Both the position numbers and the translations under genes were made by a program. The notes under the pieces were generated by a model. The model was given only the letters and a program-made list of their open reading frames with translations. It was not told where the DNA came from and searched no databases. DNA of 64,000 nt from Dehalococcoidia bacterium (lineage in GTDB: Bacteria > Chloroflexota > Dehalococcoidia > Bin125): NCBI GenBank assembly GCA_022826965.1, contig JAJDTU010000005.1:248001-312000 (forward strand). The letters are read 5' to 3'. Of this stretch, positions 1 to 64,000 are shown in pieces; positions within the stretch are counted from its first letter, which is position 1; every line of letters begins with the position of its first letter.

Positions 1-16
1 CTCCAACCGGCTCGGG

Positions 17-547
17 CTAGAAGCCGAGTCCCTCTTTGCCCTGCATCGAGCGTCCGACGTTGATCTGGCCAAGGTGGTTGTTTGAATGGTTGATGATCAC
101 CTGTCCGATGATCTCCCATTTGGCCAGTTCACCCTGCGGAACGATCCGCGTGATCGAGTCGAGGTACTCCGGCGTCATGTCGGCGATGCGGGGCACAATC
201 ACGTCGGCGACGTCGTTCAGGTAGCTGGCGATAGTCGGACCGTCCGGGAAGACCCAGCTGGAAACTTCGTCGTAGCTCGTCCCGGTGCCCTGGTCGACCT
301 TGGGCAGACCCCATTCCTCGAAGAGATTCTTCGACATCCAGATCGGCTGCTCCCGCTCGAAGGCGAAGTGAATCAGATTGTCGGCGGTGCGCGCGATGTG
401 CCAGGCCTCAAATCCGATGCAGTTCTGACCGTCGTAGGTGCGGAAGTGGACCTCTTCCTGACTCAAGTCCTCCATCGATTGCGCCGTCCAGCGCAGCACG
501 CGATCGGTGAACTTCGCCAGCGCGGCGGCCAGGCTCGTGTCGGCCAT
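17..547 (-). CDS. DinB family protein
   Basis: A 176-residue protein with the look of a DinB four-helix bundle. Members are metal-binding and often act as thiol-dependent transferases or are uncharacterised. The histidines expected to bind metal are visible as 'EAWHIART' near residue 50 and 'NHSNNHLGQI' near residue 155. Length fits the family. The ATG at 547 is preceded on the minus strand by a purine-rich GGAAGGGA stretch at usable spacing. It lies 63 bp downstream of the flavin monooxygenase gene on the same strand and may share its transcript. The substrate cannot be read from sequence. Confidence 0.8.
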   Translation of the reverse strand: MADTSLAAALAKFTDRVLRWTAQSMEDLSQEEVHFRTYDGQNCIGFEAWHIARTADNLIHFAFEREQPIWMSKNLFEEWGLPKVDQGTGTSYDEVSSWVFPDGPTIASYLNDVADVIVPRIADMTPEYLDSITRIVPQGELAKWEIIGQVIINHSNNHLGQINVGRSMQGKEGLGF

Positions 548-610
548 TGGTCATCCCTTCCAATCTCGTCGTGAAATCCGACGTCGGGTTGTTCGATTCC
601 TCAGTGAACG

Positions 611-1618
611 TTACCCGACAAGCCGGGAAAGAGCGTCCGCCCAGACCTGATCATCCTCGCTGTCGACCGAGACCTGGTGCAGATCAACGCCGAACGACGA
701 TTGCTCGTCCAGGTAGTCGGCGCAATCGTCCAACGAACCGCGCATCGAGAACCGCGGAGCGATCTCCATCGCAATCTCGGTCGCCGCGCCAACGCCGTCC
801 GACTGCCACGCTTCACGCATCGCCGCGACCTCTTCCGCAAAACCCTGGCGCTCAAACTGGCGGAAGTAGCCCGGACCGTTGCGCACCGCGAAGAAGGCGA
901 GCCCCTGGGCGAATCCGCGGTCGATCTCAGCCTGCCTGGACGCATCGGGCAGCAAGGTCGCCGAACCGGGGGACCGCACCTCAACCACATCCGCCGAACG
1001 ACCGGCATCGACCGACCACTGTTTCACCTGCCCGACCGAGTCCGCCACGCGGTCGTTGGGTATCCACGTGGGCATCCAGCCGTCGGCCAACTCGGCAGTC
1101 ATTCGTACTGAGGTTGGATTCAGCGTGGCGAGGTGAATCGGCGGCGTCGACTGGACAGGAACCATGCCGCTGACCAGCGCTCGCTCGACGCTGATCGTCG
1201 GGCCGTCGTAGCTGAATCGCTCGCGCGACCAGTAGAGCCGGATCAACTCGATGGTCTCCCGAATCCGAGCGAAGGGACGCTCGAACGTGACGCCGTGAAA
1301 TCGCTCGATCGCGCCCGGCGCGCTGGCGCCCAGTCCGACCACGACGCGACCGCCCGACAGCTGGTCGATGGTGCCGAAACTCTGAGTCAGCGTCGCCGGT
1401 GTCCGCGAAAAGACGTTCACGATCGAAGACGCGATGCGCACATTGGACGTCTCGTGGGCCAGCAGCGCCATGCCGGTGAACGCGTCGTGACCGTAGCCCT
1501 CGAGCACGCTGATCGTGTCGATCCCGATGTCATCCGCCAATCGCGCGCGGGCGAGGAATGTATCGACGAAATCAGGATTCCAGGGCAGGTTGACTGAGAT
1601 TCGGCGTTTCGCTGTCAT
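611..1618 (-). CDS. LLM-class flavin-dependent oxidoreductase
   Basis: Luciferase-like monooxygenase of about 335 residues, the bacterial luciferase/F420 TIM-barrel family. Such enzymes use reduced FMN or F420 to oxygenate or dehydrogenate organic substrates. Typical features are the N-terminal beta strand 'RISVNLPW', 'ISVLEGYGHDAFTGMALLA', 'ASSIVNVFSRTPATLTQ' and 'GRVVVGLGASAPGAIE'. I chose the ATG at 1618 over an upstream start because it overlaps the stop of the upstream methyltransferase gene as ATGA, indicating translational coupling. The start 'MTAKRRISVNLPW' also matches the family's N-terminus. Substrate is unknown; F420 versus FMN use cannot be decided from the sequence. Confidence 0.88.
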   Translation of the reverse strand: MTAKRRISVNLPWNPDFVDTFLARARLADDIGIDTISVLEGYGHDAFTGMALLAHETSNVRIASSIVNVFSRTPATLTQSFGTIDQLSGGRVVVGLGASAPGAIERFHGVTFERPFARIRETIELIRLYWSRERFSYDGPTISVERALVSGMVPVQSTPPIHLATLNPTSVRMTAELADGWMPTWIPNDRVADSVGQVKQWSVDAGRSADVVEVRSPGSATLLPDASRQAEIDRGFAQGLAFFAVRNGPGYFRQFERQGFAEEVAAMREAWQSDGVGAATEIAMEIAPRFSMRGSLDDCADYLDEQSSFGVDLHQVSVDSEDDQVWADALSRLVG

Positions 1619-2433
1619 ACCCAGGGATCTCCTTCGCGTACGGTCGCCGACAACAACCAGATCCGCACGGCGCAACGCACCTTGCCGTCCGCGTCAACGA
1701 CCCGATCATCTTCGCTCATATCGCGACCAATCGAGTCCATAACTCGCTCCCGGCCTTGGGGGAGAAATCCGAACAGCTTCAGCATTCGCCACCACGCGTC
1801 GAAGTCGTCCCACCAGAACTCACGCTCGATCTCCTCGATCGTGACATCGTCCAAACGCCGATCCTCGACCTCGCAGAGCAACGCCAACCGCACCGCTTCA
1901 CGCGGGTCGTACTGCAGCTCCACCTCCGGCCATGCCACCCCGCGCCGCTCCAACAGACCCAGCAGCCTCGTGCCGGGACCGCCGAAGAACGGCGAACCGA
2001 TAACCGTCGCCGCAACCCGCCCGCCCAGCCGGGTCAGCCGCGTCGCCTCCTTCAGCAACTGTTGCGGCCGGTCGGCGTAAGGCAAGACCAGGCCCAGCCC
2101 AACCGCATCGGCCGAGCGATTGCGCAAGCCGTTGGCCGCCGCATCTTCCTGAACGAACCGCGGCTGGATTGGCGAAAGACGAAACCGCTCGCGCGCCAAC
2201 TCGAGCTGGACGCGCGAGAGGTCAATCCCGACTGCGCTGCCCTGCCCCAGTCTGGGTTCAGCCTGAGCCATCAGGGCCCCGGCTCCGCAGCCCAGGTCGA
2301 CGAAGTCATCGCCGGAAGTCAGATTGAGGCGCTCGACCAACTCGGCGGCCGCAAGGTTGATCAACTCCAAGGCGGAGGACTCGTAGCCCCGACCGCTCGC
2401 GTCAAATGTGCCGGCGATATCCTCGTTGCGCAT
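1615..2433 (-). CDS. class I SAM-dependent methyltransferase
   Basis: About 272 residues with a Rossmann-type methyltransferase core. Motif I is 'VDLGCGAGALMAQAE', the acidic end of strand 2 is 'AVGIDLSRVQL', and the post-motif region is 'ADAVGLGLVLPYADRPQQLL'. A longer reading frame extends upstream, but the ATG at 2433 begins 'MRNEDIAGTFD', just before the family core, and leaves 41 bp to the divergent gene at 2475. Its stop overlaps the start of the flavin monooxygenase gene (ATGA), so the two are probably co-translated. Acceptor substrate unknown. A tryptophan-rich C-terminal part ('EFWWDDFDAWWRM') may form the substrate site. Confidence 0.85.
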   Translation of the reverse strand: MRNEDIAGTFDASGRGYESSALELINLAAAELVERLNLTSGDDFVDLGCGAGALMAQAEPRLGQGSAVGIDLSRVQLELARERFRLSPIQPRFVQEDAAANGLRNRSADAVGLGLVLPYADRPQQLLKEATRLTRLGGRVAATVIGSPFFGGPGTRLLGLLERRGVAWPEVELQYDPREAVRLALLCEVEDRRLDDVTIEEIEREFWWDDFDAWWRMLKLFGFLPQGRERVMDSIGRDMSEDDRVVDADGKVRCAVRIWLLSATVREGDPWV

Positions 2434-2474
2434 TCCCGCCGTCTCCCCCCGAGCCACCGCAAACGAGCTCGCCG

Positions 2475-3212
2475 ATGTCTCACGATACCCCGCTGGTGAT
2501 CGCTCACCGGACAACAATGGGTCACGCGCCCGAGAACACGCTGGCCGGTATCCGCCGAGCGTTGGACATGGGCTGCGACGGCGTCGAGATCGATGTCCGC
2601 CTCTGCGCCGACGGTGTGCCCGTGCTGATTCACGACGATCAACTCGAGCGCACCACCGACGCCATCGGGCGGATCGCGGATACGACCTTGAGTGACCTCC
2701 GGCAGTTCGACGCCGGTGACGGCGAACGCATCCCGACCCTGCGCGACGCGCTCTCCCTCGTTGATGGCCGATTGCTCTTCGTCGTCGAGCTCAAAGTGAC
2801 GCCGGGCGATGATATCGCCGCACTCGCCGACGCAGTCCTCGCCGAGATCGAACGGGCCGACGCCTTGCCCTGGAGCTGGCTCTGGAGTTTCGATTCCGAG
2901 ACCATAATCGAGCTGGCAAAGCGCGCGCCTCACCGGAGTCGAGTCTCCCACCTCTGCCTCTCGCCGACCCCCGATATCTGGCAAATCGCCGCGAAGCACG
3001 GTCTGGACGGGATTTCGATGCACGCCTCAGGGTTGACGGAGGGGAATGTCGCCGCCTGCCGGGCGCACGGCCTGGCGGCGTTCGTCTGGACGGTCAACGA
3101 ACCGGCAGACATCCAGCGCTGCATAGAGTTGGGCGCCACTGGGATCGTGGGTGACTACCCGGAGCGCATCCAGTCAGCGCTCCGCCGCGAGGGCGACGGA
3201 AGCAGCGGCTAG
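2475..3212 (+). CDS. glycerophosphodiester phosphodiesterase
   Basis: GDPD-family TIM barrel of 245 residues that hydrolyses glycerophosphodiesters to sn-glycerol-3-phosphate and an alcohol, supplying carbon and phosphate. Conserved catalytic elements are visible: 'VIAHRTTMGHAPENTLAG' (catalytic His and metal Glu), 'DGVEIDVRLCADGVPVLIHD' (metal-binding EID and second catalytic HD) and 'VVELK'. There is no signal peptide, so a cytoplasmic UgpQ-type role fits better than periplasmic GlpQ. The ATG at 2475 is chosen because it starts just before the first barrel strand. The 3' end overlaps the convergent STAS gene by 4 bp. Confidence 0.92.
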   Translation: MSHDTPLVIAHRTTMGHAPENTLAGIRRALDMGCDGVEIDVRLCADGVPVLIHDDQLERTTDAIGRIADTTLSDLRQFDAGDGERIPTLRDALSLVDGRLLFVVELKVTPGDDIAALADAVLAEIERADALPWSWLWSFDSETIIELAKRAPHRSRVSHLCLSPTPDIWQIAAKHGLDGISMHASGLTEGNVAACRAHGLAAFVWTVNEPADIQRCIELGATGIVGDYPERIQSALRREGDGSSG

Positions 3213-3544
3213 AACGCCTCCAGAGCAGTGTCGCGATCTCCGTGGATCGAGATGATCTCGGCGAATCCCGAGTACTTGAACACATCGAGCACTGGCTCGC
3301 GCACACCGCACAGGACCAGCTTGCCGGCCGCTTTCTCGGCCCGCCTCGACGTCATCAACAGCACCCGCAGGCCCGCCGACGAAATGTAGTCCACCGCCTC
3401 GCAGCTCATCAGAATCTTGCTCTGACCATTGTCGATTCGCGCGATCAGGTCTTCTTCGTAGGCCTTCGCCGTGGCGCCGTCAATCCTGCCCGTCGGCATC
3501 AGGACGAGGACGTCGTCGTCCATTTCGGCTTGCATGTCCACCAT
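3209..3544 (-). CDS. STAS-domain anti-sigma factor antagonist
   Basis: A 111-residue single STAS domain, the size of SpoIIAA/RsbV-type anti-anti-sigma factors, which bind anti-sigma kinases and are switched by serine phosphorylation. The signature near the phospho-site is 'CEAVDYISSAGLRVLL', with the candidate serines in 'ISSAG'. N-terminal strand 'DDVLVLMPTGRIDGATA' is also typical. The ATG at 3544 gives 'MVDMQAEM'; a second in-frame ATG at 3535 is also possible. No partner kinase or sigma factor lies nearby. Its stop shares the 4-bp CTAG with the convergent phosphodiesterase stop. Confidence 0.88.
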   Translation of the reverse strand: MVDMQAEMDDDVLVLMPTGRIDGATAKAYEEDLIARIDNGQSKILMSCEAVDYISSAGLRVLLMTSRRAEKAAGKLVLCGVREPVLDVFKYSGFAEIISIHGDRDTALEAF

Positions 3545-3673
3545 GGTTCCAGTCCTCCCGGCTCGCTGTCTCGTGCGTGGTCTGCTGCAGCATAGGTAAA
3601 TCATGAGGTCGTCACGACGACATCACGAATACATCACGCGCTATCTGCACCCCGAGGCGCCCCGCTTACCTGC

Positions 3674-3679
3674 TATGCT
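3674..3679 (+). promoter_or_regulatory. possible extended -10 promoter for the tRNA cluster
   Basis: The sequence TGCTATGCT at 3671-3679 resembles an extended -10 element (TGnTATnnT), placed 12 bases before the 5' end of tRNA-Trp. No convincing -35 hexamer is present at the usual distance. Weak evidence, from sequence only. Confidence 0.3.
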
Positions 3680-3691
3680 CGTTCCCTACGG

Positions 3692-3768
3692 AGGGGTGTA
3701 GCTCAGTTTGGCAGAGCAACGGTCTCCAAAACCGTAGGTCGCGGGTTCGAGTCCTGCCACCCCTGCCA
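3692..3768 (+). tRNA. tRNA-Trp (anticodon CCA)
   Basis: Cloverleaf read directly. The acceptor AGGGGTG (3692-3698) pairs with CACCCCT (3758-3764). The anticodon stem ACGGT/ACCGT encloses loop CTCCAAA with anticodon CCA at 3726-3728. The T-loop GTTCGA is present. Discriminator G and an encoded 3' CCA (3766-3768) follow. First gene of a four-tRNA cluster. Confidence 0.97.
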
Positions 3769-3786
3769 GAGCATCCAACCTTCTTT

Positions 3787-3874
3787 GCCGAGGTGGTGGA
3801 ACTGGTAGACACGCAGCGTTGAGGGCGCTGTGCTCATTGCGAGCGTAAGAGTTCGAGTCTCTTCCTCGGCACCA
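3787..3874 (+). tRNA. tRNA-Leu (anticodon GAG)
   Basis: Acceptor GCCGAGG (3787-3793) pairs with CCTCGGC (3864-3870). The anticodon arm CAGCG-TTGAGGG-CGCTG gives GAG. A long variable arm, typical of class II tRNA-Leu, is present. Discriminator A and encoded CCA complete it. Confidence 0.97.
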
Positions 3875-3933
3875 ACCTGCGGACACCGCCGTCCCGCCAC
3901 ACATCCATCGGACGGCTACAATGTCCTCGACGA

Positions 3934-4008
3934 GCGGAAGTGGCGCAGCGGTAGCGCGTCTCCTTGCCAAGGAGAAGGTCGAGGGTTCGAATCCCTTCTT
4001 CCGCTCCA
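3934..4008 (+). tRNA. tRNA-Gly (anticodon GCC)
   Basis: Acceptor GCGGAAG (3934-3940) pairs with CTTCCGC (3998-4004). The anticodon arm TCTCC-TTGCCAA-GGAGA gives GCC. T-loop GTTCGAA, discriminator T and encoded CCA (4006-4008) are present. Confidence 0.97.
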
Positions 4009-4043
4009 GTACATCTCACCTGTGCACGCGTATCTGCGCAAAG

Positions 4044-4117
<74 letters not shown>

Positions 4118-4140
4118 ACCCCCTCCTCTGACACACTCCA

Positions 4141-4728
4141 GTGCCTGCCTACGACCCGCAAACGGCGCTCATCGTCGTCGATGTCCAGAACGACTTCGCC
4201 CATCCCAACGGCTCACTCTTCGTCTCGGGCGCAGACACCGTCATCTCCAACGCCAACGCAGAAATCGCTAGCGCGAGCAGGGCCGGCGCCGTCGTCGTCT
4301 ACACGCAGGACTGGCATCCACCCGACACGCCGCACTTCGCGAAAGACGGCGGCATCTGGCCAGTCCACTGCGTCGGCGGAACCTGGGGCGCGCAATTCCA
4401 CGCCGAACTGACCGCAGACGCCGGACCGACCGTGCGCAAGGGCGTTGACGGCAACGACGGCTACTCGGGCTTCACCACTCGCGATCCGCATAGCGGCGAC
4501 CAACATCCGACCGAACTCGAAGAGCTCCTCCTGGATGCGGAGATCGAGCGCTGCGTCGTCGTCGGACTGGCCACCGACTACTGCGTCAAGGAGACCGTGC
4601 TTGATGCCTGCCGCCTCGGCTTCGAGGTGCTGGTGCCGCGGATCGGCGTGGCCGCGGTGAACCTCGAGCCCGGCGACGGCGACGCCGCGTTGACCGCCAT
4701 GGCTGAGTCTGGCGCGCTGATCGAATAG
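4141..4728 (+). CDS. pncA: nicotinamidase
   Basis: Isochorismatase-fold hydrolase of 195 residues that converts nicotinamide to nicotinate and ammonia in NAD salvage. The catalytic triad is visible: Asp14 in 'VVDVQNDF', Lys100 in 'VRKGVDGND' and nucleophile Cys148 in 'ATDYCVKETVLDA'. Metal ligands are in 'YTQDWHPPDTPHF'. 'WPVHCVGGTWGAQF' is the usual nicotinamidase segment. The start is GTG at 4141, only 23 bp after tRNA-Cys and without a clear ribosome-binding site. It is followed 10 bp later by nicotinate phosphoribosyltransferase, so product and next enzyme are co-encoded (Preiss-Handler route). Confidence 0.93.
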   Translation: MPAYDPQTALIVVDVQNDFAHPNGSLFVSGADTVISNANAEIASASRAGAVVVYTQDWHPPDTPHFAKDGGIWPVHCVGGTWGAQFHAELTADAGPTVRKGVDGNDGYSGFTTRDPHSGDQHPTELEELLLDAEIERCVVVGLATDYCVKETVLDACRLGFEVLVPRIGVAAVNLEPGDGDAALTAMAESGALIE

Positions 4729-4738
4729 CGTTCGATCA

Positions 4739-5986
4739 GTGACCACGCCCTCCGCCCTCTTCGTCGACCTCTACGAACTCACAATGGCGCAGCTCTACTA
4801 CGAGCGCGGCATGACCGGCGAAGCCGTGTTCGAGCTCACCGTCCGCAAACTGCCGAAAAACTGGGACTACCTGATCGCCGCCGGCCTTGAGCGCGCGCTC
4901 AACTTCCTCGAGGCGCTGCAGTTCACCGAAGACGATCTGGATTTCATCCACTCGCTCCCACAGTTCGATCGCAGCTTCATCGACCGATTGCGCGATCTGC
5001 GCTTCAGCGGTGATGTCTGGGCGCCTCCCGAAGGCACGGTCGTCTATCCCGACGAGCCGCTCGTGCAGGTCATCGCACCGCTGCCCGAGGCGCAAATCGT
5101 CGAAACCGCGATCATCAATCAGGTCGCATACCCGACTCTGGTCGCCAGCAAGGCCGCACGCGCGGTCGACGCCGCCGCAGGGCGTCCGGTCATCGAATTC
5201 GGCGGCCGACGAGCACACGGTTCGGAGGCGGCGATCGAAGCGTCGCGAGCCACCTGGATCGCCGGATTCGAGGCGACCTCGTCCGTCGAGGCGGGCCATC
5301 GATACGGCATCCCGACGACCGGAACCATGGCGCACAGCTTCGTCCTCGCAGAAGGCGACGAGGCCACCGCCTTCGATGCGTTCGTTACCCGCTATCCGGC
5401 AACCACCCTGCTGGTCGACACGTTCGATACCCGGGACGGTCTGATCAACGCCATCAGAACCGCGAAGCAACACGGCGATGGTTCCCTCGCGGCGATCCGT
5501 ATCGATTCCGGGGACTTCCGCGATGAAGCCTGGCAGGCTCGCATCATGCTCGATTCAGCCGGCCTGTCAGACGTGCGCATCGTCGCCAGCGGCGGACTCG
5601 ACGAACATCAGATCGCGGAGCTAATCGCCTCGAACGCCCCGATCGACGTCTACGCCTGCGGCACCAACATCGTCGCCCCGCCAGATGCAGCAACGTTGGA
5701 CAGCGCCTACAAGATGGTCGAATACGAGGGCAGACCCGTAGCAAAGCGCTCGCCCGGCAAACCCAGCATCGGACACCGCAAGCAAGTCTGGCGACTCGCC
5801 GACCACGACCTGATTACAAAATTCGATCGCCCAGTGCCCGGCGAAGCCGAGCCGCTCCTGCGCCATGTCATTCGGGCCGGAGCACGGACCTCCGATGGTC
5901 GCGAATCGCTCCCCCAGATCCGCGCCCGCGCCGCTGTCGGACGCATCTCTCGCCGCGTGGAACTGGATCCTTCGCTGATAGACTAA
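4739..5986 (+). CDS. pncB: nicotinate phosphoribosyltransferase
   Basis: 415 residues; joins nicotinate and PRPP to make nicotinate mononucleotide, the committed step of NAD salvage. Family features include 'LFVDLYELTMAQLYYERGM', 'FELTVRKLPKNWDYLIAAGLE', 'EFGGRRAHG' and 'GIPTTGTMAHSFVLA' with the catalytic histidine region. A phosphoribosyl-binding 'IRIDSGDFRDEAWQAR' and 'IVASGGLDE' follow. The GTG start at 4739 lies 10 bp after the pncA stop, forming a two-gene operon. The Shine-Dalgarno match is poor, as for pncA. Confidence 0.94.
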   Translation: MTTPSALFVDLYELTMAQLYYERGMTGEAVFELTVRKLPKNWDYLIAAGLERALNFLEALQFTEDDLDFIHSLPQFDRSFIDRLRDLRFSGDVWAPPEGTVVYPDEPLVQVIAPLPEAQIVETAIINQVAYPTLVASKAARAVDAAAGRPVIEFGGRRAHGSEAAIEASRATWIAGFEATSSVEAGHRYGIPTTGTMAHSFVLAEGDEATAFDAFVTRYPATTLLVDTFDTRDGLINAIRTAKQHGDGSLAAIRIDSGDFRDEAWQARIMLDSAGLSDVRIVASGGLDEHQIAELIASNAPIDVYACGTNIVAPPDAATLDSAYKMVEYEGRPVAKRSPGKPSIGHRKQVWRLADHDLITKFDRPVPGEAEPLLRHVIRAGARTSDGRESLPQIRARAAVGRISRRVELDPSLID

Positions 5987-6017
5987 AAGCTGACAAACAT
6001 AGTTGGAGTACTACGGT

Positions 6018-7796
6018 ATGGCCGCTAACAGAACAGACACGCCGGGCGTCGTGATCCCCATCTGGGACGACGAACTCGACGACTTCCAGACCGAAGCGAC
6101 CGCGTTCCGCGAGCAACAGCGCGACGAGGTCGAGTTCATGCTCTATCGACTGCGCCAGGGCGTCTACGGCCAGCGCCAGCCCGATGTGCACATGAACCGG
6201 ATCAAGCTGCCCATGGGCGGCGTCACCTCCGATCAGCTCGACGGCCTCGCGGAGATCTGCGAGACCTTCGCCCCCCTGCGTAAGGGCCACATCACCACCC
6301 GCCAGAACATTCAGGTCCACTTCGTCCCGCTCGACCAGATGCCCGACATGCTCCGCGTGCTCGGCAAGGTCGGACTCTCCTCCCGCGAAGCCTGCGGCAA
6401 CACCGTCCGCAACGTCACCGCCGATCCCTGGGCCGGCATCTCCGAGGACGAGGTCTTCGACCCCACGCCCTACGCCGGCGCATTTGTCCGCTACTGGGTG
6501 CGCAACTCGATCACCCAGCTCCTGCCCCGCAAGTTCAAGGTCTACTTCACCGGCCGCGAGGCCGACTCCGCCATCGCCGCGATCCACGACCTTGCATTCT
6601 TCTCGCAGGTCCGCGTGATCGACGGCGAGGAAGTGCGCGGGTTCCGCGTGATGGTCGGCGGCGGGCTCTCGACCATGCCCAAGGAAGCCGTCACCCTGAC
6701 CGAGTTCGTCCCGACGTCCGAGTTCCTCACCCTCTCCGAGGCCGTAATCCGAATCTTCAACGCCGCCGACGAGTTGCGCAAGAACATCCTCAAGGCACGC
6801 CTCAAGTTCCTCGTCCACCGCGTCGGCGAGGAAGCCTTCCGCGGAATGGTCGACGAAGAGCTCAAGAAAGGCTGGTCGGCCGAGACGCCGCCGCTCGAGG
6901 AACTGCTCTACATCGACGACGAAGAGTCCGACGCCCGCGACATCGCGGTCGAGCTCCCGTCCCCCAACGGCGATGCCGCTCGCTTCGAACGCTTCCTCGC
7001 CACCAACGTCCGATCGCAGGTGCAGCCCGGCTACTCCGCGGTCGAAGCCTCAATCGACCAGGGCGACCTGACACCGGAGCAGTTCCGCCGCTTGGCCCAG
7101 ATCCTCCGCAAGTACGGACGCGAACGCGCCCGCACGACCCCGCAGCAGAACGTCGTCCTTCGCTGGATTCCCAACGAGGCCGTCTACGCGGTCTGGAAGG
7201 AACTCGACGAGCTCGGCATGGGCGCCCCCGACGCTCAGGAAATCGAGGACGTCGTTTCCTGCCCCGGTACCGATAGCTGCAAGCTCGGCATCACCTCGTC
7301 CATGGGCCTCAACCGGGCCGTCCAGGAGCGCGTCCGCGAGATGGACATCGACGACCCGGTCACCCGTAAGATGCGCATCCACATGAGCGGCTGCCCCAAC
7401 AGTTGCGGTCAGCACCACATCGCCGATATCGGCTTCCACGGCGCCGCCATCAAGGTCGGAAACCGCCAGATTCCCGCCTACCACATGTTCGTCGCCGGCA
7501 CCTACCGCACTGAGGAGATGCGGCTGGGCACGCTCGTGCCCAAGGTCCGCATCCCGGCCAAGCGCGTCCCCGACGCCGTCGAGCGCGTGATCGACCTCTA
7601 TCACTCAGACCGCGAAGACGCTCAGGAGCTGTTCAGCAATTGGGTCGACCGAGTCGGTCTGAGTCCTATCCAGGAAACCCTCACCGATCTCACCCTCCCG
7701 CCCGAGTTCTCCGCCGACACCCTCCCCATGTTCATCGACTGGGACCGCCAGGACATCTACATCCTCCAGCGCGGCGAAGGCGAGTGCGCCGTCTGA
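6018..7796 (+). CDS. ferredoxin-dependent nitrite/sulfite reductase (siroheme)
   Basis: About 592 residues, a duplicated ferredoxin-like/4Fe-4S-siroheme reductase that performs six-electron reduction of nitrite to ammonia or sulfite to sulfide. The cluster and siroheme ligands are Cys415 and Cys421 ('CPGTDSC') and Cys459 and Cys463 ('CPNSC'). The substrate-site motif 'HITTRQNIQVHFVPL' lies in the N-terminal half. The ATG at 6018 follows GGAG at 6005-6008; the in-frame codon at 6003 has no ribosome-binding site. I cannot decide nitrite versus sulfite from sequence alone. No cysteine-biosynthesis or nitrate-uptake gene lies adjacent. A REP-like hairpin follows its stop. Confidence 0.9.
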   Translation: MAANRTDTPGVVIPIWDDELDDFQTEATAFREQQRDEVEFMLYRLRQGVYGQRQPDVHMNRIKLPMGGVTSDQLDGLAEICETFAPLRKGHITTRQNIQVHFVPLDQMPDMLRVLGKVGLSSREACGNTVRNVTADPWAGISEDEVFDPTPYAGAFVRYWVRNSITQLLPRKFKVYFTGREADSAIAAIHDLAFFSQVRVIDGEEVRGFRVMVGGGLSTMPKEAVTLTEFVPTSEFLTLSEAVIRIFNAADELRKNILKARLKFLVHRVGEEAFRGMVDEELKKGWSAETPPLEELLYIDDEESDARDIAVELPSPNGDAARFERFLATNVRSQVQPGYSAVEASIDQGDLTPEQFRRLAQILRKYGRERARTTPQQNVVLRWIPNEAVYAVWKELDELGMGAPDAQEIEDVVSCPGTDSCKLGITSSMGLNRAVQERVREMDIDDPVTRKMRIHMSGCPNSCGQHHIADIGFHGAAIKVGNRQIPAYHMFVAGTYRTEEMRLGTLVPKVRIPAKRVPDAVERVIDLYHSDREDAQELFSNWVDRVGLSPIQETLTDLTLPPEFSADTLPMFIDWDRQDIYILQRGEGECAV

Positions 7797-7819
7797 TCCC
7801 CCGCTCCCCGGGATCCCCT

Positions 7820-7862
7820 CTCCCCCCGCTTTGCGGGGGGAGATGCCGAAGGCAGAGGGGGG
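7820..7862 (+). repeat. REP-like palindromic element, copy 1
   Basis: A 43-bp element in the 3' flank of the reductase gene. A perfect 10-bp hairpin, CTCCCCCCGC / GCGGGGGGAG with loop TTT, is followed by a conserved tail ATGCCGAAGGCAGAGGGGGG. An otherwise identical copy lies at 60036-60078 and differs only in the three loop bases. The hairpin may also stop transcription or protect the mRNA 3' end. Confidence 0.85.
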
Positions 7863-8126
7863 CTCCTCGCCCCTGCACCGTTATCAACGCGACCACGATC
7901 TGTTGCCCAGGCAACGCCGCCCCTTTGTGTCGCACACATGTGCTGATACGATGACGCTCCTCAATCGTAGACAACCGCTCGAAAGCGACAGCCCGTGACC
8001 CTATCCCCCCACCCGACCACAGACGCACAACACCCAACCATGACCAACCAGGATCGGCCAACGTCCGCACCAAATCGAACCCAGTCGAACAAAGCCGAAC
8101 AGGATGCGACTGCAGGTACCCGAACG

Positions 8127-8226
8127 AAACCTGAAAAAACCTGAAAGTCCGAATGCACGATCATCAGCAACACGCTGGAGATCGACGGCCCTCCCGTCCG
8201 AAAAAAAATTCGGCGAAAACCTGAAA
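8127..8226 (+). promoter_or_regulatory. three copies of AAACCTGAAA upstream of the TrmH gene
   Basis: The 440-bp gap between the reductase and the TrmH-like gene holds no convincing gene. After the REP-like element, it contains three exact copies of the 10-mer AAACCTGAAA at 8127-8136, 8137-8146 and 8217-8226, the last ending 11 bp before the TTG start at 8238. Starts are spaced 10 and 80 bp apart, close to whole helical turns. This looks like an iterated protein-binding site, but no binding protein is known. The region also carries several CGAAC pentamers and an A-tract (8201-8208). Confidence 0.5.
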
Positions 8227-8237
8227 CGGCCGCGTGA

Positions 8238-8858
8238 TTGAGCAATTCACCTCGACCCGCCGAACATCCGCAGCGGCCAATCACCGAACGCCGACTCGCC
8301 CGGATGCGGGAAGTCCTCGACCGTCGTCACGACGATCTGGTCGTCGTGCTGGAGAACATCCACGACGCGCACAACGCCTCCGCGATTCTGCGTAGCTGCG
8401 ACGCCTTCGGAGTTGGTCGAATTGCGCTCGTCTACAACAACCAGGTCTTCCCCGAGATTTCCGGCGGGGTCGCGGCCAGGGTCGAAAAATGGCTCCAGAT
8501 TGATCGGTACGGGTCGGCCGAGGAGTGCGTGTCGGCGCTCAAGTCTGAGGGAATCACGGTCTACGCCACCCAGCTGACCGAAGATGCGGAAGATTATCTC
8601 AGCGTCGATTTTCTCGGCCCATCGGCAATCGTGCTGGGCAATGAACACGCAGGTTGCTCGGCCGAGATGGTCGGCCTGGCCGATGGTGGGATCATCGTTC
8701 CCATGGTCGGGTTCGTGCAGTCGCTCAATGTCTCGGTCGCGGCGGCCGTCGTGATGGCCGAGATGGCCCGGCAACGCAGAAACTCCGAACCGGCCTGGAC
8801 CGCACGCAAGGCGGAATTGGAACAGTCGTGGATCGACCGGGAGTCGTCTCCGCGCTGA
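8238..8858 (+). CDS. TrmH/SpoU-family RNA 2'-O-methyltransferase
   Basis: SPOUT-class methyltransferase of 206 residues, of the size of TrmH (tRNA Gm18). The three family motifs are 'HNASAILRSCDAFGVG' (motif 1), 'AIVLGNEHAGCS' (motif 2) and 'VPMVGFVQSLNVSVAAAVV' (motif 3, forming the SAM-binding knot). The first usable start is TTG at 8238; an internal ATG at 8304 would remove part of the N-terminal helix 'ITERRLARMREVL' that TrmH proteins carry. The upstream region contains an iterated 10-mer. A second SPOUT gene, fused to HEAT repeats, lies at 31830. Confidence 0.87.
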   Translation: MSNSPRPAEHPQRPITERRLARMREVLDRRHDDLVVVLENIHDAHNASAILRSCDAFGVGRIALVYNNQVFPEISGGVAARVEKWLQIDRYGSAEECVSALKSEGITVYATQLTEDAEDYLSVDFLGPSAIVLGNEHAGCSAEMVGLADGGIIVPMVGFVQSLNVSVAAAVVMAEMARQRRNSEPAWTARKAELEQSWIDRESSPR

Positions 8859-8920
8859 CGCTCAGGGACGTCGTGTAGCATCGCTGTGGACAACCTCGAT
8901 TACACGTGAAGGAGCACAGG

Positions 8921-9337
8921 ATGGCCGACTACGCCGGCAGGCTGCCCACGCCAACCCCTGAATCGCAGCCCTATTGGGACGGTCTCAAAGAGCACAAACT
9001 GATGCTGCCGACCTGCGACCCATGCGGCCCGTTCTTCTACCCGCGTCCATTCTGCCCAGAACCCGGCTGCTTTAGCTGGGACATTGACTGGACCGAGGCA
9101 TCGGGCAAGGGCAAGGTACATACCTTTGTCATCTCGCATCAGCCGATTCCTCCGTACAACACCGAAGACAACCCGCCGCCCTACGTGATCGCCGTCATCG
9201 AGCTTGAAGAGGGTCCGCGCATGATGTCGAATCTGATCATCGACGATCCCTACGCGACCGAGGTCGATATGGACGTCGAGATCGTCTACGACGACGTGAC
9301 CGACGACGTCACGCTGCCCAAGTTCAAGCCCGTCTGA
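8921..9337 (+). CDS. Zn-ribbon OB-fold (DUF35) protein
   Basis: 138 residues. N-terminal rubredoxin-like zinc ribbon with cysteines in 'CDPCG' and 'CPEPGC', followed by an OB-fold ('GKGKVHTFVISHQPIPPYN', 'PPYVIAVIELEEGPRMMSNL'). DUF35 proteins bind acyl-CoA and form complexes with thiolase-like partners such as the steroid side-chain aldolase Ltp2/ChsH2. The next gene is such a partner. The ATG at 8921 is chosen because it follows AAGGAG at 8909-8914; the alternative GTG at 8906 precedes that site. Confidence 0.88.
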   Translation: MADYAGRLPTPTPESQPYWDGLKEHKLMLPTCDPCGPFFYPRPFCPEPGCFSWDIDWTEASGKGKVHTFVISHQPIPPYNTEDNPPPYVIAVIELEEGPRMMSNLIIDDPYATEVDMDVEIVYDDVTDDVTLPKFKPV

Positions 9338-9388
9338 GCGCTAATCGGCTCACCTTCCTGACAATCATCGCCGAAACGGAGATCACTC

Positions 9389-10591
9389 ATGGATCAGATT
9401 CGACACAAGGTCGCGATCGTCGGCGCCGCCGAGACCGACGACTTGGGACAGCTTCCCCACATGTCTCGGCTCGCCTTGCACGCCGAGTCGGCCAGGAACG
9501 CCCTCGACGACGCCGGCATGTCGCTGGCCGACGTCGACGGCCTGCTCTGCGCCGGCGCCATCCCCAATGAAGTCGCCGAGTACCTCGGCATTCAGCCCCG
9601 CTACGTCGACGGCACCTCGGTCGGCGGCTGCTCGTTCATGATCCACGTCCGCCATGCCGTCGCCGCGATCATGGCCGGCTACTGCGATGTCGCGCTCGTC
9701 ACCCACGGCGAGAGCGGACGCTCCGGCGTCGACATGCCGCGCGGCGGCGGCTCCGCCTCGCCCGGCGGACAGTACGAAGCGCCCTTCGCTATCGGCGGCG
9801 CACCGACCACGTTCTCCATTCCCGTGCTGCGCCACTTCCACGAGTACGGCACGACCAAGGAACATCTCGCGCACATTGCAGCCGCGACCCGCGCCTGGGC
9901 CAACCTCAACCCCATGGCGATGATGGGCATCCACCGCCGCGCTCCGGAACGCGGCGGCGGGCCAATCACCCCACAGGACGTGCTCAACTCGCGGATGATC
10001 TGCTACCCGTTCAACCTGCTCGACTGCTGTGTCGTCGCCGACGGCGGCGGAGCGCTCGTGCTCGTCTCGGAAGAGCGCGCCAGGGACTTCGCCAAGGACC
10101 CCGTCTACGTACTCGGCGCGGGCGAGGCGGCGGCGCACTGGATGGTCTCGCAAATGCGCGACCACACCACCGCCGACGGCTACCGCATCTCCGGCGAGGC
10201 CGCCTACAAGAGCGCCGGCCTCGGCCCGCAGGACATCGACCACTGCATGTTCTACGACGCCTTCACCTTCACCCCGCTGATGGCCGCCGAGGACCTCGGC
10301 TTCGTGCCCAAGGGCGAGGGCGGTCCGTTCTTCGCCGAGACCAGGACCGGTCCCGACGGCGAGGTCATCTACAAGTCCGGCCCAGGCGGAGACTTCCCGA
10401 TGAACACCAACGGCGGCGGCCTCTCCTACTGCCACACCGGTATGTACGGCATGTTCGCCATCATCGAATCGGTCCGCCAGCTCCGAGGCGAATGCGGCGA
10501 CCGCCAGGTTCCCGACGTCAACGTCAGCATGGCTCACGGCCCCGGCGGCATGTTCGCCTCCGCAGGAACGATCATCCTCTCGAACGCCTGA
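9389..10591 (+). CDS. thiolase-like (SCP2/Ltp2-type) acyl-CoA enzyme
   Basis: 400 residues of thiolase fold, begun by 'VAIVGAAETDDLGQLP'. The position of the nucleophilic cysteine reads 'SVGGCSFMIHVRHAVAAI'. The C-terminal region holds 'MFYDAFTFTPLMAAEDLGF' and 'NTNGGGLSYCHTGMYG', as in lipid-transfer thiolases and Ltp2 aldolases. Paired with the DUF35 gene 51 bp upstream, it probably forms a heteromeric complex that cleaves or condenses a beta-keto- or beta-hydroxyacyl-CoA. Whether it is a thiolase or a retro-aldolase cannot be decided. A strong inverted repeat follows the stop. Confidence 0.87.
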   Translation: MDQIRHKVAIVGAAETDDLGQLPHMSRLALHAESARNALDDAGMSLADVDGLLCAGAIPNEVAEYLGIQPRYVDGTSVGGCSFMIHVRHAVAAIMAGYCDVALVTHGESGRSGVDMPRGGGSASPGGQYEAPFAIGGAPTTFSIPVLRHFHEYGTTKEHLAHIAAATRAWANLNPMAMMGIHRRAPERGGGPITPQDVLNSRMICYPFNLLDCCVVADGGGALVLVSEERARDFAKDPVYVLGAGEAAAHWMVSQMRDHTTADGYRISGEAAYKSAGLGPQDIDHCMFYDAFTFTPLMAAEDLGFVPKGEGGPFFAETRTGPDGEVIYKSGPGGDFPMNTNGGGLSYCHTGMYGMFAIIESVRQLRGECGDRQVPDVNVSMAHGPGGMFASAGTIILSNA

Positions 10592-10614
10592 CCCCAATCG
10601 CCGACCAAACCTGT

Positions 10615-10652
10615 AGGGGCGGCCCCTGCGACGGTACGCGTGGGCCGCCCCT
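10615..10652. terminator. bidirectional terminator-like inverted repeat
   Basis: Perfect 11-bp arms AGGGGCGGCCC (10615-10625) and GGGCCGCCCCT (10642-10652) around a 16-nt loop, located between the convergent thiolase and MFS genes. There is no T-tract, so intrinsic termination is uncertain. It could also be one of the dispersed GC-rich palindromes found in such genomes. Confidence 0.55.
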
Positions 10653-10672
10653 TCGCTTGTCCGCGCTCCGGG

Positions 10673-12001
10673 TCACGCGCTCATCCGCACCGGCGCCTCC
10701 GGATGCCGGGCCAGCAACACGCTCACGGCCGCGCTCAGTAGCAGCCCGACAAACACCACATAGATCAGGTCGTACGATCCGCGGCTGTCAATCACCAACC
10801 CGGAGACGAACGGTCCGAACGCATTGATCAAGAGCTGCGGCGGCGCGGTCACGGAGCGGATCCGCCCCACCGAGTAGCGGCCGAAGTAGTCCGGGAACGA
10901 GATTCGATTAAGCGGCAGTTGCGCGCCGAACGCCAGTCCGTGCCAGACCGCGAAGACGAACGCCATCCAGACGCTGTCGGTCAGCACGAACCAGATCAGC
11001 GCGCTGGTCGTGATCAGGATGACCAGGGGCAGGGAGTAGCGAACGGCCAGACGCTGCCGCAGCTCGCCACCGAGCACGCCGCCGATGATCCCCATTCCCG
11101 CCCACAAGGCCAGCGCGCTGCGCGCGGTATCGGCGTCGATGCCGTTCTGGGTCATATGCGAAACGAAGGTGAAGTTCACCGACCCGCTGACCGCCATCAG
11201 AATTGTCGTGCCGAACAGCAGCAGCCAGAACGCCCGCGTACGCATCGCCTCGCGGACCGTCCAGTCCGGATCCGAAGACAGGACGGGGTTCGCCTCCGAC
11301 GATGCAATCGACGCTCTGGATCGACGGCCGTCCGGCCGCAGGCCCACATCCTCGGGTCGGCGTCTCAGGATCAGTGACGGCAGCCAACCGACGACGACCA
11401 CCAGCACCGCCATCAGGATGAAGGCCTCGCGCAGGCCGCCGAGCCAGAGGCCGGCCGAGATGACCAGCGGGAAGATCATCATCCCGCCCCGCGTACCCAC
11501 CATCGTTAGGCCCATCGCTGACCCGCGCCGTTGGATGAACCAGTTCGCGATCACCACCACGACCGCAATGTCGATCACCGCCACCGTGATCCCGCGGCCC
11601 ACTCCCCAGATCAGAAGAAACTGCCAGAGTTCGGAGATGAAGCCAAGCGCCACCAGCAGCCCGGCCACCAGCCCAACCGATCCAAACAGCAACCAGCGCG
11701 CCCCGTGACGATCGGCGATCGGCCCGACGAAGGTCGCGATCACGCCACCGCCCACACCGCCGATCACCATCGTCAAACCGATCGAGGCCGTGCTCCAGCC
11801 GTATTCGGCCTGCAGATCCGGAGTGATCGCGCCGAGGACCGGATTGAAGAATGTGACCGCGGCAAACGACGACATCGACGCGGCCGCGGCGATCCACCAG
11901 CCCGCGAAGACTCGTCTGAACGGTCGCGAATACAGGACTCGAGGGAGACGCTCGCGGCGCCTCACCAGCAGGTGCCTCTGCGGGTTGGGCGACTGGCTCA
12001 T
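10673..12001 (-). CDS. MFS transporter (12 predicted helices)
   Basis: Major facilitator of 442 residues in the inner membrane. Predicted helices include 'FAGWWIAAAASMSSFAAVTFF', a second segment at 'GLTMVIGGVGGGVIATFVG', then the loop 'GPIADRHGARWLL', which matches the MFS A-motif (G-x3-D-x2-G-R). Overall pattern resembles monocarboxylate/oxalate-formate type carriers, but the substrate is inferred only loosely. The ATG at 12001 is preferred over a GTG at 12010. Divergent from the hydroxyacid dehydrogenase at 12065, so it may import a substrate of that cluster. Confidence 0.85.
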   Translation of the reverse strand: MSQSPNPQRHLLVRRRERLPRVLYSRPFRRVFAGWWIAAAASMSSFAAVTFFNPVLGAITPDLQAEYGWSTASIGLTMVIGGVGGGVIATFVGPIADRHGARWLLFGSVGLVAGLLVALGFISELWQFLLIWGVGRGITVAVIDIAVVVVIANWFIQRRGSAMGLTMVGTRGGMMIFPLVISAGLWLGGLREAFILMAVLVVVVGWLPSLILRRRPEDVGLRPDGRRSRASIASSEANPVLSSDPDWTVREAMRTRAFWLLLFGTTILMAVSGSVNFTFVSHMTQNGIDADTARSALALWAGMGIIGGVLGGELRQRLAVRYSLPLVILITTSALIWFVLTDSVWMAFVFAVWHGLAFGAQLPLNRISFPDYFGRYSVGRIRSVTAPPQLLINAFGPFVSGLVIDSRGSYDLIYVVFVGLLLSAAVSVLLARHPEAPVRMSA

Positions 12002-12064
12002 GAACGCCACTACCCTACCGCTAGGACTCGACCGCCAGAGTGGCCCAACACCCGCGGAGGCGCC

Positions 12065-13066
12065 ATGGCCAACCCGACCTTGCGTGTCGGCGTGACTACC
12101 GAACTCAATCAGCGCGCCGGCGCCCGGCTGCTCGAGATCGCCCCCGACGCCGACATCGTGCTGCTTGACACCGATGGATCCTGGTCGAGCGATCCTGCGG
12201 GGCTCGACGCCTTCTTCTTCTCAGAGGACCTCTACTACCTCGCCAACTCGGTCGGCGCCATCGTCGAGTTGCTCGAGCACTCGCCTCCAGCCTGGCTTCA
12301 GACCGCCAGCACCGGGGTCGATCACACCGTTTACGCCACGCTGCTTGAGTCTGGTTCGATCGTGACCAACGCGCCCGGGGTCCACGCCGGGCCGATCGCC
12401 GAGTACGTCTTCGCCTACATCCTCAGTCACATCAAGCGGTTGCCGAAGCACGCCTCCAACCAGGCCGAGCGCGCGTGGACGCCGCTCGAGTCGGTCGAAC
12501 TCGCTGGCCAGACCCTGGGCATCGTCGGCTACGGAGGAATCGGAGAAGCCTGCGCCAAACTCGCAAAGGCCTTCGGCATGCGAACGCTCGCAACCAAGCG
12601 CCGACAACCGAACGACGCCAATCTCGACCAGCACTTCCCTCCCGACCGCCTCCACGACCTGCTTGCCGCCAGTGATTATGTCGTGCTCTGCTGCCCACTC
12701 ACCGACGAGACACTGAACCTGATCGACGCCGACGCCCTCACCGCCATGCGACCCCACGCGCTGCTGATCAACGTCGCCCGCGGCCGGGTCGTCGATGTCG
12801 ATGCACTCGGTTCGGCTCTGAAGTCCGGTCGTATTGGCGGCGCAGTCCTCGATGTCGCGCCGCTCGAGCCTCTGACTCCCGATTCGCCGCTCTGGGACCT
12901 GCCCAACTGCCGGATCACGCCCCATGATTCCTGCCACGTCGATTCGTCGTACATGCGCACCGCCGAGTTCTTCCTCACCAACTTGGCCCATCTCGCGGCT
13001 GGCGAGCCGCTCGAGTGGGTCGTGGCGGACATCGAACTGTCCGATCCCAGCATCGGGGACGTCTAG
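12065..13066 (+). CDS. D-2-hydroxyacid dehydrogenase
   Basis: 333 residues. The nucleotide-binding site is 'LGIVGYGGIGEACAKLAKAFG'. Catalytic Arg, Glu and His are in 'INVARGRVVDVDAL', 'DVAPLEPLTPDSPLW' and 'RITPHDSCH'. The residues after the second strand read 'LATKRRQ' instead of the acidic residue usual in NAD enzymes, suggesting NADP(H) preference. The ATG at 12065 follows GGAGG at 12056-12060. It begins a plus-strand cluster with a CoA-transferase, a second dehydrogenase, an aldolase and LDH2. The substrate 2-hydroxy/2-oxo acid is unknown. Confidence 0.88.
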   Translation: MANPTLRVGVTTELNQRAGARLLEIAPDADIVLLDTDGSWSSDPAGLDAFFFSEDLYYLANSVGAIVELLEHSPPAWLQTASTGVDHTVYATLLESGSIVTNAPGVHAGPIAEYVFAYILSHIKRLPKHASNQAERAWTPLESVELAGQTLGIVGYGGIGEACAKLAKAFGMRTLATKRRQPNDANLDQHFPPDRLHDLLAASDYVVLCCPLTDETLNLIDADALTAMRPHALLINVARGRVVDVDALGSALKSGRIGGAVLDVAPLEPLTPDSPLWDLPNCRITPHDSCHVDSSYMRTAEFFLTNLAHLAAGEPLEWVVADIELSDPSIGDV

Positions 13067-13074
13067 GAGCCGAT

Positions 13075-14328
13075 ATGACGAACAATGTCCATCCAAACGG
13101 GCCGCTCGCGGGCGTCCGCGTGCTCGACCTGACCTGGGTCCTGGCTGGACCCTACGCGGCGATGATCCTCTGCGACCTCGGCGCGGAGGTGGTCAAGGTC
13201 GAACGACCTCCACACGGCGATGTGGCTCGAACGACCGGACCGTTCGTCAACAACGAATCCATGTACTTCCAGTCGGTCAACCGGGGCAAGCGCAGCATCT
13301 CGATCAACCTGCGCAGCGACGAAGGCCGCGACCTCTTCCTTCGCCTCGTCGACCAAGCAGACGTGGTGATGGAGAACTTCACGCCGGGTGTGATGGACAA
13401 GCTCGGCATCGGTCCCGATGCGTTGCTGGAGCGCAACCCGCGCCTGATCTTCGCCTCCACTTCAGGCTTCGGGCAGACGGGACCGCTGCGCAACAAGCCG
13501 GCGCTCGACATCATCGTCCAGGGCATGGGCGGTGTGATGAGCATCACCGGCTACCCCGACGAGCCTCCGGCCAGGCCGGGCACGTCGATTGGCGACATTT
13601 GCGGCGGCTTCTACACCGCTATCGGCATCCTCGCCGCCCTGCGAGAACGGGATCTCAGTGGACAGGGCCAATCGGTCGACATTTCGATGCTCGACTGCCA
13701 GATCTCGATCCTCGAAAACGCGGTGGCGCGCTACTTCTCCACCGGCAAGGAACCCGGACCGCTCGGAACCCGCCATCCGTCGGCAACCCCGTTCCAGGCG
13801 TTCCCGACGGCTGATGGTTGGATGGTCGTGGCGCTCTCCTGGGGTGTCGAGAATCAGTGGGAGCTGTTCTGCGCCGAGCTGGGCTTGCCGGAGTTGGTCG
13901 GTGATCCACGCTTCGAGACTTCGTTCAAACGAACCGAAAACCACGCAGAGTTGGAGCCGTTGCTGTTCGAAGCCACGCGAAGACAGACGACCGACTACTG
14001 GGTCACGACTCTGGAGCCGTACAACATCCCGATCGGCCCGCTCAACACGATCGGCCAGGCGGTCCGCCAGGAGCAGATCGCCGCTCGCGAGATGATTACG
14101 ACCGTCCATCACCCGATCGCCGGCGACGTCACGATGGCGGCATCGCCGCTCAAACTGTCGCGCACGCCGGGTCGCGTCTACGGATATGCCCCAGCGTTCG
14201 CACAGGACACCTGCGCCGTGCTGCAAGAGTGGTTGGGCATTCCCGAGGACCAGACTGCGCTGCTCGCGGAGGCCGGCGTCGTGCTCACCGAGGGTGGTCC
14301 TGATATCGCCGCCTACCTCAGCGCCTGA
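13075..14328 (+). CDS. CaiB/BaiF family III CoA-transferase
   Basis: 417 residues. The family opening is 'LAGVRVLDLTWVLAGPYAAM' followed by 'LGAEVVKVERP'. The catalytic aspartate (Asp169 of formyl-CoA transferase) corresponds to Asp207 in 'GQSVDISMLDCQIS', so this copy keeps the classical residue. It moves CoA between carboxylic acids. The ATG at 13075 follows GGAG at 13066-13069, which overlaps the dehydrogenase stop, so the two genes are coupled. Probably activates the acid handled by this cluster. Confidence 0.92.
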   Translation: MTNNVHPNGPLAGVRVLDLTWVLAGPYAAMILCDLGAEVVKVERPPHGDVARTTGPFVNNESMYFQSVNRGKRSISINLRSDEGRDLFLRLVDQADVVMENFTPGVMDKLGIGPDALLERNPRLIFASTSGFGQTGPLRNKPALDIIVQGMGGVMSITGYPDEPPARPGTSIGDICGGFYTAIGILAALRERDLSGQGQSVDISMLDCQISILENAVARYFSTGKEPGPLGTRHPSATPFQAFPTADGWMVVALSWGVENQWELFCAELGLPELVGDPRFETSFKRTENHAELEPLLFEATRRQTTDYWVTTLEPYNIPIGPLNTIGQAVRQEQIAAREMITTVHHPIAGDVTMAASPLKLSRTPGRVYGYAPAFAQDTCAVLQEWLGIPEDQTALLAEAGVVLTEGGPDIAAYLSA

Positions 14329-14329
14329 A

Positions 14330-14689
14330 ATGTCGTTCAGGTCCCAACTCGCGAAGGCTCGGACCGCGCTCAAGCAGCGACTCCGCCCCGAACCGATCGA
14401 GATCGAGCTCGACGTCGTGGAGCAGCTCATCGTGCAGCACCTGCTGCTCGTTGAGCAGGCCTCCTTCGACGAACTGGTCGACGCCGTGCTCGTCTCACGC
14501 CCGACCGCGAATGAACAGCAGGTGCGACTCTCCCTCATCCGCTTCGAGTCGTTTCGGCTGATCAATCGCATCCTGCATCCGGAACTGGAGCCCGGAAAGC
14601 AGATGTCGTTTACGCTCACTCCTGACGGCCGGCGGCTGAAGACGGTCATCCCCGCTGTGCCGCGATCCCGAATTCAAACCTGGCTGTAG
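14330..14689 (+). CDS. small conserved-looking protein, possible winged helix
   Basis: 119 residues starting 1 nt after the CoA-transferase stop, so translation is surely coupled. A charged N-terminus ('SQLAKARTALKQRLRPEPIE') is followed by 'VVEQLIVQHLLLVEQASFDELVDAVL'. Next come 'EQQVRLSLIRFESFRLINRI' and 'SFTLTPDGRRLKTVI', an arrangement compatible with a small winged-helix domain. I do not recognise the family. It could be a local regulator or an accessory subunit of the cluster. No membrane segment or cysteine motif is seen. Confidence 0.65.
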   Translation: MSFRSQLAKARTALKQRLRPEPIEIELDVVEQLIVQHLLLVEQASFDELVDAVLVSRPTANEQQVRLSLIRFESFRLINRILHPELEPGKQMSFTLTPDGRRLKTVIPAVPRSRIQTWL

Positions 14690-14716
14690 CCACATAGTGC
14701 GTTGGAGGAGTTCTCG

Positions 14717-15715
14717 ATGGCGAAGTTCAAGGTGTACCACATCGATTCGCGCCCGGAGCGGCAGCCGCACGTGGCCGAAGCTGAGCAACTGGCCAGGGCC
14801 GACGCGGAACTGGTCGCTCTGAGCCTGGAACAGCAGGAGGACATCCCCTCGAACGTCGCCGACGCCGACGGAATCATCTGCGGCTATCGCCACGTTGGCA
14901 AGGACATCTTCGACGCCGCGCCCGACCTCAAGGTCGTGGTGCGCTACGGCATTGGCTTCGACAACATCGACTGGCAGACCGCAGTCGACTACGACATCGT
15001 CGTCTGCAACATCACCGACTACTGCATCAACGAGGTCGCCACGCACGCGATTTCGCTGCTGCTGGCGCTCAATCGCAAGCTGATCGCCCACAACGACGCC
15101 GCGCGCTCAGGAGAGCGCGTCCCGCTCGGGCCGTCCGGGTCGCTCTACGGTGAGACGCTGGGCCTGGTCGCGTTTGGCCATATCGCGCAGCAGGCTGCGA
15201 TTCGTGCCCAGGCGTTCGGGTTGGATGTAATCGCCTACGACCCCTACCAGGACCCGGCCGTTGCCGAGGCCGCAGGGGTTCGGCTGACGTCGCTGGAAGA
15301 GGTGATGCAAGCCGACTACGTGTCCGTCCATCCTCCCTTGAGCCCTGAGACCAGAGGAATCGTCGGAGCCGAACAGTTGGCGCTGATGAAGCCGACGGCG
15401 TACCTGATCACCACGTGCCGCGGAGGCGTCGTGAGCGAGCAAGCGCTCTACGACGCGCTCAAGAACGGGCAGATTGCGGGCGCCGGGGTTGATGTCTGGG
15501 ACCCGGAACCCGTACACAAGGACCACCCGTTGCTGGAGTTCGACAACGTCGTCGCCACCCCCCACTCCGCCTTCTACTCCGAGGCCTCGATGCCACTCCT
15601 GCTCCAGCGAGTCGGTGAAGCGGCCGCCGATGTGCTGCAGGGTTACTTGCCGCGTTCCGTCGTGAACAAGGCCGTGCTCGACAAGGTCTCACTGACACCG
15701 CACCCGGACCGCTAA
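14717..15715 (+). CDS. D-2-hydroxyacid dehydrogenase, CtBP-like
   Basis: 332 residues of the C-terminal-binding-protein type. Opening 'KFKVYHIDSRPERQPHVAEA', then 'VVVRYGIGFDNIDWQTA'. The nucleotide-binding loop 'LGLVAFGHIAQQAAIRAQAFG' lacks the last glycine of GxGxxG. The strand-2 Asp in 'VIAYDPYQDP' points to NAD(H). Catalytic Arg, Glu and His are in 'TTCRGGVVSEQAL', 'DVWDPEPVHKDHPL' and 'VATPHSAF'. The ATG at 14717 follows GGAGG at 14705-14709. Its stop overlaps the convergent Dph6-like gene by 4 bp (CTAA). Confidence 0.88.
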   Translation: MAKFKVYHIDSRPERQPHVAEAEQLARADAELVALSLEQQEDIPSNVADADGIICGYRHVGKDIFDAAPDLKVVVRYGIGFDNIDWQTAVDYDIVVCNITDYCINEVATHAISLLLALNRKLIAHNDAARSGERVPLGPSGSLYGETLGLVAFGHIAQQAAIRAQAFGLDVIAYDPYQDPAVAEAAGVRLTSLEEVMQADYVSVHPPLSPETRGIVGAEQLALMKPTAYLITTCRGGVVSEQALYDALKNGQIAGAGVDVWDPEPVHKDHPLLEFDNVVATPHSAFYSEASMPLLLQRVGEAAADVLQGYLPRSVVNKAVLDKVSLTPHPDR

Positions 15716-16440
15716 TCCTTGAGCAACTCCACGTCCGCATACCAGGCGGTCACGGTTCCGCCGGAACCGTCGTGGTTGCGGCTAACCGGACGGCCTACGA
15801 TCTCGCCGGGACCCGCCGCAATCGGCCGGTCAAACATCGGACCATCAATGACGCACGTGTGAAACTCGCCGTTCTCGCCGAGTGGATCCGTGCCTTCGGG
15901 CAGGTCGTCCAGGAACGACTGGTCGAACCAGCGACCGGCGAAGCTGCGATCGAGTTTCGACGTCGGGCTCACGGCAGTCACGATTGCCCTCAAACCCGAG
16001 CTCAACATGGTCTGAGCCAGCTCGTCGGTCGGCATACCCCAGACCGGGAAGATCGCCTCGAAACCCGTGCCCTCGAGGTTCGTCTCCCGGTACTCACGAA
16101 TGTCCGCGAGAAAGAGGTCGCCGAAGGCGAACGTGTCGGCGGTAAGGTCGGGCGGCAGATCTCGAACCCGCTGGAGAAACTGCGTCATTGCGGCTTCGTA
16201 AGCCTCGTTTGGACATGGATAGGGGATCGGAATCTCGTACAGCGGCAGGCCCAGGCGCTCGGCATGAACTCGTAGAACCCGGCGCGGTGTCGCCTGTATG
16301 GCGACGCGCTCGAAGTGCGGCGTGACCGTCGTGAAGATACCGCGAACGTCGTACTGACCAGGCTGTTGGCGCAGGATATGCAGCGCCCACGCTGAGTCCT
16401 TTCCCGACGACCAGGAGACCATGACGGGACGAGTCGCCAT
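15712..16440 (-). CDS. Dph6-like ATP-pyrophosphatase
   Basis: 242 residues with the N-type ATP pyrophosphatase loop 'VMVSWSSGKDSAWALHIL' (SGGKDS family). A Dph6/diphthine-ammonia-ligase-like middle follows, 'FGDLFLADIREYRE' and 'PVWGMPTDELAQTMLSSGLRAIVTAV', then 'DPLGENGEFHTCVIDGPMF', which is diagnostic of the family. Bacteria lack diphthamide, so the true reaction is an unknown ATP-dependent amidation or similar. The frame runs far upstream, but the ATG at 16440 begins the P-loop region. A GAAGG lies 8 nt before the start. Transcribed against the surrounding catabolic cluster. Confidence 0.88.
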   Translation of the reverse strand: MATRPVMVSWSSGKDSAWALHILRQQPGQYDVRGIFTTVTPHFERVAIQATPRRVLRVHAERLGLPLYEIPIPYPCPNEAYEAAMTQFLQRVRDLPPDLTADTFAFGDLFLADIREYRETNLEGTGFEAIFPVWGMPTDELAQTMLSSGLRAIVTAVSPTSKLDRSFAGRWFDQSFLDDLPEGTDPLGENGEFHTCVIDGPMFDRPIAAGPGEIVGRPVSRNHDGSGGTVTAWYADVELLKD

Positions 16441-16518
16441 AGACGAAACCTTCAGTTCATCGTGTACGCTCTTGTGTAACCCCCATGACAGTAACTCTTC
16501 CGATGTCGGAGGCACCCA

Positions 16519-17295
16519 ATGCGACCGAACACCGTGAAACGACAGTGGGCCGCTGGCGAGCCCTCCTTCGGCGCTTGGCTCGGTACCTGCTCGCCGCTCG
16601 CCGCTGAATCCATGGCCCACCAGGGTTGGGACTGGCTCGTAGTTGACGGTGAGCACTCTCCCGTCGACCTGCAGACCATGATTCAGATGTTCCAGGCCAT
16701 CTCGACCACCGACACGGTCCCTATGGCCCGGGCGCAATGGAACGACCCGGTGATCATCAAACGGATCCTCGACGGCGGCGCCTACGGTGTCGTCATTCCC
16801 TGGGTCAATAACCGCGCCGAAGCGGAGCAGGCCGTCGCTGCCTGCCGGTACCCGCCCGACGGACTGCGAGGCTTTGGCGCGTACCGAGGCTTCCTCTACG
16901 GCGGCCCGGACTACGGCGACGAAGCCAACAACGAGATCGCCTGCATCATTCAGATCGAGACCATCGAGGCGGTCGAGCGGATCGACGAAATCCTCTCGGT
17001 GCCCGGCATCGACGCGACTTGCATCGGACCTGCCGACCTCGCCAAGTCGATGGGCATCCCTGTCCGGCCCGACAACCCGCACCCGGACCACATCGCCGCA
17101 TGCGCCGAGGTGCTGGCCGCGTCGCAGCGAATCGACAACCGAGTCGCGCCGGGTATCTTCACCTCCGGCCCGGTCGAAGCAAAGCGGCGCGCCGAGGAAG
17201 GCTGGCTCTACATCCCTTCGGGCAGCGACGGGCAGTTCATGGCCCAGGCGTCTGCCCAGGGCTTGCGCACCGTTCGCAGCTACGGTCAGGACTAG
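16519..17295 (+). CDS. HpcH/HpaI-family aldolase
   Basis: 258 residues, a metal-dependent class II aldolase of the 4-hydroxy-2-oxoheptanedioate/2-keto-3-deoxy-sugar-acid type, cleaving 4-hydroxy-2-oxo acids to pyruvate and an aldehyde. Features are 'FGAWLGTCSPLAAESMA', the catalytic His in 'WLVVDGEHSPVDLQTM', the metal Glu in 'CIIQIETIEAVE' and the metal Asp in 'TCIGPADLAKSMG'. The ATG at 16519 has GGAGG at 16508-16512. The LDH2-type dehydrogenase starts 5 bp after its stop. Aldehyde partner unknown. Confidence 0.9.
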   Translation: MRPNTVKRQWAAGEPSFGAWLGTCSPLAAESMAHQGWDWLVVDGEHSPVDLQTMIQMFQAISTTDTVPMARAQWNDPVIIKRILDGGAYGVVIPWVNNRAEAEQAVAACRYPPDGLRGFGAYRGFLYGGPDYGDEANNEIACIIQIETIEAVERIDEILSVPGIDATCIGPADLAKSMGIPVRPDNPHPDHIAACAEVLAASQRIDNRVAPGIFTSGPVEAKRRAEEGWLYIPSGSDGQFMAQASAQGLRTVRSYGQD

Positions 17296-17299
17296 TTCC

Positions 17300-18415
17300 G
17301 TGGCCTGGACCGGGTTCGATGGACCCGAGACCCGCCAGCGGTTCGACGCCGACGACTTGCGCGGCTTCACTACTGCCGTCCTGCAGTCGTACGGCGTACC
17401 TGCCGACGATGCCAACATCGGCGCCGATGTCCTGATCGATGCAGACCTCGTCGGAATCGAGTCGCACGGTATTGCCCATCTGCCCTGGCACATCGGCTAT
17501 GCCCCCGGGTTCGAGTCGGGCGTAGTCAATCCGACACCTGAAATCAAAGTGTTGCGCGAGAGCCCCGTCTCGGCAGCCTGGGACGGCGATGGCGGCTTCG
17601 GCACGATCGTCTGCCAGAAGGCGATGTCGACCTGTATCGACAAGGCAACGACCAGCGGCATGGCGATGGTCACCGTGCGCAACGGTCGGCACTTCGGCGC
17701 CGCCGGATACTACGCGCACATGGCGGTCGAACACGACCTGATCGGCATGGCGATGTGCAACGTGCCGCCGATCGCCATGGCGGCGGGCGGCAAGGGGCGA
17801 GTGTTCGGGACGAATCCGATCGCGATGGCTGCGCCGATCAGCGACGGCACTCCGTTCCGGCTGGATATCGCGACAACGGCAGTCGCCGGCGGAAAGCTGG
17901 AGATCGCGGGACGGCAAGGCAAGCCGCTGCCCCAGGGTTGGGCCGTCGACGAGGACGGCAGCCACAGCGACGACCCGTTCGTGATGCGCAAGAACGGCGC
18001 CTTGCTTCCACTCGGCTCGACGCTGACGACCAGCTCGCACAAGGGCTACGGGCTCGGCTTGATGGTTGACATCATGTCCGGCGTGCTCTCGGGCGACGGT
18101 TCCGGGCTATTCGCCCCGCGCGGCCAGAATCTGATCCAGGGACAGTGGTTCGCCGCCTGGCGAATCGACCTGTTCTGTGATCCCGACGAGTTCAAGTCGA
18201 GCATGAAGGAAATGGCCGACGCGATCCGTGAGGTACCGCCAGTTGACGGCGTGGAACGTGTCGTGATTCCAGGCGATCCGGAAGAAATCGCCAGGGCGGA
18301 CCGCTCGGTCAATGGCATCCCCCTCGACGACGAGACCATCGAACAGTTGATCGCGCTGGGTGAACAGCGCGGAACTCCATTCCCGGCCCCGGTACACGAA
18401 GGCGCTTCATCATGA
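17300..18415 (+). CDS. LDH2-type malate/L-lactate dehydrogenase family oxidoreductase
   Basis: 371 residues, NAD(P)-dependent 2-oxo-acid/2-hydroxy-acid dehydrogenase of the LDH2 fold, unrelated to classical lactate dehydrogenase. Typical segments are 'DLVGIESHGIAHLPWH' (catalytic His), 'TVRNGRHFGAAGYYAHMAVE', 'GTNPIAMAAP', 'DIATTAVAGGKLEIAGRQGK' and 'SSHKGYGLGLMVDIMSG'. The start is GTG at 17300, 4 nt after the aldolase stop. The end overlaps the MarR gene start (ATGA). It could reduce or oxidise the oxo acid linked to the aldolase next to it. Confidence 0.9.
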   Translation: MAWTGFDGPETRQRFDADDLRGFTTAVLQSYGVPADDANIGADVLIDADLVGIESHGIAHLPWHIGYAPGFESGVVNPTPEIKVLRESPVSAAWDGDGGFGTIVCQKAMSTCIDKATTSGMAMVTVRNGRHFGAAGYYAHMAVEHDLIGMAMCNVPPIAMAAGGKGRVFGTNPIAMAAPISDGTPFRLDIATTAVAGGKLEIAGRQGKPLPQGWAVDEDGSHSDDPFVMRKNGALLPLGSTLTTSSHKGYGLGLMVDIMSGVLSGDGSGLFAPRGQNLIQGQWFAAWRIDLFCDPDEFKSSMKEMADAIREVPPVDGVERVVIPGDPEEIARADRSVNGIPLDDETIEQLIALGEQRGTPFPAPVHEGASS

Positions 18416-18903
18416 CGATGGTCAATGCCGAAATCGATGCGGTCATCGAGAAGATTCTCGACAACTACGGTCGAGCGGCGGGGATCTTCGATCCCAACCG
18501 CCTGGAAGTCTGGGAGGAACTCGGGCTGACGATGTCTCAGCTTCGCGTCCTCTACATGCTGCAGGCGGTGCCCGGCACGCCGGCCGGGGCCGTCGCGACC
18601 CAGCTCAAGGTCCGGCCGTCCACGGCGACGGGCATCATCGACCGTCTGGCCGACAAGCAGAAGCTGGTCAGGCGCGAACGCGACGACTCCGACCGTCGGC
18701 GCGTGCGCATCTTCCTGACCGAACGCGGGCACCGGGTGATTACCGAACTGGATGCCCGCAAACGCGCCGTGATCTGGAGGATCTTCCGCAACTTCAGCGA
18801 GCAAGACCTGGCCGACATTGATCGCACCTTCACATTGCTAACCTCCGAGGCAGAACGCCAGGGCGTGTTGGCGCCCTGGCCGCCCGATCCTGAGGTGATG
18901 TAA
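18412..18903 (+). CDS. MarR-family transcriptional regulator
   Basis: 163 residues. The winged helix-turn-helix reads 'GAVATQLKVRPSTATGIIDR', then 'LVRRERDDSDRRRVRIFLTE', the classic MarR recognition helix and wing. Starts by ATGA overlap with the dehydrogenase and ends one base into the start of the exporter gene. This MarR-plus-DHA2-exporter pairing is the arrangement of emrR/emrAB-type efflux control. It probably represses this operon in response to a small aromatic or acyl ligand, but no operator was identified. Confidence 0.9.
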   Translation: MTMVNAEIDAVIEKILDNYGRAAGIFDPNRLEVWEELGLTMSQLRVLYMLQAVPGTPAGAVATQLKVRPSTATGIIDRLADKQKLVRRERDDSDRRRVRIFLTERGHRVITELDARKRAVIWRIFRNFSEQDLADIDRTFTLLTSEAERQGVLAPWPPDPEVM

Positions 18904-20846
18904 TGTCCGCGGGGCCGCCACAACCTCCCAACGGTCGAGCTGGCGCGCCCTCAGGACCACAGGCAAACCCGAGCAGCGGTCCGCCGCCCGGCATGCCGGG
19001 CATGGGTGAGGTTCCTCCGGGCTGGTTGCTGCCCGAGCGCCGCAAGGTGCTCATCATGATCTGCGTCATGTTGGCGCTCTTCCTGGCAGCCCTTGATCAG
19101 ACGATCTGGAGCGTGGCCGCCCCCAAGGCCGTCGGCGACCTCGGCGGCCTTGACCTCTTCGCCTGGCCCGCAACTTCCTATCTGCTCGGCTCGACCGTCA
19201 TCGTTCCAATCATCGGCAAACTCTCCGATGTCCACGGGCGCAAGCCGTACCTGCTCGCCGGCATCGTCATCTTCCTTATCGCATCCGCTCTCTGTGGCGC
19301 ATCCGGATCGATGTGGGAGCTGATTGGCTTCCGCCTCTTGCAGGGCTTCGGTGCGGCCTTCATCATGGCCAACGCGTTCACGACGATGGGCGACTACTTC
19401 GCTCCAGCCGAGCGAGGCCGCTGGGCCGGCATCATCGGCGGCACCTTCGCGCTGGCCAGCATCATCGGCCCGCTGGCCGGCGGCGTCCTGACCGACGAAC
19501 TCTCCTGGCGCTGGGTGTTCTACATCAACATCCCCGTTGGCGGCCTGGGCCTCCTGGCGATCACCATGATCATGCCGAGGCAGAAGCCGCAGCATCCCAA
19601 CCGCCAGCCGACCGACTGGCTCGGCGCGGGACTGCTGATTGTCGCCGCGACGCCGCTGCTGCTCGCCTTTTCGATGGGCGGCAACCAGTTCGGATGGCTC
19701 GATTCCCCCATCGTCGCCTGCCTGATCATCGCCGTCGTCGCCGCCTTCGTCTGGTGGAAGACGGCCAAACGCAAGGGCGACGACGGCATCATGCCGCTGC
19801 CGATGTTCCAGAACAAGATCTACATGTTCTGCACCGTCGTGATGTTCCTGATCGGCATCGCGATGATGGGCGCCATGTTCAACTTGCCCTTCTTCCTCCA
19901 GGGCGCTCAGGGCATCTCGGCCACCAACTCCGGACTCGTCACGCTACCCATGAGCATCGGCGTGGTGCCCGCCTCCGTCATCACCGGACAGATCCTCGCC
20001 CGCACCGGACGCTACAAACCTCTGGCGATCGTCGGAGGCGTCGGAGCGACGTTTGCGCTGTTCATGCTCTCGCAGCTCAATGTCGATTCCGACCTCAACC
20101 TGGCCCGCCTCTACATGTTCATCATGGGCGCCGCCATGGGCACGCTGATGCCGCTGTATTCCCTGTTGATGCAGAACTCGCTCCCATTCCGACTACTGGG
20201 CGCCGGCACGGCGACCAATCAGTTCTTCCGCCAGATGGGCGCCGCGATGGGCATCTCGCTGTTCGGCGCGATGATCGTCTCGGGATTCTCCTCACAGTTG
20301 ACCAAGGCGTTCCCGGTCGGCTTCGATCAGCTCAAGGAGCGGCCTGAGGTGTTGTTGAACCCCGAGGCCCTTGAAGGATTCCGACAGCAGCTCGAACAAC
20401 AATCTCCCGGTTCCGCCGACGCCGTGATCCAGACCGCGCGCGAGGCGCTGGCCGTGCCCGTGACCGACGTGTTCCTCTACGGCGCCATCGTGATGGGAAT
20501 CGTGCTCGCCATTGCGGTGGTATTGCCCAGGGTCAGATTCCAGACCCAGGAGGAGATGATGGCCAACGCCCGCGCGATGGCAGCCGCCAACCGCCCGCCA
20601 GGCGCTGCCGCCCCCTCGATGCCCGGTGCTCCTGCGGGCGCGCCTGTTCCATCTTCGGGTAAACCGCCATCCAGTTTGCCGACACCGCCTCCGGAACGTC
20701 CTAGAGTGACACCCATACCAGCGGCATCAACCAGCGCCGAGGTTGCTGCCAACGGAGGTTCACCTGTCGACGGTTTGCCTGAGTCGGTACCAATGATCGC
20801 CTCATGGGCGCGACAGCGTCCACACCCGGTCGACAGAGTCAGTTAG
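18903..20846 (+). CDS. DHA2-family MFS exporter (14 helices) with proline-rich ends
   Basis: 647 residues, EmrB/QacA type drug:proton antiporter in the inner membrane. 'LALFLAALDQTIWSVAAPKA' is the typical first helix with D-x-T. 'GKLSDVHGRKPYLLAGI' is the A-motif and 'GGVLTDELSWRWVFYINIPVG' the C-motif. About 50 N-terminal and 90 C-terminal residues are Pro/Gly/Ala-rich and probably disordered, an extension beyond the usual 500-550 residues. The ATG overlaps the MarR stop by 1 nt. Substrate unknown, possibly an intermediate of the preceding catabolic genes. Confidence 0.9.
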   Translation: MSAGPPQPPNGRAGAPSGPQANPSSGPPPGMPGMGEVPPGWLLPERRKVLIMICVMLALFLAALDQTIWSVAAPKAVGDLGGLDLFAWPATSYLLGSTVIVPIIGKLSDVHGRKPYLLAGIVIFLIASALCGASGSMWELIGFRLLQGFGAAFIMANAFTTMGDYFAPAERGRWAGIIGGTFALASIIGPLAGGVLTDELSWRWVFYINIPVGGLGLLAITMIMPRQKPQHPNRQPTDWLGAGLLIVAATPLLLAFSMGGNQFGWLDSPIVACLIIAVVAAFVWWKTAKRKGDDGIMPLPMFQNKIYMFCTVVMFLIGIAMMGAMFNLPFFLQGAQGISATNSGLVTLPMSIGVVPASVITGQILARTGRYKPLAIVGGVGATFALFMLSQLNVDSDLNLARLYMFIMGAAMGTLMPLYSLLMQNSLPFRLLGAGTATNQFFRQMGAAMGISLFGAMIVSGFSSQLTKAFPVGFDQLKERPEVLLNPEALEGFRQQLEQQSPGSADAVIQTAREALAVPVTDVFLYGAIVMGIVLAIAVVLPRVRFQTQEEMMANARAMAAANRPPGAAAPSMPGAPAGAPVPSSGKPPSSLPTPPPERPRVTPIPAASTSAEVAANGGSPVDGLPESVPMIASWARQRPHPVDRVS

Positions 20847-20857
20847 TCGGAGCACCG

Positions 20858-21331
20858 ATGACCACCCCCAACGGCCAACATCCCGCAGATCCCAACGGAG
20901 CGGCGAAACAGGCGACAAGCACCGTGCTCGCGCTTGACGGATGGGGACCCGTCGTGCCCGACCCGCTCGTCAATGGTGCGAACGGCAGCGAACCCGAGGT
21001 TGCGGTCGATGCGGAGCCGGTGATCGAATCCGCGCCACCCCGAGCCGAGTGGCGCGAGTCAATTCACGCCCGGTGGAACCAACAACTCCCCCGAGCGACC
21101 ATTGACCCGCAGCTGATGCGCATCCTGGCGCCGGCTGCAGCGATGGTGATTGCCGTGGTTGTCGCGATCAGGATTGGCTCCGCTTGGCGGGTTGCGAGCG
21201 TACCGGTGCCGGAACCCGAGCCCCCGGACCAATGGACGTTACTGCGACGCCGGATCGCCCTGGCAGTTGACCCGTCACTGACGCCGACCGAGCCGCAGCG
21301 GCGAAACCTGCACGATCTGATTCCCTGGTAG
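20858..21331 (+). CDS. single-pass membrane protein of unknown function
   Basis: 157 residues, unrecognised. A disordered, acidic/proline-rich N-terminal half is followed by one predicted helix at about residues 87-107 ('RILAPAAAMVIAVVVAIRIG'). A short basic C-terminal tail follows. The ATG at 20858 has GGAG at 20848-20851 and lies 11 bp after the exporter stop, so it is probably the last gene of that operon. It may be an accessory to the exporter, inferred from position only. Convergent with gltB 27 bp away. Confidence 0.6.
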   Translation: MTTPNGQHPADPNGAAKQATSTVLALDGWGPVVPDPLVNGANGSEPEVAVDAEPVIESAPPRAEWRESIHARWNQQLPRATIDPQLMRILAPAAAMVIAVVVAIRIGSAWRVASVPVPEPEPPDQWTLLRRRIALAVDPSLTPTEPQRRNLHDLIPW

Positions 21332-21358
21332 CGGCGTCCAAACCGCAGCGCGACGCGG

Positions 21359-24300
21359 CTACTCCTGCGTGGCCAGTGCCTTGGCCTGCTCTTCCGCCCG
21401 CTCGCGCAGCACGCGTTTGTAGTCGCGCGGGATGACCTTCATCATCTGACGCGACACAACGTCCCAGTTCTCGAGGATTTCTCTCGCAAACGGGCTGCCC
21501 GTCCGTTCCGCATGCGTTTCGATCATCTCTTCCAGCATCACCGCATCGTTGCCGTCGTCGACGGGTTCCAGATCAACCATCGCCGGATTGACTGAGTGCT
21601 TCAGAGTGCCATCGGCATCCCAGACGTAGGCAATGCCGCCGCTCATGCCGGCAGCGAAGTTCCGTCCGACCGGTCCGAGCACCACGACCGTGCCACCGGT
21701 CATGTACTCGCAACCGTGGTCGCCGACCCCTTCCACGACCGCCCGGGCGCCAGAGTTACGAACGGCGAATCGTTCGCCCGCTCGGCCCGCCACCCACAAC
21801 GTGCCCCCTGTCGCCCCATAGAGCACCGTGTTGCCGACGAGGACCGCGTCACGGCCTCGGAACCCGGCGCCCTCTTCGGGAGCCACCGAGATCATCCCGC
21901 CGGCCATGCCCTTGCCCACATAGTCGTTCGCTTCGCCGCGCAGATAGAGACGCATGCCGCGAACCAGGAATGCGCCAAACGACTGACCGGCCGAGCCGCT
22001 GAAATGCAGTTCGATCGTGCCGCGCTGCATCCCGAGATCGCCGTACTGCTGAGCAATCCGACCGGAAATCCGGGCGCCGACCGTGCGATGCTTGTTTGTG
22101 ATCCCGAACTTGGCCGAGATGTGTTCGCTCTGCTGAATGTGCGGCTCCAGGATCTCCAGCAAATCGTCATCGAGCCGCAGGTCATCGCGGCGATCGTTGC
22201 GCTCCTGGATGCGCATGCGCGGCAGCGAGGGGTCAGCCTCAATCGGAGCGAGCAGTTTGGTCAGGTCGACCAGCTTCGCGCGCTCCCCCGATCGCGGAGG
22301 TATCTGCTTCAACAAATCCGATCGGCCGATGACCTCCCCAATCGATCGATACCCCAGCTCGGCGAGTATGACCCGCACTTCCTCGGCGACGTGCAGGAGG
22401 AAGTCGATCAACATCTGCGGCTTGCCGAAGTACTTCGCCCGTAGGTCTTCGCGTTGGGTCGCGACGCCGACCGGACACGTGTTCAGGTGGCACTGCCGAG
22501 CCATCTTGCAGCCCAGCGCCACGAGCGCCGCGGTACCGAAGCCATACGCTTCGGCGCCCAGCATCGCCGCAATCACGACATCCCGGCCGGTGTGGAACCC
22601 GCCATCGGTGCGCAGCCGAATCCGCCCGCGCAACCCGTTGACGACGAGCGCCTCGTGAGCCTCCTTGACGCCCAGCTCCCAGGGCGCGCCGGCGTACTTC
22701 ACTGAGGAGAGCGGCGATGCGCCGGTGCCGCCATCGGCACCGGAAATGTGCACCACATCCGCATACGCCTTGGCCACGCCGGTGGCAATCGTCCCGACAC
22801 CCTCGCAGGCAACCAGCTTCACGCAGACGCGAGCCCTTGGATTCGCGATCTTCAAGTCGTAGATCAGCTGGGACAGATCCTCGATCGAGTAGATGTCGTG
22901 GTGGGGCGGAGGTGAGATGAGCTCGACGCCCGGCGTCGAGTGCCGCAGCATGGCGATGTATGCGGTCACCTTGTGGCCCGGCAACTGGCCGCCCTCGCCC
23001 GGTTTCGAGCCCTGTGCGATTTTGATCTCGATCTCTTCGGCGCTGCCGAGGTATGCCGGCGTTACGCCGAAGCGCCCGGAGGCGATCTGTTTGATGTGCG
23101 AGTTGGCGTCTGACTTGTCCCCGGAATCTCGGAATCGCCGCGGATCTTCGCCACCCTCGCCGGTATTCGACGCCGCTCCCAACTCGTTCATCGCGCGGGC
23201 GATATCCTCGTGCGTCTCCGGACTCAGAGCACCCAGCGACATCGCGCCGGTGCTGAACCGAGGCGTAATCGCATCGTGCGGCTCAACCTCATCGAGCGCA
23301 ATCGGACTGCGATCCGAACTGAAGTCGAGCATGTCGCGCAGCGCCGTCGGCTGGCGACTGTTTGCCCGTTCGGCGTAGGTCGCGTATTCCTCTGCGCCTC
23401 CGCCCTGCACCGTCTTGTGCAATGCCCGCCAGATCGGCGGTTCGTTCGCGTGGTAGTCGGCGTTGCGCCGATAGCGGTACCAACCGCCGGCGTCCAGCCC
23501 GTCGGCCGGATACGCTTGCTCGTGGCGCGACAGGGCGTCGGCGCCAATCTCGGCGAAACCGACCCCGCCGATCCGCGAGAGCGTACCGGGGAACGATCGC
23601 TCGACGACCTCCTGGCCGATACCCAGAGCCTCGAAAATCTGCGCACCGTGATACGAGGCTCGCGCCGCGATGCCCATCTTCGACATGATCTTGAGGATGC
23701 CCGCGTCGACCGCTTGCACGTAGCGCTCGATTACTTCGTCGGCATCCATTTCGTCGAACTCGCCTTCGGCGTGGAGCGAGTTCAATGTCTGCAAGGCGAG
23801 GTACGGATGCACGGCATCGGCGCCGAAACCAATCAGACACGAAATCTGGTGAACATCACGGGCATCGCCGCAGTTGGCCACGATCGACGCCGAGAGTCGC
23901 TGTCCGCTCGCAATCAGGTGATGATGAACCGTGGAGACGGCCAACAGCATCGGAATCGGGGCACGATCCTGACCGATGTCTTCGTCGGTCAACAGGATCA
24001 GCGAGTGGCCATCCTCGATCGCATTGTCGACGTGGTCGCAGAGCGCGTCGAGCGCAGCTTCAACGCCCAGGGGACCGTCCTCAACAGGGAACGACGCGTC
24101 GATCACGGCGGCCGAGAATCCAGGCTGCTTGAAGTTGAGCAATGCGCGCAGTTCGTCACTCAGCAACAGTGGAGATCCGAGATGCACCAGACGGGCAGCC
24201 TCGGGCGCCTCCTCGAGCAGCGACTGTCGACGCCCCAACCAGGTATCAAGCGACATGACGTTGCGCTCGCGGATTGAGTCGATCGGCGGATTGGTGACCT

Positions 24301-25912
24301 GGGCGAACTTCTGCTTGAAGTACGTGTACAGCGGTCGGGCAGGATCGTGCAGTACTGAGAGCGGCGTGTCGTCGCCCATCGAACCGACCGGCTCTTTCGC
24401 CTGCCGGGCCATTGGCTTCAACACATACTCGATCTCTTCCCTGCTAAATCCGTGCAGGATCTGCCGCGACAGCAACTCACCCTCGTCCGGTTGAGGAATC
24501 AGCGAAGCATCGATGCCGCCGACCCGCTGCAGTCTGCCCATGTACTGGCGTACCCAGCGCGAGTACGGCATCTGCGAAGAGACGCGCCGCTTGATCTCGT
24601 CGTTCCGCAGGATCTCGTGCCGCTCAGTGTCGACCGCGACCATCTGTCCGGGGCCGAGCCGACCTGACTCGATAATCTCGGACTGATCCAGTTCAATCAG
24701 CCCGACCTCCGAGCCCATCACGACCAAGCCGCTTCTTGTGACCTGGTAGCGCGCGGGGCGCAGGCCGTTGCGATCCATCGCCGCCGCGGCGATTTTGCCA
24801 TCGGTGAATGCCATGGCGGCCGGACCGTCCCACGGCTCCGAGAGGCAAGCGTGGTATTCGTAGAAGCCGTGCAACTCGGGATCCATGTCCTCGAGCTGTT
24901 CCCAGGCCTCGGGAATCAACATCATCATCGCGTGCAGCGGACCACGGCCCGAAGCCACCAACAGTTCGAACGCCTCGTCAAATGCCTGCGAGTCCGAACC
25001 CACCTCGCCCAACACCGGGTGCAACTCGGAGACGGTTTCGCCCCAGACATCGGACTGCAGCGCCGGACCGCGCGCCTGCATCCACAGGCGGTTGCCAAGC
25101 AACGTATTGATCTCACCGTTATGCGCGATGTAGCGGAACGGCTGCGCGATCTTCCAGTTCGGCAAGGTGTTGGTCGCGTAGCGCTGGTGGAAGAGGGCGA
25201 CCGCCGTGACGGTCTCCGGGTTGGTCAGATCGGGGTAGAACCGACTCAGCTGCGGCGCCACCATCAGGCCCTTGTAGACGACCGTCCGGGTCGACATCGA
25301 GACGATGTATGTCCCGGCTGCCGGATCCTCCGACTCGGCGCCACGCAGTGCCTGGTACTCGGCGTCGGCACGACGTCGTGCCAGGTACAGCCGGCGTCCG
25401 AACTCGTCCTCTCCGATACCGGCCGGGCGAGCGATCAGCAACTGCTCAATGCACGGAGCCTCACGTAGCGCCCAGGTTCCGAGCACGGAAGGATCGGTCG
25501 GCACGACGCGCCAGCCGAGCACGTTCAGACCTGTTCGCGAGAGCGCCTGCTCAAGCACCGCACGCCCACGCGATGCCGCGTCTTCGTCCATGGGCAAGAA
25601 GACCATCGCCAGCGCTAGATCATCATCCGGCAAGTCCGCATGGCCGAGCCGCGCCAGGTCGTCCTGCAGGATGGCGTAGGGAATGGAAATCGTGACGCCA
25701 GCCCCGTCTCCAGTGTCCGGATCGGCGTTGACCGCTCCCCGATGGGTCAGGCTGACGACGCCTTCGACGGCCTGCTCGACGAGCCGATGCGTGGCCACAC
25801 CGTCCAGCCGAGCGACGAATCCCGTACCGCACGCATCGCGGAAACTCTCCGGGTCGTGCAGACCCAAGTAGTCTGTCCGGCTCGCTCGGTTCGGATAGTG
25901 GCCAGGCGTCAT
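21359..25912 (-). CDS. gltB: glutamate synthase large subunit
   Basis: 1,517 residues. Makes two glutamates from glutamine and 2-oxoglutarate. Order: class II glutamine amidotransferase with N-terminal nucleophile Cys28 ('DACGTGFVARLDG') after a short propeptide; central domain; FMN-binding synthase domain; 3Fe-4S site Cys1135, Cys1141, Cys1146 ('CKMARQCHLNTC'); C-terminal GxGxG beta helix ('GDHGCEYMTGGTVVVLGPVG'). The ATG at 25912 gives a normal 27-residue propeptide; a longer in-frame start at 25972 would run through a perfect dyad at 25938-25960. No small subunit gltD is adjacent, so it may be ferredoxin-dependent or have gltD elsewhere. Confidence 0.95.
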   Translation of the reverse strand: MTPGHYPNRASRTDYLGLHDPESFRDACGTGFVARLDGVATHRLVEQAVEGVVSLTHRGAVNADPDTGDGAGVTISIPYAILQDDLARLGHADLPDDDLALAMVFLPMDEDAASRGRAVLEQALSRTGLNVLGWRVVPTDPSVLGTWALREAPCIEQLLIARPAGIGEDEFGRRLYLARRRADAEYQALRGAESEDPAAGTYIVSMSTRTVVYKGLMVAPQLSRFYPDLTNPETVTAVALFHQRYATNTLPNWKIAQPFRYIAHNGEINTLLGNRLWMQARGPALQSDVWGETVSELHPVLGEVGSDSQAFDEAFELLVASGRGPLHAMMMLIPEAWEQLEDMDPELHGFYEYHACLSEPWDGPAAMAFTDGKIAAAAMDRNGLRPARYQVTRSGLVVMGSEVGLIELDQSEIIESGRLGPGQMVAVDTERHEILRNDEIKRRVSSQMPYSRWVRQYMGRLQRVGGIDASLIPQPDEGELLSRQILHGFSREEIEYVLKPMARQAKEPVGSMGDDTPLSVLHDPARPLYTYFKQKFAQVTNPPIDSIRERNVMSLDTWLGRRQSLLEEAPEAARLVHLGSPLLLSDELRALLNFKQPGFSAAVIDASFPVEDGPLGVEAALDALCDHVDNAIEDGHSLILLTDEDIGQDRAPIPMLLAVSTVHHHLIASGQRLSASIVANCGDARDVHQISCLIGFGADAVHPYLALQTLNSLHAEGEFDEMDADEVIERYVQAVDAGILKIMSKMGIAARASYHGAQIFEALGIGQEVVERSFPGTLSRIGGVGFAEIGADALSRHEQAYPADGLDAGGWYRYRRNADYHANEPPIWRALHKTVQGGGAEEYATYAERANSRQPTALRDMLDFSSDRSPIALDEVEPHDAITPRFSTGAMSLGALSPETHEDIARAMNELGAASNTGEGGEDPRRFRDSGDKSDANSHIKQIASGRFGVTPAYLGSAEEIEIKIAQGSKPGEGGQLPGHKVTAYIAMLRHSTPGVELISPPPHHDIYSIEDLSQLIYDLKIANPRARVCVKLVACEGVGTIATGVAKAYADVVHISGADGGTGASPLSSVKYAGAPWELGVKEAHEALVVNGLRGRIRLRTDGGFHTGRDVVIAAMLGAEAYGFGTAALVALGCKMARQCHLNTCPVGVATQREDLRAKYFGKPQMLIDFLLHVAEEVRVILAELGYRSIGEVIGRSDLLKQIPPRSGERAKLVDLTKLLAPIEADPSLPRMRIQERNDRRDDLRLDDDLLEILEPHIQQSEHISAKFGITNKHRTVGARISGRIAQQYGDLGMQRGTIELHFSGSAGQSFGAFLVRGMRLYLRGEANDYVGKGMAGGMISVAPEEGAGFRGRDAVLVGNTVLYGATGGTLWVAGRAGERFAVRNSGARAVVEGVGDHGCEYMTGGTVVVLGPVGRNFAAGMSGGIAYVWDADGTLKHSVNPAMVDLEPVDDGNDAVMLEEMIETHAERTGSPFAREILENWDVVSRQMMKVIPRDYKRVLRERAEEQAKALATQE

Positions 25913-25937
25913 ATCGTTAACGTCTATCGATTCCTGG

Positions 25938-25960
25938 GCATTGACTGCCAAGGTCAATGC
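25938..25960. promoter_or_regulatory. perfect dyad upstream of gltB
   Basis: Arms GCATTGAC (25938-25945) and GTCAATGC (25953-25960) with a 7-nt centre, located 26-48 bp upstream of the chosen gltB start. It could be an operator or an mRNA hairpin. A second short palindrome, GAATATTC, lies at 25990-25997. No regulator can be named. Confidence 0.45.
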
Positions 25961-26067
25961 AATTGCGGGCATCTGTGCGGATACTACGTGAATATTCGCA
26001 CAAAGACCGTCCCTACGCTAGCGCTTTCGTTACAGGCCTACCTGATGAGCGATTCGGTGCCGAGGGC

Positions 26068-27423
26068 CTAAAGGACCTCTTCCCGCCGCAAGTCGGACAA
26101 CGCCGCGCCAAAGCTGTCGATCGTCGAATCGATGTCCGCCTCTGTATGCACACACGACACGATCGCGCCCATACCCATCAGATCGACGCCCTGATTCAAC
26201 AACGCCCGCCGGAACGGCCAGAGCACCTCACTCGTGGTGGTCGGCAGAGTCGGCTGTGCGCCGCCGTGTTGGTCCCAGTCCCAGGTCACACCATCATCGG
26301 GCCGCTCAATGTCCTGGCCCAGGATGATGTGCACCAGGGACGTATCGGCCCACGCGCATCCCGGCGCCTCTGACTCGACCAGCGTGTGGTTGAGACCGCG
26401 AGCGAGCTGCGCCGCGCGCTCGTTGGCGATCGAGTTCGGATCCTCTTCCGCTACGGCCCGCAGGGCTCGCTCCCCGGCGACAGCAGAGAGCGGATTCGCG
26501 TTGAACGTCCCCGGGTGCGCGACGCGTCCGCCGCCAGCATCGAAACTGATCTGGTCGAGCAAGTCCGCACGCCCAACGACCGCCCCGCCCGGCAGACCAC
26601 CGGCAAGGATCTTGGCCAGCGTCGTCAGATCGGGACGCACGCCGATTCGTTCCTGTGCCCCGCCCCGACTCATGCGGAACCCGGTCACAACCTCGTCGAA
26701 GATCAACAGCGCCCCGTGGCGATCGGTCAGCTCTCGCAACTCTCTCGGCACCGACGGATCCAGCGGACAGGTGCCCCATGAGTAGCCCGTCGGTTCAAGA
26801 ATGACTGCGGCGTACTCTTCGCTCGCCAGCGCAGCAGCGATGCCCGTGAGGTCAGTCTGATCGAACACTGAGATCAGGCTCTGCATGGCATCGGGTTGGC
26901 CATTCGCGGCGATGTTGCCGGCCGAGGTGCGACCGGCGGCGAAAACGCTGTCGTTCCAGCCGTGGAAGTGGTTGCGCAGACGTAGCAATCGGTCGCGACC
27001 TGTCGCCGCCCGAGCCAGGCGGACGGCCATCATCGTCGCTTCGGTACCCGACGACGTGAACCTGACCTTTTCGGCGCTCGGAATCAGACGTTGGATCGCT
27101 TGTGCCCAGCGACGCTCCAGGTCGCTGGAGCCGCCCAGGTGCGTACCCCTCGCGACCTGCGCCGAGACTGCTTCGACGAGATAAGGATGGCTATGACCGA
27201 ATAGCAGCGCCCCGTGGCCCATCACGTAGTCGATGTATTCGTTGCCGTCGACGTCCCACTTGCGCGGGCCGATCGCACGGTCGACGACGATGCCGAATGG
27301 TTCGAAGTGCCGTGCGTCATGGGTGACGCCGCCGGGGAAGATCGTTCGCGCCTCCTCGGCCCGCTGCGCGGACAACGCATGCTTCGCGAAGAACTCCCGA
27401 TCGATCGCCGTCGTCCCACTCAT
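26068..27423 (-). CDS. class III (GSA-aminomutase-like) aminotransferase
   Basis: 451 residues, PLP-dependent fold type I. Features are 'FPGGVTHDARHFEPFGI', 'DVDGNEYIDYVMGHGALLFG', 'VRFTSSGTEATMMAVRLARA', 'HFHGWNDSVFA', 'LLIFDEVVTGFRMS' and the PLP lysine Lys271 in 'TTLAKILAGGLPGG'. It resembles glutamate-1-semialdehyde aminomutase, but no heme-biosynthesis genes are near and many such paralogues are transaminases. The ATG at 27423 has AGGAGG at 27430-27435 with 6-nt spacing, so the start is secure. Located upstream of gltB on the same strand, with 155 bp between. Confidence 0.87.
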   Translation of the reverse strand: MSGTTAIDREFFAKHALSAQRAEEARTIFPGGVTHDARHFEPFGIVVDRAIGPRKWDVDGNEYIDYVMGHGALLFGHSHPYLVEAVSAQVARGTHLGGSSDLERRWAQAIQRLIPSAEKVRFTSSGTEATMMAVRLARAATGRDRLLRLRNHFHGWNDSVFAAGRTSAGNIAANGQPDAMQSLISVFDQTDLTGIAAALASEEYAAVILEPTGYSWGTCPLDPSVPRELRELTDRHGALLIFDEVVTGFRMSRGGAQERIGVRPDLTTLAKILAGGLPGGAVVGRADLLDQISFDAGGGRVAHPGTFNANPLSAVAGERALRAVAEEDPNSIANERAAQLARGLNHTLVESEAPGCAWADTSLVHIILGQDIERPDDGVTWDWDQHGGAQPTLPTTTSEVLWPFRRALLNQGVDLMGMGAIVSCVHTEADIDSTIDSFGAALSDLRREEVL

Positions 27424-27520
27424 GTCATGCCTCCTCAAGACCCTGCTTTCGACACTAGCGCAACGATCCTACCCGTCATTGCCGTGCTGCCAGAAGCCAT
27501 GTTCAAACTAGAGTGACCAC

Positions 27521-28225
27521 ATGCAGAACTGGCGGATCACGCGCGGGCGGGCATTGCTCCTGCTCCTGCTCGGCATTGCCATCGTGGCAGCGCTGATCGG
27601 CGCCTATCTCGCCTACGAACGCTGGTTTCCCTGGGATCAATCCGAGATCGAGGAATGGATCGACGGCTTCGGCGTCTGGGGTCCCGTCGTCTACATCGTG
27701 ATCTTCGCCGCATCGATGCTGTTTGCGCCCTTGCCGACCGCGCCGATGCCGCTGATCGCCGCGGCCGTGTTCGGTCCCGTGCTGGGATTCGTGTACACGA
27801 TCACCGCGACTGCGATCGGTTCGACTGTCTGCTTCTGGATCGCGCGCCGGCTCGGCCGCCCCGCCTTGGGGAGGCTGACATCGCAGCGGGCGCTGGACAA
27901 GATCGACGAACTCGGAGATCGACTCGGCATTCGTCTGCTGATAGTGCTGCGATTGTTTCCAATCGCCGGGGTTGACTACGTCTCGTACGCGGCCGGCCTG
28001 ACGCAGATGCGATTTCCCACATACATCGTGATCTCAGTGCTCGCTTCGTCGCCAATCCTGATTCTCGCCGCCGTGCTCGGCGACGCGGTGCTGGAACGGA
28101 ACCGCGAACTCCTGCTCGGTGCGCTGCTGGCGATCATCGCGTTCTTTGCTCTGCCGGTGCTCTGGGTCTGGTGGCGGCAACGCCGACAGCGACGCCAGAC
28201 CCAGCCCGCGTCCACGGAGCGTTAG
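27521..28225 (+). CDS. VTT-domain (TVP38/DedA-like) membrane protein
   Basis: 234 residues with about five to six hydrophobic segments: one at residues 11-31, then 'WGPVVYIVIFAASMLFAPLP', 'IAAAVFGPVLGFVYTITAT' and others. The conserved VTT segment is 'LGIRLLIVLRLFPIAGVDYV'. This family of inner-membrane proteins is linked to lipid scrambling and undecaprenyl-phosphate recycling. A basic tail 'RQRRQRRQ' ends the protein. The flavin reductase gene follows 9 bp downstream, but no functional link is obvious. Confidence 0.85.
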   Translation: MQNWRITRGRALLLLLLGIAIVAALIGAYLAYERWFPWDQSEIEEWIDGFGVWGPVVYIVIFAASMLFAPLPTAPMPLIAAAVFGPVLGFVYTITATAIGSTVCFWIARRLGRPALGRLTSQRALDKIDELGDRLGIRLLIVLRLFPIAGVDYVSYAAGLTQMRFPTYIVISVLASSPILILAAVLGDAVLERNRELLLGALLAIIAFFALPVLWVWWRQRRQRRQTQPASTER

Positions 28226-28234
28226 CCTCCCCTC

Positions 28235-28819
28235 ATGCCGCTCTCCGACGCTCCGTCGCTACTGACTTTGATGTGGTCGCCGTTGACCCTCGTTACCTCA
28301 GCTCACGACGGCGCTCGCGGCGGACAGATCGCGGTCGGAGCGTTCGCAGCCTCAATCGTGCCGGCGCAGCCTCGGGTTCTCGTCCAGGTCCAGAAGCGTA
28401 ACCACACCAACTCGCTGATCGAAGCTTCGGGACACCTGGCGGTCCACGTCATGGCCCGCGAGCAGTGGCAGTGGGTGCGGCACTGGGGCTTCCGCTCCCA
28501 GACGGAAGTCGACAAGTTCGACGGGCTCGAATGGTTCGAGCATGGGAGCGGCTTGCCGATACTCGACGGCGTGCTCGGCTGGATGACGTGTGAGGTGGTC
28601 AACTACATGGACGGCGGCGACATGGCGATCTGGCTCGCCGACGTCACCGATGCCGCACGCAACACCCGAGCGCAGCCGATCCGCTGGCACGAGGTTCAAC
28701 AGGTCCTTCCGCCCGACTGGGCCGAGGAGTACGGTCGCAAACTGAGCCACGACGTGCCGGACTCCGGCCGTCGGATGGCGGAACTGTCGGACAACCCGCC
28801 CTGGCGTCCGGGCGGTTAG
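28235..28819 (+). CDS. flavin reductase / FMN-binding split-barrel protein
   Basis: 194 residues. Split-barrel opening 'LMWSPLTLVTSAHDGARGGQ', then 'VGAFAASIVPAQPRVLVQVQKRN', 'TNSLIEASGHLAVHVM' and 'WMTCEVVNYMDGGDMAIWLADV', the usual flavin reductase pattern. Such proteins supply FMNH2 to two-component monooxygenases or are themselves FMN-dependent oxidoreductases. A possible client in this window is the luciferase-like enzyme at 611-1618, though it is distant. Its stop overlaps the convergent enoyl-CoA hydratase gene by 4 bp (TTAG). Confidence 0.87.
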   Translation: MPLSDAPSLLTLMWSPLTLVTSAHDGARGGQIAVGAFAASIVPAQPRVLVQVQKRNHTNSLIEASGHLAVHVMAREQWQWVRHWGFRSQTEVDKFDGLEWFEHGSGLPILDGVLGWMTCEVVNYMDGGDMAIWLADVTDAARNTRAQPIRWHEVQQVLPPDWAEEYGRKLSHDVPDSGRRMAELSDNPPWRPGG

Positions 28820-29616
28820 CGGCCCTTCCAGTTCGGCGTGCGCTTCTCCGCGAAGGCCCGCGGACCCTCGATCAGGTCTTCGGACTGACCCATAATCCGC
28901 TGCTGGTGGAAGCTGTGCGTCAGGGCGGCGGGTAGCGGAAGGTCGAGGCCCTTGTAGGCGGCTTCCTTGGAGGCGCGCACCGAGATCGGAGCGCAGAGCA
29001 GGATCTCGCTGGCCCAACGTTTGGCCGTGTCCATCAGCTCCGCCGCCGGCACGACCTCATTGACCAGACCCCACTGGTGCGCGACGGGAGCCGGGATGTG
29101 GTTACCGGTCAGCATGTAGCCCATCGCGATCTTGAGCGGGATGTGACGCGGCAGACGGTGGACGCCGCCCGCGCCGGCCATCAGACCCACACGCGGCTCG
29201 GGCAGGCCAAGGCGCGCGTGATCGGCCGCGATGATGATGTCGCAGGCCATCGCCATCTCGCAGCCGCCGCCCAGCGCGAAGCCGTTGACCGCAGCAATCA
29301 TCGGCTTCGGGCACTCCCAATCGGCAGTAATCCCACCGAATCCGCCGCGCACCGGAGCGAAGCTCGGCCGCTCGTTGGCCGGCATCCGCGACATCTCGGC
29401 CGTGTACTTCAGGTCGTTGCCTGCGGAGAACGCCCGCTCGCCGGCGCCGGTCAGGATTCCAACCCAGGCAGAATCGTCCGCGGCGAAGGTGTTCCAGGCG
29501 TCCGACAGTTCTTCCGTCGTCGGCGGGTGAATCGAGTTCATCCGCTCGGGCCGGTTGATGGTGATCGTGACAATGTTGCCGTCTTGCTCGTACTTGATGA
29601 ACTCGTAATCCGCCAT
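28816..29616 (-). CDS. enoyl-CoA hydratase/isomerase family protein
   Basis: 266-residue crotonase. Oxyanion-hole segments 'RAFSAGNDLKY' and 'VNGFALGGGCEMAMACD' are intact. The two catalytic glutamates (144 and 164 in rat mitochondrial hydratase) are present as Glu120 in 'GGGCE' and Glu140 in 'GLPEPRVGLM', 20 residues apart. Hydration of a trans-2-enoyl-CoA is therefore credible. The ATG at 29616 gives 'MADYEFIKYEQDGNIVTITI'; upstream in-frame sequence is non-family. Downstream of the SDR gene (56 bp), which could oxidise the resulting 3-hydroxyacyl-CoA. Confidence 0.92.
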   Translation of the reverse strand: MADYEFIKYEQDGNIVTITINRPERMNSIHPPTTEELSDAWNTFAADDSAWVGILTGAGERAFSAGNDLKYTAEMSRMPANERPSFAPVRGGFGGITADWECPKPMIAAVNGFALGGGCEMAMACDIIIAADHARLGLPEPRVGLMAGAGGVHRLPRHIPLKIAMGYMLTGNHIPAPVAHQWGLVNEVVPAAELMDTAKRWASEILLCAPISVRASKEAAYKGLDLPLPAALTHSFHQQRIMGQSEDLIEGPRAFAEKRTPNWKGR

Positions 29617-29672
29617 GTATCTACCCCTGTCAGGTGTCTCGTGCTGTTTGGTTCGCGCTCGGTCTCGAGGGA

Positions 29673-30494
29673 CTAGTGCTGGACGCAGGTCCCGCCGTCG
29701 ACATTGTACGACTGGCCCGTAATCCACTCGCCCTGGGCCGAGCAAAGGAATGCCGTGATGTAGGCGATGTCCTCACCCTCGCCGGCGCGGCCCATCGGAA
29801 TGCGCGTGTCGATTGCGCGCTGCCAGAACTCGCCCCTGCCCATGTCGTCCATGCGCGACGTGTCGATAATGCCGGGACAGATCGCGTTCACCCGAACGCC
29901 GTGCTGCCCGATTTCCTGCGCCATCGAAGCCGTCAATGCCTGCAATCCGGCCTTTGACGACGCATAGGCCGCCGTGTTCGGCCCCAACATCTTGCCGGCG
30001 ATCGATGAGATGTTGATGATCACGCCGCCCTCGCCCTGCTCAATCAGCTTCCGTCCAAAGACCTGGCTCATGTAGAACGCGCCGTTGAGATTCACATCCA
30101 GCACGACTCGCCAGAGCTCCGGGTCGAGCTCGACCACGGGCACTCGGTCCGAGCCACGCGCGGCTCCGGCGTTGTTGATCACGAAGTCGACCCGACCAAA
30201 CTCGGACAACGTGGTGTCGAGCAGGTCCTCGACCGCTTCATAGTCGGCCACGTCGGACACGAGCGGCAGCGCACGCCGACCCTCCGCGCGTACCTCGTCG
30301 GCGACCGAATCGATGTCGCGCCAACCGGCGGCCTTCTCGTCGTCGGGATAGTTCTCGGGAGCGCGTCCCGTGCCAGTCAGCACGATGTCGCAGCCCTGCC
30401 TCGCCAGTTCGACCGCGATCGGCCGACCAATGCTGCGCATTCGACCGGCACCTGTGACCACTGCGACCTTGTCGCCAAGCCCACTCAACTGCAT
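29673..30494 (-). CDS. SDR-family oxidoreductase
   Basis: 273 residues, classical short-chain dehydrogenase. Nucleotide site 'VAVVTGAGRMRSIGRPIAVE', 'NNAGAARG', catalytic serine in 'IINISSIAGKM', Tyr177 and Lys181 in 'YASSK', and 'VNAICPGIIDTSR'. An enlarged loop with 'ENYPDDEKAAGW' follows strand 2. The C-terminal 'GEWITGQSYNVDGG' is typical. Probable substrate is a 3-hydroxyacyl-CoA or alcohol, inferred from the adjacent enoyl-CoA hydratase gene on the same strand. Confidence 0.92.
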   Translation of the reverse strand: MQLSGLGDKVAVVTGAGRMRSIGRPIAVELARQGCDIVLTGTGRAPENYPDDEKAAGWRDIDSVADEVRAEGRRALPLVSDVADYEAVEDLLDTTLSEFGRVDFVINNAGAARGSDRVPVVELDPELWRVVLDVNLNGAFYMSQVFGRKLIEQGEGGVIINISSIAGKMLGPNTAAYASSKAGLQALTASMAQEIGQHGVRVNAICPGIIDTSRMDDMGRGEFWQRAIDTRIPMGRAGEGEDIAYITAFLCSAQGEWITGQSYNVDGGTCVQH

Positions 30495-30545
30495 GTCCCC
30501 TCCTGTTCATCGCTGGGGAAGTACGCCGCGAGGCTAGCAGCCGAC

Positions 30546-30938
30546 CTACTCGCCTTCCTCAGCTTCTTCGTCGTCATCGACGTCCTCGCCCTCGTCGTCG
30601 TAGAACTCCTCCGACTCCGCCAGGCCCTTGATGTCGCCCAGGATCTGCTCCAGGTGCGGTCCATTGCCGGCCCCGCGAATCAGTGTGAGCAACGGCCCCA
30701 GGAAGCCCGAGAACTCAAGCACCGCCTCGGCGCGGGTCATGCCGCCACCCGCCCGCTCGACGCGGAAGTCGTACCGAGCTCCGGTCAGCGCAGTGGACCA
30801 GTTGATCGCGTAGTGGCGGGGCGACTCGCTCACGATTTCCTTGAAGGCGCCCTCGGTGACGGCCATCTCCAGCACCTCAAGGGTCGCCTCGAACACGTCA
30901 ATCGGCTCAGCCTCAATCTCGATCTCGCGAAGCGTCAT
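30546..30938 (-). CDS. SRPBCC-like small protein with acidic tail
   Basis: 130 residues. The body resembles a START/polyketide-cyclase (SRPBCC) fold: 'REIEIEAEPIDVFEATLEVLE', 'YAINWSTALTGARYDFRVER', 'AEAVLEFSGFLGPLLTLIRG' and a C-terminal helix. The last 17 residues are almost all Asp and Glu ('DDEGEDVDDDEEAEEGE'). The assignment is by pattern and modest in certainty. The ATG overlaps the stop of the GIY-YIG nuclease gene (ATGA), so the two are translationally coupled. The SDR gene lies 51 bp downstream on the same strand. Confidence 0.6.
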   Translation of the reverse strand: MTLREIEIEAEPIDVFEATLEVLEMAVTEGAFKEIVSESPRHYAINWSTALTGARYDFRVERAGGGMTRAEAVLEFSGFLGPLLTLIRGAGNGPHLEQILGDIKGLAESEEFYDDEGEDVDDDEEAEEGE

Positions 30939-31816
30939 TCGTCATCTCCCCGCACCACGTTTCCAAGGGTTCGACCACCTTTGGTTCTCCACTCGCGATA
31001 AGGAGTGGGTGCGCGTCCTGTTAGCGCACTGGTCGCCGCGGACGGTGAGGAGAAAACGTAGTCACGGCTGAGGACATAGTGGTCTCCATCTTCTACGAAG
31101 ACCTTGTCATCGATCAACGATTGTCGCCTGGAGACTTCGCCACGGAACTCTGGCCGAGTCAGAAATGAGGGCACTGGTGCCCCATGGGCCTGCGAGCCCT
31201 TTAATACCAGGAACTCATTGGGACTCTCGACCCGAGCACTCGCCTTGATGCCTCTGACGTCAAGGAAGAAGAGTTGCTCTCGTAAATCATCGTTCGGTGG
31301 AACGTGAGTTGATGAGCGAAATGCTGTCACGCCGAGCACCTCGATGCAGGTCAGCATGTCGTCAATAGAGCGATACGCGTCCGCGCTGTCAGCCTCTGAG
31401 ATGATTGGAGCGGAAGGTTCGTTTCGATTCTGAAGGTCGGACCTGCCACGGTCTTTGGCGATCCGAATCAGTTCAGATTCGATGAACCTCGCGTGTGCGC
31501 TGTTGAATGCGCTGTCTTTGCTAGTAAAGGCTGCCGCGTCCGTCCAGAAGTCCTTCTCGGAGTCATGACTCAGTAATCGAGTCATGACATTGTCTGATTG
31601 TCCGATGTAGATCCTCGGAGAGTCCACGCGATCATCGCGCTCCCACAGCACGTAGACGCCCGTGCGGTTCACTTCGTCGCGGGCCCGCGCTTTAGCCAGC
31701 AAGAGACGAGGAAATGCGATGCCTTGACCAGTCCATCCCGGACGCTCGACCACTTTGAGACCCTGTGGGTCGCCATCCGGAAAGTAAAGACGCACCGAGA
31801 AACCGCGTGCCGGCAT
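30935..31816 (-). CDS. GIY-YIG nuclease-domain protein with DUF4357
   Basis: 293 residues. GIY-YIG core: 'TGVYVLWE' (53-55), 'RIYIGQS' (70-72), Arg80 in 'NVMTRLLSH' and metal Glu113 in 'FIESELIR', so catalytic residues are in place. The C-terminus 'VFSSPSAATSALTGRA' then 'EWRTKGGRTL' fits DUF4357. Such proteins are common in accessory or defence neighbourhoods, function unknown. The ATG at 31816 has GGGGG about 8 nt upstream; a longer frame extends to 31870. Base composition is lower in GC than neighbours (47% and 55% in two 60-base stretches counted, against 70% in a CaiB stretch), suggesting recent acquisition. Confidence 0.83.
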   Translation of the reverse strand: MPARGFSVRLYFPDGDPQGLKVVERPGWTGQGIAFPRLLLAKARARDEVNRTGVYVLWERDDRVDSPRIYIGQSDNVMTRLLSHDSEKDFWTDAAAFTSKDSAFNSAHARFIESELIRIAKDRGRSDLQNRNEPSAPIISEADSADAYRSIDDMLTCIEVLGVTAFRSSTHVPPNDDLREQLFFLDVRGIKASARVESPNEFLVLKGSQAHGAPVPSFLTRPEFRGEVSRRQSLIDDKVFVEDGDHYVLSRDYVFSSPSAATSALTGRAPTPYREWRTKGGRTLGNVVRGDDE

Positions 31817-31829
31817 ACCATGACCCCCA

Positions 31830-32858
31830 GTGACACAGCCTAAGGCCCGCACCGCCGATCTCGATTCCATCCCTGACCTCGACCGCGACGAGCAGGCCGC
31901 CTACGACGCCGGGCTCGAAGTCCGCGCCGACGCCGAATCCCGTTCCCCTGGGTGGATCGAACGAACCGTCAAGGTCGCGCTGAACACGAACCATGGATTC
32001 CCCCGCGGCGAAGCTCGGATTGCCTTGCAACTGGGGCCGCCCGACGAGGTCGTCGCCGCCCTCCTCCCTGCATTGCTCTCCCCGAACAAGCGGATGCGGC
32101 GGCGGTCGATGACGCTGCTGCCGCGGCTCGACCCGGACGAGGTCTGCCGACAGCTCGATCCCGTACTCGAGACCGGGGCTCGCAAGTCGCGGCGAGCGGC
32201 TTGCGTCGCGTTGGCGGCGATCGGTGCGCCCGCCGAACCGTTGCTCAAGCGCCTGCTGGAGGATTCGGACGAAACAATCCGCAATCGCGCAGCACGCGCT
32301 CTTGAGGCAATCGCCGCCCGACCGCCGGAAGCAGCGGACCGCACGCGGTCGTCGGTTCGACCGTTCGGATTGCCCTATCGGGATGCGCCGCCTCCTCGAC
32401 CGCGTTCGTTTGCCGTTGCCGCGTTCAACTTCTCCTACGGCGTCAACATGGGCACGCTGATCCGCAGCGCCGAGGCGGCGGGTGCAGAGGCGGTCTGGAT
32501 TATCGGCCGCGATTTCTACTACCGACCTTCAACCAAGGGCACCGACTGGTGGCTGCCGGTCGTCACCATTGAGTCGCCCGCCGCGTGCCTCGAACTTGCC
32601 CACGACCAGGGCTTCGAAATCGTCGCGCTGCAGCAAGGAGAAGAGGCCCGACCGATCTGGGAGGCGGAGTGGCCTGAGCGTCCGCTGATCGTCGCGGGCA
32701 ACGAGGGTGACGGCTTGCCGCAGCACTTCATTGACGCCGCCGCGCTGCAGCTCGAGCTGCCCGTAGTCGGCAACATCGACAGCCTCAATGTCGCGGTCGC
32801 CACGTCGGTCGCCATGTTCGCGTTTCGCGGCTGGCAAGCCCGGCAATCGAAGCGATGA
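31830..32858 (+). CDS. HEAT-repeat / SPOUT RNA methyltransferase fusion
   Basis: 342 residues. The N-terminal half has helical repeats of HEAT type at about residues 65-165 ('PDEVVAALLPALLSPNKRMR', 'RRAACVALAAIGAPAEPLLK', 'DETIRNRAARALEAIAA'). The C-terminal half is a TrmH-like SPOUT domain ('GVNMGTLIRSAEAAGAEAVW', 'PLIVAGNEGDGLP', 'VVGNIDSLNVAVATSVAMF'). HEAT repeats may bind RNA or protein; RNA 2'-O-methylation is the expected reaction. The start is GTG at 31830, the first possible in frame and only 13 bp from the divergent GIY-YIG start. No good ribosome-binding site is seen. Overlaps the next gene by ATGA. Confidence 0.85.
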   Translation: MTQPKARTADLDSIPDLDRDEQAAYDAGLEVRADAESRSPGWIERTVKVALNTNHGFPRGEARIALQLGPPDEVVAALLPALLSPNKRMRRRSMTLLPRLDPDEVCRQLDPVLETGARKSRRAACVALAAIGAPAEPLLKRLLEDSDETIRNRAARALEAIAARPPEAADRTRSSVRPFGLPYRDAPPPRPRSFAVAAFNFSYGVNMGTLIRSAEAAGAEAVWIIGRDFYYRPSTKGTDWWLPVVTIESPAACLELAHDQGFEIVALQQGEEARPIWEAEWPERPLIVAGNEGDGLPQHFIDAAALQLELPVVGNIDSLNVAVATSVAMFAFRGWQARQSKR

Positions 32859-33784
32859 CTCGGAGCTTCACCCGCCGCACCTTGATGCGCGCCGCCGCGG
32901 TCGGCGCTATTGCGGCCGCCGTTGGACCGCGACTCCCGACGCTCGCGCGAGAAACTGACGAAATCTCGCTTCTCGCCGGATGGAACGGACACACCTGGTG
33001 CGGACCAGACACGCCGATCCACGAAGCGGTCGGGTCGCTCCCGCTGAAGATTGCCCATGGATGGGACATCGAGAGTCAGAGATGGACATCGTACGCCCCA
33101 AACACGCCGGTCAATAGCATCGGCGTTCTCCGACACGGTCAGCCGCTGCTGATGCTGCTGAACTCCGACGCCGTCTGGCGGCAGCCGGGATTCCGCGGAC
33201 CGCTTCCGGAGCCGACGGGGTTGCCGGTCGGCTGGTCGTTCGTGGGCTGGTCGGGTCTGCACGAGCCGGTCTGGACGGCGCTCGGGACGGAGCCGTTTGG
33301 TCCCGTCGCGGAGGCGCTTCGCTGGAACTCCGAGTACCAGCAATGGATCTCGTACGCGCCGGGCGAGTCGGCCCAACAACTGTTCGCCGTGCTTCATCCC
33401 GGCGACGCAGTCTGGCTGCGGATGCGGGTCGCCGGCGCTCGCTGGAATCCGGCCGCCGGCATTGTTCCCGCCGACCTCGCCTCTCGGGTCGTCCCCGGCG
33501 AGATCACCTACTATCACCCGTCTCTGGCCGGCGGTCCGATGTTCTGCCCGCCGCACAATCGATATGATCCGTTCGATCCGGCTATCGCTGCAGCGGTCAC
33601 CTGGCCTTGCGGCACGAGGCTGCGGATCTGGCGAGACGAGCGTTACGTGGACGTGATCATCCAGGACACCGGTCTGCTGGGCCACAACCACGTCGACCTC
33701 TCGGAGGCGGCCTTTCAGCGGCTCGCCATCCTTCCTGAAGGGCGTGTAAGCGTTCTGATCGAAGTTCTCGCAGGGCCCGAATGA
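32855..33784 (+). CDS. Tat-exported protein with duplicated repeat and RlpA-like double-psi barrel
   Basis: 309 residues. A twin-arginine signal is visible: 'FTRRTLMRAAAVGAIAAAVG', cleavage likely near residue 30. Two related segments of about 75 residues follow, each with a 'GW' opening and a 'W.SYAP' core ('SQRWTSYAPNTP' and 'YQQWISYAPGES'). The C-terminal ~85 residues ('GEITYYHP', 'WPCGTRLRIWRDERYVDVII', 'GLLGHNHVDLSEAAFQRLA') match an RlpA-like double-psi beta-barrel, including the D-rich and H-V-D-L-S motifs. Probably an extracytoplasmic cell-surface or wall-binding protein. Overlaps the SPOUT gene by ATGA. Confidence 0.8.
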   Translation: MTRSFTRRTLMRAAAVGAIAAAVGPRLPTLARETDEISLLAGWNGHTWCGPDTPIHEAVGSLPLKIAHGWDIESQRWTSYAPNTPVNSIGVLRHGQPLLMLLNSDAVWRQPGFRGPLPEPTGLPVGWSFVGWSGLHEPVWTALGTEPFGPVAEALRWNSEYQQWISYAPGESAQQLFAVLHPGDAVWLRMRVAGARWNPAAGIVPADLASRVVPGEITYYHPSLAGGPMFCPPHNRYDPFDPAIAAAVTWPCGTRLRIWRDERYVDVIIQDTGLLGHNHVDLSEAAFQRLAILPEGRVSVLIEVLAGPE

Positions 33785-33838
33785 CGGAAGGCTGAACGCA
33801 CCGTTGCGGCATACCTTGGGCGCGATGGAGACCGAAGC

Positions 33839-34945
33839 ATGAGCCGACGCAACGCCCTCAGAATCTCAATCCTCTCTGCCGCGGTCGCCGCCGCCATCAC
33901 AGCGGCGGCATTCCTCGCGCTCGACGAGCGGCCACCCGCCGAGCCGGCGCACAGCGCCGCGGAGATTCGCACCGAGCCGGCGCTGCTCTCTGGCGAGCTG
34001 CGCTCGCCCGAGGCGCCCACCTTCCCGCCGACGTTCGCTGAACCCACCACGACCACGGTGGACTGGTCTGCGATCTACGCGAGGGCCGTCCCCTCCCTGG
34101 TATCGGTCACGACTGACAGGGGCACAGGATCCGGCTTCTTCGTCAGCAAGAACGGTCACATAATCACCAACCTCCACGTCGTCGCAGACGGCGAGGACGT
34201 GCGTGTTCGCACGCAACAGGGCCGAGACCTCGACGCAGACCTCGTCGCCAGGGATGTCGGCAACGATCTCGCCTTGCTCAAGGTCGACCCTGCCGGAGTC
34301 GCAATCACGGTGCCGCTCTTTGCCAGCATCGATGAGGTTCGTGTTGGGGACCCGGTGGGCGCTCTGGGCGCGCCGTTCGGGCTGCCCAACACTTTGACCG
34401 TGGGTATTGTCTCCGCCCTGGACCGCCAGCGCGGCAACCGACCGCAGGCCTGGGAACCCCTGCGCGCCATGATCCAGACCGATGCGGCGCTCAATCCCGG
34501 CAACTCCGGCGGGATGCTCGTTGACGGTCGCGGCCGCGTGGTCGGCATCCCGACGCAAATCGAGAGCAGCGTCCGCTCCTCTTCCGGCATCGGATTCGCG
34601 GTCAGCGTCGAGACGCTGTTGCGATCGCTTCCCACAATGCTCGACGGCCGAGACGTCGAGCGCACGTTCCTCGGCGTTTCGCTCGATCAGTCGACGGGTC
34701 GGATCCGGATCGAGGACGTCTACTGCGACTCGGCCGCCGACCTGGCCGACGTACGCGCTGGCGACCAGCTGATTGCGATCAACGACCAATCGGCAGACAC
34801 CGTCGACGAGCTGGTCGACGTCCTCGCTTCAATCACGCCCGGCGACGAGATCACGATCACGGTTCAGCGGAGCTGGCGTCGCCTCGAACTCGAGACGACT
34901 GCCAAAGCCTGGCCGACGACCCCGCTGAGCGCCGGCTGCGGCTAG
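33839..34945 (+). CDS. HtrA/DegP-like serine protease with PDZ domain
   Basis: 368 residues. N-terminal signal anchor at about residues 8-27, Pro-rich linker, trypsin-like domain with triad His113 ('ITNLHVVADG'), Asp143 ('GNDLALLKVD') and Ser223 ('LNPGNSGGMLVDG'), and a single PDZ domain ('YCDSAADLADVRAGDQLIAI'). An extracytoplasmic quality-control or regulatory protease, membrane-tethered. The 3' end overlaps the convergent MFS gene by 4 bp (CTAG). It follows the Tat-exported protein by 54 bp, so both may serve the cell envelope. Confidence 0.93.
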   Translation: MSRRNALRISILSAAVAAAITAAAFLALDERPPAEPAHSAAEIRTEPALLSGELRSPEAPTFPPTFAEPTTTTVDWSAIYARAVPSLVSVTTDRGTGSGFFVSKNGHIITNLHVVADGEDVRVRTQQGRDLDADLVARDVGNDLALLKVDPAGVAITVPLFASIDEVRVGDPVGALGAPFGLPNTLTVGIVSALDRQRGNRPQAWEPLRAMIQTDAALNPGNSGGMLVDGRGRVVGIPTQIESSVRSSSGIGFAVSVETLLRSLPTMLDGRDVERTFLGVSLDQSTGRIRIEDVYCDSAADLADVRAGDQLIAINDQSADTVDELVDVLASITPGDEITITVQRSWRRLELETTAKAWPTTPLSAGCG

Positions 34946-36324
34946 CGGTCGTCCTGCGACACTCGCAGCCAATCCTCTCTCGAGACATCGGCGTACATCT
35001 GCCGCCTCCACAGCCACCAGCGCACCCGCGGCGTCGAGAGCGCCAGCAGCGCGCAGCCGAGCAGGCAGGCGCCCATTATCAGCAGTCCCCAGCGCGCTCC
35101 GATCGAATCGGCCAGGGTTCCGGCCAGTAGCGCGCCGATCAGGATTGTGCCCAGCACGAGGTTCATCAGGGTCAACGCCTGGCCGCGCATGTGCTGAGGT
35201 GCGTGGGCCAGCAGCGCCAGATTGGCCACCGACACCATGTTGTTGACGCAGGCGCTGCCGAAGAACACACAAAACGCCACCACCGCCAGGTGCGGAGCCT
35301 GCGACAACACGGTCAGCGCGATACCGCCGATCACAATGATGCCCAGCATCATGGCGTTCGGCGATCGGATCTCCCGCATCGATGCGATTACGACCGATCC
35401 GAGGGTTGCTCCGACGCCGCCCACTGCGACGAGATAGCCAACCCACGATCGGTGCTGGTCCAGCTCCTCGATCACGATCAGCGGGACCATCACGCCCTCG
35501 TAGGGCTGCAGGAAAATGAACAGCACTGCCGAGATACCGATCACGGCAACGGGCCAGCGCGCTTCTATCGCCCACTTGGCCCCGGCCGTGAAAGTTCGCC
35601 ACAGCGAACGTGCGGCGTCCGGATCGGGCTGGTGCGGTTCTTCCCGTGTCCGAATCAGAATCACCATGATCGCCGAGGCCAGGTTCAAGACGGTCATCAG
35701 TCCGAAGATCCAGGTGAAGTCGGCGAACATGAGCAGCAGACCCGCCAGGAGCGCGCCGCCGATCCTCATCGACGTTTGACCGGTCTGAGAGAGAGCCATC
35801 GCCGACCGCAGGTGCAGCTGCTCGACCATGTGGGGGAGCATCGCCCGACGCGTCGGGTGGAAGAATCCCGTGCTGGAGCCCGACACGACGGCGAGGACGA
35901 TGACCTGCCAGCCTTCCGCCAGATCCAGCAACAACAGGAGGAACAACAGACCCGAGGACACGATGTTGGCCGTGAGCGCACCGACGAGGACACGGCGATG
36001 CGGGAAGCGATCGATGATGATCCCGGCGATCGGAGCCAACACGAGCGTGGGCGCCATGTACGCAGCCAACACCACACCCAGCAGGAAGGCGGAGCCGGTC
36101 AACTCAACGATTAGTACCGGTCGCGCGACGGTCTCCAACCAGAGCGCGGCGGAGCGAACGAACACCATCAGCCACAGCACGCGGAAGTCGCGATAGCCGA
36201 ACGGCGCAAACGTCTCGCCGTGGACCAACCCGAACAACCGCCTCCCGGAAGGGGCAGTCGATTGGCCGTCGGAATCAGAACTCACAAAGCTGCTCGGCTG
36301 CCGGCAGGCAAAAGAGCCCGCCAA
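34942..36324 (-). CDS. MFS transporter (MFS_3/EntS-like), paralogue 1
   Basis: Up to 460 residues, about 12 helices. Opening 'FAPFGYRDFRVLWLMVFVRS', then 'AGIIIDRFPHRRVLVGALTA' (A-motif variant), 'FHPTRRAMLPHMV' and 'SMRIGGALLAGLLLMFADF'. These match the enterobactin-exporter-like MFS_3 group. The start is uncertain: the longest frame begins at TTG 36324, and other TTG codons lie closer to the conserved region. The neighbour at 36418 is a close paralogue on the same strand, so a tandem duplication is likely. Exported substrate unknown. Confidence 0.85.
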   Translation of the reverse strand: MAGSFACRQPSSFVSSDSDGQSTAPSGRRLFGLVHGETFAPFGYRDFRVLWLMVFVRSAALWLETVARPVLIVELTGSAFLLGVVLAAYMAPTLVLAPIAGIIIDRFPHRRVLVGALTANIVSSGLLFLLLLLDLAEGWQVIVLAVVSGSSTGFFHPTRRAMLPHMVEQLHLRSAMALSQTGQTSMRIGGALLAGLLLMFADFTWIFGLMTVLNLASAIMVILIRTREEPHQPDPDAARSLWRTFTAGAKWAIEARWPVAVIGISAVLFIFLQPYEGVMVPLIVIEELDQHRSWVGYLVAVGGVGATLGSVVIASMREIRSPNAMMLGIIVIGGIALTVLSQAPHLAVVAFCVFFGSACVNNMVSVANLALLAHAPQHMRGQALTLMNLVLGTILIGALLAGTLADSIGARWGLLIMGACLLGCALLALSTPRVRWWLWRRQMYADVSREDWLRVSQDDR

Positions 36325-36417
36325 ACGTGTCGATCCTCACACATTGCAGATCATTCTATGAGCTCAGGCCCGTCCGCTCAGGGCAGACCGGGGAGCCAGC
36401 GGCACCGGACAGTGAAT

Positions 36418-37644
36418 CTAGGTCGCTGTGGGCTCGTCTTCCGAAACGCGCCTCGCGAGTGGTGTCGCGAGCAGGATGACGGCGCAGACGGCGAGGCAAA
36501 CGCCCATGGTTAGCAGTCCGGTCCTCGCGCCGAGCAGGTCGGCGAGGCCGCCGGTGAGCAAGGCGCCGACGAGGATCATTCCCCTCGCGATGTTCATCAG
36601 GCTGACGGCGCGCCCGGCCATCCCCTCCGTCGCCTGGGCGAGCAGCGTGAGGTTGGCCAGCGACATGACATTGGTCGAGCAGGCGGCAGCGACGAAGACG
36701 CAGATTCCGACGACAACAAGATGCGGAGCTCCCGACATGACGGCCAGCGCGAGTCCGGATGCAAGCAGCAACGCGGCCATCAGGCGGCCTGGCGCCGGGA
36801 TCGTACGCCAGCCGGCGAGCAATAGCGAGCCTCCCGCCGCGCCGACGCCGCCTATGGCAATCAGATAGCCAACCCATGACTTGGGTTCGCCGAGCACGTC
36901 CAGGACCATCAGCGGCACGAACACACCCTGATAGGGCACGAGGAAGATGAACATCACGATCGAGATCAGCAGCACGGCCAGCGGCCAGCGCGCCTCGAAC
37001 GCCCAGCGAACGCCAGCCAGGGTCTGTCGCAGTAACGACCCCCCGGCTCTGGCGGCAGATGCCCCTGCCGCGCCCCGTGTCCGTATCAGCGAGGTGCAGA
37101 CCACGGCTCCGACATAAATGCCGGTCATGGCCCCGTAGATCCAGACGAAGTCGGCGAAGTGAAGCAGCAGACCGGCCAGCAACGCCCCGCCGATGCGCAT
37201 CGAGGTGTTGGCGGTCTGAGACAACGCCACCGCGGACCGAAGCGCCGACTCAGGCACCATCGAGGGCAGAATCGCCTGGCGAGCCGGCTGGAAGAACGCA
37301 ATGTTGACACCGGCGGCCGCTGCGAGTGCAATCACGTGCCACGCTTCGGCAAGGTCGAACAGCAGGAGCGCGAACAGCGCCCCGGTCGCCAGAACGTTAC
37401 CGGCTTGCGACGCGACCAGCACGATTCGGCGCGGATATCGATCGACGACCGCTCCGGCGACCAGGCCCAGCACAAGGTTGGGCGCCATTCGCGCAGCCAG
37501 CACGGCGCCGAGCAGGAAGGCGGAGTCAGTGAGTTCGGTGATCAGAACCGGTCGGGCGACCTGATCGAGCCAGAGTGCCCCGGAGCGCAGGAAGATCGCC
37601 AGCCAGAGGACGCGGAAGTCGCGCGAGGCGAAGGGGGCGAACAT
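36418..37644 (-). CDS. MFS transporter (MFS_3/EntS-like), paralogue 2
   Basis: 408 residues, about 12 helices. 'FAPFASRDFRVLWLAIFLRS', 'AGAVVDRYPRRIVLVASQAG', 'FFQPARQAILPSMV' and 'SMRIGGALLAGLLLHFADF' align residue by residue with the gene at 34942-36324, marking a tandem duplication. The ATG at 37644 has no strong ribosome-binding site. The pair may export related compounds or work as alternatives. Neighbours give no substrate clue. Confidence 0.87.
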   Translation of the reverse strand: MFAPFASRDFRVLWLAIFLRSGALWLDQVARPVLITELTDSAFLLGAVLAARMAPNLVLGLVAGAVVDRYPRRIVLVASQAGNVLATGALFALLLFDLAEAWHVIALAAAAGVNIAFFQPARQAILPSMVPESALRSAVALSQTANTSMRIGGALLAGLLLHFADFVWIYGAMTGIYVGAVVCTSLIRTRGAAGASAARAGGSLLRQTLAGVRWAFEARWPLAVLLISIVMFIFLVPYQGVFVPLMVLDVLGEPKSWVGYLIAIGGVGAAGGSLLLAGWRTIPAPGRLMAALLLASGLALAVMSGAPHLVVVGICVFVAAACSTNVMSLANLTLLAQATEGMAGRAVSLMNIARGMILVGALLTGGLADLLGARTGLLTMGVCLAVCAVILLATPLARRVSEDEPTAT

Positions 37645-37733
37645 GCCCGCTTCGCGGCGACGGAGAACCGTCCGACGCCTGCCGCCGGTCGAAGATGAGC
37701 CCGTCGTGACGGAGGCCGCGGTCTACTCCCGAC

Positions 37734-38441
37734 CTACTCGTTGTCGGCGTAGGGTGCTCGGCCCTGCATGACGTTGAGCAGACCCTGCCGCGTGAAGTCA
37801 TCCGACTTCGCGAAGTTGATGATCACGCGCTCCCGATCTTCGACGGCTTGCGCCGCGGCGGCGACCTCGGGCGCGATGTCGTGCGGGATTCCGCTCACGC
37901 CATGCTTGTCGGCATGCAGCAGATCGCCCGGATGCACCGTCATGCCGCCGACCGTGACCGGCTGGCCGATCTCGACGATGTGCACGTACGCATGCGAGAC
38001 CAGGATCTCCTTCGAGAGGAACTGGAATCCGATCTCTTCGACTTCGTCGAGGTCGCGCACGCCGCCGTCCGTGATCAGCCCGATCGCTCCGAGCGCCTTG
38101 TGGATGTTCCCGTTCACCTCGCCCCAGAAGGAGCCGATCGGCGGCTGATCGAGGTCCTGGATCACGATGATCCGAGGCTCGGGGATCGACTCGATATGCG
38201 CCCACCAGTCCGGTGCGGCCTTCGTCTCCGGATCGTCGCCGGGCGGAATCGATGCGCGGATCTTGCACGTCGCGGCATACCCCACGATCGGATCCATGTC
38301 GGGGAATCGGCAGACGATATCCGGTGTCATGAATCCGGTCGCGCGGCTCTGGACATCGAACGTCTCGATCGCATTCGCGATCGCCGGCGACGGCCAGGCT
38401 CGCAAGTCTGCCAGTTGTGCTTCACTCAGCGGTTCAGTCAT
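37734..38441 (-). CDS. RraA-family protein (HMG aldolase-like)
   Basis: 235 residues. RraA/4-hydroxy-4-methyl-2-oxoglutarate aldolase fold: 'SPAIANAIETFDVQSRATGF', 'NIHKALGAIGLITDGGVRDL' with the substrate-binding Arg and metal Asp, and 'VHPGDLLHADKHGVSGIP'. In plants and pseudomonads such proteins cleave 4-hydroxy-4-methyl-2-oxoglutarate or decarboxylate oxaloacetate; E. coli RraA instead inhibits RNase E. The intact catalytic 'DGGVRD' favours an aldolase/decarboxylase. Located 58 bp downstream of the Crp-like regulator on the same strand. Confidence 0.88.
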   Translation of the reverse strand: MTEPLSEAQLADLRAWPSPAIANAIETFDVQSRATGFMTPDIVCRFPDMDPIVGYAATCKIRASIPPGDDPETKAAPDWWAHIESIPEPRIIVIQDLDQPPIGSFWGEVNGNIHKALGAIGLITDGGVRDLDEVEEIGFQFLSKEILVSHAYVHIVEIGQPVTVGGMTVHPGDLLHADKHGVSGIPHDIAPEVAAAAQAVEDRERVIINFAKSDDFTRQGLLNVMQGRAPYADNE

Positions 38442-38499
38442 TGAGCACCCTTTGCTGCGCTGTTCGGGCTGGTTGAGGCGGGAGAGTACGAAGTTGGCG

Positions 38500-39225
38500 C
38501 TACTGCGTCAGGGAGAATTCCCGTTCCAGCTCCGCGGGGTTGAGAATCGTCACCCGCTGTCGGTTCACGTCAACGATGTTCTGCTTGCGCCACTGCTGGA
38601 GTTGTTTGTTCACCGCCACTCGAGACGCGCCGATCATGTTCGCCAACTCCTGCTGCGAGACGCGCAGGCCGATGTCGATCCCGTCGTCGGTCTCTTCTCC
38701 GTGCTCCTCCGCGATCGAGAGCAGGCGGCGCGCCAGCCGACCGGGAACGTCCAGCAGGTATGCGTCCTGGATCGACTGGTTGGTCGCTCGCAACCGGGCA
38801 ACCAGCACGTCGATGATCGCGCGTTGCGCCTCGGGATGTCGGTCGAGCACGGAGAGGAAGTCGTGCCGGCTCAGACTGACGGCCTCCGTGTCCTCGATCG
38901 TCGTGGCCGAGGCGGATCGCGGAAAATCGTCGAGCAACGACATCTCGCCGAGCAAGTCGTACTTCCGGTGCACGGCGAGCACGACCTCTCGGCCATCGAG
39001 CGAGGGGATGAATATCTTCACGGCCCCTTTGAGCACGATGTAGAGCGTCGCGCCTTCGTCGCCCTCGTGGAAGATGTCGGTGTGCGCCCGGTAACGAACC
39101 GGTCGCAGCTTGGATGCCAGGTCCAGGAGCATCGGTCGCGGCATCCCGCGGAAGAGCACCACATTCAATAGCAAGTCGAGCGCTTCATTGGACCGATCGG
39201 AGCCGGAGGTTCTTCTAGAGGTCAT
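38500..39225 (-). CDS. Crp/Fnr-family transcriptional regulator
   Basis: 241 residues. Cyclic-nucleotide-type sensor: 'YRAHTDIFHEGDEGATLYIV', 'GREVVLAVHRKYDLLGEMSL', then dimer helix and a winged helix ('VSQQELANMIGASRVAVNKQ'). No cysteine cluster for Fe-S sensing is seen, so a Crp-like nucleotide ligand fits better than Fnr. The ATG at 39225 gives the usual N-terminus; the frame upstream overlaps the divergent crotonase gene. It may control the divergent gene at 39325 or the RraA gene downstream, inferred from position. Confidence 0.9.
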   Translation of the reverse strand: MTSRRTSGSDRSNEALDLLLNVVLFRGMPRPMLLDLASKLRPVRYRAHTDIFHEGDEGATLYIVLKGAVKIFIPSLDGREVVLAVHRKYDLLGEMSLLDDFPRSASATTIEDTEAVSLSRHDFLSVLDRHPEAQRAIIDVLVARLRATNQSIQDAYLLDVPGRLARRLLSIAEEHGEETDDGIDIGLRVSQQELANMIGASRVAVNKQLQQWRKQNIVDVNRQRVTILNPAELEREFSLTQ

Positions 39226-39324
39226 GGCAAACTCCGACTGCAGTCTAGGCGCATGTCCGCTGCAAGCTAATACGATGGCGGAGATCCACGGAACTCGCAG
39301 CGATTCCGTCCAGCGGAAGTGTCC

Positions 39325-40128
39325 ATGCCTGAAACCATCGCCATCGAACGGGTCGGACGCGTCGCCCGCGTCACGCTCAACCGACCGGAAAAACTCAACG
39401 CCATCTCCCGTCAGCTCCAGCGAGAGCTGATCGAGGTCCTGGTCGAGGCCGAGCGCGACGACGCAATCCACGTGGCGCTCGTGTCCGGCGCGGGCCGCGC
39501 CTTCAGCGCCGGCTACGACTTGACCGGAGGCTCAGGCGTGGCCGCCAGCCAGTCGTCGGCCATCGCACGCGACCGCGACGGACTCGAAGAACTGAGTCGT
39601 AACTGGCTAAGGATCTGGGACCTGCGTTTGCCAGTGATCGCCAGGGTGCACGGCCACTGTCTCGCCGGCGGTACTCAGATGGCGACCATCTGCGACGTCA
39701 CGTTCGTGGCCGAGGACGCCCGCGTCGGCGCACCGCAGCTCCCGTTGGGAGCTGGCTTCGTCGCCTCGTACTGGGCCTGGCAGGTCGGTGCCAAGCGGGC
39801 CAAGGAGTTCTTCTTCCCCGTCGGCAGCATGATCTCCGGCCGCGAAGCAGCCGAGATCGGCCTGTTTAATCGTGCGCTACCGGCCGACGAACTGGATCAG
39901 TTCGTCGACGATTACGTCGAGTGGGTCGCCAGGACGCCGAAGGAAATCCTGATATTGCAAAAGAAGGCGATCAACCGCACCCAGGAGGTCCAGGGCTTCC
40001 GCGAGGCGATGATGAGCGGAGTCGAGATCGACGCGATCGCGCACTTCTCCGATCCCGTGCTGGCGATCAATCGATCGATCAAGGAGCGCGGCCTGCGCGC
40101 CACCCTCGATGAGTTCCACCGGCAATAG
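39325..40128 (+). CDS. crotonase-family protein lacking both catalytic Glu
   Basis: 267 residues. Crotonase core and oxyanion-hole parts are intact ('RAFSAGYDLTGGS', 'VHGHCLAGGTQMATICDVTF'). However, the positions of the two hydratase glutamates are Gln118 ('GGTQ') and Gln138 ('VGAPQLPLGAG'), 20 residues apart as in real hydratases. Hydration by the normal route is therefore unlikely. The fold also supports hydrolysis, decarboxylation, dehalogenation and isomerisation. The ATG at 39325 follows GGAAG at 39315-39319. Overlaps the next gene by 20 bp. Confidence 0.88.
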   Translation: MPETIAIERVGRVARVTLNRPEKLNAISRQLQRELIEVLVEAERDDAIHVALVSGAGRAFSAGYDLTGGSGVAASQSSAIARDRDGLEELSRNWLRIWDLRLPVIARVHGHCLAGGTQMATICDVTFVAEDARVGAPQLPLGAGFVASYWAWQVGAKRAKEFFFPVGSMISGREAAEIGLFNRALPADELDQFVDDYVEWVARTPKEILILQKKAINRTQEVQGFREAMMSGVEIDAIAHFSDPVLAINRSIKERGLRATLDEFHRQ

Positions 40129-40600
40129 GGGCAATCGCGAACAGCCGAGCTCGCTCGAAGAGGCGCGCCTGCCTCTGGATCACGCGGCGTTGCTGCTGGC
40201 GATCGCCGACGGTCTGTGCGCCATCGGCCAGTTGCGAACCGGCGCCCGCTCGGGACAGTTCTCGATCTTCAACTTCCTCCTGCGGTGCGCTCCGGACGAC
40301 GAATACGAGGCGCCTGACGAGCGGACGACCTACGTCCTGCTGATGCAAGCCGGCATCGTTCGCCGGCACGGCTGGTACGCCCACTTCTGGCTACCTGAGG
40401 ACGAACACCCGTTGCGGATCGCAGTTCCGGCCCCGATCGGCAAATCCTGGCACTGGCATGACGACGTTGTGGAAATCAGCAAACGACTGGATGCGTCCGA
40501 GACCTGGACGCAGGCGGTCGGGCGCAGCGTGGAAGAGCAGGTGGCCTGGTTCCGGGCGGCGCTGGAGTCGGCGGAGATCGTCAGAGCATCGAAGGCGTAG
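40109..40600 (+). CDS. unknown protein, 163 residues
   Basis: Not recognised. The sequence is rich in Trp and His in the middle ('RRHGWYAHFWLPEDEHPLRI', 'GKSWHWHDDVVEISKRL') and lacks a signal or membrane segment. The start overlaps the crotonase gene by 20 bp, and the 3' end overlaps the convergent CaiB/BaiF gene by 20 bp. Reading frame and composition look coding. A CoA- or ligand-binding accessory role is possible but unsupported. Confidence 0.6.
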   Translation: MSSTGNRGNREQPSSLEEARLPLDHAALLLAIADGLCAIGQLRTGARSGQFSIFNFLLRCAPDDEYEAPDERTTYVLLMQAGIVRRHGWYAHFWLPEDEHPLRIAVPAPIGKSWHWHDDVVEISKRLDASETWTQAVGRSVEEQVAWFRAALESAEIVRASKA

Positions 40601-41867
40601 GCGCCATCTCTGAGGCGAGCGGGACGCCCTCGGGCTGTGTGGCGATGATGCCGTCCGCTTCAAGCCGCGCTCGCTCTTCAGGCGACATGCCGAGCAGTCC
40701 GCCCAACACCTCGTCGTTGTGCTGGCCGAACTCAGGGGCGGGAGCGAGAATGCAGGGCCCGGCGCCGTCGCTGCGCCATAACCAGCCGTGCACCGACCAG
40801 ATGCCCACCTCGGGATGCCGCAGCGGCTCGTAGAATCCCCTGGCCTTCAGGTGCGGCTCGCGGATCACTTCAAGCATCTTCCAGACCGGCGAGGACGGAA
40901 TTCGCTCGGCATGCAGCGCGGCGAAGACATCGGTCTTGGCCTTCGTCGATGTCCACGTGCCCACCAGTTCGTCAAGTTCCGCGCGGTGTTCCCAGCGCAG
41001 AATCTGATCGGAGAACTCGGGGCGCTCGCCCCACTCCGGCGAGCCCATCGCCCGCTTCAGACCCTCCCACTCGCCGTCGGTCCGCACGCAGATCGCGATC
41101 CATTCGTCGTCCCCGGCGCAGGGATACACGTTGTGCGGCGACAGCCAGTCGTGTCCGGTCCCCATGTGCTCGGGCAGGCGCTGGTTCATCGACCAGTCCA
41201 TGTAGAACTCGCCCAACAGCGCCGACATCACTTCCCGCTGCGCGAGGTCGATGTACTGACCCTTGCCCGTCCGCTTGCGCTGAATCAGCGCCGTCGCGAC
41301 CGCCGCCGCCGCGCAGATTCCGGCGATCGGGTCGCCGTAGGAGATGCCGCTCTTGTAAGGCACGCCGTCGTCGCCGTAGCCCGAGGTCGAGGTCATGCCG
41401 CTCATCATCTCGATGATCGGGCCGTAGCCAACAGCGTCCTTCTCCGGACCCGTCTTGCCGAAGCCGGCCATGCCGACCACGATGATGTCGTCCTTCTGCT
41501 GGCGCAGCCAGTCGTAGGTCAGACCGAGATTGTCCATCACGTCGGTGCGGTAGTTCTCGATCACGACGTCGCAATGAGGCAGCAGCTTCGCGAAGACTTG
41601 CTTGCCCGCTTCCGAGCCCAGATCGAGTGTCAGTGACTTCTTGTTGCGGCTGTACTCGTGCAGGTAGAAGTTGGTGTTCCACCAACGTTCGCCCAGGGCA
41701 ACCGGCGGAGGGATCAGGGTCCGGATGTTGTCCCAGGCGCGCGGCGACTCGATCTTGATCACCTCAGCGCCCTGGTCGGCGAGGATCTTGGCCGCGTACG
41801 GGCCGGCCCAGATCATCGTCAGGTCGGCGACGCGCACGCCGCTCAGCGGACGGCCCGGATCAAACAT
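40581..41867 (-). CDS. CaiB/BaiF CoA-transferase, array member A
   Basis: 428 residues. Opening 'LSGVRVADLTMIWAGPYAAK', then 'DQGAEVIKIESPRAWDNI'. The position of the catalytic Asp in formyl-CoA transferase is Glu212 ('GQYIDLAQREVMS'). Many family members have Glu here and their chemistry is less certain. The start overlaps the stop of the upstream transferase gene by one base (TGATG), so subunits A and B are co-translated and probably form one complex. The substrate acid is unknown. Confidence 0.9.
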   Translation of the reverse strand: MFDPGRPLSGVRVADLTMIWAGPYAAKILADQGAEVIKIESPRAWDNIRTLIPPPVALGERWWNTNFYLHEYSRNKKSLTLDLGSEAGKQVFAKLLPHCDVVIENYRTDVMDNLGLTYDWLRQQKDDIIVVGMAGFGKTGPEKDAVGYGPIIEMMSGMTSTSGYGDDGVPYKSGISYGDPIAGICAAAAVATALIQRKRTGKGQYIDLAQREVMSALLGEFYMDWSMNQRLPEHMGTGHDWLSPHNVYPCAGDDEWIAICVRTDGEWEGLKRAMGSPEWGERPEFSDQILRWEHRAELDELVGTWTSTKAKTDVFAALHAERIPSSPVWKMLEVIREPHLKARGFYEPLRHPEVGIWSVHGWLWRSDGAGPCILAPAPEFGQHNDEVLGGLLGMSPEERARLEADGIIATQPEGVPLASEMAPTPSML

Positions 41868-43087
41868 CAGATCGCATCCAGTTCCCGCAGGCGGACGAGG
41901 TCCTCGCGTTCGTAGCCCAGCTCGCCATGGATGATTTCCACGTTGTGCTCGCCCAACGTCGGCGCGGCGCCCATCTTCCACTCGTGCTCGTTACTCAGCC
42001 AGAGCCGGCCCGGGTAGGTCAACTGACCCGCTCGCTCGTCGTCGCGCTGTGCGAAGAAGTTGCGCTCCTGCATGTGCTCAGAGTTGGCCAGGTCTTCGAA
42101 CGTCGCGACAAAGCCGAACGGCACGCGATGCTCGATGCCCTTCTCCATCAGGCCCTGTCGCGTCTGCCCGCTGAACCAGCCATACAGGATCGCCATCAGT
42201 TCATCGTTGTTGATTAGGCGGTTGCCGGGATCGGAGAACCGTTCATCCTGCAGCTCGGGCAGGCCAACCGCCGTCGCGAACCCGGGATAGTTGCGCGGCA
42301 GGGCGCAGATGCCGCCGTATCCGTCGGAGATCTCGTAGATGCCCCAGAGTGCGTTCAGGAAGTTACCTCCGCGCTGCGTCTCGATCCCCAGCTGCGACGC
42401 GCGGTTGTGGAACGCTTCGGCCATCGCCGCGTACGTCTCCTGCATCGACAGGTCGATGTACGAACCTTGCTCATGGATCACCGCGCCATAGTAGGCCGAC
42501 GAAACCGCGGCGAACGCATTCAGCCCGGCCTGATAGGACGGCTGCGATCCACCGTTCTTCAACGGCGTTCGAGCCGGATGACCCGTCAGCCACATCTGAC
42601 CGCTGGCTGCGTAGAGGGTCAGCTCGGTCGCGGGCAGGTTCGCGTTCGGCCCGGTTTGACCGAAGGGTGTGATCGAAATCATCACCATCGCAGGATTGTC
42701 CTTCGACAGCTCCTCGTAACCCAGTCCGCGCTCCGCCAGGTAGCCGGGCTCGAACGATTCGATCACAATCTCCGCCGACTCAGCCAGTTCCCGCAGGATC
42801 TCGCGGCCGTCCGACGTCTCCAGGTTCAGGGTCACCGACCGCTTGTCCCCGTTCAGATAGAGGAACAAGCCGCTGGTCTCGTCGTCGGGCAGGTCGTCGG
42901 GCCAGGGTCCGAACGCGCGCGAGGGATCGCCAGTGGTGCGTTCAACCTTGACCACGTCGGCGCCGAGCGCAGCCAGCCAGCGACCGGCGAACGGTCCGGA
43001 GATGCCCTCCGCCAGCTCCAGCACGCGCACGCCCGCGTACGGGCCCGGATCGTCGGAACCGTGCTCGCCGTTGGTGTGCTCGCTCAT
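41867..43087 (-). CDS. CaiB/BaiF CoA-transferase, array member B
   Basis: 406 residues. 'YAGVRVLELAEGISGPFAGR', 'LGADVVKVERTTGDPSRAFG', and Glu217 at the catalytic Asp position ('GSYIDLSMQETYAAM'). The ATG at 43087 is chosen because 'MSEHTNGEHGSDDPG' is a plausible short N-terminus. First gene of a minus-strand pair (B then A), divergent from the pair at 43136/44380 with only 48 bp between starts. It most likely shares a regulatory region with that pair. Confidence 0.9.
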   Translation of the reverse strand: MSEHTNGEHGSDDPGPYAGVRVLELAEGISGPFAGRWLAALGADVVKVERTTGDPSRAFGPWPDDLPDDETSGLFLYLNGDKRSVTLNLETSDGREILRELAESAEIVIESFEPGYLAERGLGYEELSKDNPAMVMISITPFGQTGPNANLPATELTLYAASGQMWLTGHPARTPLKNGGSQPSYQAGLNAFAAVSSAYYGAVIHEQGSYIDLSMQETYAAMAEAFHNRASQLGIETQRGGNFLNALWGIYEISDGYGGICALPRNYPGFATAVGLPELQDERFSDPGNRLINNDELMAILYGWFSGQTRQGLMEKGIEHRVPFGFVATFEDLANSEHMQERNFFAQRDDERAGQLTYPGRLWLSNEHEWKMGAAPTLGEHNVEIIHGELGYEREDLVRLRELDAI

Positions 43088-43135
43088 CGCTGGCAGTCTA
43101 TGAGCAGCCACGACTCCGTTCTAGACTGTCTGCGA

Positions 43136-44383
43136 ATGACCACCGATTCCCTTGACCCTGCCATTGCCCGACCTCAACTCGGCCCTCCGCTGCTCGATGG
43201 CTTACGAGTCGTTGAGCTTGCCGAGGAGGTCGCGGGCCCATTCGCCTCCAAGCTGTTGGCCGATGCCGGCGCCGAGACGCTCAAGATCGAGGCGCCCGAC
43301 GGAGACATGGCGCGTCGCATGGCGCCGTTCGCCGAGCCGTCGCCACATCGCGAGACCTCGACGACCTGGCTGGCATACAACACATCCAAGCAGAGCGTGG
43401 TGCTCGATCTGGACACCACGGCCGGTCGACGGGTGCTACAGGAGCTCGTCGCAGCCACCGACATACTCGTTACCGACCGCACACCAGCTCGGCTGGCCGC
43501 GCTCGATCTCAATCCCGACGATCTGCGCGAACGCTATCCGAGGCTGATCGTTGCCGCGGTCACGCCGTTCGGCCTGGTCGGCAGCGCGGCGGGGTGGCCG
43601 TCAACCGCGCTCACGCGAGCGCACGCCTCGGGCTCGGCCGCCGGAGTGAGGCGCAACCTCGGAGCGAACACTGGAGCTCCCCTGATGGCCGGAGCCAAGG
43701 TGCATGAGGCCGACGGCGGCACCGCCCTCGCCCTCGCCATCTGGGCCGCGCTGATCGCCCGCGAGCGCTACGGCCACGGACAGATCGTCGATGTCGCCTC
43801 GACCGACGCCATGATGAACATGGACCGCGTCGATATCTCGATCGCGCACAACGACGGCGGACCGCCGCCGCGGCCACCGACCAAGGGCGGCAGCGCCTTT
43901 GGCGGTCGCCTCGAGTGCTCGGACGGTCACCTCATCGCCGTCACCCCCCAATCGCATCAGTGGGCCGGACTGATCACAGCCATGGGGGACCCAGCCTGGG
44001 CGTTCGACGCAGACGGCAACCTGATTGATCGAATGCAACTCGGCGAAGAGGCCAGCGACGCGATCGAGGAGTGGGCTCGCGCTCGAACGCGCGACGAGGT
44101 CTTCCGTGCGCTGCAATCCAACAGCGCGCCGGCCGGACCCGTGATGCGTCCATCCGAGGTCATGAACTCGGAACAGGAACGCGTGCGCGGTTTCTTCGAC
44201 GTGCTCGACCACCCGGTCGCGCCGAGCAGCCGCTATCCGCAGTTCGCCGCCCAATGGACCGGATCGGAACGCGCCCCGCGTTCGTCGGCCCCGCTATTGG
44301 GATCGTCGAGCGCCGACGTCACGCGACCGCATCTCTCACCCTGGACGCCCGCACAAGCCCGACGAGCCGGAGTCATCGGATGA
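43136..44383 (+). CDS. CaiB/BaiF CoA-transferase, array member C
   Basis: 415 residues. 'LDGLRVVELAEEVAGPFASK', 'AGAETLKIEAPDGDMARRMA', and the classical catalytic Asp at position 224 ('GQIVDVASTDAMMN'). Two starts are possible: ATG 43136 (chosen, 48 bp from the divergent gene) or ATG 43100, which would add 12 residues. Neither has a good ribosome-binding site. The stop overlaps the start of array member D (ATGA). It is the only array member with the Asp. Confidence 0.88.
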   Translation: MTTDSLDPAIARPQLGPPLLDGLRVVELAEEVAGPFASKLLADAGAETLKIEAPDGDMARRMAPFAEPSPHRETSTTWLAYNTSKQSVVLDLDTTAGRRVLQELVAATDILVTDRTPARLAALDLNPDDLRERYPRLIVAAVTPFGLVGSAAGWPSTALTRAHASGSAAGVRRNLGANTGAPLMAGAKVHEADGGTALALAIWAALIARERYGHGQIVDVASTDAMMNMDRVDISIAHNDGGPPPRPPTKGGSAFGGRLECSDGHLIAVTPQSHQWAGLITAMGDPAWAFDADGNLIDRMQLGEEASDAIEEWARARTRDEVFRALQSNSAPAGPVMRPSEVMNSEQERVRGFFDVLDHPVAPSSRYPQFAAQWTGSERAPRSSAPLLGSSSADVTRPHLSPWTPAQARRAGVIG

Positions 44384-45708
44384 CCACAACGACAAACGGA
44401 CAGAGCCAGCAGAACGGTCAGAACGGACATCACGGTCGCTTGCGCGCCGCAACTCGATCAGGACCGCTCTCGGGCAAGCGCATCATCGACTTCACCTGGG
44501 CCTGGGCCGGACCGTACGGCGCGATGCAGCTCGCGCTGCTCGGCGCCGAGCTGATCAAGATCGAATCCATAACGCGGATCGATCACTCGCGACAGCGCTC
44601 CCTCGCCATGGGCTCATTCAAGGGCGGCGTCAACCAGGCCCCGATGTTCAACGAAGTCAACCTGAACAAGTACTCGATCCAGCTCAATCTCAAGCTGGAA
44701 GGCGCGAAGCAGGTCATCCGAGACCTCGCCCGCACCGCCGACGGCGCGATCGACAACTTCCGCCCGGGCATCCTCGAGAAACTCGGGCTCGGCTACGACG
44801 ACCTGCGCAAGGAGAATCCTGAGATCGTCATGCTCTCCGCCTCGGCCCTTGGGGCGACGGGACCTGAGCGCAACTACACCGGATACGCCCCGACCTTCGC
44901 CGCGATGAGCGGGCTCTCCTACCTCACCGGCGAACCGCAGGAACCGCCCGTCATGATGGGCGGCTCCATCGATCTCCGTGCCGGCACCGCCGCCGCCATG
45001 GCGATGCTCGCCGGATTCCACTACCGCGAGCGAACCGGCCGGGGTCAGTTCATCGACGCGTCGTCCTCCGAAGCGATCGGGATGCACATCGCCGAGGAGT
45101 TCCTGCACGTCGATTTGCTCGGCAGCGACGGCGATCGGCTGGGCAACGGACATCGCGCCTACGCGCCGCACGATGTCTTCCGCTGCGCCTCGATGCGCGC
45201 GCCCGAGGCCTACACCGACGACCACAAGGGCGCGAAATCGGGATGGATCGCGATCGCTTGTCGCAACGATCAAGAGTGGAATTCGTTGTGCGAATGCAGC
45301 GGCCTCGACCACCTGCGCGAAGACCCAAGATTCCGCACGGGGCTCAAGCGCTGGAAACACCGCGATGAACTGAAGCCGATGATCGAAGCCTGGACCTCCG
45401 AACAATCCGCGGTGGAGACTGCGGAGACTCTGCGCGCCGCCGGCGTTCCAGCGGCCGCGTCGGTCTGGGGCAGCGACATCCACCACTCCGAGAACTTTCA
45501 GTCACGCGGCGGCGCCGTCAGCGTCCGACCGCCGGAGACCGCGTTGCGGCACGTTCTGCCGCCGCCCTGGAAGCTGTCGGCGACGCCGGCCGAGATCGTC
45601 TCGCCCGCGCCAAGGCTGGGCGAGGACACGGACTACGTGCTCAGCCGCATGCTGGGATACGACCAGGACAAGATCGACGCCCTCGCGCGAGAGGGCGCGC
45701 TCGAATAA
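44380..45708 (+). CDS. CaiB/BaiF CoA-transferase, array member D
   Basis: 442 residues. A disordered Gln/Asn-rich N-terminus ('TTTTNGQSQQNGQNGHHG') precedes 'LSGKRIIDFTWAWAGPYGAM' and 'LGAELIKIESITRIDHSRQR'. Glu231 stands at the catalytic Asp position ('GQFIDASSSEAIGMH'). The ATG overlaps the stop of member C. C and D differ at this key residue, so a heteromer with one Asp subunit and one Glu subunit is plausible, as an inference. Confidence 0.9.
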   Translation: MTTTTNGQSQQNGQNGHHGRLRAATRSGPLSGKRIIDFTWAWAGPYGAMQLALLGAELIKIESITRIDHSRQRSLAMGSFKGGVNQAPMFNEVNLNKYSIQLNLKLEGAKQVIRDLARTADGAIDNFRPGILEKLGLGYDDLRKENPEIVMLSASALGATGPERNYTGYAPTFAAMSGLSYLTGEPQEPPVMMGGSIDLRAGTAAAMAMLAGFHYRERTGRGQFIDASSSEAIGMHIAEEFLHVDLLGSDGDRLGNGHRAYAPHDVFRCASMRAPEAYTDDHKGAKSGWIAIACRNDQEWNSLCECSGLDHLREDPRFRTGLKRWKHRDELKPMIEAWTSEQSAVETAETLRAAGVPAAASVWGSDIHHSENFQSRGGAVSVRPPETALRHVLPPPWKLSATPAEIVSPAPRLGEDTDYVLSRMLGYDQDKIDALAREGALE

Positions 45709-45752
45709 CCTATACGGGCGGCCACGAGAGCAAGCCAGTGGAGGGGAAGACC

Positions 45753-46073
45753 ATGCGAGAGGCATTGCGAGCAATCATCAAGCCGATGGCGCGAATCTCG
45801 CTGGCCGCCGCCCTCGCATTGATCGCGATCGCCGCGATCCAACCCGTGTTCTCAGACGGCGGCGACCTCCTCGCGGCCGACGCGGCGCCCGTCCAGGCCG
45901 AACTCAGCCTGCCCCAGCAGGCCGAGCCCGACGAAGGCGGCACCGGCGTCAACAACTTCGACCGCGAGGAATGGTACGAATTCTCCATCCTGCTCGCCCC
46001 GTTCATCGTGCTCGTCACCTTCATCCTGATCCTGATGTTCGCCTGGGATCGCTCAACCGGCAACGAGGATTAG
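45753..46073 (+). CDS. small two-helix membrane protein
   Basis: 106 residues, unrecognised. An N-terminal hydrophobic segment at about residues 13-33 ('ISLAAALALIAIAAIQPVF') may be a signal peptide or anchor. A linker with acidic 'DEGGTGVNNFDREEWYEF' follows. The C-terminal helix is 'SILLAPFIVLVTFILILMFA' with a short tail. The ATG at 45753 has GGAGGGG at 45740-45746. It lies 16 bp before the CinA/PncC gene. No function can be assigned. Confidence 0.6.
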   Translation: MREALRAIIKPMARISLAAALALIAIAAIQPVFSDGGDLLAADAAPVQAELSLPQQAEPDEGGTGVNNFDREEWYEFSILLAPFIVLVTFILILMFAWDRSTGNED

Positions 46074-46089
46074 GGGAGAGTCGAGCAAG

Positions 46090-46593
46090 GTGGCCGAACC
46101 GATCGCGCAGCGATTGATCGACACGCTCTCGGAACGAGAACTCACGCTCGCGACCGCCGAGACCGACACCGGCGGCCTGATCGGTCACTGGATCACCGAC
46201 ATTCCCGGCTGTTCGAAAGTCTGGATCGGCGGCGCGTCGCCCTACCACAACTATCCAAAGATCGACCTCATCGGCGTCTCGCGAGACCTCTTGCGCGAGC
46301 ACGGCTCCGTTTCCGAGGAGGCGGCGGTCGCCATGGCCCGCGGCGTCAGAGACACGCTGAATGCCGACATCGGCATCGCCGAAACCGGCATCACCGGTCC
46401 AACCGGGGGCTCAGACTCGCGCCCGGTCGGCACCGTCTGGATCGCTTGCGTCGGACCGGGCGATCGAGTCCACGCCGAGCGCCAGGTCTGGGACTCCGAC
46501 CGCGAGGGCAACAAGCGCCTCACGGCGGAGCGTTGCGTCGAGTTGGTGCTCGAGGCAGCCCAGGCCCAAGACCAGGCCTCGAGCGGCGCCTGA
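46090..46593 (+). CDS. CinA C-terminal domain / PncC-like protein
   Basis: 167 residues, the size of stand-alone PncC, which deamidates nicotinamide mononucleotide. 'GGASPYHNYPKIDLIGVSRD', 'SVSEEAAVAMARGVRDTLNA', 'ETGITGPTGGSD' and 'PVGTVWIACVGPGDR' follow the family. The active-site 'AESCTGG' reads 'AETDTGGLIG', with Ser replaced by Thr and Cys by Asp. Activity is therefore uncertain. The start is GTG at 46090. NAD salvage genes pncA and pncB also occur in this window. Confidence 0.8.
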   Translation: MAEPIAQRLIDTLSERELTLATAETDTGGLIGHWITDIPGCSKVWIGGASPYHNYPKIDLIGVSRDLLREHGSVSEEAAVAMARGVRDTLNADIGIAETGITGPTGGSDSRPVGTVWIACVGPGDRVHAERQVWDSDREGNKRLTAERCVELVLEAAQAQDQASSGA

Positions 46594-46609
46594 ACCCGCT
46601 GAACATACT

Positions 46610-47404
46610 GTGCCCTATCTCCGCTGCAACGAGATCGATCTCTACTACGAAGCGCACGGCGATCCGAGCGCGCCCCCGTTGATCCTCGCGCACGGAGCAG
46701 GCGGCAACCATCTCGTCTGGTGGCGCAACGTCCCGGTCTTCAGCGAGCACTACTACACCATCACCTTCGATCACCGCGCCTTCGGACTCAGCCGCGATGT
46801 CCCCGGCGGTCCGGGTCGTCGAGCCTTCCCCCACGATCTGCACGCGCTCCTGGAGCATCTGAAGATCGAGCGGTTCGCGATGATCGCTCACTCGATGGGC
46901 GGCCGGACGGCGACCCCATTCGCGCTGATCTTCCCGGGACGCATCGAAGCGCTGATCCTCTCCGGCACGCTGGCCGGAGCGGTTAACGACGAAGTCCGCG
47001 AGATCCAGGCCGCGCACTACAAGACCGTCGCGGGCCAGACCCTGCGCCAGCGCGCGTTGGCGCCGTCAACCGAGCAAAACGACCCGCAACTCACCTGGCT
47101 CTATCGGCGAATGAACGGTTGGAACCCCAGGCGGCCGTCAACGTTTCTCGCACCGACTCCGGGTCTCGCTACCTGGCGCGGATCGTCAATGCCACTGCTG
47201 CGCCAATTCGCTATGCCAATGCTGTACATCGTCGGCGAACACGATCGCATCATTCCCTGGCGGGCGATGGAAGCCTCGCATCGCGCCATGGACGGTTCGG
47301 AATTCGTCGTGGTGCCCGAGGCCGGGCACTCGCTCTACCTCGAACAACCGCAACGCTTCAACGAGGCCGTTGTCGACTTCCTCGACCGGCGCTGGAAGCA
47401 CTAG
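46610..47404 (+). CDS. alpha/beta hydrolase
   Basis: 264 residues, esterase or lactonase type. Oxyanion region 'PPLILAHGAGGNHLVWW', nucleophile elbow 'MIAHSMGGRTATPFAL', acid in 'IVGEHDRIIPWRAM' and histidine in 'PEAGHSLYLEQPQRFNEAVV' give an intact Ser-Asp-His triad. The start is GTG at 46610, 16 bp after the CinA stop; the frame extends upstream without family sequence. A role such as hydrolysing an ester to feed the glcDEF oxidase genes next door is possible but not shown. Confidence 0.85.
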   Translation: MPYLRCNEIDLYYEAHGDPSAPPLILAHGAGGNHLVWWRNVPVFSEHYYTITFDHRAFGLSRDVPGGPGRRAFPHDLHALLEHLKIERFAMIAHSMGGRTATPFALIFPGRIEALILSGTLAGAVNDEVREIQAAHYKTVAGQTLRQRALAPSTEQNDPQLTWLYRRMNGWNPRRPSTFLAPTPGLATWRGSSMPLLRQFAMPMLYIVGEHDRIIPWRAMEASHRAMDGSEFVVVPEAGHSLYLEQPQRFNEAVVDFLDRRWKH

Positions 47405-47418
47405 TCAGCACTAGTCAG
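47399..47418 (+). repeat. tandem 10-bp duplication at a stop codon
   Basis: CACTAGTCAG occurs twice in direct tandem (47399-47408 and 47409-47418), spanning the stop codon of the hydrolase gene. Probably a small replication-slippage duplication that leaves the protein end unchanged. Confidence 0.8.
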
Positions 47419-47435
47419 CCCACTATCATCGAACC

Positions 47436-48890
47436 ATGAAGACCCCAACCCCGATGGTCCAGGACTTGATCGACGCGATCGGCGAGCAGGCGGTCGTCTG
47501 GCACGACGACGACCTGCTCGTCTACGAGTACGACGGAACGATTGACCGCGGCAACCCGGACGTAATCGCGTTGCCTGCAAACACCGACGATGTCGTCAAC
47601 CTGATCAAGATCGCCAACAGGTACGACGCGCCCGTTACGCCCCGAGGCGCCGGCACCGGCCTGAGCGGTGGCGCGCTCGCCGTCAAGGGTGGCGTGATCA
47701 TCGGCATGAACCGGATGCGAAACATCCTCCACGTCGACCCCGAGAACAAGACGGCGCTGGTTCAGCCGGGCGTCGTCAACCTCGACCTCGGCGCCGAAGC
47801 CGAACGTCACGGACTCGCGTACGCGCCCGACCCCAGCTCGCAACGCGCCTGCACCATCGGCGGCAACGTCGCCGAAAACGCCGGCGGACCGCACACGCTC
47901 GCCTGGGGCACCACGACCAACCACGTGCTGGCCCTGGAACTGGTGACTGCCGACGGCGAGGTCCAGTGGATCGGTCACGAGACCCGAGACGAACCGGGCT
48001 ACGACCTCGTCGGCTGCGTAGTCGGCTCCGAAGGCACCGTCGGTATCGTCACGCAGGTGCTGGTCCGGTTAGTGCCGCGACCGACCGCCGTGCGCACGAT
48101 GCTCGCCGTCTACGACAGCGTCCGCCAGGCGTCGAACGCGGTCTCAGCCGTGGTCGCTTCGGGCATCGTGCCCGCGGCCCTCGAAATGATTGACAAGATG
48201 ACGATCGCCGCGGTCGAACCGGTGCTCAACACCGGATTCCCGCTCGACGCCGAGGCCGTGTTGCTGGTCGAGGTAGACGGACCCGAATCTCAGGTCGAGG
48301 CAGAGGGCGCGCGCGTCGAAGGCATCCTCAACCGCTTCGAGCCACGCGAGGTCCGCTCGGCCACCGACCCCGAGGAACGCGAACATCTCTGGGCAGGCCG
48401 CAAAGGCGCGATCGGCGCGCTCGGACAGATCATGCCCAACTACTACCTGCTCGACGGCGTCGTCCCTCGGACAAAACTGCCCGACGTGCTTGACGGCGTC
48501 TACGAGATTGCCGAACGCTACCGTCTGCCGGTAGCCAACATGTTCCACGCCGGCGACGGCAATCTCCATCCCTGCCTCCTCTTCGACGAGCTCGAGCCCG
48601 GAGCGACGGAGCGTGTGCTCGACGCCGGCGGCGAGATCATGCGTCTCTGCGTCGACGCCGGTGGCGCGATCACTGGTGAACACGGCGTCGGTCTGGAAAA
48701 GCGCGACTACCTCCCCTGGATCTTCACTGAAGCCGACATGGACACGATGAAGTCGCTGCGAGCCGCCTTCGGGCCAACCGAGAACTTTAACCCCTGCAAG
48801 ATCTTCCCCAAGGGCCACGGTTGCGGCGAGGCCGGTCACCAGCACGCGCAGCACCAGATCGCCAAGTTTGGCCCCAAGGCGTTCGTATGA
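47436..48890 (+). CDS. glcD: glycolate oxidase FAD-linked subunit GlcD
   Basis: 484 residues. FAD-binding PCMH domain with 'VTPRGAGTGLSGGALAVKGG' and 'ACTIGGNVAENAGGPHTLAW', then the FAD-oxidase C-terminal domain with 'YRLPVANMFHAGDGNLHPCL' and 'GGAITGEHGVGLEKRDYL'. Oxidises glycolate, D-lactate or another 2-hydroxy acid and passes electrons through GlcE/GlcF to quinones. First gene of a glcD-glcE-glcF set. The ATG at 47436 gives the expected N-terminus. Confidence 0.92.
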   Translation: MKTPTPMVQDLIDAIGEQAVVWHDDDLLVYEYDGTIDRGNPDVIALPANTDDVVNLIKIANRYDAPVTPRGAGTGLSGGALAVKGGVIIGMNRMRNILHVDPENKTALVQPGVVNLDLGAEAERHGLAYAPDPSSQRACTIGGNVAENAGGPHTLAWGTTTNHVLALELVTADGEVQWIGHETRDEPGYDLVGCVVGSEGTVGIVTQVLVRLVPRPTAVRTMLAVYDSVRQASNAVSAVVASGIVPAALEMIDKMTIAAVEPVLNTGFPLDAEAVLLVEVDGPESQVEAEGARVEGILNRFEPREVRSATDPEEREHLWAGRKGAIGALGQIMPNYYLLDGVVPRTKLPDVLDGVYEIAERYRLPVANMFHAGDGNLHPCLLFDELEPGATERVLDAGGEIMRLCVDAGGAITGEHGVGLEKRDYLPWIFTEADMDTMKSLRAAFGPTENFNPCKIFPKGHGCGEAGHQHAQHQIAKFGPKAFV

Positions 48891-48917
48891 GCCACCGCTC
48901 GAGGCCGGAAATCCGCG

Positions 48918-50231
48918 ATGGCGGACGCTGAGGCCGCTGGCGCCTCAGAGATCGAGACTCTCTTCGACGACGTCGACACCGACACCGCTCGGCTCCAACG
49001 TTACGAAGTCGACCGGCGCACTCCGCGGGCTGCGATCAGGGCTGACACGATCGCCCACGTCGAGGACGTGCAGACCCAGGCGATGAGTCAAGACCTCGCC
49101 GTCGTTCCGGTCGGCGGTCGGACCATGCTCGACCTGGGCATGCCGCCGAACCGATACGATCTCGCGCTCGACCTGACGGGCCTCAATCGAGTGGTCGAGT
49201 ACGAGCCCGACGACTTCACGATCACCGTCGAAGCTGGCATGACGCTTGCCGATCTGCAACGACTGCTCGCCGTAAACGGGCAGTTTCTGCCGCTCGATCA
49301 TCCGCGATTCGAGCGCGCCACGCTCGGCGGAATCTGCGCCGTGGGCCGAGGCGGGCTCCGCAGAAACTCGTTCGGCGGTCCCCGCGACTGGCTCATCGGG
49401 ATGCGGATGGTCAAGGCCGACGGTACGCCAGTGAAGGGCGGCGGACGCGTCGTCAAGAACGTGAGCGGCTACGACCTGCCCAAGCTCTTCGCCGGCTCAC
49501 TGGGCACGCTCGGGATCATCGTTGAACTCACCTTCAAGCTCCGTCCGCACCCAGCCAGCGACCAGATCGTCGCGCTCAACGCACCCTCGTTCGAAGCCGC
49601 GCTAGGCGCGGCGCACGCAGCCGCGCAGGCCGCGCCGTTCCTCAATGGTTGCGTCGTCCTGTCTCCCGACGCAGCTGCCGACGCCCGAGGCCTGGGCGCC
49701 AAAATCCTGCACGACCAGCCATCCCTGCTGCTGCGCGCCAACGGCCTGGAGTCCGCCGCCTCCGAGGTGCTGTCCCAGGCACTCGCCGCAGTGCGCCAGA
49801 GCGGACTCGACGGCCCCGAGCGGACCACGAGCGCGATCGTCGAAACCTGGCAGGCGGTCGCCGACCTCGAACTGCAGACCGACAATCGCCACGTGAGACT
49901 GCGAGTCGGTCTTCCGCCGGGCAATCTCGGCAACGCGCAACAGATCCTTAGCCAACAGTTGCCGGAAGCTTCATCCTGGATTGCGGCCGCGGACTCTGGG
50001 TTGATGTTTCTCGAGATTCCCTCGATTGACGCCGAGACCATCGACCGCTTGCGCCGACAACTCGGACCGCTGCAGGCTCGGCTGACCGTCGAGACCGCTC
50101 CGACCGAACTCAAGGAGACCATCAACGTCTGGGGCCCTGCCGGACCGGGCGCACGACTGATGCACAACATCAAGCGCGAATTCGATCCGCAGTCGCTGCT
50201 CAATCCCGGCCGCTACGTGGACGGAATCTAA
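48918..50231 (+). CDS. glcE: glycolate oxidase subunit GlcE-like, FAD-binding
   Basis: 437 residues. A second FAD/PCMH-type subunit: 'LAVVPVGGRTMLDLGMPPNR', 'DFTITVEAGMTLADLQRLLA', 'RFERATLGGICAVGRGGLRR' and 'GGRVVKNVSGYDLPKLFAGS' are typical of GlcE. The C-terminal part ends 'LMHNIKREFDPQSLLNPGRY', as in the family. Lies between glcD (27 bp upstream) and glcF (9 bp downstream). Slightly longer than E. coli GlcE (about 350 residues). Confidence 0.88.
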   Translation: MADAEAAGASEIETLFDDVDTDTARLQRYEVDRRTPRAAIRADTIAHVEDVQTQAMSQDLAVVPVGGRTMLDLGMPPNRYDLALDLTGLNRVVEYEPDDFTITVEAGMTLADLQRLLAVNGQFLPLDHPRFERATLGGICAVGRGGLRRNSFGGPRDWLIGMRMVKADGTPVKGGGRVVKNVSGYDLPKLFAGSLGTLGIIVELTFKLRPHPASDQIVALNAPSFEAALGAAHAAAQAAPFLNGCVVLSPDAAADARGLGAKILHDQPSLLLRANGLESAASEVLSQALAAVRQSGLDGPERTTSAIVETWQAVADLELQTDNRHVRLRVGLPPGNLGNAQQILSQQLPEASSWIAAADSGLMFLEIPSIDAETIDRLRRQLGPLQARLTVETAPTELKETINVWGPAGPGARLMHNIKREFDPQSLLNPGRYVDGI

Positions 50232-50240
50232 GCTGCATCC

Positions 50241-51599
50241 ATGAGCATCGCGTCTCCACCGCCGCCAAGCGAAACGATCTGGCTCACGGAAGATCGCCCT
50301 GACGCCGCCGAACTCGGTCTCTGCGTTCACTGCGGCTTCTGCCTCAACGCCTGTCCGACCTACCACGACCTCGGCGTCGAGACCGACTCTCCCCGAGGTC
50401 GAATCGCGCTGATGCGCGGCCTCGACAGCGGCAGGATCGAGTGGTCGCCGAGAGTCCAACAGCACTTCGACCAATGCCTGCAATGTCGAGCATGCGAGAC
50501 CGCATGTCCCTCCAAGGTCCCCTATGGACGCCTGATGGAAGCCACCCGAGCCGAAGCGTTCGCTCACGACAAGTGGCCTCGACGCCAGCGGATCATCTGG
50601 AGACTGATCATGCGCGGGCTGTTTCCCTACCCGCGACGCATGCGTCTGGCCGGATACGGTCTGATGCTCTACCAGCGCACCGGACTGCAGGCGGTTGTCC
50701 GCCGAACCGGACTCCTGCGACGATTCGCGCCGAGACTCGCCGACATCGACGAACTCTCGCCCGTCGCCGATAAACCGTTCTACGCCACCAACGAAGCCGG
50801 GAACGTCAGGCCGACACACCCGGTCAGGGGCCGCGCCGCCCTGGTCACCGGATGCATGATGCCCCTCGCCTATCCCGAGACGCATCGCGCGACCGTCAGG
50901 GTCTTCACGCGCAACGGCATCGCGGTCGATGCGCCTGACGCCCAGGTCTGCTGCGGTGCACTGCACGCCCACGGCGGCGACGTTGAGGCCGCCCGAGAGC
51001 TCGCGAAACGAAACATCGACGCGTTCACGCCCGAGTCCGACGATCTGCCCGACGCGATCCTGATCAACGCCGCCGGGTGCGGCTCACATCTCAAGGAGTA
51101 CGGTCACCTGCTGCGCAACGACCCCGACTACAAGGAACGCGCCGCCGCGTTCGCGGCCCGCGTCCGCGACGTGCACGAGTACCTCGTCGAGATCGGATTC
51201 GAGTCGCCCCACGGGCGAATCGAGCGAACCGTCACCTACCAGGACTCCTGCCACCTCTCGCACGCGCAGAACGTTCGCAGCGCGCCTCGAGAGGTCCTGC
51301 GCAGCATTCCCGGTCTGACGCTCAGCGAGATGCGCAAGCCCGACAAGTGCTGCGGATCGGCGGGCATCTACTCAGTCGTGCAGAGCGAGATCTCCCAGCG
51401 CGTGCTCGCGGAAAAAATGGAAGATGTCCTCGCCACAAACGCCGAGCAAGTATGCACCGCCAACCCCGGCTGCATGCTCCAGCTCGATGCCGGTATCGCC
51501 CGTTTCGACGACGAGCGCCGTATGATGCCACGCTCGACCCACGCGATCGAGTTGCTCGACGAGGCGTATCGCCTCGGAAATGAAGGCGAGTCCCGCTAA
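50241..51599 (+). CDS. glcF: glycolate oxidase iron-sulfur subunit GlcF
   Basis: 452 residues. Two 4Fe-4S motifs: Cys28/31/34/38 ('CVHCGFCLNACPTY') and Cys79/82/85/89 ('CLQCRACETACPSKVPYG'). Two C-terminal CCG motifs follow ('VCCGALHAHGGD' and 'KCCGSAGIYSVVQ'), typical of the heterodisulfide-reductase-like domain. Transfers electrons from GlcD/GlcE to the respiratory chain. Ends the three-gene glc set; a metallo-hydrolase gene follows 57 bp downstream. Confidence 0.93.
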   Translation: MSIASPPPPSETIWLTEDRPDAAELGLCVHCGFCLNACPTYHDLGVETDSPRGRIALMRGLDSGRIEWSPRVQQHFDQCLQCRACETACPSKVPYGRLMEATRAEAFAHDKWPRRQRIIWRLIMRGLFPYPRRMRLAGYGLMLYQRTGLQAVVRRTGLLRRFAPRLADIDELSPVADKPFYATNEAGNVRPTHPVRGRAALVTGCMMPLAYPETHRATVRVFTRNGIAVDAPDAQVCCGALHAHGGDVEAARELAKRNIDAFTPESDDLPDAILINAAGCGSHLKEYGHLLRNDPDYKERAAAFAARVRDVHEYLVEIGFESPHGRIERTVTYQDSCHLSHAQNVRSAPREVLRSIPGLTLSEMRKPDKCCGSAGIYSVVQSEISQRVLAEKMEDVLATNAEQVCTANPGCMLQLDAGIARFDDERRMMPRSTHAIELLDEAYRLGNEGESR

Positions 51600-51656
51600 T
51601 CGGTTAGCCTCCCCAGCGCACACGGCATAAACGCTTGCACTAGAGAGGTGGCGACC

Positions 51657-52496
51657 ATGGGACTGTTTCACAAGGTTGAAGTTGGCGGCGCGACGCTCAT
51701 CGCGGTCCAGGACTCATGGGCCACGTTGCCTCCTACCGCATTCTTCGACCAGACCGAGGATTCCGACTGGGACAACTACCGAGACCTGCTTGACGACAAC
51801 GGCCAGATCACCCTGAATCTCGGCGCCTGGCTGGTGATCTCCCAGGGCACCACGATCCTGGTCGACTCGGGCATCGGCGGACGCCCGGCGCCGATGCCGC
51901 TCAAGGAACCGGCCGCCCTGCCCGCGGTGATGGAGGAGGCCGGCGTGCCGCCCGACGACATCGATATCGTCGCCTTCTCGCACCTGCACTTCGACCACAC
52001 CGGCTGGAACACCTGGGACAACGACGGCACGCCCGTGCCCCAGTTCCCCAACGCCCGGCACCTCATCCAGCAGGCCGAGTGGGACTACTGGACCAGCAGT
52101 GACGAACTGAAGCAGGGCGCCGGCTACGACAACGTGCTCGGACCGATCGTTGACGCCGGGTTGGTCGACTTCGTCGAGGGCGAGCACGCCCTCACGTCCG
52201 AGGTGATCACTGTGCCGACGCCGGGCCACACACCTGGACATGTCTCCTTCGCGGTCAGCAGTGGAGACGAGAAGGCGTACGTGCTCGGCGACGCCGCGCA
52301 CCACCTCGTGCAACTCACCGAGACCGACTGGTGCCCAGGCGCAGACGTCAACACGACCGATTCAACCGCCAGCCGACACAAGCTGTTCGACCAGATCGAG
52401 GCCGAAAACGCGCTGATCGCCTCAGGCCACTTCACGTTCCCCGGCCTCGGCCGAGCCGCTCGACGCAACGGCGCGCGTTACTTCGCCGCCGAGTAG
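51657..52496 (+). CDS. metallo-beta-lactamase-fold hydrolase
   Basis: 279 residues. Zinc-binding HxHxDH appears as 'AFSHLHFDHTGWN'. Later ligands are in 'VPTPGHTPGHVSF' and 'YVLGDAAHHLVQL', and a further His is in 'IASGHFTFPGLG'. The overall pattern is like lactonase/AttM-type members, but the substrate is unknown. The ATG at 51657 has GAGAGG at 51643-51648; the in-frame GTG at 51648 overlaps that site. Position after glcDEF hints at a link to hydroxy-acid esters or lactones. Confidence 0.85.
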   Translation: MGLFHKVEVGGATLIAVQDSWATLPPTAFFDQTEDSDWDNYRDLLDDNGQITLNLGAWLVISQGTTILVDSGIGGRPAPMPLKEPAALPAVMEEAGVPPDDIDIVAFSHLHFDHTGWNTWDNDGTPVPQFPNARHLIQQAEWDYWTSSDELKQGAGYDNVLGPIVDAGLVDFVEGEHALTSEVITVPTPGHTPGHVSFAVSSGDEKAYVLGDAAHHLVQLTETDWCPGADVNTTDSTASRHKLFDQIEAENALIASGHFTFPGLGRAARRNGARYFAAE

Positions 52497-52500
52497 TCGC

Positions 52501-53439
52501 TCAGTCCCGCAACTGGTCGGCGTACTGCGCGATGTCGATGTAACGGTCTGCGACCTGTCGCAGGTCGGACGATGTGCTCTTGCCGAATGCCATCACCTCG
52601 ACCCGGACGCCGCGTGCCCCGACGATCTCGACTAGGCGACGGAAGTCGCCGTCTCCCGAGACCAGCACGATCACGTCCACCCGGTCCGACATCGTCAGCA
52701 CATCGATCGCCAGTTCGACGTCGAAGTTGGCCTTGACCGAACCTCCGGTGAACCGCTTCAGCGGCTTCGTCGCGATCCGATAGCCGTGGTCGAGGAATGG
52801 AACGACAAAGCGTTCGTTCTCCGTCCTCGCCGTCGGATCGTCCGAGATCGGCGCATATGCGATCGCCCGCACCAGTGTCCGTCCGTGCGACAGGAAGTCG
52901 GCGACCTTGCCCCAGTTGAGGCGCACGCCCGACGACTCCGCGCCATACAGGATGTTCGGCACGTCGACGAAGATCGCCAGTCTCGGCAGCACTTCGATGC
53001 GCGCCGGTATCGCGTCCTCGCCGCGCTGCCCCAGCAGCGTCTCGGTCAGCAACGACTGCGACTCGGCCAGCCGCTCGATCGTCTGCCCCTGTTGCTCCAG
53101 CAACGCGGTCTGACGCTCGAGCAGTACCAGCATCTTCTCCGTCGGGTCGGTCGGTTGCTTGTCCTGCGCGCCACGGCGCGAGCCGCGACGCCCGGAGGGC
53201 TTGTTCGCGGTCGGGGCCGGCGTCGCCGGCGTGTTGGAACCGTTCGCGCCCGAGGCTCGGCGCCTCGATCCGCGCCGCGACGGCGCTCTCGTCGGAGCTT
53301 CGACCAGCGAGTTCATCGCCGGCCGCTTCTGTGAGTCCTGCTCCGGCGTTGCGTCGTTCGCCGCCGGCTTCGTGCGTTGTCCGTTCTGTTCGTCGGCGGA
53401 GCCCTCAGTCGATGCGGCTCGCCTCAAGAATCTTGCCAT
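52501..53439 (-). CDS. NYN-domain (LabA-like) protein with basic N-terminus
   Basis: 312 residues. N-terminal ~95 residues are low-complexity, Arg/Ser-rich ('SRRGSRRRASGANGS', 'SGRRGSRRG'). A short coiled-coil helix follows at about 100-135 ('KMLVLLERQTALLEQQGQTI'). The C-terminal half is an NYN/PIN-like domain with acidic residues in 'LAIFVDVPNILYG', 'KANFDVELAIDVLTM' and 'VIVLVSGDGDFRRLVEI'. It is a likely RNase-like or RNA-binding protein. Directly downstream of mrp on the same strand with 15 bp between. Confidence 0.83.
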   Translation of the reverse strand: MARFLRRAASTEGSADEQNGQRTKPAANDATPEQDSQKRPAMNSLVEAPTRAPSRRGSRRRASGANGSNTPATPAPTANKPSGRRGSRRGAQDKQPTDPTEKMLVLLERQTALLEQQGQTIERLAESQSLLTETLLGQRGEDAIPARIEVLPRLAIFVDVPNILYGAESSGVRLNWGKVADFLSHGRTLVRAIAYAPISDDPTARTENERFVVPFLDHGYRIATKPLKRFTGGSVKANFDVELAIDVLTMSDRVDVIVLVSGDGDFRRLVEIVGARGVRVEVMAFGKSTSSDLRQVADRYIDIAQYADQLRD

Positions 53440-53454
53440 TACCTAGCTTTCCGT

Positions 53455-54525
53455 TCATAGGACGGGGATCGTCGGCGCTTGCAACAGCGCCGATGCCGCC
53501 GCTTTGACTGCGACTCTGGTCGCAATCGCGGCGAACGCCTCGGCCGCCGGGTTCTCCGCATCGAACGCGACGATCGGCTTGCCGTCGTCGCCGCCCGCGC
53601 GGACCTCGGTCGCCAGGGGCACCTCGCCCAGGAAGTCAATTTCCAGATCGTCCGCGGCGTCTCGTGCGCCGCCATGTCCAAAGATCTCCAGCCGTTGACC
53701 GGTATCCGGCGTGATGAAGTAGGACATGTTCTCCACGATGCCAAACACCGGCACGTCGAGCTTCTCGAACATTGTCACCGCCTTGCTTGCGTCCTCCAGC
53801 GCCACTTGTTGCGGCGTCGAAACGACCACCGCTCCGGCAATCGGCGCTTCCTGCGCCATCGACATCGACGCGTCGCTCGTGCCCGGCGGCAGGTCGATCA
53901 GCAGGTAGTCGATCTCGCCCCACTCGACATCGTGCAGCAACTGCCGGATCGCCGAACCGATCATCGGCCCCCGCCAGACCACCGCCGCCCCCGGCGGGAT
54001 CAGGAAGCCCAGCGAGACGACCCTCACTCCGTAGCGCTCGACCGGATGTAGACCTCTGTCGCTCTCGGCCTGGTATCCGCTGGGCAGGCCGAACATCGTG
54101 GGCAGGTTGGGACCGGTCGCGTCGGCGTCGACCAGCCCGACCGACGCGCCCGAGTGCGCCAACGCCACCGCCAGGTTGGTCGCAATCGTCGACTTGCCCA
54201 CACCGCCCTTGTTCGATGCCACCGCGATGATGTTCTTCACTCCGCCGATCGCGGCCTGCTGCCCGTTCCCCTGCCAGGACGGCACATCGATCCGAATATC
54301 GAAGTCCACCGCATCGGCCCCGACCTTCGCCAGTGCGTTGGAGATTCGATCCTTCAGCTCTTCCTCCGAGGGATAGCCATGCATCGGCAGTGTCAGATGC
54401 ACGGTGACCGAACCGCCATCGATCACCGATCCACCGAACATTCGGAGCGAGATCAGGTCTCGCCCCAGCTGCGGATCGCGTACCGTCCGCAGGGCGTCGC
54501 GTACTGCTTCGTCGCTCAGGGCCAT
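53455..54525 (-). CDS. mrp: Mrp/NBP35-family Fe-S carrier ATPase
   Basis: 356 residues. N-terminal MIP18/DUF59 domain ('MALSDEAVRDALRTVRDPQL') followed by a deviant P-loop ATPase with 'ASNKGGVGKSTIATNLAVAL' (Lys106 and Lys111), 'GLVDADATGPNLPTMFG' and 'LIDLPPGTSDASMSM'. Mrp loads 4Fe-4S clusters onto apoproteins. The CPxC pair seen in E. coli Mrp after 'ENMSYF' is replaced by 'ITPDTG', so the usual bridging cluster site is absent. The ATG at 54525 begins at the DUF59 domain; a longer frame extends upstream. Confidence 0.9.
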   Translation of the reverse strand: MALSDEAVRDALRTVRDPQLGRDLISLRMFGGSVIDGGSVTVHLTLPMHGYPSEEELKDRISNALAKVGADAVDFDIRIDVPSWQGNGQQAAIGGVKNIIAVASNKGGVGKSTIATNLAVALAHSGASVGLVDADATGPNLPTMFGLPSGYQAESDRGLHPVERYGVRVVSLGFLIPPGAAVVWRGPMIGSAIRQLLHDVEWGEIDYLLIDLPPGTSDASMSMAQEAPIAGAVVVSTPQQVALEDASKAVTMFEKLDVPVFGIVENMSYFITPDTGQRLEIFGHGGARDAADDLEIDFLGEVPLATEVRAGGDDGKPIVAFDAENPAAEAFAAIATRVAVKAAASALLQAPTIPVL

Positions 54526-55066
54526 GCCGTCCCCGTTCCCGTCCCGACCGTCGCCTCGACTCGTCAGCCGCCGCCAGACCACAGCTACCTCACTCCCCGA
54601 TCCGGCAGATCGGGGTACGGTGAATACAGGCTTGGACTCCGGCGTGGCGCCGGCGAGAAGTCAGCCCATCCGGGCCGGGAGTGTCGATTGCCGAGTCGTC
54701 TTGGTGCAGATTCAATGTCTGTATGTGAGCTTGATCTCATGCCCGCTTCGGCGGCGGAGTCAGTCCGTGCTGTTTGCATCGTACCCCAAAGCCATCCCGG
54801 ACCTCCGCTATCGACCCCGGATCGGACGTGACATCAGCGAGGTATCGGAGCCCGAAACGCTCCGAATGCGCAACCTGGGAACCTGATCGAGCTCCGTGCC
54901 GTCAAGTACTTACAGCCGCGTATTCCACTTTACAAGCGCGCGAAACGTCTGTCGCATGGTGTATTGCCTGGCCAAGTTTGCAAACGTAGCGTCCTGCTCA
55001 CATGGGTCTGCCAGAGCGCGGGTTGCGTCCTCAGCCCGGCTACCCAGTCCCAGGAAGGTTCACTGA
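54526..55066. other. gene-free stretch, no identified element
   Basis: 541 bp between mrp and a small protein gene, transcribed away from each other. I see no convincing gene. Two small perfect hairpins occur: CCGGCG-TGG-CGCCGG at 54639-54653 and TCGGAGC-CCGAAAC-GCTCCGA at 54845-54865. No known RNA (SRP, RNase P, tmRNA, 6S) was recognised. It probably holds two divergent promoters. Confidence 0.45.
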
Positions 55067-55291
55067 ATGCCGTCCAAGACTCGTCTGAAGACCGAAGCGC
55101 CCACTCACATTCACCACTGGGTGATCGACGCCCCCAACGGGCCGATGTCCATGGGTGTCTGCAGCTGTGGCGAGACCAAGGAGTTCCGCAACTCCTCCGA
55201 GGACTCGATCTGGGACCGCCAGGAGGGCCGCTCGCGCTGGAACGACATGGGCATCTCCAAGCGCCGCCGAAGCGCCGAGAGCGACAACTAG
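55067..55291 (+). CDS. small 'HHWVID' protein
   Basis: 74 residues: 'HIHHWVIDAPNGPMSMGVCS' followed by 'CGETKEFRNSSEDSIWDRQE' and a basic tail. Two cysteines ('CSCG') and two adjacent histidines could bind a metal, but this is not established. Small proteins of this look are, from memory, widespread in Chloroflexota and of unknown function. AGGAAGG at 55052-55058 with 8-nt spacing supports the ATG. It stands alone before the palindromic repeat and pyrD. Confidence 0.75.
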   Translation: MPSKTRLKTEAPTHIHHWVIDAPNGPMSMGVCSCGETKEFRNSSEDSIWDRQEGRSRWNDMGISKRRRSAESDN

Positions 55292-55346
55292 CGTCCATTC
55301 ACGCCAACCCCTACTGATTCCTCTCTGGTCACCTCTCCCTCCGATC

Positions 55347-55395
55347 CCCTCTCCCCCTGGGAGAGGGTTGGAGCCTGCCCCCGCGTAGGCGGGGG
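55347..55395 (+). repeat. double-hairpin palindromic repeat
   Basis: Two adjacent perfect hairpins in the gap before pyrD. The first is CCCTCTCCC / GGGAGAGGG (55347-55367, loop CCT). The second is CCCCCGC / GCGGGGG (55378-55395, loop GTAG). It belongs to the C-rich intergenic repeat type but differs from the 43-bp element at 7820 and 60036. Confidence 0.65.
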
Positions 55396-55436
55396 GTGAG
55401 GGCTCCCGCGCCCTACCATGCGTGGAAGGAGCCCGT

Positions 55437-56423
55437 ATGCCCACCCCCATCGCCGGAACAGCACGCGCGACAGCCGTGCCGTCTCGCTCGTCGATGCCCA
55501 ACCTCAGCGTCGACCTGGCCCCCGGCGCAAAGCGTGAACTGATCCTCCGCAACCCCGTCATGACCGCCTCGGGCACGTCGAGCAATGGCCTCGAGTTTGC
55601 CCGGCTGTTCGACATCAACCGGCTCGGCGGCATCCTCTCAAAGGGCGTCACGCTCAAGCCGCGCCGCGGCAATCCAACGCCGCGGATCGTCGAGACGCCC
55701 GCGGGCATGCTGAACAGCATCGGCTTCCAGAACATTGGTGTACGCAAGCTGTTGAGCGAGGTCGCAACGGTCTGGGAGACCTGGGATGTGCCGGTGGTGG
55801 TCAACATGCTGGGCGACACGGTCGACGAGTTCGACCGCCTCGCCCAGGTGCTCGACGGCGCCCCCGGCGTGGCCGGCCTCGAGGTCAATATCTCCTGTCC
55901 AAATCTCGACGTTGGCGGCGTCGCCTTCGGCCGCGATCCCGCCGCCGCAGCGCGCGTCGTCGAGGCGGTCGTCACCTCGACCACGCTTCCGGTGATCGCC
56001 AAGCTCACGCCCGACGTCACCGACATCAGCGTCGTCGCCCGAGCCTGCGAGGAGGCCGGAGCGGATGCGCTCTGCGTGGCCAACTCCTTCGTCGGCATGA
56101 GCATCGACGTCAACACGCGCCGGCCACGAACCAACCGTCCGGTCGCCGGCCTCACCGGGCCCGCGATCAAACCGCTCGCACTGCGCCTGGTGTGGGAGAC
56201 GGCCCGCGCCGTCGAGATTCCTGTGATCGGCTGCGGCGGCATCGTCGACGGCCGCGATGCGGTTGAGTTCCTGCTCGCGGGCGCGAGCGCGATACAGGTG
56301 GGCACCGCGTCGTTCCGCGATCCCTACGCCTCAATTCGGGTGTTGGAAGAACTGATCGAGTACTGCCGCGACAACGGCGTGACGGATGTTTCGGACTTGA
56401 TCGGCGCGCTGCAGGTCGATTGA
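55437..56423 (+). CDS. pyrD: dihydroorotate dehydrogenase
   Basis: 328 residues, converts dihydroorotate to orotate in pyrimidine synthesis. 'ILRNPVMTASGTSSNGLEFA', 'FQNIGVRKLLSEV', 'VNISCPNLDVGGVAFGRDP' with the catalytic Cys154, 'LTPDVTDISVVARACEEAGA' and 'VIGCGGIVDGRDAVEFLLAG' identify the class 1 enzyme; Cys rather than Ser as base supports class 1. AAGGAG at 55426-55431 supports the ATG at 55437. Class 1B needs a PyrK partner, and none lies next to it. tRNA-Pro follows 29 bp after the stop. Confidence 0.93.
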   Translation: MPTPIAGTARATAVPSRSSMPNLSVDLAPGAKRELILRNPVMTASGTSSNGLEFARLFDINRLGGILSKGVTLKPRRGNPTPRIVETPAGMLNSIGFQNIGVRKLLSEVATVWETWDVPVVVNMLGDTVDEFDRLAQVLDGAPGVAGLEVNISCPNLDVGGVAFGRDPAAAARVVEAVVTSTTLPVIAKLTPDVTDISVVARACEEAGADALCVANSFVGMSIDVNTRRPRTNRPVAGLTGPAIKPLALRLVWETARAVEIPVIGCGGIVDGRDAVEFLLAGASAIQVGTASFRDPYASIRVLEELIEYCRDNGVTDVSDLIGALQVD

Positions 56424-56452
56424 GGCGTCCAAGCCCATAGAGTGGGCACAAC

Positions 56453-56529
56453 CGGGGTGTAGCTCAGCTTGGCAGAGCGCACGGTTTGGGGCCGTGAGGC
56501 CGGCGGTTCAAATCCGCCCACCCCGACCA
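56453..56529 (+). tRNA. tRNA-Pro (anticodon TGG)
   Basis: Acceptor CGGGGTG (56453-56459) pairs with CACCCCG (56519-56525). The anticodon arm CACGG-TTTGGGG-CCGTG gives TGG. T-arm GCGGTTCAAATCCGC, discriminator A and encoded CCA (56527-56529) are present. Confidence 0.96.
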
Positions 56530-56539
56530 TACGATGGTG

Positions 56540-58975
56540 TCACAGTCGCGGCTTCGTCATCGCCGACAGGCTGGGCGGACGATCCGCGAGCACCCCGTCG
56601 GCCAGCAACTCGCCAACCTCCCACTCGGTCATCCCCAGCACCTCCGTCAGCACATCGACGTTGTGCTCGCCCAACCCGGGAGCGCCGCGGCGGTACGTCA
56701 CGGGCGTATCGCTGAGCCGAATCGGGCATCCCGGGTACCGCAGCACGCCCATGTCGATTCCGCCGACCTCTGCCCAGAACTCCCTCGCCGCAAGATGCTC
56801 CGACTCTAGCAAGTCCCGCGCGTCGGCCAGGCCGGCGGCGATCACGCCCGCTGCCTGGAGCCGCAATGTCGCGTCGGTCGGTGCGATCGAGCGGCTCCAG
56901 ATATTCAACGCGGCATCAATCTCGTCCTGCCGCGCCTCCCGCTCCCACAGCTCCCACCCCAGCCACTCGTGCGGCAGCTCCGCCACCCGGCAGAGTGACT
57001 GCCATTCGGCGTCCGAGCTGACCGAGATCGCGAGCCAGCGGTCGTCGCCGAGACATCGGTACACGCCTTGCGGAGCGACGCCCTGTTCACGATTGCCGCG
57101 TCGAGGCGGCGGCTGGCCAACGACCTGAGCCGTTAGCAGCTCATCACCCGCGAACGATCCCATCGACTCGATCATCGCCGTCTCGACGCGCTGAGCTTCG
57201 CCGTTCGACGACAGCCGATGCCAGAGTCCGACCAGCGTGCCGGCGACCGCGCTCATCCCAGACACCGGGTCCGGCCAGGCCACGCCCGAGCGGAACGGGA
57301 TCCCGTCGGCGTAGCCCGCCATCATCGTCATCCCCGTCGCCGCTTCAATCACGGGTCCCAGCGCAACACGATTGGCGCCGGGACCGCTGGCGCCGTAACC
57401 GGGCATCGACGTGTGAATGATCGCCGGATTGATTGCTCGCAGCGAATCCCAGTCGAGGCCCCATTGCGGGAACACGCGCGGCGAAAAGTTCTCCAGGATG
57501 ACGTCCGACACGCCAATCAGCTCGCGGAACAGTTGCTGACCCCGACTCGTCGACAGGTCGAGCGACAGCCCTTTCTTGTTTCGGGCCAACTTGTTGAATC
57601 CACCGCTCCGATTCCAATGGCGCTCGCCCAGCTCGTTGTCTGGGTACAGATGCGTGAGCTCGGCGAGGTCCTCCGAGACCTCCAGCGGCCCGCGGTTCCA
57701 TGGCGACTCGATATGGATCACGTCCGCTCCGAGATCACCGAGCAGCCGACCGGCAATCGGACCGGCCCAGACTCGCGTCAAATCAAGGATTCGCAGCCCC
57801 GAGAGCGGGCCGTCCTGCAGACCTCGACCGTTGGTCTGAGGAGTTCCCCAATCACGCGGTTCCGCTAGCTCGTCCAACGTCACGCGCCTCGGCGGTCGAG
57901 GTGAACCACCGGCCAGGTCGGCTCCCAGTCGGAACGGCCCGCGCGGAATCAGTTCCGCGCCGTGATCTGCGTCCAGCGGGACGAAGAACCCGCGCGCGGC
58001 CATGTGCGGGTCCGCGAGGAATTCGTGCGTGCTCCAGACTGGGCCCATCGGCGAAAACGTGGCCTCGCCGAGCTCGCAGAGCTCCTGCGATGTGTGCGAC
58101 ATCAGCCACGGGCGCAACGCAGCATCGAACTCACGCTTGTGCCGGCCTCGCGACTCGTTCGTGGCGAAACGCGGGTCGTCGAACACGTGACCCATGCCGC
58201 CGGCCTGGAGAAACGGCTCCAACTTCGTCCCCGTCGCATGGCCGAGGAAGATAAAGCCGTCGGCGCACTCGTAGACGCCGGCCGGATGCCACATGCCCGG
58301 CTGCGCGTTGCCGTCTCGCTTGAGGATGTGTCCCGCGTGCGTCCACATCGTCGTCGTGTGCTGATGCATCGCCACCATCGCTTCGAGATGCGATACCTCA
58401 ACCGTCTGCCCGAGGCCGGTCGACTCACGCGCAATAAGCGCCGCCAGAGCCCCGATGAACCCATACATCCCCGCCGAATACTCCGTGTGTCGACCATGGC
58501 GTCGGAACGGATGTCGGCCCGGCTCGCCGTTCAGGTACATGTGCCCGCCGGCAGCGTCGTCGGTGAACACGTTCGATCGCCGATCCGACCACGGCCCTTC
58601 GAGTCCAAACGGCGAGAGATACACCCGCACAAGACGGGAAGCGTCAAGTTCGGCGGTCGTAGGAACGAGCGGATCCGGCGCGCTGCTTTCGATCACCACG
58701 TCGGCGCCAGAGATCAGTTCCTTGACTCCCGATGAGACCGGTTCAGCCCCGACTATCTGCTTCGACGTGTTGCAGTACGCCCAGATCGACCCGACCTCCG
58801 CGTCGCCCAGCGCGTGCGACTTCAGCATCTCGCCGTGATGGATCAACGGGTCGCCATCCGGTGGGACGATCTTGACCACCTGCGCGCCGTAGTCGGCGAA
58901 CATCTTCCCGCTGAACGAACCGGCGTGCGATCCTGCCAACTCCACGACTCGCAACTCGGCAAACGGTTTCGTCAT
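56540..58975 (-). CDS. two-domain CaiB/BaiF CoA-transferase fusion
   Basis: 811 residues, twice the normal length. Domain 1 begins 'ELRVVELAGSHAGSFSGKMF'; domain 2 begins at about residue 388 with 'LSGLRILDLTRVWAGPIAGR'. The catalytic positions are Glu198 ('GQTVEVSHLEAMVA') in domain 1 and Glu603 ('AQRVETAMIESMGS') in domain 2, so neither has the classical Asp. Each half is complete. The gene diverges from a MaoC pair (87 bp between starts), suggesting a shared acyl-CoA pathway. Its 3' end is 11 bp from tRNA-Pro. Confidence 0.92.
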   Translation of the reverse strand: MTKPFAELRVVELAGSHAGSFSGKMFADYGAQVVKIVPPDGDPLIHHGEMLKSHALGDAEVGSIWAYCNTSKQIVGAEPVSSGVKELISGADVVIESSAPDPLVPTTAELDASRLVRVYLSPFGLEGPWSDRRSNVFTDDAAGGHMYLNGEPGRHPFRRHGRHTEYSAGMYGFIGALAALIARESTGLGQTVEVSHLEAMVAMHQHTTTMWTHAGHILKRDGNAQPGMWHPAGVYECADGFIFLGHATGTKLEPFLQAGGMGHVFDDPRFATNESRGRHKREFDAALRPWLMSHTSQELCELGEATFSPMGPVWSTHEFLADPHMAARGFFVPLDADHGAELIPRGPFRLGADLAGGSPRPPRRVTLDELAEPRDWGTPQTNGRGLQDGPLSGLRILDLTRVWAGPIAGRLLGDLGADVIHIESPWNRGPLEVSEDLAELTHLYPDNELGERHWNRSGGFNKLARNKKGLSLDLSTSRGQQLFRELIGVSDVILENFSPRVFPQWGLDWDSLRAINPAIIHTSMPGYGASGPGANRVALGPVIEAATGMTMMAGYADGIPFRSGVAWPDPVSGMSAVAGTLVGLWHRLSSNGEAQRVETAMIESMGSFAGDELLTAQVVGQPPPRRGNREQGVAPQGVYRCLGDDRWLAISVSSDAEWQSLCRVAELPHEWLGWELWEREARQDEIDAALNIWSRSIAPTDATLRLQAAGVIAAGLADARDLLESEHLAAREFWAEVGGIDMGVLRYPGCPIRLSDTPVTYRRGAPGLGEHNVDVLTEVLGMTEWEVGELLADGVLADRPPSLSAMTKPRL

Positions 58976-59061
58976 CGCAACCGACCGTTCATTCGATGCT
59001 CACGACAGTGTCCGTTAAGCTATCGCCCGTACGCTCCAGGACGCTTCGAAAGGACCCGCCA

Positions 59062-59547
59062 GTGGCAACCGACCACTTCCCGGTTGAGGCCGGGCACATC
59101 ATGCTCTTCGCCCGTTCGATCGGCGACAACAACCCGGTCTACCACAGCGCCGACGCCGCGGCCGATACCGAGCCCGGCCACGTCATCCCGCCACCGACCT
59201 TCGTCCAGGCCTCGGCCCAATTCACCGACGGCTACGTCCTCCGACCGGTAGTCGGAGAGCCCTGGTTCGGCTCCGGCAAGGAACCGACCGGCATCAAGCG
59301 CGAATCATCCGGCGGCAGTGGAGGCACCGGCTTCCACGCCGAGCAGCACTACGAGTACCACGCCCCGATCCAACCCGGTGACGTGCTCAAGGCCGTCGAC
59401 AAGCCCGGCAACAGCTGGACTCGAGAAGGCCGCCGCGGCGGCTCGCTCAGTTTCAACGAGTCGATCACCGAGTACTACAACCAGGACGGCGTCCTCGTCG
59501 TGACCGCCCGCTCCGTCGGCGTCCAGACCTCTCGCGTCGTCGAGTAG
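59062..59547 (+). CDS. MaoC-like hydratase, subunit 1
   Basis: 161 residues, hot-dog fold. The N-terminal dehydratase-type region 'GHIMLFARSIGDNNPVYHSA' carries the hydratase D and H residues, followed by 'PGHVIPPPTFVQASAQFTDG' and 'AEQHYEYHAPIQPGDVLKAV'. The start is GTG at 59062, with AAGGA at 59051-59055. A second MaoC gene follows 39 bp downstream, as in HadAB-type heterodimeric dehydratases and 3-hydroxyacyl-CoA hydratases. Divergent from the fused CoA-transferase. Confidence 0.88.
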   Translation: MATDHFPVEAGHIMLFARSIGDNNPVYHSADAAADTEPGHVIPPPTFVQASAQFTDGYVLRPVVGEPWFGSGKEPTGIKRESSGGSGGTGFHAEQHYEYHAPIQPGDVLKAVDKPGNSWTREGRRGGSLSFNESITEYYNQDGVLVVTARSVGVQTSRVVE

Positions 59548-59586
59548 CGGTCGCAACCGAGAAGCACCAGCAGGAAAGAGCCAACG

Positions 59587-60009
59587 ATGCCGCTCAGCAA
59601 AACGAATCTCAGCGTCGGCGACCAGCACAGCGAGCAGGTCGTGGACAACCTCACCCGCACCCAGATCATCCAGTACGCCGGCGCTTCCGGCGACTACAAT
59701 CCGCTGCACACCGACGAGATCTTCACCACTCAGGTTGCCGGCTACCCGACGGTCTTCGCCCACGGCATGCTCAGCATGGGCCTGACTGGCAAGATGCTGA
59801 CCAACTACGTCGGCGATGGACGCCTGACCAAGTACGGCGTCCGCTTCGTCGCCCAGGTCTGGCCCGGCGACAGCCTGACCGCCACCGCCACGATCGAAGA
59901 CATCCGCGAGGAAGACGGCGTCAGCCTCGTCGACCTCTCCGTCTCCACGGTCAACCAGGACGGCGCCGAAGTCGTCAAAGGCTCCGCCACCGCCCGCATC
60001 GACGACTAA
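59587..60009 (+). CDS. MaoC-like hydratase, subunit 2
   Basis: 140 residues. The hydratase-2 motif is 'IIQYAGASGDYNPLHTDEIF' with Asp and His in the expected spacing; then 'YPTVFAHGMLSMGLTGKMLT' and 'FVAQVWPGDSLTATATIEDI'. AGGAAAG lies before the ATG. With the gene upstream it probably forms a heterodimer that hydrates or dehydrates an (R)-3-hydroxyacyl-CoA or a mesaconyl/methylmalyl-type substrate. Which subunit is catalytic cannot be settled; both keep the motif. Confidence 0.9.
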   Translation: MPLSKTNLSVGDQHSEQVVDNLTRTQIIQYAGASGDYNPLHTDEIFTTQVAGYPTVFAHGMLSMGLTGKMLTNYVGDGRLTKYGVRFVAQVWPGDSLTATATIEDIREEDGVSLVDLSVSTVNQDGAEVVKGSATARIDD

Positions 60010-60035
60010 ACGTCTGGGTTTTCAAAACACCAGCT

Positions 60036-60078
60036 CTCCCCCCGCAGAGCGGGGGGAGATGCCGAAGGCAGAGGGGGG
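60036..60078 (+). repeat. REP-like palindromic element, copy 2
   Basis: A 43-bp match to the element at 7820-7862. The stem CTCCCCCCGC / GCGGGGGGAG and the tail ATGCCGAAGGCAGAGGGGGG are the same; only the loop differs (AGA here, TTT there). It sits just after the MaoC pair, between convergent genes. Confidence 0.85.
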
Positions 60079-60089
60079 CATTCCCCCCC

Positions 60090-60344
60090 TCAGGACTCGC
60101 GATCATTGGGCGGCGTATTCTCCGCCGCCCACTCCGACACGTCCGGGATCAGCCGGTCGACGATGCCCATCATCAGCATGAAGGGCACGAACGCGATCCC
60201 GGTGCCGATCGCCCACCACCATTCGGCAGCGACCATCGCCAACACGCAACCCGAGAACGTCAGGCCCATCCCCAGGATCGAGACCACGCGCAGCACCACC
60301 GCGACTGGCGGGATCGGCGGAATCTGCGGCGGCTGAGACGACAT
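60090..60344 (-). CDS. small two-helix membrane protein
   Basis: 84 residues, not recognised. Proline-rich N-terminus ('SSQPPQIPPIPP') then two predicted helices, 'VVSILGMGLTFSGCVLAMVA' and 'WWAIGTGIAFVPFMLMMGIV', and a charged C-terminus. It follows the cyclophilin gene on the same strand by 19 bp, suggesting co-transcription. Function unknown. Confidence 0.65.
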   Translation of the reverse strand: MSSQPPQIPPIPPVAVVLRVVSILGMGLTFSGCVLAMVAAEWWWAIGTGIAFVPFMLMMGIVDRLIPDVSEWAAENTPPNDRES

Positions 60345-60363
60345 GGCGCCCGTTCTTCGCTGA

Positions 60364-60870
60364 CTAGGACTCGCTGATCGTCACCGACTTCATCGCCGGC
60401 CCCGGCTCGCGCGCCTGCTGCGGATCGCGCTCCGGGAACGCGTGCACCACGTCCATTCCCGACGTGACCTTGCCAAAGGCGGTGTACTGGCGGTCGAGGA
60501 ACGTCGCGTCGGCGTTGCAGATGAAGAACTGGCTGCCCGCCGAGTTTGGATCCTGCGCCCGAGCCATCGAGAGCACGCCCTCAACGTGCGCGGTGTCGTT
60601 GAACTCCGCCGGCACGTTGTAGCCCGGACCGCCGGTCCCCGTGCCGGTCGGATCGCCTCCCTGCGCCATGAACCCGCTGATGATCCGGTGGAACGTCACC
60701 CCGTCGTAGAACCCCTCACGCGCAAGGAACACGAACGAGTTCACGTGCTCCGGTGCCTTGTCCGGCCACAGCTCGAGTTCGATCTTGCCGCCGTCTGCCA
60801 TCTCAATAGTCGCGCTGTAGGCGACGCCCTCCTCGAGCGCCATCTCGGGTCGCTTGTTGTAACTGGCCAT
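60364..60870 (-). CDS. cyclophilin-type peptidyl-prolyl isomerase, soluble
   Basis: 168 residues, cytoplasmic cyclophilin fold. Active-site segments are 'YDGVTFHRIISGFMAQGGDP' (catalytic Arg), 'GVLSMARAQDPNSAGSQFFI' and 'YTAFGKVTSGMDVVHAF'. Catalyses cis-trans isomerisation of proline bonds during folding. It lies 41 bp downstream of a membrane-anchored cyclophilin, so two isomerases for different compartments are encoded together. Confidence 0.93.
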   Translation of the reverse strand: MASYNKRPEMALEEGVAYSATIEMADGGKIELELWPDKAPEHVNSFVFLAREGFYDGVTFHRIISGFMAQGGDPTGTGTGGPGYNVPAEFNDTAHVEGVLSMARAQDPNSAGSQFFICNADATFLDRQYTAFGKVTSGMDVVHAFPERDPQQAREPGPAMKSVTISES

Positions 60871-60911
60871 CCCAAACCTCTGTTTCCCTGGGCAACCGTC
60901 ATCGACGCTTG

Positions 60912-61712
60912 CTATTGCTCGATAATCCGAATCTCGACAATCCGCGGCCCGGCGGGCGGCGGAGGCACATTCGCGGGGTCCCGCGAGTCGAACGCATACA
61001 GCAGATCGAGCCCCGACGTCACCACCCCAAAGGCCGTAAAGCCCTGTTCATCCAGGTGAGCCTGGTCGCCCAGCTTGATGAAAAACTGCGACGAAGACGC
61101 GCCCAGCCCGCTGCGCGCCATCGATACGACGCCGATCGGCGTCACCGACAGCGCGTCCTCGTTGCCCTCGTGTAGCGGCTCGTCGTGCAGCGTATAGCCG
61201 GCGCTGCCCGTGCCCGTCGCCGTCGGATCGCCCGCCTGCGCAACGAAGCCCGGTACCACGCGGTGGAACGTCAACTCGTCGAAAAAGCCTTCCCGGACCA
61301 GGAACACGAAGTTGTTCACGTGTTCCGGCGCGAGCCCCTCGTACAGGTCGAGCACGACGATCTCGCCGCCTTCCAACTCAATCTCCGCGCGGTAGTCCAC
61401 GCCGTCGGCCAGGCTGAACTCGGGCGGCCGGTCCCATTGAGGCTTACCCTCGACCGCCCCGATGTCCACCTCGGAACCCGTCCGACGGACAGGCGGCGGA
61501 TCGGTCGTCGGCGCCGGGCCGCCGCTGTCGAACGCCACGACGGCCAGGCTGGCGATTAACGTGACGGCCAACACCAGGCCCACCGTGGCGATCACAGGAC
61601 GGGAAAAGATCCTCGAGCGCCGAACCCCTCCTCGGTCAAACCCTTGCGAGGCGGCCCGTCGACGCGCCAGCCGCTGGGGACGTGTTCGAGCGCTGCGACC
61701 TCGCTGCGACAC
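60912..61712 (-). CDS. cyclophilin-type peptidyl-prolyl isomerase, membrane-anchored
   Basis: 266 residues. A strongly basic N-terminus ('TRPQRLARRRAASQ') precedes one helix at about residues 38-62 ('VIATVGLVLAVTLIASLAVV'), then a spacer and a cyclophilin domain ('FDELTFHRVVPGFVAQAGDP', 'GVVSMARSGLGASSSQFFIK', 'FTAFGVVTSGLDLLYAF'). The orientation predicted is N-in, catalytic domain outside. The start is GTG at 61712 with AAGGGA upstream. It probably assists folding of exported proteins. Confidence 0.92.
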   Translation of the reverse strand: MSQRGRSARTRPQRLARRRAASQGFDRGGVRRSRIFSRPVIATVGLVLAVTLIASLAVVAFDSGGPAPTTDPPPVRRTGSEVDIGAVEGKPQWDRPPEFSLADGVDYRAEIELEGGEIVVLDLYEGLAPEHVNNFVFLVREGFFDELTFHRVVPGFVAQAGDPTATGTGSAGYTLHDEPLHEGNEDALSVTPIGVVSMARSGLGASSSQFFIKLGDQAHLDEQGFTAFGVVTSGLDLLYAFDSRDPANVPPPPAGPRIVEIRIIEQ

Positions 61713-61839
61713 CGAGCGTCCCTTCCGATGCCGGGTTCAGACGGGTGGCATCCAAAGACCTACGCTATCACCGCCCCACGTTATGACGACGCCGTCCGAT
61801 GGCAGCCAACCGCCAGCAGCGAATTGAGGCGAGCCCCAC

Positions 61840-62658
61840 ATGGATCCTGCTGAACGCTACAACGAGATGGTGCTCGCGCGCGCGCGCCAACAGCAACGGC
61901 TCAACAATCCATTCGACGAGTCCTATTGGCAGCGCTACGCGCCCGGCTATCGCTTCGATCCGCATCGCGAACCCGAACCGCTGTTGACGGCGGGGTTGCG
62001 TTATGTCGAGTCAGACCACGAGGTCATCGAAGTCGGCGGAGGAGCCGGCCGGATCGGACTGCCGTTCGCCCTGCGCGCCGCGTCGCTGCTCAACGTCGAA
62101 CCGTCGGACGCCATGCGCGAGCAGTTTCGACTCGCGGTCGCCGACTTCGGCATCGACAACGCGACGGTCTTGCCGTCGCGTTGGCCGACCGAAGAGACAG
62201 TCCACGCCGACCTCGTCATCACCGCCGATGTCACCTACTTCATCTCCGACATCGAAGCCTTCGTCCGTGCGCTCCACGACGCCGCGCGCCGCCGGGTCAT
62301 CATCTTCACCTGGACCGTGCCTCCGCCGAACGTGAACGCCGAACTGTTCGAGGTCGCATTCGGCGAACCGGAAGAACCGTCGCCCGGCTTTCGCGAACTG
62401 TTGCCGGTGATCTGGGAACTCGGAATCGTTCCCGACGTTCAGATCGTCGATGAGCCCTTCACCTGGCCGGCGATGAGGGTCACTGACGACGATGACGCCG
62501 TTCGCATGGCGCTGGACGAACTCGGACTGCCGGCCGGACATCCCGCCGGCGAACGCATTCGCCCGCACATCGATGACCTGTTCGATCGAAGTCAGGAGTA
62601 CCGGCTCAGGTGGCGCACGCCATCGAACGGGATGCTCATCACTTGGAGAACTGACTGA
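61840..62658 (+). CDS. SAM-dependent methyltransferase
   Basis: 272 residues. Motif I is 'HEVIEVGGGAGRIGLPFALR', then 'SLLNVEPSDAMREQFRLA' and 'ADLVITADVTYFISDIEAFV', the class I fold. The C-terminal part ('FREL', 'WPAMRVTDDDDAVRMALDEL') is not recognised. Starts divergently from the cyclophilin pair. No substrate or partner is suggested by its neighbours. Confidence 0.82.
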   Translation: MDPAERYNEMVLARARQQQRLNNPFDESYWQRYAPGYRFDPHREPEPLLTAGLRYVESDHEVIEVGGGAGRIGLPFALRAASLLNVEPSDAMREQFRLAVADFGIDNATVLPSRWPTEETVHADLVITADVTYFISDIEAFVRALHDAARRRVIIFTWTVPPPNVNAELFEVAFGEPEEPSPGFRELLPVIWELGIVPDVQIVDEPFTWPAMRVTDDDDAVRMALDELGLPAGHPAGERIRPHIDDLFDRSQEYRLRWRTPSNGMLITWRTD

Positions 62659-62670
62659 GAACAGCCGCAG

Positions 62671-62745
62671 TGGCGCCCCCGGTAGGATTCGAACCTACGC
62701 ACCCGGCTCCGGAGGCCGGTGCTCTATCCCCTGAGCTACGGGGGC
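62671..62745 (-). tRNA. tRNA-Arg (anticodon CCG)
   Basis: On the minus strand the acceptor GCCCCCG (62745-62739) pairs with CGGGGGC (62681-62675). The anticodon arm CCGGC-CTCCGGA-GCCGG gives CCG. T-arm TAGGTTCGAATCCTA, discriminator G and encoded CCA (62673-62671) are present. Confidence 0.96.
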
Positions 62746-62851
62746 CGAGTGGTCACGATATCACCGACGATCGGTCACAACGCCGCACCCCAGGCAGCAC
62801 CGCCCATACCGGAACGGCGCTGCTTCGTCGCGCTGGTCGGTCGCGTCGGAC

Positions 62852-64000
62852 CTAGGTGCCGACCACCCCGCCGTCGTTCTTGTACGCCGCGACCACGCTC
62901 GGCCGCGGGAAGTCCCCGTCGGGGAACGTGCTGGACGGCTCGTCGAGTCCGTCGCCCTCGCCCGGGTGTTGCACACTGACGAACAGGGTGCCGAAGTCGG
63001 GTGTGAACTCCGGGCCGGCCAACTCGCCGCCCGGCACCCCGGTCATGAACCGCCGTATCCGGCCGCGCTCCGGGCCGGCCGTGGGCACCACGTAGATTGA
63101 GTCCGCTTGTCCGAGCTTGCTCGGCTGACCGTCGGTCGAAATCCACAGGTTGCCGTTGGCGTCGACCGCCAGGTTGTCCGGCGCCGAGATCGAGTCGAGC
63201 TCGCTCTTGTCGAAGCCGGCGAAGTACGTCTCCTGCTCCGAGTCGGACGGGTCGCCGCAGAGGATGAAGATGTCCCAGGTGAACCGCCGCGAGGCCGCGT
63301 CGCCTCCGTTCTCGGTCAGCTCGAGGATGTGTCCGTGCGTGTTCGGACCGCGGGGGTTGGCGCCGTCAACCGCGTCTGACGCGCGCTTGGTGTTGTTCGT
63401 CAGCGCGATGTAGACGCGATGGTTGACCGGGTTGACCTCGATGTCCTCGGGCCGATCCATCGGAGTCGCGCCGACGGCATCCGCGGCCAGACGAGTGAAG
63501 CTGGCGATCCCGGCGTTGGTCCACGTGTACAGTGAGCCGCTGCCGGCGACCAGCGGTAGCCACTCACCGCTGCCGTCGTCGTTGAACCTCGCCACGTAGA
63601 GCGTGCCCGAGGACAGCAGGTCGAGGTTCGCCGAGCGGCTGAAGATGTTGTATCGATCATTGCTGATGAACTTGTAGACGTAGTCGAACCGCTCGTCATC
63701 TCCGGAGTAGACCACCGCCCGGCCATCGTCGGACAGCGTCACCGTCGCTGCCTCGTGCTTGAACCGGCCCATCGCGGTGTGCTTGCGAGGCGTAAACGTC
63801 GGGTCGTACGGGTCGATCTCGACCAGGTATCCGAACCGATTCGGCTCGTTCGGCTCCATGTCTAGGTCGAAGCGGTCATGGAAGTCTTCCCAGTGTCGTC
63901 GCGACGCGCCCGGGGGAATCCCGTACCGCGCGGCTCGGGTTTCCTCGCCGGCGTTCGCGAAGTACTGGTTGAAGTTCTCCTCCGCCGTCAGGATCGTGCC
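62852..64000 (-). CDS. PhoX-family alkaline phosphatase (5' end outside window)
   Basis: Partial: the reading frame is open to the window end, so the N-terminus is missing. About 382 residues are visible. 'GTILTAEENFNQYF', 'NRFGYLVEIDPYDP', 'AATVTLSDDGRAVVYSGDDE', 'YVYKFIS', 'DRPEDIEVNPVNHRVYIALT', 'ISAPDNLAVDANGNLWISTD' and 'GPEFTPDFGTLFVSVQHPGE' match the PhoX/DUF839 beta-propeller. Known PhoX enzymes are secreted, calcium/iron-dependent phosphatases that release phosphate from esters; a Tat signal would be expected in the missing part. The minus-strand stop is at 62852-62854. Confidence 0.9.
   Translation of the reverse strand, partial: GTILTAEENFNQYFANAGEETRAARYGIPPGASRRHWEDFHDRFDLDMEPNEPNRFGYLVEIDPYDPTFTPRKHTAMGRFKHEAATVTLSDDGRAVVYSGDDERFDYVYKFISNDRYNIFSRSANLDLLSSGTLYVARFNDDGSGEWLPLVAGSGSLYTWTNAGIASFTRLAADAVGATPMDRPEDIEVNPVNHRVYIALTNNTKRASDAVDGANPRGPNTHGHILELTENGGDAASRRFTWDIFILCGDPSDSEQETYFAGFDKSELDSISAPDNLAVDANGNLWISTDGQPSKLGQADSIYVVPTAGPERGRIRRFMTGVPGGELAGPEFTPDFGTLFVSVQHPGEGDGLDEPSSTFPDGDFPRPSVVAAYKNDGGVVGT

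Follow-up and report, generated by a model that had tools for sequence, protein, structure and literature searches.

When the stop codon of a nuclease gene lies inside the start codon of the next gene, do the two genes form a functional pair, or do they merely meet at a common junction? This question is raised by a locus in a genome of a Dehalococcoidia bacterium (3.0 Mb, 14 contigs, 97% complete), located within the stretch of 64,000 nucleotides that was analysed here and is called the window below. The initial annotation described a nuclease gene overlapping an SRPBCC-like gene with an acidic tail and proposed either a small accessory or defence module or a nuclease with its inhibitor. The features of the locus are collected in Table 1; the position between the TrmH-like gene and the SRPBCC gene, occupied here by the nuclease, is referred to as the slot.

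Table 1. Features of the nuclease locus (window coordinates).
Feature	Coordinates	Strand	Basis and remarks
Short-chain dehydrogenase	29673..30494	-	Pfam, synteny; conserved right flank beyond the SRPBCC gene
Core-gene protein of SRPBCC/START fold with acidic C-terminal tail (residues 110-130)	30546..30938	-	130 aa; AlphaFold2 model, conservation
ATGA overlap, 4 bp (nuclease stop within SRPBCC start)	30935..30938	-	Sequence
PDC-S14-type nuclease	30935..31816	-	293 aa; PADLOC, Pfam DUF4357, motif; variable slot occupant
Gap from nuclease ATG to divergent TrmH-like GTG	31817..31829	.	13 bp; left edge of the slot; alike in most alleles, empty and occupied
HEAT-repeat and SpoU/TrmH-type methylase gene	31830..32858	+	Pfam SpoU_methylase, E 1.9e-24; conserved left flank

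The nuclease matched five PDC-S14 profiles of PADLOC, the best of them being PDLC04923 (E 1.5e-81), and the match was near full-length, with residues 4-287 aligned to positions 23-309 of 320 in the profile. It also matched PHROG 12629 (E 3.2e-53), and the slot copies of the relatives G007, G009 and G010 gave PDC-S14 family matches as well. The protein has a GIY-YIG-like N-terminal region (approximately residues 50-130) and a C-terminal DUF4357 domain (residues 231-284). Of the two domains originally named, DUF4357 was clearly recovered by Pfam (E 1.4e-13), while GIY-YIG scored below the Pfam cut-off (17.4 vs. 22.6 bits, a score threshold and not a defining trait), though its motif positions are invariant in all 11 aligned sequences, including that of the window: G53-V54-Y55, Y70-x-G72, R80, E113 and N130. 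These residues, which we take to be the catalytic positions of the GIY-YIG fold, are intact in every full-length slot copy, in agreement with the early remark that the catalytic residues are present. The GIY-YIG cut-off was passed by the slot homologues of G009 (24.2 bits) and of contig C132 of G007 (23.7 bits), and 8 of the 11 aligned sequences matched at E 0.01 or better. The G010 slot copy scored 32.3 bits for DUF4357, short of the required 38.4, and gave no Pfam GIY-YIG match. A Pfam search of the window nuclease for RAMA gave no match at E up to 1; two of the 11 aligned sequences matched RAMA at E 0.01 or better over the DUF4357 region, both below the Pfam cut-off. The whole-protein model (pLDDT 84.7, pTM 0.55) found no PDB match in Foldseek at E 0.001 or better, and a nuclease profile likewise retrieved no PDB sequence at E up to 1. 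No RNA family of Rfam was detected in window positions 28000-35000. The lowered GC content noticed at the outset was confirmed: the gene has 56.6% GC and 60.2% GC3, and no other ORF in a mechanically selected set of 57 from the window, each 100 aa or longer, has a GC content as low (set mean 64.9%, sd 2.1, nuclease included).

The neighbouring protein had no family match in Pfam, NCBIfam, PADLOC or PHROG; its SRPBCC-like nature was nevertheless borne out by the predicted structure. The AlphaFold2 model (mean pLDDT 83.8) shows the order E-H-E-E-E-E-H of a helix-grip fold with a long C-terminal helix. Foldseek returned matches with E down to 1.2e-4, APE2225 among them, and VIA-align superimposed the model on BexL (4xrw) with Z 11.7 and an rmsd of 3.0 over 107 aligned residues. 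The predicted fold is thus common to this protein and to the SRPBCC/START superfamily (ARO/CYC BexL, Rv2186c, the CoxG-like APE2225; Z up to 11.7), from which the protein differs by the identity of only 8-15% in the listed VIA-align rows, by the absence of a Pfam family match and by its acidic tail. As the first description had it, the C-terminus is almost purely acidic, with 15 D/E and no K/R in 21 residues.

To see what belongs together at this locus, one has to look at its relatives, namely 15 genomes of the genus in our collection, which provided 14 slot loci. Within the extent of the contigs, the members of the genus share the following gene order: aminotransferase, DedA-like, flavin reductase-like, enoyl-CoA hydratase, dehydrogenase, SRPBCC, slot, TrmH-like (the names aminotransferase, DedA-like and flavin reductase-like, as well as HtrA, were read from the sequences and not from family searches). 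Of the 15 genomes, 14 have the SRPBCC gene, which occurs in 17 of 100 relatives overall; the remaining genus member, G002, lacks an SRPBCC match, gave no more than partial matches to the nuclease family and lies outside the 14 slot loci. A nuclease directly upstream of the SRPBCC gene was found in six of the 14 loci (G000, the genome of the window, G006 with a broken copy, G007, G009, G010 and G014), and the other eight loci have the SRPBCC gene without it. In the empty slots, the distance from the TrmH-like to the SRPBCC gene is 60 bp (G001, G004, G005, G011 and G012), 78 bp (G003 and G013) or 93 bp (G008). In a sister genus, the slot is occupied in G017, with syntenic flanks. Two more distant relatives, G015 and G019, possess the SRPBCC gene and no nuclease at this place. 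No mobile-element genes were seen between the slot flanks in the synteny and junction listings for the genus and G017. Occupancy flips between close relatives, the two members of each of the sister pairs G000/G004, G010/G013 and G009/G011 being in opposite states. On a host tree built from nine flanking proteins, SRPBCC included (16 rows, of which G007b fills only 38% of the columns), the distribution of occupancy (8 of 16 rows) needs six changes compared with a shuffled mean of 5.6, and 398 of 500 shuffles were as low.

Several slots differ from the window in their details. The G006 copy (L037:2944-3558) has lost approximately residues 26-113, which is the catalytic core, in frame, but retains both its C-terminal domain and the ATGA junction; over the C-terminal part it is 52% identical to the window class. 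The G017 slot (L047:5853-7892) holds two tandem, strongly diverged PDC-S14 nucleases. Beyond the slot, the SRPBCC and dehydrogenase genes are separated by 51 bp in the window (30495-30545) but by approximately 300 bp in a number of relatives, L035, L041, L044 and L045 among them.

The same loci explain how the overlap arises. The stop/start overlap, present in the window exactly as first described, was found in all eight SRPBCC-adjacent nucleases, including that on contig C132 of G007, with GTGA as the variant in G017. The SRPBCC gene starts with ATGAC at 14 of 14 genus loci, whether a nuclease is there or not (GTGAC in G017), and the TGA of this start serves as the stop codon of all eight directly adjoining nucleases. 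The ATGA overlap therefore results from the fact that the right edge of the slot is the SRPBCC start itself, which the empty loci have in common with the occupied ones. Judging by the overlap, translational coupling of the two genes is plausible; with the slot ending at its start codon, the SRPBCC gene would probably be co-translated with whichever nuclease is present and yet be no partner of it. On the other side of the slot, as far as the start of the nuclease, the empty alleles resemble the occupied alleles of G000, G006, G009, G014 and C132, and different left edges were seen in contig C111 of G007, in G010 and in G017. The empty alleles thus have similar sequences on both sides and a variable middle. 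They contain GGGAGATGACGAATGAC in a more or less close form, and the window-class nuclease gene has the same piece at its 3′ end. The shared edge pieces might conceivably play a promoter role.

These data bear directly on the proposal that the nuclease is restrained by the acidic SRPBCC protein, acting as a DNA mimic or inhibitor and expressed in a coupled manner. In favour of it speak the stop/start overlap in every SRPBCC-adjacent nuclease, the acidic tail and the same slot in two genera. The overlap, however, loses its weight once the SRPBCC start is seen to supply the TGA even where no nuclease is present, and the SRPBCC gene is a core gene that stands without the nuclease at more than half of the genus loci. 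The tail does not depend on the nuclease either: the C-terminus is acidic in 17 of 17 SRPBCC homologues, most weakly in G019 (14 D/E of 39), and the D/E fraction is 0.61 in seven occupied loci vs. 0.63 in eight empty loci (exact permutation p 0.70, a comparison made without the two outer relatives G015 and G019). Furthermore, a profile search found no SRPBCC relative in any of 14 fetched non-slot stretches around nuclease-family members (each of approximately 5 to 14 kb; L050, L052 and L073 hold partial family members only), whereas the two control stretches that contain one were recovered. The core status of the SRPBCC gene, its unchanged tail and its absence at non-slot loci leave no ground for a nuclease-inhibitor pair, and we consider such a two-gene module very improbable. 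Of what was initially suggested to check, conserved pairing was indeed found in the genus and in one sister genus, where it amounts to no more than a single chromosomal position, and the acidic tail proved to keep its character irrespective of the nuclease. The SRPBCC gene looks like a bystander belonging to the host core. If the predicted fold is a guide, its product most likely has an unrelated job in the binding of small molecules or lipids.

What alternates at the slot is the nuclease, and it does so in strongly diverged classes. The window class comprises the nucleases of G000, G014 (87% identity to the window nuclease) and G007 (78%), with the broken G006 copy placed beside them, and a second class, at 44% identity, comprises those of G009 and of contig C132 of G007. 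More distant are the slot nucleases of G010 (31%) and the tandem pair of G017 (41% and 34%); outside the window class, identities to the window nuclease span 31-47%. In the nuclease tree of 19 sequences, which leaves out fragments and partial copies (G111_2, Desulf_2, G017C5, G002a, G002b and G006) and also G559, the clades (G000, G014, G007) and (G007b, G009) have supports of 100/100 and 100/99, respectively, and both contradict the host clade of G006, G007 and G007b (100/100). The eight slot sequences need two changes in this tree, and a single slot clade was not rejected (p-AU 0.363), so that the slot nucleases may all go back to one ancient arrival. Bin G007 carries different nuclease classes on C111 and C132, with flanks that are 98.2% identical over 57 bp and 94.5% identical over 310 bp. 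Between G014 and G009, five nearby proteins (TrmH, SRPBCC, SDR, ECH and aminotransferase) are 86-99% identical in amino acid sequence and four others 73-90%, compared with only 46% for the nuclease. Taken together, the results clearly show that the slot is empty in many relatives and filled with strongly diverged nuclease classes in others, and that the distribution of these classes disagrees with the host tree.

The substitution rates within the window class speak about the age of these residents. For G000-G014, the nuclease dS was 1.08 vs. 0.52-1.63 in the flanks (dN/dS 0.07); for G000-G007, it was 2.49, which is saturated and above the flank values of 0.81-1.34; and for G014-G007, it was 1.61 vs. 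0.73-3.33, with SRPBCC undefined. Values of dS over about 1, like the undefined ones of distant pairs, support “not recent” only. With dN/dS of 0.06-0.09 in the three comparisons, the window-class nucleases are under purifying selection. They look like old residents rather than recent arrivals, because the divergence within the class is at least as large as that of the flanks and dN/dS is low. Long survival of several classes across species and old exchange via the flanks would both give this pattern.

Two further explanations have to be weighed against this background. Free-standing GIY-YIG homing enzymes exist, and the nuclease could be a selfish gene of this kind that cuts TrmH/SRPBCC junctions lacking a nuclease and is copied into them as they are repaired, in which case its occupancy would reflect self-spread and not defence. 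One precise insertion point in two genera, the different occupancy of sister species and empty alleles that are alike on both sides of a variable middle all agree with homing, as does the existence of such enzymes. A recent spread, however, has left no sign: same-class nucleases have diverged at least as much as their flanks, and the genes adjoining the slot are no more alike than those farther away: for G000-G014, the dS was 1.29 for TrmH, 1.02 for SRPBCC, 1.30 for amtr and 1.00 for g8, and in three same-class pairs the flank dS beside the slot was not reduced (the divergence being old and near saturation). Members of the family in restriction-modification operons and on plasmids also argue against homing, and so does the C-terminal domain of the nuclease, which is reported in restriction enzymes (PMC4619093). 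We therefore consider homing unlikely as an account of the locus; old homing, as opposed to recent, may have taken place.

The nuclease might otherwise be a decaying passenger, a formerly mobile gene of old standing that no longer serves any purpose and is lost time and again, as the many empty alleles and the in-frame loss of the catalytic part in the G006 copy could suggest. Against this stand the low dN/dS in all three window-class comparisons and the motif residues, which remain intact in all full-length slot copies, and we regard mere decay as quite improbable. We find it more probable, if by no means certain, that the nuclease is a stand-alone, single-gene, restriction-like defence enzyme of the PDC-S14 kind, which sits in a fixed slot with the TrmH-like gene on one side and an unrelated SRPBCC gene of the host core on the other. 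Of the small defence module envisaged originally, the defence-type nuclease was retained and the partner was not.

Class-wide, the nuclease family was detected at E 1e-10 or better in 12 of 393 genomes, seven of them of this genus, and in a draw from the phylum at E 1e-20 or better in 4 of 400, three of them of this genus; two named records with close relatives of the nuclease are metagenome-assembled genomes of Dehalococcoidia. Matches were obtained for 51 of 72,556 plasmid records and 2 of 50,697 annotated phage records, and a scan of IMG/VR for viral relatives gave 20 pattern matches and no relative. The contexts were inspected in seven of the 53 matching phage and plasmid records, five of them plasmid. 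The family gene lies between hsdS and hsdR on Rhodococcus pDF01, after a methyltransferase gene and near a type I R subunit gene on Salinibacter pSR56, and beside umuD and a helicase gene in Rhodothermus, with a methyltransferase gene further on; no restriction genes were seen near it on the Desulforapulum and Acuticoccus plasmids. In other genera of Dehalococcoidia, it follows a CoA-transferase gene in G083 and G111 and adjoins the gene of an OLD nuclease as well as a type III restriction-modification pair in G261. For the most part, these contexts fit the published status of the family as a defence candidate defined by embedding in immune systems.

Some other loci deserve mention in their own right. 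In G296 (L071:5585-9174), the nuclease lies between ruvA and uvrB, in a repair-gene neighbourhood. In G002 (L050:135-1028), a DUF4357-type C-terminus is fused to another N-terminal region, in which no GIY-YIG part was seen and which presumably resembles a HARE-HTH domain. In G025 (L088:3577-6400), approximately 2.8 kb of other sequence, the start of which looks to us like a DUF433/toxin-like pair, follows the CoA-transferase gene at the position that the nuclease takes in G083 and G111, possibly as a second variable slot. In three of three genomes of another Dehalococcoidia genus (L051:7150, L072:7721 and L088 near 6418), a CxxC-like motif has an in-frame TGA as its first position, FYHW-[AT]-[TN]-U-[GQN]-TCKTAKAAL; the gene, which we take to be ArsC/Spx-like, would encode a probable selenoprotein.

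Among known systems, PDC-S14 itself comes closest. It was described as a defence candidate by guilt-by-embedding that overlaps GAO_29, a system whose action is apparently restriction-like, and in 14 P. aeruginosa strains it leaned to the susceptible ones (57%) (PMC10855318); PDCs in general are defence candidates on account of their embedding in immune systems (PMC12988326). In the literature examined, no antiphage activity was reported for PDC-S14. With this candidate of PADLOC-DB 2.0 (GIY-YIG and DUF4357), the window nuclease shares the near full-length match, the single-gene layout and the variable presence; it differs in being flanked by housekeeping genes instead of embedded in an immune system, and in the several diverged classes at one position. 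DUF4357 is reported in GmrSD type IV restriction enzymes (PMC4619093), and GIY-YIG-RAMA fusions were suggested to be N6mA-reading type IV restriction enzymes (PMC11037411). The latter resemble the window nuclease in their N-terminal GIY-YIG and in the RAMA profile that overlaps the C-terminal domain in two homologues, but the window nuclease itself lacks a RAMA match. A GIY-YIG nuclease is also shared with an E. coli defence system whose activity was shown (PMC9519451), a likeness by description.

In terms of mechanism, the C-terminal DUF4357/RAMA-like domain might recognise a feature of invading DNA, possibly a base modification, which is guesswork, and the N-terminal GIY-YIG domain would then cut this DNA. 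The SRPBCC gene would probably be co-translated with the resident nuclease. The alleles and the empty state may be exchanged by homologous recombination via the conserved flanks, keeping several versions in circulation. Methyltransferase families are near-universal in the genus (PF01555, N6/N4, in 15 of 15 genomes, PF02384 in 15 of 15 and PF02086 in 14 of 15), so that no avoidance of host methylation by the nuclease is visible; a methylation conflict as a sign of a modification-dependent enzyme was for this reason uninformative.

Chromosomal defence hotspots lie between core genes, and the slot resembles them in its variable defence content at a fixed chromosomal place. It differs from them in holding one gene in the genus (two in tandem in G017), in having no mobile-element genes and in a right edge that is a host start codon. 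As a bolder proposal, the slot may be a trans-species multi-allelic immunity locus, in which old nuclease classes with class-specific targets and the empty state are kept by balancing selection and flank recombination; we put this forward tentatively and with low confidence. A search of the literature on trans-species polymorphism and restriction-modification found only an apparently unrelated fungal study. The family is a known candidate family, and the nuclease is a new member of it. More than ordinary are the slot without mobile-element genes, the flips between sister species, the old classes that cross species and the fusion to a host start codon.

As the locus shows, two genes that lie close together and look translationally coupled need not form a functional module; their arrangement can arise by accident where an insertion point is reusable. 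Moreover, near relatives that carry either the empty state or one of several nuclease classes in this slot constitute a compact natural series for functional tests of an uncharacterised candidate defence family, and the same series is useful for studying the turnover of defence genes in uncultured Dehalococcoidia.
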